Virus record (IMG/VR): IMGVR_UViG_3300017779_000125
Location: 1 to 26,422 of that record
DNA length: 26,422 bases
Origin: a virus
Direction: 5' to 3' (one strand)
Position 1 is the stretch's first letter. The number at the start of each line of letters is the position of its first letter. The notes beneath the pieces are model-generated. The model was not told the DNA's origin, ran no database searches, and saw nothing but the letters and a program-made list of their open reading frames with translations. A program made the position numbers and the translations under genes. Below, one piece after another: positions 1-26,422 of this stretch.

Positions 1-123
1 CTATCTGATGAATCAAAAAAAGTAGATGGGGATTGAGTTTTGCGGTCTGGTGTTGGGTGTTCGACATTCAACCTCACGACCAATATACGCTCCCTTATTC
101 GGCTCAATCCCCTATCTCGAAAA
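1..123. repeat. Terminal direct repeat (left copy), circular contig overlap
   Basis: Bases 1-123 are identical to 26300-26422. The repeat falls inside the tail assembly chaperone genes, in the middle of an operon, which is an unlikely place for natural phage ends. The simplest reading is an assembler overlap from a circular or circularly permuted genome of 26,299 bp. A true 123-bp direct terminal repeat cannot be excluded from sequence alone. Confidence 0.9.
24..117 (+). other. Long stem-loop in the tail-chaperone frameshift region
   Basis: GGGGATTGAG (28-37) pairs perfectly with CTCAATCCCC (103-112). The stem extends by AGAT (24-27) with ATCT (114-117) across one bulged base, giving 14 pairs. 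Further pairing is possible inside the loop, for example GGTC with GACC and GTG with CAC. An A7 run (15-21) in phase A_AAA_AAA lies 6 nt before the 10-bp stem, the usual spacing for a frameshift-stimulating structure. An identical copy lies in the terminal repeat at 26323-26416. Confidence 0.7.
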
Positions 124-436
124 GGTTAAAGACTTTAATACAATAAATGACATTTGGGAAGAAGTACATGAAATTGCAAAATCAGATCATAAGTATAGTA
201 TCGGTCAGCAATTATATTATTTACTTCCCTTATTTGCCAATCCTCATTATATCATTGATGATAAGTATTATACATTGATAAATGAATATCATTATATCAC
301 AGATTACCATATTCCTTTGGGTACAACTCTTGATGATACTGATGCTCTCAAATTATCAATGTTTAGTATCATAAAGAATGAGATGGCATTAGCATTAAAA
401 CATAAAGCAGAAAAGAATGACAACTCAAAAAGTTAA
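26..436 (+). CDS. Tail assembly chaperone, downstream (GT-like) ORF
   Basis: 136-aa ORF directly between the small post-tail-tube ORF and the tape measure gene, where siphoviruses encode the second half of the tail assembly chaperone, usually as a frameshift product. The ATG at 26 overlaps the end of the upstream ORF by 11 nt on the closed circle (26325-26335). It lacks a good Shine-Dalgarno site, and a TAG sits immediately upstream in this frame. Expression is therefore by re-initiation or by an unusual recoding event. The frame is +1/-2 relative to the upstream ORF. No catalytic motifs are visible, and the C-terminal part (about residues 90-136) is mainly helical. The function is inferred from position; I do not recognise the sequence itself. 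The first 90 bases lie in a strong stem-loop with higher GC than the surroundings. Confidence 0.6.
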   Translation: MGIEFCGLVLGVRHSTSRPIYAPLFGSIPYLEKVKDFNTINDIWEEVHEIAKSDHKYSIGQQLYYLLPLFANPHYIIDDKYYTLINEYHYITDYHIPLGTTLDDTDALKLSMFSIIKNEMALALKHKAEKNDNSKS

Positions 437-1988
437 TATAGACATAAGTACCAAAGGTGCTAAAAAGAGCAAAGAAGAACTATCTGGATTAAATGGTGCT
501 ATATCTAAAATGGGAAAGGCTGTTGGTATAGCATCAGCCGCCTATTTTGGAGCAAAAGGTTTGATAGCTGGATTTAGTAAGACGATTGAACTGGCTGGTG
601 TACAAGAGGAAGCAGAGAAAAAACTTACTTTTGCTTTGGGTGGTAATTCTAAAGCATTACTTGATCAAGCGAGTGCATTGCAAAAAGTTTCAACATTTGG
701 CGATGAGGCTATCATTCAACAACAAGCATTTTTAGCATCTCTTGAATTTTCAGAAAATCAAATAAAAAACATTATTCCAGTAGCGATGGATCTAGCATCT
801 GCAACCGGGATATCATTAGAATCAGCAGTAAGAAATACAGCAAAAACATTCTCTGGATTGGCTGGTGAGTTAGGTGAGTTAGTACCACAATTAAGAGGTT
901 TAACTGCTGAACAAATGAAATCTGGAGATGCTGTTAAGATTCTTGGTGAGTTATTTGAAGGGCAAGCAAATGTACAAGCTAATACTCTAACTGGTACACT
1001 AATGCAAATGGAAAATGCAGTTGGTGATGCTGGTGAGGCAATAGGACAACTGCTATCTCCGGCAGTAGTTAAAATTGCAAGAGCAATGCAATCATTCGCA
1101 GAAAATACTGTTGATTTTATTGAGTTCCTTGATGGTGTTGATGAGAGTGATGAAATATTAGCCAATTTCGCTCAAAGAACAGAAGAGGCTGAAGGTGTTA
1201 TAAAGGAATTCTCTAAAGAATTGGGTATCACAGTTGATACAACTAAACCAATGCAAGAGCAATTAAGAAGTCTAGGTGAACAAGCAAATGAATTAAAGGG
1301 AAACTTTTTTTTACAAGGAAGGGCATTTAATCCAGCAACAGAGGCAAGTCACCAAGCAAGTCAAGCCTTAATAGGATATACTAAAGCAATAGAATTATTT
1401 AAAACAACAGCTTTGCCAATGGTTGAAACTCCATTCGTTCCTATAGCATCACATGATGCTGAAATGTTAGATGATGTCATAATTGATATGGGTATAATGA
1501 ATGACTTAATGGAGGAATCATTTGAATTGAGCAAAGCATCTCAAAATCAAAAGAAAGAGCAAATGATGTTAGATATGAAATCTGCGGCTCTATCTCAAAA
1601 ATCAGCAAAAGATACTATGAAAGCAATAGTAAGAGCAGAAACGATGGAAGCTGTTGCTGGTTATGTTTCATCTGTTTTTAAAAGTGTTCCATTTCCATTT
1701 AACATTGTAGCGGCCGCTGGTGCTGGTCTTGCTGTTTCAGAAATTATGGATAGGAATTTAGAACAATTTGCAACTGGTGGGGACTTTGTTACTTCTGGGC
1801 CACAAATGATCATGGTAGGTGACAATCCCGGTGGAAGAGAAAGAGTACAAGTGACACCATTATCATCTCCAAATATTAATGGACCTCAAGGACTTACGAT
1901 AAATCTACAAGGCAATGTATTGGGTACTAGAGAATTTGTACGAGATACATTGGTTCCGGAAATTCAAAAAGCTGTGAGGTATTCTTGA
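417..1988 (+). CDS. Tape measure protein
   Basis: 523-aa protein following the tail assembly chaperone ORFs, the conserved siphovirus position of the tape measure protein that sets tail length and is packed inside the tail tube. The N-terminus is Lys/Ser-rich with a helical segment. Hydrophobic Ala/Gly-rich stretches lie near residues 34-52 and again near residues 415-445, typical of tape measures. The middle is long and helical. At the usual figure of roughly 0.15 nm per residue it predicts a short tail of about 80 nm. It overlaps the upstream ORF by 20 nt and its TGA overlaps the next TTG start. The SD is weak (AGAAAAGA), suggesting coupling to the chaperone ORF. Confidence 0.85.
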   Translation: MTTQKVNIDISTKGAKKSKEELSGLNGAISKMGKAVGIASAAYFGAKGLIAGFSKTIELAGVQEEAEKKLTFALGGNSKALLDQASALQKVSTFGDEAIIQQQAFLASLEFSENQIKNIIPVAMDLASATGISLESAVRNTAKTFSGLAGELGELVPQLRGLTAEQMKSGDAVKILGELFEGQANVQANTLTGTLMQMENAVGDAGEAIGQLLSPAVVKIARAMQSFAENTVDFIEFLDGVDESDEILANFAQRTEEAEGVIKEFSKELGITVDTTKPMQEQLRSLGEQANELKGNFFLQGRAFNPATEASHQASQALIGYTKAIELFKTTALPMVETPFVPIASHDAEMLDDVIIDMGIMNDLMEESFELSKASQNQKKEQMMLDMKSAALSQKSAKDTMKAIVRAETMEAVAGYVSSVFKSVPFPFNIVAAAGAGLAVSEIMDRNLEQFATGGDFVTSGPQMIMVGDNPGGRERVQVTPLSSPNINGPQGLTINLQGNVLGTREFVRDTLVPEIQKAVRYS

Positions 1989-4576
1989 GCCTAACATTCC
2001 CAAGTGGGCATAGTGGATTTCAGAGGTCATCAACCAATGAGAATTGGATATTCTGTTTAGGATACGATGATTCTTTTGATATGGTTGGCACAGAAAATCA
2101 GCTAAATGAAGATTTAAACACCACAGAAACTGATATTAATGTAAAAGATGGAACCTTATTCACGATTGGCAACTATTATAGAATGAATACGATTGGTACT
2201 CAAGTATTTACCACAGGCGAATTAATAAAGGTAGTTGATGAAAATGATACTTGGAACAGCATTTCTGAAAATTATGAGAACGAAAATAGATTATATGATG
2301 AAATAGGAATAAATACATTAAAAGTTCAAAGGTCAGTAAATGACATCACATCTTCACCAGCCGCATCATCAACGACAGAAAGATTCTTTAATAATAGCTT
2401 TACTCCTATATCATTTGCAGATACTACCATTGATGATAGAGTGAGTTATGGTGCAATATTATCTCAACCTAGTATAAGGGAATCAATATCTCTAAAAAAT
2501 TCTACAAGTAAAACATCAAATATATCTTTAGAAATAGCAAACTTTACATATAATGGGAATCCATTTAGTGAAGAAATATTTGGTGGAACTAGGAAGTATA
2601 TAAATCGCATTTGTAAGGTATTTATTCAGTTAAATGATAACCCATATCTTCATAACTGTTTACAAGTTTATTCTGGGAGGTTAATCAATTTTAGCCATAA
2701 TCAAGATCGTATAACCCTAGAGATAGTCTCGCATGATCCTTTCAAAGGCATTGAAGTACCACAAGTTAAAACAGATAAAAACAACTACTTCCCAATCGCT
2801 TATGGTGATTATACAGCGAATGCAAGTCAAAGCAATTCTCAAAGTGTTGCATTGACATTTGGTAGTAGTGCTGGAATTGATGAGTTTAGAAAGAGGAAAA
2901 CATTGTATCCAATGCCTGTAGAACAAAGAAGAGGAGATACATTTTTTTCATTGACAGGATTACGATCAATACTTCAAAATGCATATCCTCATTTCTATGA
3001 AAAATCAGTTGATTCATTTATACCTATCGCAAATCATGTTAGTACGATGTCAACTGTTGATGCCGGGAATGAAACATTTGGAAGTGGGTATGCAGTTAGG
3101 CATAATCAATCATTATTGAAAGGTCAGTTTGTAAAGCTATTGGAAAGAACAGAATCTGGTGATTCTACTAATTTTGATTGGGCAGAAGATGATAATGCTT
3201 TTAATGGTGATTATATAGATACCTCATCCTATACTCAATGCTTGATTACAGGAGACTTCACAGCGAATGACAATGCCACTATAAAATTTAAGATGCCACA
3301 ATTAACAGGCGTTGCAGATGCAATTAGTATTCATTTGGTTTTTTCTGGAAGTGTTCAATTATTATCAACTCCTGATAAAACAATATCTGGTAGTGGTGAA
3401 ATTAGAATACAATTAATAGATGAATCTTTTGGTGCATCTGATATACTTGGGTACTATTCTTTGACTGGAGCATCCACAACAACCACTTTTAATCAAACAT
3501 TGGCTGGTGGATTAGATACATCATCATTTGCTTATTTTTCTAATGGCTATAATAGTAATAGTGAATTTAATTCTAGTAGCAGTGGTTGGGGTGAAGAAAT
3601 AAAATTAAAGATGAAAGCAGTACAACAATCTGGAGACCTCGATGGTACACTTGGTGGATATTTAAGGTTGGCTGATGTAGTGATTGAAGTGAGATCAAAA
3701 CTAGATTATTCTGATCAAGATAAGAAATCAAACTCATATAAGGTGTTGGATGATATAGATGAATTGTACTGTGGTGCTAATGGCTTGAAAGATGTTAGTT
3801 CTTGGGGAGGCGATGCATTAATAACAAAAATTGTATTTGCCCATAGAGACCTAATGCAAAGATTTGGAAATTTTAAAGATGGCAATGATGTACCATACGA
3901 TTCTGCTTATGATCCTATTAATTGGGATAGTGGTACAAATATATCTGTTGTTAAAGATTGGGCATTAAGATACTGGATAACTGAACCAAAGCAGTTGAAT
4001 AGTTGTCTAACTGAATTACAGCAGAATGGTGGATTCATTGGAAGGTACAATGCTCAAGGTGATTACACATATGTATATATACCAGATTCAATCACAACAG
4101 ACCATACACTCACAAAGAATGATATTATTGATTTAAATATACAACTAACATCATTTGAGGATGTGGTTACTTCAATGGATATCGAATATGAAAAACATCC
4201 TGTAAGCAATAAAGGATATGTGAGTAAAGTAGAGGCAACAAACTCATCTAATGTTACAGCCTATAATGTAGGGAGTAATGAAAACAAAAGAACTGTACGA
4301 TTAAATGCTTTGGTATCTGCTCCAGCCGCTACACCATCAACCGGTAATGTTAATGATGATTACTATACCTATTTTGATAATATATTTTCTCAAAAGTTAA
4401 TTGTATCATTTTCAATAGTTAATCAAGACTTCTACGATATAGACATAGGTGATTTTGTAGCATTTGGAAATGTAGGTACTAATGCATTTGGCAGTTCATT
4501 TAGTGGCAAGGATTTTATAGTAACAAGTATTAATAGAAAACTAGGCTCTCTTGGAGTCACAGTACACGAGGCTTAA
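1985..4576 (+). CDS. Distal tail / tail hub-like protein
   Basis: 863-aa protein directly after the tape measure gene, where siphoviruses encode distal tail and tail-hub proteins. It starts at a TTG whose TTGA overlaps the tape measure stop. The sequence is rich in Ser, Thr and Asn with alternating hydrophobic residues, as in beta-rich tail proteins, and has no membrane segment. The last 100 residues contain a segment around DIDIGDFVAFGN that resembles the OB/beta region seen near the ends of tail-hub proteins. It probably forms the tail tip with the next gene and could contact the receptor. The assignment is by position and composition. Confidence 0.65.
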   Translation: MSLTFPSGHSGFQRSSTNENWIFCLGYDDSFDMVGTENQLNEDLNTTETDINVKDGTLFTIGNYYRMNTIGTQVFTTGELIKVVDENDTWNSISENYENENRLYDEIGINTLKVQRSVNDITSSPAASSTTERFFNNSFTPISFADTTIDDRVSYGAILSQPSIRESISLKNSTSKTSNISLEIANFTYNGNPFSEEIFGGTRKYINRICKVFIQLNDNPYLHNCLQVYSGRLINFSHNQDRITLEIVSHDPFKGIEVPQVKTDKNNYFPIAYGDYTANASQSNSQSVALTFGSSAGIDEFRKRKTLYPMPVEQRRGDTFFSLTGLRSILQNAYPHFYEKSVDSFIPIANHVSTMSTVDAGNETFGSGYAVRHNQSLLKGQFVKLLERTESGDSTNFDWAEDDNAFNGDYIDTSSYTQCLITGDFTANDNATIKFKMPQLTGVADAISIHLVFSGSVQLLSTPDKTISGSGEIRIQLIDESFGASDILGYYSLTGASTTTTFNQTLAGGLDTSSFAYFSNGYNSNSEFNSSSSGWGEEIKLKMKAVQQSGDLDGTLGGYLRLADVVIEVRSKLDYSDQDKKSNSYKVLDDIDELYCGANGLKDVSSWGGDALITKIVFAHRDLMQRFGNFKDGNDVPYDSAYDPINWDSGTNISVVKDWALRYWITEPKQLNSCLTELQQNGGFIGRYNAQGDYTYVYIPDSITTDHTLTKNDIIDLNIQLTSFEDVVTSMDIEYEKHPVSNKGYVSKVEATNSSNVTAYNVGSNENKRTVRLNALVSAPAATPSTGNVNDDYYTYFDNIFSQKLIVSFSIVNQDFYDIDIGDFVAFGNVGTNAFGSSFSGKDFIVTSINRKLGSLGVTVHEA

Positions 4577-5329
4577 ATGGCAAAAACATTATATTATGAT
4601 TCGGGTGGATTATTAGAGGCAACCATTAACGATGGTACATATTCTGGAACTAGTTGGAGTGATTCTGCAAGTATGACCAACGAATCCCGGTTAGTAGATC
4701 AATCTATATCATCAGCAGTTACTGATTTTAATAATGCCGATGCTTTAAAGATAACATTCCCAACATCAACTGCTCTTGATTTTGTTGCCTTATATTTTAG
4801 TGCATCAGAAACAGATAACATCTCATTATATAAATTAGTAGCAACGAACACATTTAGTTCTGCAATAGACATTACATCAGATTTTTCTGCTGGTTGGACA
4901 GTTGGGGAGTTTAGTTCTGCATCTACAACCGATTGGCATTTAGCATCTACAAGTGGAGATGTTGCAAACCTTACTGAATTCATTGTAGGAAGCAAATTAG
5001 CGTTTGAAGTACAGCCAGATGTAGGGATCGGTGAACAAGAGATATTCGGTTCAGATGTGAAAACTTCTATAGGTGGCGTAGAATACGCTACAAAGAAACA
5101 TAGTTCTAAATCCACATTCTCATTGAACTTTAGCAATATATCCCAAACCTTTAAAAATAACCTACAATCATTTGAGCAATCTGTTCAATCTTATAAAAAA
5201 TTCATCTATTCGGAGGATGGAACTACTGGGCCATTTCACTATGTGAGATTGGACTCACCTATTCAATTTGCTGAAGTAGCATTTGAACGATATTCTGCAT
5301 CCTTCACCTTGAGAGAACAACTCTCATAA
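4577..5329 (+). CDS. Tail tip-associated protein, last gene of the late unit
   Basis: 250-aa protein starting one base after the stop of the large tail protein. It is Ser/Thr-rich and beta-like. The C-terminal half (about residues 150-250) has an aromatic-rich stretch ending in a short FTLREQLS tail. It is followed within 15 nt by a rho-independent terminator, marking the end of the late transcript. The position suggests a distal tail or baseplate component. I do not recognise a family. Confidence 0.5.
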   Translation: MAKTLYYDSGGLLEATINDGTYSGTSWSDSASMTNESRLVDQSISSAVTDFNNADALKITFPTSTALDFVALYFSASETDNISLYKLVATNTFSSAIDITSDFSAGWTVGEFSSASTTDWHLASTSGDVANLTEFIVGSKLAFEVQPDVGIGEQEIFGSDVKTSIGGVEYATKKHSSKSTFSLNFSNISQTFKNNLQSFEQSVQSYKKFIYSEDGTTGPFHYVRLDSPIQFAEVAFERYSASFTLREQLS

Positions 5330-5340
5330 TTCCTGTCTAC

Positions 5341-5372
5341 AAAGCCGGTATTAATTTATCGGCTTTTTTTCT
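5341..5372 (+). terminator. Rho-independent terminator of the late unit
   Basis: Stem AAGCCG / CGGCTT around a 12-nt AT-rich loop, followed by a run of T (5364-5370). It sits 12 nt after the last tail gene and directly before the early promoter, so it separates the late and early units. Confidence 0.9.
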
Positions 5373-5400
5373 TTGACATCTCATTGTTTTTGTTTATACT
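5373..5400 (+). promoter_or_regulatory. Strong sigma70-type early promoter
   Basis: TTGACA at 5373-5378, a 16-bp spacer, and TATACT at 5395-5400. It lies immediately after the terminator, in front of the block of small and replication genes. The expected transcription start is about 5406-5408, which is also where the 12-bp inverted repeat of the structured leader begins. Confidence 0.85.
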
Positions 5401-5406
5401 TACAAC

Positions 5407-5518
5407 GATGAGACAATTAAATAACATACATTTTGATACAATAGAGGGAGCATCAGCCCATCAGGGCGAAATTGTCTCATCCCAATTAGCTCCCTCTGTA
5501 TCACAAAAGGATGAGAAA
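5407..5518 (+). ncRNA. Structured 5' leader RNA, candidate translational switch
   Basis: Four complementary segments can be seen. Helix A pairs 5407-5418 with 5470-5481 (12 bp, perfect). Helix B pairs 5435-5439 plus 5443-5451 with 5489-5502 (14 bp, 3-nt bulge). Helix C is GCCC-ATCA-GGGC at 5456-5467. Helix D pairs 5475-5482 with 5509-5516 (8 bp), and the latter contains the AGGA Shine-Dalgarno of the ATG at 5519. A and D compete for the same loop segment, and either one forms a pseudoknot with B. Regulation of the first early gene is inferred. No known riboswitch class was recognised. Confidence 0.65.
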
Positions 5519-5716
5519 ATGATGCTCACTTTAGAAAGAAATCAGACCAAAAAAGAAAAAAATTGGAATGATACAGCTCTTAACATAATGACTAGAAAAA
5601 ATAATACTGTTACAGTTGAAACTATATACAGATATGCACCTACTAAAAAAAGAACCATGACCTATCCAGAGTTTAAGGATTGGAGACTTGATATATTAAA
5701 AGAAGGGGGTAAGTAA
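5519..5716 (+). CDS. Small early protein, unknown function
   Basis: 65-aa Lys- and Thr-rich soluble protein, first gene of the early unit. The ATG at 5519 is preferred because AAAGGA lies 8 nt before it. An in-frame ATG at 5408 would add 37 residues, but it coincides with the predicted transcription start and would be leaderless; those 111 bases are better explained as structured leader RNA. The C-terminal half contains a basic stretch around YAPTKKRTMTYPEFKDW. The stop region (KEGGK end) forms the SD of the next gene. I do not recognise a family. Confidence 0.6.
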   Translation: MMLTLERNQTKKEKNWNDTALNIMTRKNNTVTVETIYRYAPTKKRTMTYPEFKDWRLDILKEGGK

Positions 5717-5717
5717 G

Positions 5718-5963
5718 ATGGAAATGACAGATGCTTTTATTAGGAACATTACAGATGACTTTGCTTGTGGGCTTTCTGATGATACTCATAATTTTGAAGA
5801 TATAAATGATTTACTAGCTGATAAAGATGAGTTGATTGCTTATACAAAAAGAATGATACGATTTAACACTACTATAATGGCAGATTCACATAATGCATTT
5901 TTATACTGCTCAAGGATTAAATGCTATAAATCTTTCATAGAAAAAAATGAAGGGGGTAAGTAA
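5718..5963 (+). CDS. Small early protein, unknown function
   Basis: 81-aa acidic protein with a strong SD (AAGGGGG) formed by the end of the previous gene. The N-terminal half is Asp-rich and the C-terminal half has Cys and Lys residues (YCSRIKCYKSF). It ends EGGK like the preceding protein, because the same 19-bp junction sequence is present at both gene ends. No membrane segment or known motif. Confidence 0.6.
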   Translation: MEMTDAFIRNITDDFACGLSDDTHNFEDINDLLADKDELIAYTKRMIRFNTTIMADSHNAFLYCSRIKCYKSFIEKNEGGK

Positions 5964-5964
5964 G

Positions 5965-6312
5965 ATGAAAGATAATAAAACTAGAATGTTAATTAGTGGT
6001 ATGAGTTGGGAGTCACAGGAAACTGTGGCTCTCAAGAATGTATATGCTCAAATTCAATCGTTCTATCAGCATACTGAACTCAACCTCGATGATGTAGGTA
6101 AGAGCGAGATTCTGGGCGAATTAAAGGCATTATCAGACAAGATAGAGCATTTAATTAGATACACCGGGGATGAAATGGATAGATTGGTTGAAAGAGATTC
6201 TAAAATCAAGAAAACTTGTATGGGATGTGAGTCTGATAAAACATATTATTGTAATACTTGTATGATAGACATAGAGAAGGAAGATGAAAGATTACATTCG
6301 CATTCATGTTAG
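5965..6312 (+). CDS. Small protein with C-terminal zinc-finger-like motif
   Basis: 115-aa protein. The ATG at 5965 is chosen because the GGGGG SD lies 10 nt upstream; an in-frame ATG at 5947 lies inside the end of the previous gene. The N-terminal 80 residues look helical. The C-terminus has CMGC, CNTC and a closing HSHSC, a spacing like a small treble-clef or B-box zinc-binding module. It overlaps the next gene by 29 nt. A DNA- or protein-binding role is possible but not shown. Confidence 0.6.
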   Translation: MKDNKTRMLISGMSWESQETVALKNVYAQIQSFYQHTELNLDDVGKSEILGELKALSDKIEHLIRYTGDEMDRLVERDSKIKKTCMGCESDKTYYCNTCMIDIEKEDERLHSHSC

Positions 6313-6475
6313 TAGGAAAGAGTATTGGTTGCTGTTGGAGATGATTGAAGTATTCACGCAGATATGTGCAGATGACCAAAAGAATATAGATGCCAAAGAA
6401 CTATTGGAGGATTTGAAAGATGTTAAAAAAGAATATGCCATCACAGAGACAAGGCAACCCGGAATCTGTGACTAA
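6284..6475 (+). CDS. Small early protein, unknown function
   Basis: 63-aa mostly helical protein beginning inside the end of the upstream zinc protein, with the SD GAAGGAAG just before the ATG. It contains a hydrophobic helix-like stretch (YWLLLEMIEVFTQI) followed by an acidic and basic helix. It overlaps the following gene by 56 nt, unusually deep for this genome, so the start of one of the two may be wrong. Confidence 0.5.
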   Translation: MKDYIRIHVSRKEYWLLLEMIEVFTQICADDQKNIDAKELLEDLKDVKKEYAITETRQPGICD

Positions 6476-6713
6476 TTATGTGCCTCATAATATGAGGTAT
6501 CATGCAGAAATACTTTATGAGGGAGAGGTATCATTCAGGATGGTTTGTTGTGCTGGTGATTCTCCATTTTCACTTGCAACAGATATCCGACAGGAACTTC
6601 GCAAAGTTAAAGATCGTCTCCCTCAAATTTTTTATGTAGAAGATGTGTACAATAAGGATGATATAACAGATCGCTTTATTGAGAACTTTAATAATGGAGT
6701 CTATAATGGATAA
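6420..6713 (+). CDS. Small early protein, unknown function
   Basis: 97-aa soluble protein. GGAGG lies about 10 nt before the ATG, supporting this start despite overlap with the previous ORF. The central part (YHAEILYEGEVSFRMVCCAG) looks beta-rich with a Cys pair and is followed by a helical region. It ends with an ATGGATAA overlap with the next gene. No family recognised. Confidence 0.55.
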   Translation: MLKKNMPSQRQGNPESVTNYVPHNMRYHAEILYEGEVSFRMVCCAGDSPFSLATDIRQELRKVKDRLPQIFYVEDVYNKDDITDRFIENFNNGVYNG

Positions 6714-6867
6714 TGAAAAAATAGATGATTTAATGGATGAAGTCAGAGGTACTGCTTATGCTCTATCTAATGGGATTTTAGATTTAATTGATGAGTATGA
6801 TGTAGATATGAGGGAAGAGATTTTAGAATACTTAAAAGAAAAAATGGAGTCAGAATCGAATGGATAA
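6706..6867 (+). CDS. Small acidic protein, unknown function
   Basis: 53-aa very acidic helical protein starting at the ATG of an ATGGATAA stop-start overlap (6706-6713). Upstream TGGAG gives a plausible SD. The charge and size are like small phage proteins that bind host enzymes, but that is only analogy. It ends with a second ATGGATAA overlap. Confidence 0.55.
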   Translation: MDNEKIDDLMDEVRGTAYALSNGILDLIDEYDVDMREEILEYLKEKMESESNG

Positions 6868-6982
6868 ATTAGAATTATATCTTGGAACAATGATATTCTA
6901 TATTGAAAAGTATGGCATGGTATTGGTCTGGGCATTATGTTTAAATGTTACTTTTCAACTAATAAGGAGCGTAGTACAATGA
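6860..6982 (+). CDS. 40-aa single-pass membrane peptide
   Basis: Short ORF beginning at the ATG of the ATGGATAA overlap at 6860-6867 and ending by an ATGA overlap with the SSB-like gene. The peptide has a hydrophobic central stretch (MVLVWALCLNVTFQLI) preceded by charged residues, consistent with one membrane-spanning helix. Its last codons contain the AAGGAG SD of the next gene. Coupling on both sides supports it being real. Confidence 0.5.
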   Translation: MDKLELYLGTMIFYIEKYGMVLVWALCLNVTFQLIRSVVQ

Positions 6983-7419
6983 ATGATAAACTAGTAATCC
7001 CAAAAGGTAATAGTGAGGTAGTTACTTTATCTTTTGACCAACCAAAAACAGGAACCAGTTCAAATGGTGAATGGTATCTCTATGGTGTAAATCATGGTGG
7101 TTCTGAAAAGTCATTTTTTGCATCAGAGAAAGCTAATGAGAAATTAGTGAACTACAAAAAGGGCGATACTGTAAAGATAACCCATGTAGATCTTGGTGAT
7201 AAAAGCGTATATAATGTTGAGCCAACACAAGGCACGACATTAACAAAAGATACCAATGACAAACCAGATTGGGATGCCATAGCGGCCGGGAAGGTTAGAC
7301 ATGGATTTGCTCTTGAGGCATACAGTCAGGGCAAGGAACTAACTGAAGATACAATGGCAGAGGTGGAAGATTGGGTTGATTATGTTATGAATGGTCGTAA
7401 AAGCGATTTGCCATTCTAA
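6979..7419 (+). CDS. Single-stranded DNA-binding-like protein
   Basis: 146-aa protein with a start at 6979 (AAGGAG 9 nt upstream). Two features suggest an SSB-type protein. The first 80 residues alternate in a beta-like pattern that could form an OB fold, and the C-terminus ends DLPF, close to the acidic DDIPF tail with which bacterial SSBs recruit partners. It is next to a NinG-like nuclease and a replication initiator. An OB-fold replication protein other than a classical SSB is possible. The stop overlaps the next ATG by one base. Confidence 0.55.
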   Translation: MNDKLVIPKGNSEVVTLSFDQPKTGTSSNGEWYLYGVNHGGSEKSFFASEKANEKLVNYKKGDTVKITHVDLGDKSVYNVEPTQGTTLTKDTNDKPDWDAIAAGKVRHGFALEAYSQGKELTEDTMAEVEDWVDYVMNGRKSDLPF

Positions 7420-7778
7420 TGACCAAAGTACAGAAAACTAAACTAAATAAATTAGTTAGGGAGTATGTTCTTTTAAGAGATAAGGTATGTTTGAGGTGTG
7501 GCAAGTCTGATAGGCTCCATGCCTCACATATCTATCCAAAGGGTAAATTTAGAAAAATGCAATTTGATATTGATAATGTTAAGGCTCTATGCTTGGGATG
7601 TCATCTCTACTGGTGGCATAAACATCCGATAGAGGCCAAAGAATGGGCAGAAAAAACATTAGGCAAGGCAAGGCTTAACAGATTAAAAAAACAATCTAAT
7701 ACCATTAATAAAAATAAATTAGATTACAATCTGTTGAGGGATGAGTTGAAAGCAAAAATAAAAGATTTTAATAAATGA
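7419..7778 (+). CDS. NinG/Rap-like HNH recombination nuclease
   Basis: 119-aa protein with the NinG/Rap layout: C24-x2-C27, an ASH motif with H37, N53, then C58-x2-CH (C61, H62) and H67. This is a zinc-coordinated HNH nuclease centre. Lambda Rap (NinG) is a structure-specific endonuclease acting on recombination intermediates. The C-terminal 50 residues are Lys-rich and helical, suited to DNA binding. It sits with SSB-like and replication genes. A general HNH endonuclease is the alternative. Confidence 0.75.
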   Translation: MTKVQKTKLNKLVREYVLLRDKVCLRCGKSDRLHASHIYPKGKFRKMQFDIDNVKALCLGCHLYWWHKHPIEAKEWAEKTLGKARLNRLKKQSNTINKNKLDYNLLRDELKAKIKDFNK

Positions 7779-7930
7779 ATAAAAAAATCAACCAACTATC
7801 ATTATCTTTTGACAATACTAAAACTATATCTGAAATGATAAGAACATTAAGAGTAGCTAAAGCAAATTTGAGTATTTCTAAAATGAATTTAGATTTCTTA
7901 TTAACTATTCATGGTAATAAAAAGAATTAA
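7775..7930 (+). CDS. 51-aa hypothetical protein
   Basis: Short ORF coupled to the nuclease gene by an ATGA overlap (7775-7778) and ending 4 nt before the replication initiator start. It is basic at the N-terminus, then a helix-prone stretch (ISEMIRTLRVAKANLSISKM). No transmembrane segment. It fills the gap between two real genes exactly, which is the main support. Confidence 0.5.
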   Translation: MNKKINQLSLSFDNTKTISEMIRTLRVAKANLSISKMNLDFLLTIHGNKKN

Positions 7931-7934
7931 ATAG

Positions 7935-8789
7935 ATGAATAATGGATATATAAAACTGCATCGCAAGATATTAGATAATCCGGTAGTAATGAAGTCTACT
8001 GATCATCTGGCTGTATGGATGTATCTACTATTAAATGCTACTCATAAAGAATACGATGCCATCATAGAAGGTGAAAGAATTACATTGCAACCCGGTCAGT
8101 TGATTACTGGCAGAAAGGTCATATCAAAGCAACTCAAAATCAATGAAAGCAAAATACAACGCTTGCTAAAGATGTTTGAAAGTGAACAACAAATTGAACA
8201 ACAAACAAATCCTCGATGTCGCTTAATATCAATACTTAACTGGGGTGAGTATCAATACGATGAACAGCAAAATAAACAACAAGTGAACAACAAGCGAACA
8301 CTAAACAAGAATGTTAAGAATATAAAGAATATATATATACATCAATTTGAAGAGTTTTGGGATTTGTATGATAAGAAATTATCAAGACCTAAAGCAGAAA
8401 GTGCATATAGGTCTGCTATGAAAAAAACTGATCATGAGATCATCATGTCTGCATTAAAAGAACAAAAGAAATTATGGGCCGGGCGAGATAAGGCATATGT
8501 CAAACATCCTACTACTTGGTTGAATCAAGAATGTTGGAATGATGAGATTGAGGATTTGAAACCGGCAAAGCAAAAGCCATCAAAGCAAGTATTTCAAAGA
8601 ACACCATCTGGATTGTATAAGGCTTGGTGTATGAAATGTGGCAATAAATTGTTACCTAATGAATATCAATTAAGGCAATCTAGTGACTGTTGTGGTGTTG
8701 AATTGTTACCAGAGAATCCAAAGATTGACAATACTCAAGAAAAAAAGAACATGGAGAAGATATATGAAAGTTTGGCAATGGGAAGATAA
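7935..8789 (+). CDS. Replication initiator / replisome organizer-like protein
   Basis: 284-aa protein. The N-terminus (GYIKLHRKILDN, WMYLLLNATH, then LQPGQLITGRKVIS) matches the pattern of phage replisome organizers with a winged-helix DNA-binding domain (about residues 1-90). A Lys/Gln/Asn-rich linker follows. A second domain (about 135-200, FEEFWDLYDKK to HPTTWLNQECW) resembles the C-terminal region found in many phage replication proteins that recruit the helicase. The last 70 residues carry Cys pairs (CMKC and CC), a probable zinc ribbon. As no helicase or polymerase is encoded, it likely loads host machinery. An origin within or near this gene is common for such proteins but was not seen. 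Confidence 0.7.
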   Translation: MNNGYIKLHRKILDNPVVMKSTDHLAVWMYLLLNATHKEYDAIIEGERITLQPGQLITGRKVISKQLKINESKIQRLLKMFESEQQIEQQTNPRCRLISILNWGEYQYDEQQNKQQVNNKRTLNKNVKNIKNIYIHQFEEFWDLYDKKLSRPKAESAYRSAMKKTDHEIIMSALKEQKKLWAGRDKAYVKHPTTWLNQECWNDEIEDLKPAKQKPSKQVFQRTPSGLYKAWCMKCGNKLLPNEYQLRQSSDCCGVELLPENPKIDNTQEKKNMEKIYESLAMGR

Positions 8790-9018
8790 AGAAAAAAGCA
8801 TACTACCAAAGAGGGATGAGAAAGTTGGAGTGGCTGAATCAAGACAAGCCGATAGAGTTATCAAGTTCTGTAATAAGTGCAAACAATGTTGGGAGTACAA
8901 CAGAGATAGAGTTTATATGAGTAAAGATAAAAGAACTGGTAGTAATATACTGTATTATCAAGACTTTCCAAGCTGGGGTAAGAAAGTTGCAATATGTAAA
9001 AGATGTGGAGGTAAATAA
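8764..9018 (+). CDS. Small zinc-ribbon protein
   Basis: 84-aa protein. The ATG at 8764 is preferred over an upstream in-frame ATG at 8683 because GGAGA lies 7 nt before it; it overlaps the initiator gene by 26 nt. It has CNKC followed by CW, and a terminal CKRC, giving a four-cysteine zinc site. Many Lys and Arg residues suggest nucleic-acid binding. It may act with the exonuclease that follows, whose ATG overlaps this stop. Confidence 0.6.
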   Translation: MKVWQWEDKEKSILPKRDEKVGVAESRQADRVIKFCNKCKQCWEYNRDRVYMSKDKRTGSNILYYQDFPSWGKKVAICKRCGGK

Positions 9019-9920
9019 TGGTATGCCCACATTGCGGAAGTGGAGTAATAGCAAAGAAAGGATTTTCATACACAAAGCACAGACCAACTGCACAAAGATA
9101 TGTATGCAAAGAATGTAAAAAGCAGTTCAAAGCTAGATTTGAAGAGGAGTACAGCGATTTCCCAAAGATACTTTTAATGGATATAGAGACTAGCTTTTAT
9201 CATTTTGTAGGTTGGGGAACTTATAAGCAATATATCCAGCATCATCAAATCACAAAGCATCAGTATTGTTTATCTTGGGCCGCCAAATGGTTATATGATA
9301 AAAATGTACAGGGTGACATCGTAACAACTGAAGAGGCTTTTGAAAGAGATGATAAAAGAATACTTAAATCTATATGGGAACTACTAGACCAAGCAGAAAT
9401 AGTAATTGGTCATAATGTAGAAAGGTTTGATTTAAGAAAACTAAACTGGAGATTTAAATCACAAGGATTTGGGCCTCCAACACCATTTAAAATCATTGAT
9501 ACATTAACAGTAAGTAGAAGGGCATTTTTTGCACCATCTTACAAACAAGACTTTTTAACTAAATACTTCAAACTGCAAAACAAGTTAGAAACAAATCATA
9601 AATTATGGGAGGATTGTGAATCTGGTATCCCGGAAGCATTGAATAAGATGATGGAATACAATAAGTATGATGTGATTGGATTAGAGCAGTTATATTTAGA
9701 AGTAAGACCATTTATAAGAAATCATCCTAACCTCGGAATATTATTAGATGATAATGTTTGCCCAGTATGTACATCAACTGATTTAGAAACAACATCAGCA
9801 GTACATATGACAACAGCATATAAGTATCCAATTTTAAGATGTGGTAACTGTAAAACAGCAAGTATTCGAGATCGTAGGAATTCAAATAGATTACAAAATG
9901 ATTATAGGATGGTTCCATAA
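9018..9920 (+). CDS. DEDD-family 3'-5' exonuclease flanked by zinc ribbons
   Basis: 300-aa protein. The core has the RNase H-like DEDD motifs: Exo I D55-I-E57, Exo II N133 to D138, and Exo III Y214-x3-D218, the DEDDy pattern. The N-terminus is a zinc ribbon (C3, C6, C30, C33) of the transposase-associated kind (CPHCGS to RYVCKECKKQF). A second ribbon lies at C248, C251, C275 and C278. This would be a metal-dependent exonuclease acting on DNA or RNA in replication or recombination. It is not a polymerase: no palm motifs follow. Confidence 0.75.
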   Translation: MVCPHCGSGVIAKKGFSYTKHRPTAQRYVCKECKKQFKARFEEEYSDFPKILLMDIETSFYHFVGWGTYKQYIQHHQITKHQYCLSWAAKWLYDKNVQGDIVTTEEAFERDDKRILKSIWELLDQAEIVIGHNVERFDLRKLNWRFKSQGFGPPTPFKIIDTLTVSRRAFFAPSYKQDFLTKYFKLQNKLETNHKLWEDCESGIPEALNKMMEYNKYDVIGLEQLYLEVRPFIRNHPNLGILLDDNVCPVCTSTDLETTSAVHMTTAYKYPILRCGNCKTASIRDRRNSNRLQNDYRMVP

Positions 9921-9977
9921 TTGCCTCACAAATAACTCTTTTTAATGATTTTATCTTATAGAAAGAGGATTACAGCA

Positions 9978-10136
9978 ATGCTCGATAATCCGAAAGGTAG
10001 AGATTGTAATGAAATGGTTGGCTACCAAGTGAGGCAAAGTTTTATGCTGACTTTTGCTATAATAGACGTATTAAAAGTAATTGCTGTGAAAATCAGTAGG
10101 TCAGCAAAATTTCAACATAAGGGAGATGTAACATGA
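9978..10136 (+). CDS. Possible small protein, doubtful
   Basis: 52-aa ORF if started at 9978 (AGAGGA 10 nt upstream). It has a hydrophobic stretch (SFMLTFAIIDVLKVIAV) and basic ends. An extended -10 promoter and two inverted repeats lie inside it, and its stop overlaps the next gene by ATGA, so the stretch may instead be mainly regulatory. Both readings remain possible. Confidence 0.35.
   Translation: MLDNPKGRDCNEMVGYQVRQSFMLTFAIIDVLKVIAVKISRSAKFQHKGDVT
10045..10106 (+). promoter_or_regulatory. Extended -10 promoter inside an inverted repeat
   Basis: TGCTATAAT at 10055-10063 is a perfect extended -10 element; no good -35 is seen. TGCTGAC (10045-10051) and its complement GTCAGCA (10100-10106) flank it and could form a hairpin or paired operator half-sites. 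It would fire the block of small genes from 10133. Confidence 0.45.
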
Positions 10137-10354
10137 AAAAAGAAGTGAAAGAAGTATATAGAGTATTGTTATATTGTGTAGAAATACCGGGAACAAAATT
10201 TAGATGGTTTCCAAGTAAGGAAGATGCTTTGTTTTTTGCAGAAACACTATACAATCAAAAAATACATTTTATAGATGAAAGTCCTATCTATGAACATCAA
10301 ATAGAATTAACAGCAAAGGGTATATCTGATTTTTTAAATATAAGGGAGGCATAA
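10133..10354 (+). CDS. Small early protein, unknown function
   Basis: 73-aa soluble protein with a strong SD (AAGGGAG) upstream. It has a basic N-terminus, then alternating hydrophobic strands and a helix around PSKEDALFFAETLY, a layout common in small phage proteins with a ferredoxin-like alpha/beta fold. No motif recognised. It is followed at once by a membrane peptide gene. Confidence 0.55.
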   Translation: MKKEVKEVYRVLLYCVEIPGTKFRWFPSKEDALFFAETLYNQKIHFIDESPIYEHQIELTAKGISDFLNIREA

Positions 10355-10355
10355 G

Positions 10356-10487
10356 ATGATAATGTTTGATATAGCAGAATGGGTAGCAAATGTACTGATA
10401 TTGGGTATAGGATTATTCTTTTGGGTACTTGCTATCGGAATGACTTTTTTAATTATTACAGAACTGATTGAGAAGGTAAAAAAATGA
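10356..10487 (+). CDS. 43-aa single-pass membrane protein
   Basis: Short ORF with its SD (AAGGGAGG) in the end of the preceding gene and an ATGA overlap with the next start. Nearly the whole middle is hydrophobic (VLILGIGLFFWVLAIGMTFL), one or at most two membrane helices, ending in a Lys-rich tail (EKVKK). Far from the lysis genes, so an early membrane role such as superinfection exclusion or host interference is conceivable. Function unknown. Confidence 0.6.
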   Translation: MIMFDIAEWVANVLILGIGLFFWVLAIGMTFLIITELIEKVKK

Positions 10488-10795
10488 AAGGATTGTTTAG
10501 AGCAGTTTTTAACAAACAGGCTTATTTTCCTAAAGATCAATTCTTTATTAAATATTTTAAAAACTTTAAAAAATTAGAACCCGATGAAAAATGTAGAATT
10601 ATTGAAGAAATACAATTTCATCTACAAAAAGAATATGATAGTAATAGAAAACTAGCAGATCGTGAGTATGCTAACACTAACAATGAAGGAGATTGGGATT
10701 ATAGATCAGGATATCATTCTGGTGAAATTTTATATAGTAAAAAAAGACCAATAGAAATATCACAACATTTGAGAGACTATAACAAATATAGATAG
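10484..10795 (+). CDS. Hypothetical early protein
   Basis: 103-aa protein, basic and aromatic-rich at the N-terminus (Phe/Lys repeats), with a central helix (DEKCRIIEEIQFHLQKEY) and a Tyr/Asp-rich C-terminal half. It is translationally coupled to the membrane protein gene by ATGA. I do not recognise a family. Confidence 0.55.
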   Translation: MKGLFRAVFNKQAYFPKDQFFIKYFKNFKKLEPDEKCRIIEEIQFHLQKEYDSNRKLADREYANTNNEGDWDYRSGYHSGEILYSKKRPIEISQHLRDYNKYR

Positions 10796-10804
10796 AGGAA
10801 TAAT

Positions 10805-11095
10805 ATGCAACCACATACTAAACCCTGTGAGATGTGCGGAAAATCAGAAGATGAGTATGAGAGACAAAAAATAGAGAGAGAGACAAAAAAGAAAGAGATG
10901 ATAGCTTTTATCATTGGTAGAAGGTCAGTACATAAATTCAGTAAAAGAGAAAATGAAATATTTGATGCATACTTTGATCTAGGGATAAGAGACTTTCAAC
11001 AAATAGCAGACAATTTTGGAATCAAAGCATACTCGGTAGAGACCTATTATGACCGGGCAATGGATAAACTTCTTGATATGGAATTTGAACTGTGA
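10805..11095 (+). CDS. Sigma-region-4-like HTH regulator
   Basis: 96-aa protein. Residues 45-91 (KFSKRENEIFDAYFDLG, then QQIADNFGI and YDRAMDKLL) match the layout of sigma70 region 4 and related HTH regulators, where the second helix reads DNA. The N-terminus carries CEMC (C8, C11) and a long charged helix. It overlaps the next gene by 4 nt (GTGA). It lies shortly upstream of the operator-rich region that precedes the late genes, which makes it the best candidate late-transcription activator. An RNA-polymerase-binding factor without own DNA specificity is possible too. Confidence 0.6.
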   Translation: MQPHTKPCEMCGKSEDEYERQKIERETKKKEMIAFIIGRRSVHKFSKRENEIFDAYFDLGIRDFQQIADNFGIKAYSVETYYDRAMDKLLDMEFEL

Positions 11096-11625
11096 TAGAT
11101 ATTCCAATCAAGCATTGGATTAAGTTGAGAACATGGAGAGAGATCAATAAATATAACTTTGGCAAAAGAGGATATGCAGATGGAAATCAAGAGGAACAAT
11201 ATACTGGAATACTTGGTCAAAATGTTATCTGTGATTATTACAATAAACCTATGGCTAGTGGTGAAGATGGCTTTGATGGTGGAGTCGATCTTTGCCTCAA
11301 AGGAAAACGAATAGATGTTAAGACAATGGGAAGGAAAGGCCCGGTAAGGTTAGGATATACAAATAACTTCCTAGCGGCTCAAGATGGATACAATACAGAT
11401 ATATACTTATTCTGTTCAATAAACAAAACCAATTCAATACTCACCATGTGCGGATGGGTAACACAAGAGCAATTCAAGAATCGTAGAGTGTTCCATGAAA
11501 AAGGTTCTATAAGGGTTAGAAGAGATGGAACAGCTATTAAGGTCAAATCAGATTTATATGAGATAGACAATGATATGTTAAATCCAATGTTTATATCCTA
11601 TACCTTAAAAGAGGAATATGCATAG
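11092..11625 (+). CDS. PD-(D/E)XK nuclease-like protein
   Basis: 177-aa protein with a GTG start overlapping the previous TGA. The core GILGQNVICDYY, then D66 and D75-V-K77 in a strand (RIDVKTMG), fits the PD-(D/E)XK fold, in which Asp, Asp/Glu and Lys bind the metal. The glutamate usual in the first helix is replaced by Gln43 (GILGQ), so activity is less certain. Such proteins in phages act as resolvases or DNA-processing nucleases. It is the last substantial early gene before the non-coding region. Confidence 0.6.
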   Translation: MIDIPIKHWIKLRTWREINKYNFGKRGYADGNQEEQYTGILGQNVICDYYNKPMASGEDGFDGGVDLCLKGKRIDVKTMGRKGPVRLGYTNNFLAAQDGYNTDIYLFCSINKTNSILTMCGWVTQEQFKNRRVFHEKGSIRVRRDGTAIKVKSDLYEIDNDMLNPMFISYTLKEEYA

Positions 11626-11716
11626 TATGTACTTTCCTCTTTTTAAAAACAAGAGCATTCTTGATTCTCTTTTTGAAAACAAGAACATTCTTGAAATGGG
11701 CAATGATATGTTAAAT
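11568..11716. repeat. 16-bp direct repeat
   Basis: CAATGATATGTTAAAT occurs at 11568-11583 (end of the nuclease gene) and 11701-11716, 133 bp apart. It probably reflects a partial duplication of the end of the nuclease gene. Confidence 0.5.
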
Positions 11717-11746
11717 AAAATTAGGGTAGATGGCTTAATAAAGTAG
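11627..11746 (+). CDS. Possible 39-aa ORF over a tandem repeat, doubtful
   Basis: ATG 1 nt after the nuclease stop, 39 codons, with poor SD spacing. The peptide repeats LFKNKSIL / LFENKNIL because the DNA has a 30-bp tandem duplication. It also shares GNDMLN or NDMLN with the end of the previous protein through a 16-bp DNA repeat. It may be a decayed duplicate or simply regulatory DNA. Confidence 0.25.
   Translation: MYFPLFKNKSILDSLFENKNILEMGNDMLNKIRVDGLIK
11637..11696. repeat. Tandem 30-bp repeat containing palindromes
   Basis: Unit 1 (11637-11666) and unit 2 (11667-11696) match at 26 of 30 positions. Each contains CAAGARCATTCTTG (11650-11663, 11680-11693), a near palindrome. Two dyads exactly 30 bp apart lie on the same face of the helix, as expected for a dimeric repressor pair. 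Confidence 0.6.
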
Positions 11747-11869
11747 ATACGCTAGATAGATGAAGAATGCAAAACTACAAGAGGATGACTTCGGTATACA
11801 GAAGTATTATATATGTCTATTTATAGCTTGGTATAACAACGTAGCATAGTTCTCACTACCCTAAACATT

Positions 11870-11919
11870 AGCATACTGGTGTATACTGTTTTTTAAAAAG
11901 TAGTATACTGGTGTATGCT
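11870..11919. promoter_or_regulatory. Two tandem 18-bp palindromic operators
   Basis: AGCATACTGGTGTATACT (11870-11887) and AGTATACTGGTGTATGCT (11902-11919) both follow AGYATAC-TGGT-GTATRCT, a dyad with a conserved 4-bp centre. Centres are 32 bp apart, three helical turns. They lie just upstream of the -35 region of the promoter candidate at 11928-11954. Confidence 0.7.
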
Positions 11920-11927
11920 CTTAAATT

Positions 11928-11954
11928 TTGTAGTATATCTATATTCAATATAAT
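11928..11954 (+). promoter_or_regulatory. Candidate late promoter
   Basis: TATAAT (11949-11954) with a weak -35 TTGTAG (11928-11933) at 15 bp. With a start near 11961 the two operators are centred near -50 and -82, positions typical of an activator on a promoter with a poor -35. It would drive the methyltransferase and the whole structural operon. Confidence 0.5.
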
Positions 11955-12113
11955 TAATCACTTATAAAACAAAAAACTCGGATTTTGTAGTGGAATCCTT
12001 GTATATATAGAGGCGTGTTCAAGCCTCACTCACAAAGAAAACGACAGATTAGAGATTGAAATTGAAGGCGATAGACAGGAATTGGACATTGTTGTCCGGG
12101 CAACTAAATAAAT

Positions 12114-13298
12114 ATGAAAGTACAAGACTATAAACCAGATGATCTGATAATGGCCGAGTATAATCCTCGCCAACTCACCAAAGAGCAACACGCTCAACTA
12201 AAAGACTCCATACAAAGATTTGGCCTAGTAGATCCCTTGATTGTAAATAAAAACAAAGATAGAGATAATATACTTGTTGGAGGTCATCAAAGGTTAAGAA
12301 TAGCAAAAGAATTAGGGATGAAAAAGATTCCATGTGTTGAGGTTGATTTATCCCTAGACCAAGAAAAAGAACTAAACATAAGACTCAATAAGAATGTAGG
12401 TGAATGGGATTACGATTCATTAGCTAATTACTTTGATGTAGGTGAGTTAATGGATTGGGGATTCACAGATGATGAATTACAATTCTATGAAGATGAACCA
12501 GAACAAGGGTTAATAGATGATGATGAGATTCCAGAAGTAGAAGAAGCCATAACAAAGCAAGGTGATTTATGGATACTTGGAGATCATAGGTTATTATGTG
12601 GGGATGCAACTAACAAAGAAGATGTTGATTTATTGATGGATGGTAACAAAGCTGATATGGTGTTTACTGATCCGCCTTATGGAGTCAATGTAAAAGGTGG
12701 AGCAAAAGGAAATAAAACCATTGCTGGAGATTTGACACAAGTAGCGATACCTTTTTCTTTCGATTTAGCTGTTCAAATTGCAACAAAAAAAGATGCAAGA
12801 TTTTACTTTTGTGGAAGTGAAGGAAATCTAGGTCTTTACGATAAATTATTTGATAGATTTTTAAACCAATTACCTAGACATTTAATTTGGGTGAAAAATG
12901 GATTTGTAATGAAACCCAATAACTATCATAATCAGTATGAAATTATATTTTTTGGCTATAAACCTAAAGGCGGTGGTTTAGATCATTGGTTTTCTGGTAG
13001 GACAGAAAATGAGGCATCAGACGTTTGGAAAATAAAAAGAGATCCATCTTCATCGTATTTACATCCTACACAAAAACCAGTTGAATTAGCTGAAAAAGCA
13101 ATTAATAATAGTTGTCAAAAGCAAGGAAAGATATATGAGCCTTTTCTTGGTTCTGGTTCAACACTTATAGCTTGTGAAAAAACTAATCGTAAATGTTATG
13201 GTATGGAACTTGATCCGCATTACTGTGATGTAATAGTTAAAAGATGGGAAGAGTTTACAGGCAATAAAGCAGAAAGGGTTGAGCGTGTCGAAGGTTGA
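12114..13298 (+). CDS. ParB-domain / beta-class DNA adenine or cytosine-N4 methyltransferase fusion
   Basis: 394-aa protein. Residues 1-95 form a ParB/Srx-like domain (YNPRQL, then GGHQRLR at 56-62). The methyltransferase follows: DPPY at 186-189 (motif IV) and FLGSGS at 344-349 (motif I, SAM binding). The order IV before I is that of class beta enzymes acting on exocyclic amino groups. No restriction endonuclease partner is next to it, so it probably protects phage DNA or alters expression. It is first in the late unit, directly before the terminase genes, and lacks a clear SD, which is odd for a lead gene. The ParB domain probably gives DNA recognition or CTP-type regulation; that is inference. 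Confidence 0.85.
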   Translation: MKVQDYKPDDLIMAEYNPRQLTKEQHAQLKDSIQRFGLVDPLIVNKNKDRDNILVGGHQRLRIAKELGMKKIPCVEVDLSLDQEKELNIRLNKNVGEWDYDSLANYFDVGELMDWGFTDDELQFYEDEPEQGLIDDDEIPEVEEAITKQGDLWILGDHRLLCGDATNKEDVDLLMDGNKADMVFTDPPYGVNVKGGAKGNKTIAGDLTQVAIPFSFDLAVQIATKKDARFYFCGSEGNLGLYDKLFDRFLNQLPRHLIWVKNGFVMKPNNYHNQYEIIFFGYKPKGGGLDHWFSGRTENEASDVWKIKRDPSSSYLHPTQKPVELAEKAINNSCQKQGKIYEPFLGSGSTLIACEKTNRKCYGMELDPHYCDVIVKRWEEFTGNKAERVERVEG

Positions 13299-13656
13299 TA
13301 AACAACAGAAAAACAACGAAGGCGGAATCACAGGCAAAGGATGGAAACCCGGTCAATCTGGTAATCCAAAAGGTAGACCAAAGAAAGGTGAAGCATGGGC
13401 AGATGTTGCAAATCAATTACTTGATTCAAATGAAATAGATATAACAATGAAAATGAGCAATGGTAAGATAAAGAACTTGAACCTTGAGGCAGATAAATCA
13501 TTTCGCCATGCTGTTATTATAGGACAAATAAAACAGGCTATGGATGGGAATGTACAAGCCGCCAGAGAATTAGCAGATAGAACAGAAGGGAAAAGTAGGG
13601 AGCGTAGAGAAGTTAGTTATAAAACTGAACCTATTAGAATATTAAGTATTGATTGA
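13285..13656 (+). CDS. Terminase small subunit-like protein (DUF5681-type N-terminus)
   Basis: About 123 aa starting at a GTG preceded by AAAGGG (a TTG at 13279 is the in-frame alternative, too close to the SD). The N-terminus has the basic GKGWKPGQSGNPKGRPKK signature found in phage proteins next to the large terminase. The C-terminal part is helical with a conserved-looking ARELADRTEGK segment. DNA recognition for packaging is inferred from position directly before the large subunit. It overlaps both neighbours. Confidence 0.7.
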   Translation: MSKVDKQQKNNEGGITGKGWKPGQSGNPKGRPKKGEAWADVANQLLDSNEIDITMKMSNGKIKNLNLEADKSFRHAVIIGQIKQAMDGNVQAARELADRTEGKSRERREVSYKTEPIRILSID

Positions 13657-14851
13657 TTGGAATATAGATACAAACAGGAAAGAGATTGTAAATCATCCAG
13701 CCAAGCGAAAGGTTTTGGTCGCTGGTCGAAGGTTTGGAAAATCTCATTTATCTTTGATATGGTTACTAACAAAAGAAATCAAATCTGGAGAGAGGCGATG
13801 GATTATTACACCAACCTACAGACAGGGAAAGGCTACTACTTGGAAGTTAATGCGACAACTATTTAGAGAATATGACTGCCAGATCAATGAATCAGAACTT
13901 ACTGTTAAGCTACCAAATGAATCAGAGATTGCAATTAGAGGTGCAGAACAAGAAAACAATCTTCGAGGTGCTGGTCTAGATATGGTTGTTATGGAAGAGT
14001 ACAGCTATATCAAACCTCACGTATGGGATGAGATTATCTATCCTATGCTGACAACAACAGATGGCGAGGCTTTTTTTATTGGTACACCAAATGGATATGA
14101 CCATCTATATGATGCTTATTTAAGAGGGCAAGGAAACGATAAGGATTGGAAGTCTTGGCAATTCACAACAGTTGATGGTGGTTATGTACCACAAGAAGAG
14201 ATAGAAAAAGCCAAGAGCATGATGGATGAGAGGGCATTTAAAACAGAGTTTCTTGCATCCTTTGAAACAACAGGAAACAGAGCCGCTTATAACTTTGATA
14301 GAAATACCCATGTGAAAAAAGCAGAGCAACTATCAAACAACTTATTCTGGGGAATGGATTTCAATGTTGATTACATGAGTGCTGTATTAGGCTGTGAGTT
14401 CTCTGATGGTACGATTCACTACTTTGATGAGATAAGGCAAACCAATTCAAATACAGAAGAGATGGCGAAGGCTATGAAGGCTACTGCACCAAACATCCCG
14501 GTATATCCGGATAGTGCTGGATCAGCTAGGTCCACTACATCAAATCGTTCGGACCACATGATCCTAAAAGATTATTCTTTTCATGTTATAGCCAAGAAAG
14601 CGAACCCTCCTGTGATTGATAGATTGAATGCTTTAAATAGAATGCTGAAGGATGCCAAGAGTAAGGTAAGAATGACAGTTGATTCAAAGTGTATTCATTT
14701 GATAAAAGATTTAGAGCAAGTACAGAGAAGCAGAGATGGTAAGATTGATAAGAGTGATATTACATTAACTCATATGCTCGATGCCTGTAGTTATTACATT
14801 GCATACAAACATCCTATCATTAGCAGAATCCCAACATCGGTGGAGTGGTAA
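13649..14851 (+). CDS. Terminase large subunit
   Basis: 400-aa packaging motor ATPase and nuclease. Walker A is AGRRFGKS (residues 25-32), Walker B DMVVMEE with E116/E117, and the coupling motif FIGTPNG near 143-149. The nuclease domain has three candidate acidic residues: D237 (GMDFN), D288 (YPDSAG) and D378 (MLDAC). It cuts concatemeric DNA and pumps it through the portal. It has a TTG start overlapping the small subunit stop by 8 nt. The length is normal for short terminases. Confidence 0.93.
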   Translation: MIDWNIDTNRKEIVNHPAKRKVLVAGRRFGKSHLSLIWLLTKEIKSGERRWIITPTYRQGKATTWKLMRQLFREYDCQINESELTVKLPNESEIAIRGAEQENNLRGAGLDMVVMEEYSYIKPHVWDEIIYPMLTTTDGEAFFIGTPNGYDHLYDAYLRGQGNDKDWKSWQFTTVDGGYVPQEEIEKAKSMMDERAFKTEFLASFETTGNRAAYNFDRNTHVKKAEQLSNNLFWGMDFNVDYMSAVLGCEFSDGTIHYFDEIRQTNSNTEEMAKAMKATAPNIPVYPDSAGSARSTTSNRSDHMILKDYSFHVIAKKANPPVIDRLNALNRMLKDAKSKVRMTVDSKCIHLIKDLEQVQRSRDGKIDKSDITLTHMLDACSYYIAYKHPIISRIPTSVEW

Positions 14852-16186
14852 ATGAAATATTATGACATGATAACGATACCAGACTTGGGGAGCAAGGCAG
14901 TATTTGAAAGCATTAAGAACGCTGAAGATATTGTTTTAAAAGATGAGTATAAGCGTAGACAAATGGGAATTGATTTCTATTACAACAGGGATATCAAGAG
15001 ATATGTTCAAGATTACTTTCCCGGTACTTCCCTATCGCAAATTCCTGTTCTTGAGTTGGGTAAGATTGTATCTAGGTTTGCAAGAGCAAGAATGATGCTG
15101 TATAAGGCTCCAGCCAAAAGATTCGTAGGTGGGGAGTTAGCAGAAGAATATCTATCCTATACACATCATCTTAATTCATCATCTAGGATTGCAAGTGAGT
15201 TGGCTTGGCTATTAGGTACGATACATATCAAATCGGTATGGAATGACAGAAAGCAAAAGATTGAATACCACATCCTTCCTAATGTACGAGAGTATTATTA
15301 TCAAGGTGAGTTAGAACCATATGGCTATTCATATGAGCGTGGTATGAATTCAAGAGGTGATAGAGAGTTTGTATTCTGGAGTGAGTCCAGAGATGGTGAA
15401 CCGGGAATGCATTTTCTTTATGATATCAATGGCAGAGTGTATCCGATACAAGGGAATCCAGAGATGATTAATCCTTATCAAAGTAATCCTATATCTCGAA
15501 TCATGTTTCCCTACGATGCAATGGATGTTACAATCGCATCACTTCATTCTAGTATAGCCTTTACCGAGGTAATGTTGGCTACTCGGTATCAGATGGGTTC
15601 TCCTGTTATTACAGGGATAGACCAAGAAGTTCCAAATTTAAAGTGGGGAGTGGATCGTTTGATTTCTCTTCCAGAAAATAGTACCATGTCCTTCGTTTCG
15701 CCTCCCTCGAACATTAACCAGATGATAAGTGGCGTAAAAGAATTATTAAATGTTACTGGTCAGAATCATGCTTTATCTATACGCTGGGGTGAACAAGGCC
15801 AGATTCCAAGTGGGCAAGCCTTGAAGATTCTAAATATGGAGAACCTAGAATCGAGAGAATCTGATATACCTATGTTCCAAGACTTTGAAGAAGAAAGATA
15901 TATGATAGATAGAAACATCATAGAGGTTCATACTGGTAGAGTATTAGATGAATCATTTGCAGTTGATTTCTCTGAATCTAATTATCCAGAAGAATGGTCG
16001 GTTGAGAAAGATAAACTCCAATTTATGTTGGATAATGGTTTGATGGATAAGAAAGAATTATATAGAAACTTCAATAAAGATATAACTGATGAAGAATTAG
16101 AGATGAGATTAAAAGAATTAGAACCGGAGGTAGAAGAGCCACAAGCACCTCAATCTCCATTAGTATCGGCATTACAGCGTGGATAA
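14852..16186 (+). CDS. Portal protein
   Basis: 444-aa protein right after the large terminase, without overlap (stop then ATG). Length and features fit phage portals: an N-terminal helical crown/wing region, a central segment MFPYDAMDVTIASLHSS, and a C-terminal acidic helical tail (DEELEMRLKELEPEVEEP). Portal rings form the DNA entry vertex and head-tail joint. Position and size support the call strongly. It ends in GTGGATAA, overlapping the next gene by 8 nt. Confidence 0.85.
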   Translation: MKYYDMITIPDLGSKAVFESIKNAEDIVLKDEYKRRQMGIDFYYNRDIKRYVQDYFPGTSLSQIPVLELGKIVSRFARARMMLYKAPAKRFVGGELAEEYLSYTHHLNSSSRIASELAWLLGTIHIKSVWNDRKQKIEYHILPNVREYYYQGELEPYGYSYERGMNSRGDREFVFWSESRDGEPGMHFLYDINGRVYPIQGNPEMINPYQSNPISRIMFPYDAMDVTIASLHSSIAFTEVMLATRYQMGSPVITGIDQEVPNLKWGVDRLISLPENSTMSFVSPPSNINQMISGVKELLNVTGQNHALSIRWGEQGQIPSGQALKILNMENLESRESDIPMFQDFEEERYMIDRNIIEVHTGRVLDESFAVDFSESNYPEEWSVEKDKLQFMLDNGLMDKKELYRNFNKDITDEELEMRLKELEPEVEEPQAPQSPLVSALQRG

Positions 16187-16943
16187 AGACCAAATAGCAC
16201 AGCAATTCGCTCAAGCCTTGCAGAAGGCTCAAGCACAAATGGTCGAAGATATACTCGATCTGCAAAGGTCACTAACAAGGGAAGAGTTTATCTCGCTCAT
16301 TTCCACGCTTGATGTCGATGATTATATTTTTAATAAGATTGGTATGCAGAACAATCTGAATAAATACATCGCATCATACGAAGGTGTACTACTTGGAATG
16401 GAAGCAACAGGACAAGTAACAGAGCAAACGCTACAAGCATTAGTTCGATTGGATGAGGCTACATTTAGAAAGCAGATTGGTACGATGGGCGAACAGATTA
16501 TAGATGAGGCTGTGAAAGGTATTATAGGTGGTAAGACCGAGAGAGAGATTGCACAAAGTATGTTAGGCAATGTATTAAGACCAGACCAAGCCGAAACACT
16601 AGCTAATACTGCATTGAATACATTTGAAAGAAATGTCACAGCAGAGATGGCAACCTTTGATTCACCAGATGCTACTTATGTATATCAAGGTCCGATAGAT
16701 GATAGGACCAGAGATATATGTTTAGATATGATGTCTGCTGGTAGCCTAACAATGGATGAGGTCAAATCACAGTATCCCGGTGCATTTGTTGATGGTGGAG
16801 GATTTAATTGTAGACATAGATGGGCAAAAGAAACATCGGTTTCAAAGAAACTAACTGATCCCGAACAAGCAAAGAATTTTATTGATAACAAAGGTGGATT
16901 CAAAAGAACACCATTAACACCTCAACAGCAATTAAATGGCTAA
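16179..16943 (+). CDS. Phage head morphogenesis protein (SPP1 gp7 / MuF-like)
   Basis: 254-aa protein after the portal, where minor head proteins of the MuF/SPP1 gp7 family lie. The C-terminal region has the characteristic pattern DDRTRDICLDMM, then GGGFNCRHRW with the Cys and His residues of the family. The N-terminal two-thirds is helical. SPP1 gp7 binds the portal and is carried in the virion, affecting DNA ejection. GTG start. Its end ATGGCTAA overlaps the next gene by 8 nt. Confidence 0.8.
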   Translation: MDKDQIAQQFAQALQKAQAQMVEDILDLQRSLTREEFISLISTLDVDDYIFNKIGMQNNLNKYIASYEGVLLGMEATGQVTEQTLQALVRLDEATFRKQIGTMGEQIIDEAVKGIIGGKTEREIAQSMLGNVLRPDQAETLANTALNTFERNVTAEMATFDSPDATYVYQGPIDDRTRDICLDMMSAGSLTMDEVKSQYPGAFVDGGGFNCRHRWAKETSVSKKLTDPEQAKNFIDNKGGFKRTPLTPQQQLNG

Positions 16944-17460
16944 AGAATTAAGAGATATACCAACATTCACCAAGCGATTCTGGAAGTTTGTTGGTGATGA
17001 ATCAGCAGACCGAATACGAGTGCATACTACCAAAGGTGGCAAAGATGTATTTGGTAAGAAGTTTACGCCATATAAAAGACATGAGCCATTTTGGTTTACA
17101 AAAACAGTAAACAATAAAAAGATTAAAATATATGCACAAGATTATGTAACAAGAAAAACATCTGGCAAGTTCAAGAGGCAATCATCTACCTCATCAAAGG
17201 TTGATTTACAACTTACTGGTGACATGATGGGGAATCTACAAACCAGAGGATTCACAAAAGATAAAGTTGTAATTGGTTGGTCAGGTACTAATGCACAGAA
17301 GATTCAATGGAATGATGATATGGGTAGAACAGTAACCAGTAATGTAAGACCAGTATCGAAAGGTGTTGAAAGATTTATTTTGAATGAGGTTGATAAGCAT
17401 ATCGAGAAGAATGCTAGGGAGGCTACTAAAAAGCCAATCAACCTTAAAATAGGTAAATGA
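16936..17460 (+). CDS. Virion morphogenesis / tail completion-like protein
   Basis: 174-aa basic protein. DVFGKKFTPYK in the N-terminal half and LTGDMMGNLQTR with VVIGWSG in the middle match the pattern of phage virion morphogenesis (Phage_tail_S, HK97 gp10-like) proteins that act at the head-tail junction. Its place between the MuF-like gene and the scaffold is unusual for a tail gene but common in Mu-like gene orders. The C-terminus is Lys-rich. Confidence 0.65.
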   Translation: MAKELRDIPTFTKRFWKFVGDESADRIRVHTTKGGKDVFGKKFTPYKRHEPFWFTKTVNNKKIKIYAQDYVTRKTSGKFKRQSSTSSKVDLQLTGDMMGNLQTRGFTKDKVVIGWSGTNAQKIQWNDDMGRTVTSNVRPVSKGVERFILNEVDKHIEKNAREATKKPINLKIGK

Positions 17461-17474
17461 AGGGAGGCTCGGAC

Positions 17475-18020
17475 ATGAGCGAAGAAACAGTACAAGATAG
17501 CGTACAAGAGGTGGCTACTGACAGCCGGAATGAATCATCATCTAGCAATCAAGATAGTGATTTACTGCGAGAGGTTATGCAGAAGAAAGAACGATTGCAG
17601 AAAGCTGAATCTCGTGTTGCAGAACTTGAGAAGAAGATGGAAGAGGATAGACAATCACAACTAGCTGAAAACGATGAATACAAGATGTTGTACGAAGAAA
17701 CAAAAGCAAAGTATGATTCTATCACTCCAGAACTTCAATCCTATAAGGATAGAGATAATGCAGAGATTGAGAAGATGTTAGCAGATTTCTCTGAAGATGA
17801 GAGGGATGCTTTTAAAGAAATGAATTATTCTCAAGTGAAAGTAGTTCATTCAAAATTAATTAATAAACAAACTAATGTTCCAAGTGTAGACAACTCAACT
17901 GCATCTGGTTATCAAGGTTATAGTACTTTGACAGATGCGGCCCGGGATGTTGCGAGTGGGAAATTGGACAAATCAAGTTATGCGAAAATCAAAGAAGCCT
18001 TTGCATCTAAATTCAATTAA
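17475..18020 (+). CDS. Capsid scaffold-like protein
   Basis: 181-aa charged protein. The ATG at 17475 is preferred because AGGGAGG lies 7 nt upstream (ATG 17457 also in frame). Residues 30-110 have a strong heptad-like coiled coil rich in Glu, Lys and Arg (RLQKAESRVAELEKKMEEDR). The composition, coiled coil and place before the major capsid gene fit an internal scaffold that is removed during maturation. No protease is seen, so it may exit intact or be cut by an unrecognised enzyme. Confidence 0.75.
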   Translation: MSEETVQDSVQEVATDSRNESSSSNQDSDLLREVMQKKERLQKAESRVAELEKKMEEDRQSQLAENDEYKMLYEETKAKYDSITPELQSYKDRDNAEIEKMLADFSEDERDAFKEMNYSQVKVVHSKLINKQTNVPSVDNSTASGYQGYSTLTDAARDVASGKLDKSSYAKIKEAFASKFN

Positions 18021-18039
18021 CAATAATCCTACAACCGGA

Positions 18040-18240
18040 ATGGATACTGGAAGTGTATCATCTGCTGTATCGAAAGATGGTGAGCATATCTATGTTTCAA
18101 ATGGTGAACAAATACCATACGAAGATGGGTTTAGGATTTGTGTTGGACAAGAGAAGGCTCCTTTATGCAAGGACTTGAGGAGTACATTTACTCACATCTC
18201 GCAAGACCGATGGGATGCTATATTTGGGAAAAAAGGATAA
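18040..18240 (+). CDS. Small protein before the capsid gene
   Basis: 66-aa protein from the ATG at 18040; upstream in-frame ATGs at 17935 and 17980 lie inside the scaffold gene and no start has a good SD. The sequence is Gly/Asp-rich with two Cys. The segment DGEHIYVSNGEQIPYEDGFRICVG looks beta-rich. Possibly a capsid accessory or decoration protein by position. Not recognised. Confidence 0.5.
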   Translation: MDTGSVSSAVSKDGEHIYVSNGEQIPYEDGFRICVGQEKAPLCKDLRSTFTHISQDRWDAIFGKKG

Positions 18241-18246
18241 TACAAA

Positions 18247-19104
18247 ATGGCCGCTGGAGATACAGGGAATTTCGCTGGTGGATTACTTGAAGTAATCGAA
18301 TCAGAAGCAGTAATTAAATTCTCGGAAGCAAATGTCACAATGCCATTGGTAACTGTAAAAGGTGAACCAAAGGCTGACCAAATAACTTTCATTGCATACA
18401 ATGCTGGAAGTAACAAACTAACTAGTGCTGATGTAGCAAATACTGCTGAAGGTACTGTAACACCATCAACACAACTGGATTCTGAAAAGAAAACAGCAAC
18501 TCTGGATATGTATTCAGCAATGGTTCCAATCTATGATGAGGCAATGAGATCTAATGCTGATGATGTCGCATCTAATGTTGGTGCATTGTTAGGTAATGCA
18601 ATGGCCGCTAAAGCCGATGCATTATTGAATGCTCTTATGGATGGATTTTCAAATACTGCCGGTGCTAGTGATTCGGCTCTATCTGTTGATAATCTGTTTT
18701 CTGCTCTTTCTAGTCTAAAGCAAAATTCTGCTCTTGGGCAACCTAGTGCAGTTTTAGATCCAAGACAGATCTGGGGAACTTATGGAGTTCATAATGACCT
18801 AGTAACAGCGGCCCAGTTCGCTGGTGCTGGTGTACAGGATGAAGGTGCTAGAACAGGATTTGTATCACAGATCGCTGGTATTGGTATCCATTCATCACCA
18901 GAGTTCACAGTTGCATCAAACGCTGTTAAAGGTGGAGTCTTTGTTCCCGGTGCATTGGGAATGGGATACGCTGGAGAACTAATCAAGACCGAGGTATATC
19001 GTGAAGGTTCATATCTTCGTGATAACATCATCGGAAGTGGTTTCTGGGGAGTTACAGAAATCATTGATGGTTGGGGTGTAGAGGTTCATACTAAAGTATC
19101 ATAA
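18247..19104 (+). CDS. Major capsid protein
   Basis: 285-aa protein after the scaffold-like gene. It has the composition of an HK97-fold capsid subunit: Ala/Gly/Val-rich, an N-terminal helix (GGLLEVIESEAVIKF), a beta-region around TATLDMYSAMVPIYDEAMRS, and the A-domain-like C-terminal half. There is no long N-terminal delta domain, in line with a separate scaffold gene. Its stop lies in a duplicated AAAGTATCAT, and a very stable hairpin follows at 19123-19148. Confidence 0.85.
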   Translation: MAAGDTGNFAGGLLEVIESEAVIKFSEANVTMPLVTVKGEPKADQITFIAYNAGSNKLTSADVANTAEGTVTPSTQLDSEKKTATLDMYSAMVPIYDEAMRSNADDVASNVGALLGNAMAAKADALLNALMDGFSNTAGASDSALSVDNLFSALSSLKQNSALGQPSAVLDPRQIWGTYGVHNDLVTAAQFAGAGVQDEGARTGFVSQIAGIGIHSSPEFTVASNAVKGGVFVPGALGMGYAGELIKTEVYREGSYLRDNIIGSGFWGVTEIIDGWGVEVHTKVS

Positions 19105-19122
19105 AGTATCATAATGATAACA

Positions 19123-19148
19123 GGGGAGGGGATTTCGGTTCCCTCCCC
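19123..19148 (+). other. Stable hairpin after the capsid gene
   Basis: GGGGAGGG (19123-19130) pairs with CCCTCCCC (19141-19148), extended by one G-T and one A-T pair around a 6-nt loop. No T-run follows, so it is not a typical terminator. It may stabilise the capsid mRNA or reduce read-through. AAAGTATCAT is repeated in tandem just upstream (19093-19112). Confidence 0.75.
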
Positions 19149-19166
19149 AACTCTAAAGGATTATAA

Positions 19167-19514
19167 ATGGCATTAGGAACAAAGAAAAGTTTTAATTCAA
19201 TAATGAGAGAGTATTTCAGCGATATAGCTGGAATAACATCTGGCTCAAAAAGTTTAAATGATTCGGTTCGTGCTGGTCTTGAAGAGTTAGGACATTCTGG
19301 ATCATTGGGTAAGATGTTGAAAGAATGGGCAAATGGTCAGGGAGGCTCTGGAACAAGTATCAACTCTGCTTTAAGAATTGCATTTGCTGATATGGAAGGT
19401 GAGTCTGGTGTAAGTATAAATGCAATGAGTGATGAGTACATGGGTAAGATTAAATGGGAAAATATGCTTACAAAATTTGAAGATGAAGATCGTAAGTGGA
19501 ACTTCATAGATTAA
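19167..19514 (+). CDS. SLND-type short-repeat protein
   Basis: 115-aa protein with AAAGGA before the ATG. It is built from degenerate repeats: SFNSIMREYFSDIAG, SLNDSVRAGLEELG, TSINSALRIAFADMEG and SINAMSDEYMGK, separated by Gly/Ser linkers. Proteins with such S-(L/I)-N-(D/S) repeats are often found next to fibre or capsid genes in phages. Here it lies between the capsid and fibre-like genes, so a virion-surface role is plausible. Function not known. Confidence 0.55.
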   Translation: MALGTKKSFNSIMREYFSDIAGITSGSKSLNDSVRAGLEELGHSGSLGKMLKEWANGQGGSGTSINSALRIAFADMEGESGVSINAMSDEYMGKIKWENMLTKFEDEDRKWNFID

Positions 19515-19522
19515 TAATAACC

Positions 19523-19538
19523 TCACAGGAAGCTGTGA
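19523..19538 (+). other. Intergenic hairpin
   Basis: TCACAG (19523-19528), loop GAAG, CTGTGA (19533-19538): a perfect 6-bp stem in the gap between the repeat protein and the fibre-like gene. Not followed by T residues. Confidence 0.5.
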
Positions 19539-19566
19539 ACAAAATCTCATGGAAAGGAGATAGAAA

Positions 19567-20427
19567 ATGGCAAGTTTAACAGGGGCAAGTGTAGCAAGTA
19601 GTTATACTTCTTTATTAAAACTAAATGGAAATACAGATTCATTAGTTGCTGGAAATGGCTCTAATGCAATACAAGTTGTTGATGGAGATGGTACAGGATC
19701 ATCATTATATCTAAATACAGATAATATCGGGATTGGAATGTCTCCATCATCAAGGTTATCAATAAAAGCCAATGGTGATTCCTCTGCTGTATTAGATATA
19801 CATGGCAGAAGCTCTGATGACTTTGCAATTGTTTCTTTCAAGGAAAATGCTAGTCAAACTGTAAAAGGACAAATCAAAGTTGATGGCTCTGATAATATGA
19901 TATTTAGGTCTGGCCCATCAACTGATAGGCTGACTATTTCTTCGGCTGGAGTAGTAGAATTAACATCTGGTCAATTAAAATTCCCAGCATCTCAAAATGC
20001 AAGTTCAGATGCGAACACACTTGATGATTATGAAGAAGGCGATTGGTCTCCAGTTGTTTCAGATGGTACTAATAATGCAACAATGCATGGTGCTATTGGC
20101 GGTAGATATACGAAGGTAGGTAATAAGGTAACAGTTACAGCATATATTTTAGTAACATCGCTCGGAAGTGTAAGTGGAGCAATAAGAGTAACAGGGCTAC
20201 CATTTGCAGTTGCAGACAGTAATCGTAATTATTCTGCTTTTGCGGTTAGTTCTTGCGAAGGTTTAAACATTACTGCTGGGCATAGCATGAATTTAACTGC
20301 TTGGAAAGGCACATCTTATGCTAAAGTCTGGCTCTGGGATTCTGCAACTGGTGGCAGTGAAATGACAGGAGCAGAGTTATCAGCAGATGGTGGATTTATG
20401 ATTAGTGGTAGCTATTTAACAACATAA
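19567..20427 (+). CDS. Fibre / receptor-binding-like structural protein
   Basis: 286-aa Gly/Ser/Thr/Asn-rich protein with AAAGGAG upstream. The middle part (NIGIGMSPSSRLSIKANG, FKENASQTVKGQIKVDG) resembles shaft repeats of trimeric fibres. The second half starts with DDYEEGDWSPVV followed by GGRYTKVGNKVTVTAYI, a beta-rich domain seen at the end of many phage tail fibre proteins. It probably binds the host surface. It is encoded beside the capsid and not the tail genes, so a head fibre is also possible. Confidence 0.7.
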   Translation: MASLTGASVASSYTSLLKLNGNTDSLVAGNGSNAIQVVDGDGTGSSLYLNTDNIGIGMSPSSRLSIKANGDSSAVLDIHGRSSDDFAIVSFKENASQTVKGQIKVDGSDNMIFRSGPSTDRLTISSAGVVELTSGQLKFPASQNASSDANTLDDYEEGDWSPVVSDGTNNATMHGAIGGRYTKVGNKVTVTAYILVTSLGSVSGAIRVTGLPFAVADSNRNYSAFAVSSCEGLNITAGHSMNLTAWKGTSYAKVWLWDSATGGSEMTGAELSADGGFMISGSYLTT

Positions 20428-20429
20428 TT

Positions 20430-20447
20430 CTTAATTGGATAATTAAG
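20430..20447 (+). other. Intergenic hairpin after the fibre gene
   Basis: CTTAATT (20430-20436), loop GGAT, AATTAAG (20441-20447). A 7-bp AT-rich stem with no T-run after it. Third hairpin of the capsid-fibre interval. Confidence 0.5.
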
Positions 20448-20469
20448 TGGAACTAACAAGGAGTAAATA

Positions 20470-20715
20470 ATGTCTTTAGAAAAAAAAGTAACATACGATT
20501 ATGAGGTTCGTGGTGAATATAAAATTATTCAAGAACGCTGTAAAACCTCTATAATGGAAGATGGTAAGGAACTATCTTATTCATATAGTAGAAAAGTATT
20601 ATCACCAGATGCTGATATAAGTGGCGAATCTGATGAATTAAAAGCATTAGCTGGTGCATTATGGACAGATGATTTGAAGTCTGCTTATGCAGATAGTATT
20701 ACTGAATCAGAATAA
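20470..20715 (+). CDS. Conserved small phage protein near fibre genes
   Basis: 81-aa protein, AAGGAG upstream. The layout (charged strand region, MEDGKELSYSYSRKVLSPDAD, then a helix ending WTDDLKSAYADS) is like small proteins commonly encoded after phage tail fibre genes. No function has been established that I know of. The call rests on pattern memory and position. Confidence 0.55.
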   Translation: MSLEKKVTYDYEVRGEYKIIQERCKTSIMEDGKELSYSYSRKVLSPDADISGESDELKALAGALWTDDLKSAYADSITESE

Positions 20716-20732
20716 TAAAATAGGGAGGTATC

Positions 20733-20963
20733 GTGGCAAAAAATAAAGAAAAACCACAAGAACAGACCTTTGAATATCAAAGTAAGAAGTACAAAGTAAG
20801 TTTATTCGACGAATATGAGATTGATGATTTCAATCAATATTTAGATTTGAATAATAAAAGGGATAAGATGGCTTTTAATCTTCGGCAATTAGATGGTGGA
20901 TTAAAACATTATAAATCAAAAATAGATAAGCATATTGAAAAATACGATCAAGAAAATAAGTAG
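20733..20963 (+). CDS. Small coiled-coil protein, unknown
   Basis: 76-aa charged protein with GTG start and a strong SD (GGGAGG). An N-terminal short beta-like part (QTFEYQSKKYKVSLFDEY) is followed by a long helix to the end. This layout recurs in small genes of aquatic phages. The function is unknown. Confidence 0.5.
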   Translation: MAKNKEKPQEQTFEYQSKKYKVSLFDEYEIDDFNQYLDLNNKRDKMAFNLRQLDGGLKHYKSKIDKHIEKYDQENK

Positions 20964-20965
20964 AG

Positions 20966-21217
20966 ATGATTTTGAAGTTGTTTATGAGAACATTGATACT
21001 TCTTATGATATTCCTGTTTCTTTTAACAGTAACAGGATGCAGTCAGGGATGGAGCGTAGGAGGTGTTGTACTCACTCCACAGGATACTGTAACAAATACA
21101 GTATTTATAGAGATAATGGATGCTGATTCTAATATGCATTATTATCATGGAAAGATTTACACAAGCTCAAACTGGTGCTGGTTGCATCATCAGTTTGAAG
21201 ATATAGAACATGAGTGA
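20966..21217 (+). CDS. Lipoprotein, possible outer-membrane spanin component
   Basis: 83-aa protein with a lipoprotein signal: a long hydrophobic stretch (residues 8-22) followed by the lipobox VTGC with Cys25. The mature part is about 59 residues, Gly/Asp-rich with two Trp and a Cys. A short lipoprotein in front of a single-TM coiled-coil protein and close to an endolysin suggests a spanin-like role in outer membrane disruption, implying a Gram-negative host. It is not Pro-rich like Rz1, so the role is inference. Confidence 0.6.
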   Translation: MILKLFMRTLILLMIFLFLLTVTGCSQGWSVGGVVLTPQDTVTNTVFIEIMDADSNMHYYHGKIYTSSNWCWLHHQFEDIEHE

Positions 21218-21539
21218 TGTTAAAACAGCGAGAAGTTATCGTGGTGCTGTGGTTGATGACCATTATACTTTTAGCATCAATCTCCGTTGGATGGTACAGC
21301 TATGTGTTCTTGTGGGTGGTCTTGTGTATGGGTACTATAATATTATGTCTCGACTTACAACCCTTGAAACAGAACTGGTGGAAACAGATAGCCAAATTCG
21401 GAGTTTATTTGATAAGCACAGCATGGAGGAACAGCGGAAAAGGTCAGAATTGGAGAGTAGAGTTTCATTCTATGAAGAAAAAATGAATATTAATGTAAAT
21501 CCTTTATCTTGGAAGTTGTTTAATAAAGAGAATAGATGA
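21210..21539 (+). CDS. Membrane-anchored coiled-coil protein, spanin-like
   Basis: 109-aa protein: a soluble N-terminus, one transmembrane helix (about 28-46, VQLCVLVGGLVYGYY), then a long charged coiled coil (SRLTTLETELVETDSQIRSL) and a short end NPLSWK. One TM followed by a periplasmic coiled coil is the topology of inner-membrane spanins. It overlaps the lipoprotein gene by 8 nt and the next gene by ATGA. A holin accessory is an alternative. Confidence 0.55.
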   Translation: MSDVKTARSYRGAVVDDHYTFSINLRWMVQLCVLVGGLVYGYYNIMSRLTTLETELVETDSQIRSLFDKHSMEEQRKRSELESRVSFYEEKMNINVNPLSWKLFNKENR

Positions 21540-21901
21540 ATCATAATGAGTTTCAACACATTGCAGAACAATTATTTGGAAAGGCTGTTTGGCTTGTATT
21601 CGCATATTTATCTGTATCCATATTTAAAGGACTTATATTAAATGTCTATGAAGGTCTTATGGTATTTTTGGGAAACGATCTCAATCAAGATGATGTTGTG
21701 TATCTTGGAACCGATGAAAGACCAGCTAGAATTGTAAGGATGGGAATAAGGAAAACAGTATTTTACATGAAAGACCAAGATGGAAGGTGGAACATAAAAA
21801 TGGCAGTACCTAACGAGAGTTTGAAAACTATGGTAATTAAGAAACAGTTGCCAAAAAATGGTGGAAGATTTCACAGCATTACCGGGAGCGAAGATGGATA
21901 A
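21536..21901 (+). CDS. MscS-like mini membrane protein
   Basis: 121-aa protein. Residues 15-45 are hydrophobic (AVWLVFAYLSVSIFKGLILNVYEGLMVFL), one or two membrane helices. Residues 52-105 (DDVVYLGTDERPARIVRMGIR, then DGRWNIKMAVPNESLKTMVI) look like the beta domain following the pore helix in MscS mechanosensitive channels, including the VPN-(E/S)-x-L segment. It is far shorter than MscS (about 280 aa). In a lysis block it could form a holin-like channel. It ends with ATGGATAA, overlapping the next gene. Confidence 0.5.
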   Translation: MNHNEFQHIAEQLFGKAVWLVFAYLSVSIFKGLILNVYEGLMVFLGNDLNQDDVVYLGTDERPARIVRMGIRKTVFYMKDQDGRWNIKMAVPNESLKTMVIKKQLPKNGGRFHSITGSEDG

Positions 21902-22106
21902 TAAAGAAATATATGGCATCCTCGTAAAGCATGATGAGAGGTTAAAAAATATCTATTCTGGATTGGGTAGAATTGAGAAGCATTTGGATAAATTGAATGG
22001 AAAAGTAGATAAGCATGAAACAGATATTGCAAAGATGCAAGTCTGGGGAGGAATTGCTTTGATTACATTTCCAATAATTGTAAACACAATAATGAGGATA
22101 ATCTAA
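21894..22106 (+). CDS. XhlA-like membrane-associated coiled-coil protein
   Basis: 70-aa protein from the ATG of the overlap at 21894 (an upstream in-frame ATG at 21858 is less likely). It has an N-terminal coiled coil (HDERLKNIYSGLGRIEKHL) and one C-terminal transmembrane helix (VWGGIALITFPIIVNTIM), the layout of XhlA/hemolysin-like proteins that work with holins in phage lysis. TAATG junction with the next gene. Confidence 0.65.
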   Translation: MDNKEIYGILVKHDERLKNIYSGLGRIEKHLDKLNGKVDKHETDIAKMQVWGGIALITFPIIVNTIMRII

Positions 22107-22282
22107 TGTTAATGAAAATGATAGCTGATGAATTACTATCAGATAAAACAAAAGATGAAATCATAGATGAAATCAACAAAGCTGTTGATATACCTATCAT
22201 TTCAGAGAAAACAGAGAGAGCCATTCTTGAGGCTTTGTGGAAAATAATCAAAGGTGTACTATTAAAAAGGTTAGGTCTCTAA
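22106..22282 (+). CDS. 58-aa helical protein, unknown
   Basis: Short ORF with TAATG junctions on both sides, which supports translation. The peptide is amphipathic: an acidic N-terminal half and a basic C-terminal helix (ALWKIIKGVLLKRLGL) that might sit on membranes. Possibly part of the lysis module. Not recognised. Confidence 0.5.
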   Translation: MLMKMIADELLSDKTKDEIIDEINKAVDIPIISEKTERAILEALWKIIKGVLLKRLGL

Positions 22283-22365
22283 TGCCAAAAGGGAAAGGAA
22301 CATACTCAAAAGTTGGTAGACCAAAAAAGCGTAAAAAGATGACAAAATCAAAGAGACGTAAGTAG
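22282..22365 (+). CDS. 27-aa strongly basic peptide
   Basis: ORF of 27 codons from the A of a TAATG junction, ending directly at the next GTG. More than 40% of residues are Lys or Arg (MPKGKGTYSKVGRPKKRKK and onward), with a GRPKK segment as in AT-hook peptides. It could bind nucleic acid. The perfect fit between neighbours supports a real gene. Confidence 0.5.
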   Translation: MPKGKGTYSKVGRPKKRKKMTKSKRRK

Positions 22366-22674
22366 GTGCCAGTTCCTCCTAAAAGTGTCCAGAATAAGGC
22401 TCGTAGAGCGTTAGAAAGGCGTAGGGAACTACCTCCATCAAGAAGAGGTGGTACTAGTGTTGGTGTTGCAAGGGCAAGGTCTCTTTCCAATGGTCAAAAT
22501 ATCCCTATTGAAACCATTAGAAGAATAACATCTTTCTTTGCAAGACATGATACACCAGCCGAAAGAAGGAACAGAAGGAACGATAAGAATAGCAGAGCCG
22601 CTATCGCTTGGGATCTGTGGGGAGGTAATCCCGGTAGGGCATGGGCAGAATCTGTAATAAGGAGGCTTGGTTAA
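22366..22674 (+). CDS. Conserved phage protein with a WxLWGGxxGxxWA motif
   Basis: 102-aa Arg-rich protein with a GTG start. The middle GGTSVGVARARSLSNG, the IRRITSFFARHDTP segment and the C-terminal AWDLWGGNPGRAWAE are characteristic of a domain seen repeatedly in phage genomes near structural or maturation genes. Its function is not known to me. It overlaps the endolysin start by one base. Confidence 0.6.
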   Translation: MPVPPKSVQNKARRALERRRELPPSRRGGTSVGVARARSLSNGQNIPIETIRRITSFFARHDTPAERRNRRNDKNSRAAIAWDLWGGNPGRAWAESVIRRLG

Positions 22675-23099
22675 TGCCAAAATTTGGTAGAAGAAGTAGG
22701 CAACGATTGAAAGGTGTTGATTCTAGGCTTGTAAATGTCTTAAATGAGGTTGTTAAGTATTACGATATCACAATCATCGAAGGGTTGAGAAGCCAAGAAC
22801 GTCAAAATGAATTAGTGGCACAAGGCAAATCAAAAACAAAATATGGAAAGCACGTTCGAGGTAAGGCGGTTGATATTGCTCCATACAGCAAGGCTGGTAT
22901 AGACTGGGACAATAGAGATGATTGGCATTATTTAGGTGGCTTTATTCTAGGCATAGCAACACAAATGGGAATCAATGTACGATGGGGAGGAGATTGGAGT
23001 TCACCAAGTCTTGATAAGGATGTTATGAGTGGTAAAGAACAAAGAACAACAAAAGATAATGGATTTGATGACCTATGTCACATAGAATTGATTGATTAA
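22674..23099 (+). CDS. Endolysin, M15-type L,D- or D,D-peptidase
   Basis: 141-aa protein from the ATG at 22674 (upstream in-frame start lies in the previous gene; GGAGG precedes 22674). Zinc peptidase motifs of the M15/VanY family: EGLRSQERQ (36-44), H60-x6-D67 (HVRGKAVD) and the C-terminal H136 in CHIELID. It cleaves peptide cross-links or stems of peptidoglycan. No signal peptide or TM, so a holin is needed for release. The basic N-terminus may aid binding. Confidence 0.85.
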   Translation: MPKFGRRSRQRLKGVDSRLVNVLNEVVKYYDITIIEGLRSQERQNELVAQGKSKTKYGKHVRGKAVDIAPYSKAGIDWDNRDDWHYLGGFILGIATQMGINVRWGGDWSSPSLDKDVMSGKEQRTTKDNGFDDLCHIELID

Positions 23100-23242
23100 T
23101 GTTTTTGTATTGTCCAATTAAAGATAAGGAATGTGCTTTTTGTGGTAAAACAAAGGATGAATTGAGATGTGGCATTGCAAAGAATAATAATTATATCAGC
23201 AATATGAATAAATGTCCATATAAGCCACGAAAAAGAAGATGA
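23099..23242 (+). CDS. 47-aa cysteine-rich peptide
   Basis: ORF starting in a TAATG junction with the endolysin stop. It has five cysteines (YCP, EC, FCG, RC, KCP) spaced as in a small zinc knuckle, and a basic end PRKRR. Ends 20 nt before the SD-preferred start of the next gene. No function known. Confidence 0.5.
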   Translation: MFLYCPIKDKECAFCGKTKDELRCGIAKNNNYISNMNKCPYKPRKRR

Positions 23243-23262
23243 AAACTAAATTGGAGAGAGCG

Positions 23263-23457
23263 ATGAGTAATGATTATGCACATGAACAACCGTTTAAAAA
23301 TGTTGATGAATCAATCAGAATTGCAAAAGAGATTAAAATATACGACCTAATCAATGCCGATGGTAAGACGATCAACAAAGTTGCAGAAATAATTAACAGG
23401 CTCCAGAATGCTGAATTTGAAATTCTGGATATAAACTATGGAGATTTTAGAGCATGA
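23263..23457 (+). CDS. Small protein before the head-tail connector
   Basis: 64-aa protein from ATG 23263, chosen because GGAG lies 6 nt upstream; an in-frame ATG at 23239 (ATGA overlap with the previous ORF) would add 8 residues. It looks alpha/beta with a helix around KTINKVAEIINRL. It overlaps the next start by ATGA. Not recognised. Confidence 0.5.
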   Translation: MSNDYAHEQPFKNVDESIRIAKEIKIYDLINADGKTINKVAEIINRLQNAEFEILDINYGDFRA

Positions 23458-24413
23458 GTGAATTTCAATACTGTGAGGCTGACGATTTGAGATATATTTG
23501 CCCAGAAATAGGACAATATGATTCCAAAAGAATACTTAATTCAAACTTCATTGCATCTGGTACATCTCATTTATTTTATCTATATGATTCTGGAACAGTA
23601 GACCAGTTGTATGTAGATGGGCAAGAGATGACAGTCGTGACTGATACACCTAATGCAGATAATGAATACAAATACAATAGTGCCACTGACCTACTAGAAC
23701 TATACCAAAGTGGTGGAAGTGCTAATACGCTTAACAGTTCTATTGTAGAGAGTGGTGCTGACTTTGCAACCCATGTATCAAATAGCATTAAAAGAGCAAG
23801 TGATATGGTGAGGTCAATGGTTGGAGTGCCAATCTATAAGCAGAAAGATTCAGCAATGGGTAACTCATTCCCGGAGATTATTGTTCTAAATACAGCTACT
23901 CTTGCTTGTTATTATATGATTGCACCTTATGATATAAACAAAGCTAATGAATTAAAGGCTAGAGTAACCAATGATGAAGGTACTGGAGATTTAGATAAGG
24001 TTCGCTCTGGTCAATATATACTAGAACAAGATGAATCATCTGAAAAGAATGCTGGTATCATTAGGGAAATAAGTTTGAATGCCAACACAACAGGGAGAGT
24101 GTTGGATGTCAGAGGCAAACCATTTGCTTGGGATAGACTAAAGATAAAGATCACAAATGGTGCAACCCTTACCTATGGTTCAGCAAGTTCAATTACCTAT
24201 GATGTATATACTGGTGATAGTAGTGGTCTAAAAATAGTTAAAAGTGTTGATGGTGAAACTGTCACCGGAAATTGGGATATCGCATCAAATGGAATGGAAG
24301 TATTATTCTCTGAAGGTTTGTACACTACAAATGACGAATGGGAACTTGAATGTAACCCAGAAATAAGCACAAGAGTTCAACCGGTTAAATATGGATTTGT
24401 CGGAAGATTATAA
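23454..24413 (+). CDS. Head-tail connector / adaptor-like protein
   Basis: 319-aa protein. The N-terminal 20 residues (MSEFQYCEADDLRYICPEI) resemble adaptor proteins that begin with a short helical dock to the portal. Segment 108-165 is helical (SIKRASDMVRSMVGVP, LACYYMIAPYDINKANEL), as in gp6/gp15-like connectors, and a beta-rich C-terminal half follows. Position before the tail terminator-like and tail tube genes fits a neck protein. Confidence 0.65.
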   Translation: MSEFQYCEADDLRYICPEIGQYDSKRILNSNFIASGTSHLFYLYDSGTVDQLYVDGQEMTVVTDTPNADNEYKYNSATDLLELYQSGGSANTLNSSIVESGADFATHVSNSIKRASDMVRSMVGVPIYKQKDSAMGNSFPEIIVLNTATLACYYMIAPYDINKANELKARVTNDEGTGDLDKVRSGQYILEQDESSEKNAGIIREISLNANTTGRVLDVRGKPFAWDRLKIKITNGATLTYGSASSITYDVYTGDSSGLKIVKSVDGETVTGNWDIASNGMEVLFSEGLYTTNDEWELECNPEISTRVQPVKYGFVGRL

Positions 24414-24832
24414 TGCCTATTGATTACACAAATAATATTTATGATAAGGTAATCAGCAACCTTCGTAAAACATTAGGTAATGAATTAAAGATTCCAATCG
24501 TGATGGATAAGCATCAAGGTGCATCTAGCATTTTAATCATCCCGGTTGAGGATACTCTAGTTGAGATATTCGCAAATGGACAACAAAGAGATGTCGGTAT
24601 ATTGCTTGAATATGAATTGAATGTTGGTGGTATGATAAATGCAAAACATTTTAAACAAGTATCAAACATTGCTGAACATATTAAAAGATTATTTGCACCA
24701 GATAACAATGCAAAAGATGGAACAGATTATTTCGGTGGTAGAGTAGAATCAATATCTTATGAAAAAGATGAAGAAGAAGCAAAGTTCAGAGCAAACATTA
24801 ATTTAACAGTAACCATATTCGAGGCATCATGA
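24413..24832 (+). CDS. Tail terminator / tail completion-like protein
   Basis: 139-aa alpha/beta protein between the connector and the tail tube gene. Size and layout (N-terminal helix, strands ILIIPVEDTLVEIF and VGILLEYELNV, helix, final strand) fit tail terminators that cap the tail and join it to the head. ATG overlaps the preceding stop and it ends by ATGA with the next gene. Confidence 0.65.
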   Translation: MPIDYTNNIYDKVISNLRKTLGNELKIPIVMDKHQGASSILIIPVEDTLVEIFANGQQRDVGILLEYELNVGGMINAKHFKQVSNIAEHIKRLFAPDNNAKDGTDYFGGRVESISYEKDEEEAKFRANINLTVTIFEAS

Positions 24833-25011
24833 AGATAAAATTAAAAGATAGAAAGTTGAAAGTTCCCATAGGTCTCTGTTTCAGAGAGAGTGGGTATGAC
24901 CAAAGTTTAATAGATGAAATCAATTCTGGCAAAAGTGTTGAAGTGGATAAAATACATCCATCAGCAAAAGAATTGATTAGTGAAGTAAAAAAACCCAAAG
25001 GAGATAAATAA
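24829..25011 (+). CDS. Small basic protein before the tail tube
   Basis: 60-aa Lys-rich protein coupled on both sides (ATGA before, one-base overlap after). A strand-like start (KIKLKDRKLKVPIG) then a helix. Small genes here are common in siphoviruses and often of unknown function. Confidence 0.5.
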   Translation: MKIKLKDRKLKVPIGLCFRESGYDQSLIDEINSGKSVEVDKIHPSAKELISEVKKPKGDK

Positions 25012-26033
25012 TGGCAATAGCTGGAAATGCTTTTGATCCTAAAGAGTTTCAGTTTCTTGTTGCAGAGCAAGATGATTGGGGAACACTTAATCCGAATAGT
25101 AGTGGCTCACCAGACAATCCATATATAGCTTTAGATGTGGATTCGATTGGTACACCTTCTCTGGGTGTTACTCAAGTCATGGATGTTCGTTCTGGTTCAA
25201 GAGTTCTACAAGCAACTGATTTCTTTCAAGATATCAAAGGCTCAATCAAAGAAATAAGCATATCTGGAACAGCAACAACTGCTGGACTTGATTTATTACT
25301 TTCAAATCTAACTGGGGATGCATCATCTCCATATGCAATGGCAAGTAATATATCGACCAGTACATTAACATCAGCAACTACAAATCAAACTGGACAACAG
25401 TTATTGAGTGTTGTATACAAATCCCCGGCATCTGGTAAAGACCTAGCCTTTAAGGATTGTTTTTGTACCAATCTCACATTGAATGGCGATGCGAATACTG
25501 AAGGTGGTAGAATTAAATTCTCTGCTACGATAAAAACGGGATCGCTTGTTGCTGACCTAACCAACACATCCATCACAACTGATACAGCCATATCACAAAC
25601 CAACTATTTTATGAGTGCTTGGGCAACCGGTACTCATAGGTCAATAGCTGGAATTGCTGAATCTGTATTATCATCTTTTAGTTTGGAACTTGTCAATGAT
25701 GTTCAATTCGTAGGATTAACATCAACAGGATTTGAACAAGCAACAAGAGCCGGAGAGGCTAGTGCATCAGCATCCTTCACAGTTCTATATGATGATAATT
25801 TCACAGGACTATTTGAGACATTCAACAACCAGACAACTGGAGCATCACAAGGTGCAACATTGATGAATCATCAAGCATCTATTGTAGATGATTATTTTGG
25901 ATTCAAAATGGCAAGTAGTGTCATCACAGATGTTTCATTCAATGAGGCAAATTTGATGATGTTAGATGTTTCAGTTAAAGCATTAGGTGCTGGTGAGGGT
26001 TCAAGTACAGAGTTGATTGAAATAGGTTGCTAA
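25011..26033 (+). CDS. Major tail (tube) protein
   Basis: 340-aa Ser/Thr/Ala/Gly-rich beta protein preceding the chaperone ORFs and the tape measure, the standard position of the tail tube subunit. Segments such as GSRVLQATDFFQDIKGSIKE and the repeated ISGTATTAG / FTVLYDDNFTGLFETF pattern match tail-tube folds. AAAGGAG SD. Longer than the common 150-250 aa, possibly with an extra surface domain (about 205-300). Confidence 0.8.
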   Translation: MAIAGNAFDPKEFQFLVAEQDDWGTLNPNSSGSPDNPYIALDVDSIGTPSLGVTQVMDVRSGSRVLQATDFFQDIKGSIKEISISGTATTAGLDLLLSNLTGDASSPYAMASNISTSTLTSATTNQTGQQLLSVVYKSPASGKDLAFKDCFCTNLTLNGDANTEGGRIKFSATIKTGSLVADLTNTSITTDTAISQTNYFMSAWATGTHRSIAGIAESVLSSFSLELVNDVQFVGLTSTGFEQATRAGEASASASFTVLYDDNFTGLFETFNNQTTGASQGATLMNHQASIVDDYFGFKMASSVITDVSFNEANLMMLDVSVKALGAGEGSSTELIEIGC

Positions 26034-26050
26034 TTAATAGGGAGCGTAAC

Positions 26051-26335
26051 ATGAAAATAGAAGTTGATGATCTTGAATTGATAGTTCGAGATATTAAATA
26101 CAAACAGAAACTTGAGTTAAAAGGCGAGTTCCACGATGTATATCGTAATGGTGTTGATAATGTTAAGCAAAAAGAGTTTAATTCTCTTTTGGGTAGCGTG
26201 GCTGAAATAGCATTTTCTGATCCTGAATCTGGATTGAAAGAATACGATTATGATTCTGAACTTAAAATTTTAACCAAAGCCATGATGGAGTATCTGGAAC
26301 TATCTGATGAATCAAAAAAAGTAGATGGGGATTGA
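26051..26335 (+). CDS. Tail assembly chaperone, upstream (G-like) ORF
   Basis: 94-aa acidic helical protein directly after the tail tube gene. The ATG at 26051 is preferred (GGGAG 6 nt upstream) over an in-frame TTG at 26027. The position, size and the A7 slippery heptamer (26314-26320) in phase A_AAA_AAA near its end identify it as the first tail chaperone ORF, which holds the tape measure during tail assembly. The downstream partner on the closed circle starts at base 26. Confidence 0.7.
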   Translation: MKIEVDDLELIVRDIKYKQKLELKGEFHDVYRNGVDNVKQKEFNSLLGSVAEIAFSDPESGLKEYDYDSELKILTKAMMEYLELSDESKKVDGD

Positions 26336-26422
26336 GTTTTGCGGTCTGGTGTTGGGTGTTCGACATTCAACCTCACGACCAATATACGCTCCCTTATTCG
26401 GCTCAATCCCCTATCTCGAAAA
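26300..26422. repeat. Terminal direct repeat (right copy)
   Basis: Exact copy of bases 1-123. It contains the 3' end of the first tail-chaperone ORF and the 5' end of the second, so the gene at 26-436 continues directly from the one at 26051-26335 when the contig is closed. Confidence 0.9.

Follow-up and report, generated by a model that had tools for sequence, protein, structure and literature searches.

The first early gene of an uncultivated phage is preceded by a leader in which two stretches of the predicted RNA, its 5' end and the Shine-Dalgarno (SD) region, are complementary to one and the same internal segment. This raises the question whether the leader is a genuine RNA control element and, if so, what it may control. 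The window, which is the whole stretch of DNA analysed, is an entire IMG/VR virus record of 26,422 bases. It carries phage genes for a terminase large subunit, a major head protein, a DnaD-like helicase loader, a polymerase exonuclease and a ParB/DNA methyltransferase. No similar phage record was found by searches with the DNA of the window and with its tail-like protein, and the bacterial genomes searched gave no match. The terminase matched 760 records, all at less than 60% identity, the best of them (about 38%) from gammaproteobacterial phages.

Setting and parts of the leader

The leader (5407-5521) is situated between a gene at 4577-5329, called tail-like from its position alone and without a family match, and the first early gene (5519-5716, + strand), of which the start is ATG 5519 or 5522. 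The upstream late operon with the tail-like gene ends at an intrinsic terminator (5341-5370, + strand) with a 10-bp stem (5341-5366) and a T tail, AAAGCCGGTATTAATTTATCGGCTTTTTTT. This terminator is also present in the related loci L011-L014, L016, L019, L020 and L028. The same leader-version phages conserve a site, TTCCTGTCTA or CTGTCTA, which in the window is located at 5329-5339, directly behind the stop of the tail-like gene and outside the terminator stem. After the terminator follows a sigma-70-type early promoter, TTGACA-16-TATACT (5373-5400, + strand), which the sequence-only reading had called near-consensus; it matches the consensus at 11 of 12 positions and predicts transcription to start at G5407 or A5408. 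L016, L239 and L235 have diverged upstream of +1 except that the −10 box is still in its position, and identity begins at the G of GATGAG. Divergence upstream of G5407 and none from G5407 onward agrees with the predicted transcription start near this position, which the same reading had assumed.

The 5'-terminal segment of the RNA (5S, 5407-5418, + strand), GATGAGACAATT, contains the terminal AUG (5408) and shows perfect 12-bp complementarity to AATTGTCTCATC at 5470-5481. The latter belongs to the shared anti-segment (AS, 5470-5482, + strand), AATTGTCTCATCC, whose alternative partners are 5S and the Shine-Dalgarno segment (SDS, 5509-5516, + strand), GGATGAGA; the AS:SDS pairing is 8 bp long and is formed by TCTCATCC at 5475-5482. 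AS is enclosed by P2, a 14-bp helix with one 3-nt bulge (AAT) between GATAC-AAT-AGAGGGAGC (5435-5451, + strand) and GCTCCCTCTGTATC (5489-5502, + strand). The hairpin P3, GCCC-ATCA-GGGC (5456-5467, + strand), pairs GCCC at 5456-5459 with GGGC at 5464-5467. All pairings proposed before (12 bp, 14 bp with a bulge, GCCC/GGGC and 8 bp) were recovered base for base at their coordinates, and the proposed competition of the 5' end and the SD region for one partner is borne out by the complementarity of both to AS. The final 7 nt of SDS are a copy of the first 7 nt of the RNA. No further copies of 5S were found in the window.

This geometry is far beyond chance. The minimum free energy of the leader, with pseudoknots left out, has a z-score of −4.0. 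When the leader was shuffled 5,000 times with its dinucleotides preserved, a 12-bp 5'-end helix never occurred; the longest such helix averaged 4.7 bp, and a 5' helix of at least 7 bp together with a 7-bp SD helix on one common partner appeared once. The whole plan was also scanned for, as a −10 box, a 5' RTG, a 10-nt reverse complement 40-140 nt downstream, an SD-type mimic and a start codon, in 4.18 Mb counting both strands, from loci of mixed choice of which many are unrelated. All 21 matches, which overlap, lie at the leader locus of the window phage or its relatives and none elsewhere. A 14-mer pattern scan proved unspecific, with at least 120 stretches, mostly unrelated, and was dropped.

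Covariation in three sequence families

The tail-like protein, the first gene and the first 20 nt of the leader served as queries for relatives. Thirteen leaders of the same plan, the window and 12 relatives, fall into three sequence families. Family A1 consists of the window, L011, L012, L013, L014, L016, L239 and L235 and has GATGAGACAATT as 5S, AATTGTCTCATC as AS and GGATGAGA as SDS. Family A2 (L019, L020, L213 and L216) has GATGATAACC, GGTTATCATC and GGAGATGATA in these places, the last pairing with TATCATCTCC over 10 bp, and family A3 (L028) has GATGATAGTAG, CTACTATCATC and GATAGTAGTA (10 bp). In families A1, A2 and A3, respectively, the 5S:AS pairing measures 12, 10 and 11 bp and the AS:SDS pairing 8, 10 and 10 bp. 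The SD lies inside the exclusive pairing in every family, and the plan of an SD that copies the 5' end is the same in A2 and A3, with other letters.

The three segments change together among the families, and pairing across families is lost. Duplex energies within families are −16.9, −15.3 and −15.9 kcal/mol for 5S:AS and −13.0, −15.6 and −12.9 kcal/mol for SD:AS, against −5 to −11 and −4 to −9 kcal/mol, respectively, across families. Over the 13 leaders, 147 of 156 cells of the 5S:AS alignment are paired and five pairs are changed on both sides, whereas the best slid control reached 90 cells. Inside A1, 5S is invariant; it is exchanged jointly with AS in A2 and A3. Because 5S, AS and SDS are nearly invariant within A1, their covariation comes from the comparison of the three families and represents at least two replacement events, not a large number of changes that arose independently. 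With this reservation on number, the covariation in related phages that had been proposed as a check was found.

The helices that frame AS covary as well. The letters of the long helix differ among A1, A2 and A3, and its bulge is missing in A2 and A3. Within A1, two pairs of P2 are compensated (T-A to C-G and A-T to G-C), one of them in L013 and L235. P3 occurs as GCCC/GGGC, GGCT/AGCC, GCTA/TAGC and GCTC/GGGC, with double changes at three of its four pairs among the A1 relatives. Together, P2 and P3 show covariation at six of 29 alifold pairs. Changes in the leader cluster in loops or come as compensating pairs. In L239 (697-814), an indel of −1 before AS is followed by one of +1 after it, so that AS is shifted by one base and both pairings and the reading frame are kept. 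Two exclusive pairings, one of them over the SD, are preserved by selection, with compensatory changes, as is characteristic of an SD-pairing translational switch. Judged from these alignments, the leader is very probably a real and undescribed RNA control element in an uncultivated phage group.

The same words could in principle be DNA. GATGAGA occurs at +1, +64 (inverted) and +104, and a concerted replacement of three copies is also expected when a phage repressor acquires a new specificity and its operator sites follow. P2 and P3, however, covary outside these repeats, the third copy falls exactly on the SD in all families, and the split version described below covaries with other letters, both where it matches the RNA 5' end and within its stems. 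The use of G-U pairs on the + strand (P2 of A2, and L235) favours RNA rather than DNA as the selected molecule. Repressor sites are for these reasons a very improbable explanation.

Nor does the element resemble a described RNA class. The sequence-only reading had recognised no known riboswitch class, and Rfam 15 at the gathering cut-off returned no match for the window, in accordance with it, and none for 11 related loci with a split or double hairpin. At relaxed thresholds the best match scored 29.2 bits against a cut-off of 47 and was on the opposite strand. A hammerhead candidate (15.8 bits against 48.5, partial) was rejected, as GATGAG and CGAAA are not connected by a stem II and GAAA is missing from A2 and A3. 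Long structured leaders with exclusive pairings are typical of riboswitch expression platforms, and a ligand-binding riboswitch or a thermosensor was considered for this reason. Besides the missing Rfam match, no unpaired pocket is conserved among the families: the loops vary freely, and what the three families share is complementarity and layout only, not a conserved ligand-binding core. With no such pocket, and with the P2 bulge absent from A2 and A3, a metabolite riboswitch is not favoured, and we give explanations of this kind very little weight. No description of the leader element was found in the literature searched, most subscription journals lying outside that search.

The frame from the 5'-terminal AUG and the exchangeable first gene

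A feature new to the earlier reading is that the frame of AUG5408 is open through every leader, apparently without conservation of its amino acids. In the window this leader ORF (5408-5518, + strand) comprises 37 codons and is in frame with the first early gene. An ATG is located at +1/+2 of the predicted transcription start in 13 of 13 leaders, and its frame contains no stop in any of them, against two to six stops in the other two frames. Shuffled leaders kept the frame open in fractions of 0.15, 0.18 and 0.20 for the three families; with 15-20% per family, all three would be open by chance in about 0.5% of cases. In A1 the frame continues into six different first genes, through several 3-nt indels. 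It stops in A2 at TAATG, overlapping the gene start, and in A3 just upstream of the start.

The leader might then simply be coding, with the first early protein translated leaderless from the terminal AUG, a conserved N-terminal extension of 37 residues and incidental helices. The open frame in all 13 leaders, its continuity with six A1 first genes and its survival of 3-nt indels and of the compensated −1/+1 pair in L239 speak for this. The substitutions do not: no synonymous excess is observed (two synonymous to 25 non-synonymous in the A1 comparisons, about neutral in A2), and the changes sit in loops and in compensating pairs. The frame also ends at or just before the gene start in A2 and A3, and orthologues of the first gene have no such extension. 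We consider a coding leader improbable. Coding from ATG 5408 had been named as a finding that would overturn the RNA interpretation; the open frame was found, the codon-level conservation was not. We read the frame either as one maintained so that ribosomes can pass, or as coding for an N-terminal extension without strict sequence. Since it is open in 13 leaders while the peptide is unconserved, an RNA switch and ribosome passage from the terminal AUG are both possible. In E. coli mRNAs with a 5'-terminal AUG and an SD, 70S ribosomes are known to load at the AUG, and some of these AUGs affect the downstream gene (PMC4965119).

The leader is not tied to the gene behind it. From +1 onward it is nearly invariant, with the promoter upstream and the gene downstream replaced. 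The first early genes of 20 relatives are mutually unrelated, except those of the window and L011; in addition, the start of the L014 gene equals that of L012. The same leader ahead of unrelated first genes makes it a portable module and the first gene an interchangeable slot. Orthologues of the first gene of the window in L004 and L005 match only from residues 38 and 33 on and begin behind a short leader of another kind; complementarity at these two loci was at most partial. The element therefore does not belong to that gene. The earlier proposal of a switch for the first early gene does not hold as a specific link, because different phages have unrelated genes behind the leader.

Two observations concern the early genes themselves. 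The slot (5519-5716 in the window and the first early genes of L009-L239) is hypervariable behind a conserved leader and possibly holds accessory or anti-host genes. A junction, AGGGGGTAAGTAAGATG, recurs between early genes at 5703-5721 and 5945-5967 of the window (96% over 23 nt); through this repeated junction and related ones in the relatives, many small early proteins end in GGK.

The split version, known systems and a proposed mechanism

A second set of related phages, also new to the earlier reading, carries a split version of the element with c4/IsrK-like complementarity. In twelve loci (L009, L018, L021, L022, L026, L027, L223, L224, L228, L229, L232 and L242) the early RNA leader is only 33-37 nt long, start codon included, begins with RTG and lacks the insert. 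Instead, these loci carry a hairpin behind the tail-like gene and ahead of the early promoter; it consists of an outer stem of 8-10 bp, an inner stem and a loop, after which comes a short single strand. Eight of its 15 stem pairs are compensated (alifold). The single strand is complementary to the 5' end of the early RNA over 9-12 bp in 12 of 12 loci; in L026 the segment ends with the GTG of this RNA. The loop is complementary to the early SD over 6-8 bp in seven loci, L009, L018, L223, L224, L027, L228 and L229 (ATGGAGTT/AACTCCAT; TTGGAG/CTCCAA), while in L021, L022, L026, L232 and L242 the best SD match is weak or lies outside the loop. Here too the partners covary: ATG starts stand opposite TTATTCAT and GTG starts opposite ATTCAC, and position 8 of the early RNA is A, T or C opposite T, A or G. 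A consensus scan found no terminator on the + strand between the split hairpin and the early promoter. A Bacteroidota-type promoter was considered for the split group and dropped, since the sites match sigma-70 spacing.

Two further layouts were noticed. L015 (4750-5100) has two tandem hairpin elements, of which the second has GTTGTTGTT opposite AACAACAAC of its early leader; for the ACTCCAT loop of the first no target was found in the DNA examined, and the complementarity in L015 is at most partial. In L024 and L025, after position 4753, the same tail-like gene is followed by neither element and, by eye, by an apparent tRNA and integrase-like sequence, possibly of a temperate relative.

In the phylogeny of the tail-like protein, loci with the split layout and loci with the leader layout are interleaved, and at least three changes are forced by well-supported branches, although recombination between the tail gene and the leader could also cause this. 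The interleaving suggests an alternative for the window as well, and so does the equivalent hairpin of the relatives, which lies outside the early transcript, ahead of the early promoter, and has two-part antiparallel complementarity to the 5' end and often the SD of the early RNA. In this alternative the AS hairpin would be released or processed as a small RNA and would act mainly in trans, c4/IsrK-like, on further copies of the early mRNA by pairing at their 5' end and SD. The hairpin of the window, however, lies between 5S and the SD of one transcript, so that a partner in cis is always available, and neither a terminator behind it nor a known processing site was found. Action in trans in the window phage is for us an unlikely though serious alternative. 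For the split hairpin, the complementarity suggests antisense repression of the early mRNA, possibly in trans; the hairpin may be a separate RNA or belong to a longer transcript.

Several known systems work alike. By its pairings the leader is comparable to IsrK/c4 and to the exclusive leaders of the hok/aapA type, and by the tests made it is a member of none of them. In the Gifsy-1 IsrK/orf45/anrP system alternative leader structures are combined with a trans sRNA and an upstream ORF, orf45, which is conserved in nucleotides but not in amino acids and whose stop overlaps the next start (PMC4825925). Shared with it are a phage leader, alternative structures over the ribosome-binding site, complementarity between a hairpin RNA and an mRNA, an upstream ORF with nucleotide-only conservation and, in the TAATG of A2, the stop/start overlap (PMC4825925). 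IsrK differs in being a separate sRNA isoform that activates in trans (PMC4825925), whereas in the window the anti-segment lies inside the leader and has the SD and the RNA 5' end as competing partners. A relation to IsrK was not found, either in sequence or through Rfam. In the split version, as in c4 of P1/P7 and the P4 CI RNA, a structured phage RNA carries two short stretches of complementarity to the ribosome-binding region of its target. Such a pair of segments, as in the C4 antisense RNA (RF01695), was found in the split relatives only, toward the 5' end in twelve and from loop to SD in seven. C4 itself is processed by RNase P to about 77 nt. It has three stem-loops (P1-P3) with a' and b' loops, whereas the split element is built from a single outer stem with a single inner hairpin and, unlike c4, is directed at the 5' end and SD of the early operon. 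Rfam returned no C4 match in the window or in the 11 related loci. E. coli mRNAs such as ptrB and rcnR have an AUG at their 5' terminus, as is predicted for the leader, and an SD-led gene downstream; in the sections of the report used here, their 5' AUG is not described in an SD-competing pairing (PMC4965119). In the metastable hok and aapA mRNAs, leader and anti-SD segments set SD access through mutually exclusive pairings, as in the leader, but these are toxin genes with antisense antitoxins and 3' processing, and they have neither a pseudoknotted P2/P3 module nor a portable leader (PMC6733600).

The reading we favour, and hold to be probable though far from certain, is a translational toggle in cis that depends on the 5' end, with the late-operon hairpin of the split relatives as an antisense repressor of the early mRNA. 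The P2/P3 helix would present AS to either 5S or SDS. The nascent 5' end would meet AS before the SD is made, and with its longer helix in A1 and A3, 5S:AS would win by default. The SD would then be free and SD-led translation of the first gene ON, with the 5' end shielded and tied up together with its terminal AUG. If another factor, or a ribosome bound at the terminal AUG, occupied the 5' end, or if the 5' end were trimmed, captured by antisense RNA or not yet engaged, AS:SDS would form. This would close the SD and turn translation OFF, and the exposed 5' end with its terminal AUG would be accessible for leaderless initiation and for decay that depends on the 5' end. The two states have nearly equal energies, as required of a switch. 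With loops of only 6-7 nt crossing the helices, either pseudoknot may be incomplete. The topology is the basis for the proposed direction of the switch, and the assignment of the ON state, the control of translation and the candidate triggers are likewise proposals. The claim of two exclusive pseudoknots over the SD with one partner is upheld by the covariation of the three families, and the two-state translational switch added to it is kept as the best reading. The comparisons give the leader good support as an RNA element and moderate support as a translational toggle.

The exclusive pairings might also serve only to stabilise the mRNA. The element might act on decay, or on RNA polymerase as a put-like antiterminator, for which the HK022 put RNAs are the comparison, rather than on translation initiation. 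Its place at the very start of the early transcript would suit both roles, and pairing of the 5' terminus is known to hinder 5'-dependent decay and to stabilise other mRNAs (literature cited in PMC3997798). A second pairing that is conserved in all families and lies exactly on the SD is not required for either role, and both appear distinctly improbable as the sole function.

In the split version, the late-operon hairpin carries the complements of the early RNA 5' end and, in most loci, of the SD. As an antisense RNA it would repress the early mRNA and halt early translation late in infection. Under the cis toggle that we prefer, the window phage would have the same parts joined in one molecule. 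More speculatively, the mRNA may test both the integrity and the occupancy of its own 5' end and so set its translation mode and lifetime together, by a domain that has moved repeatedly between a cis leader and a late-operon antisense hairpin; we offer this as a tentative idea.

The finding would add an RNA control element, undescribed and compact in its definition, to the beginning of the early programme in a phage group of which no cultured members were found. It would link the RNA 5' terminus to SD access via one shared partner. With the same logic split over two genome sites in relatives, the change between control in cis and antisense control would be directly testable. Standing ahead of an interchangeable first gene, the leader would also serve as a translational switch that can be moved from gene to gene, and would help to find early operons among metagenomic phages.
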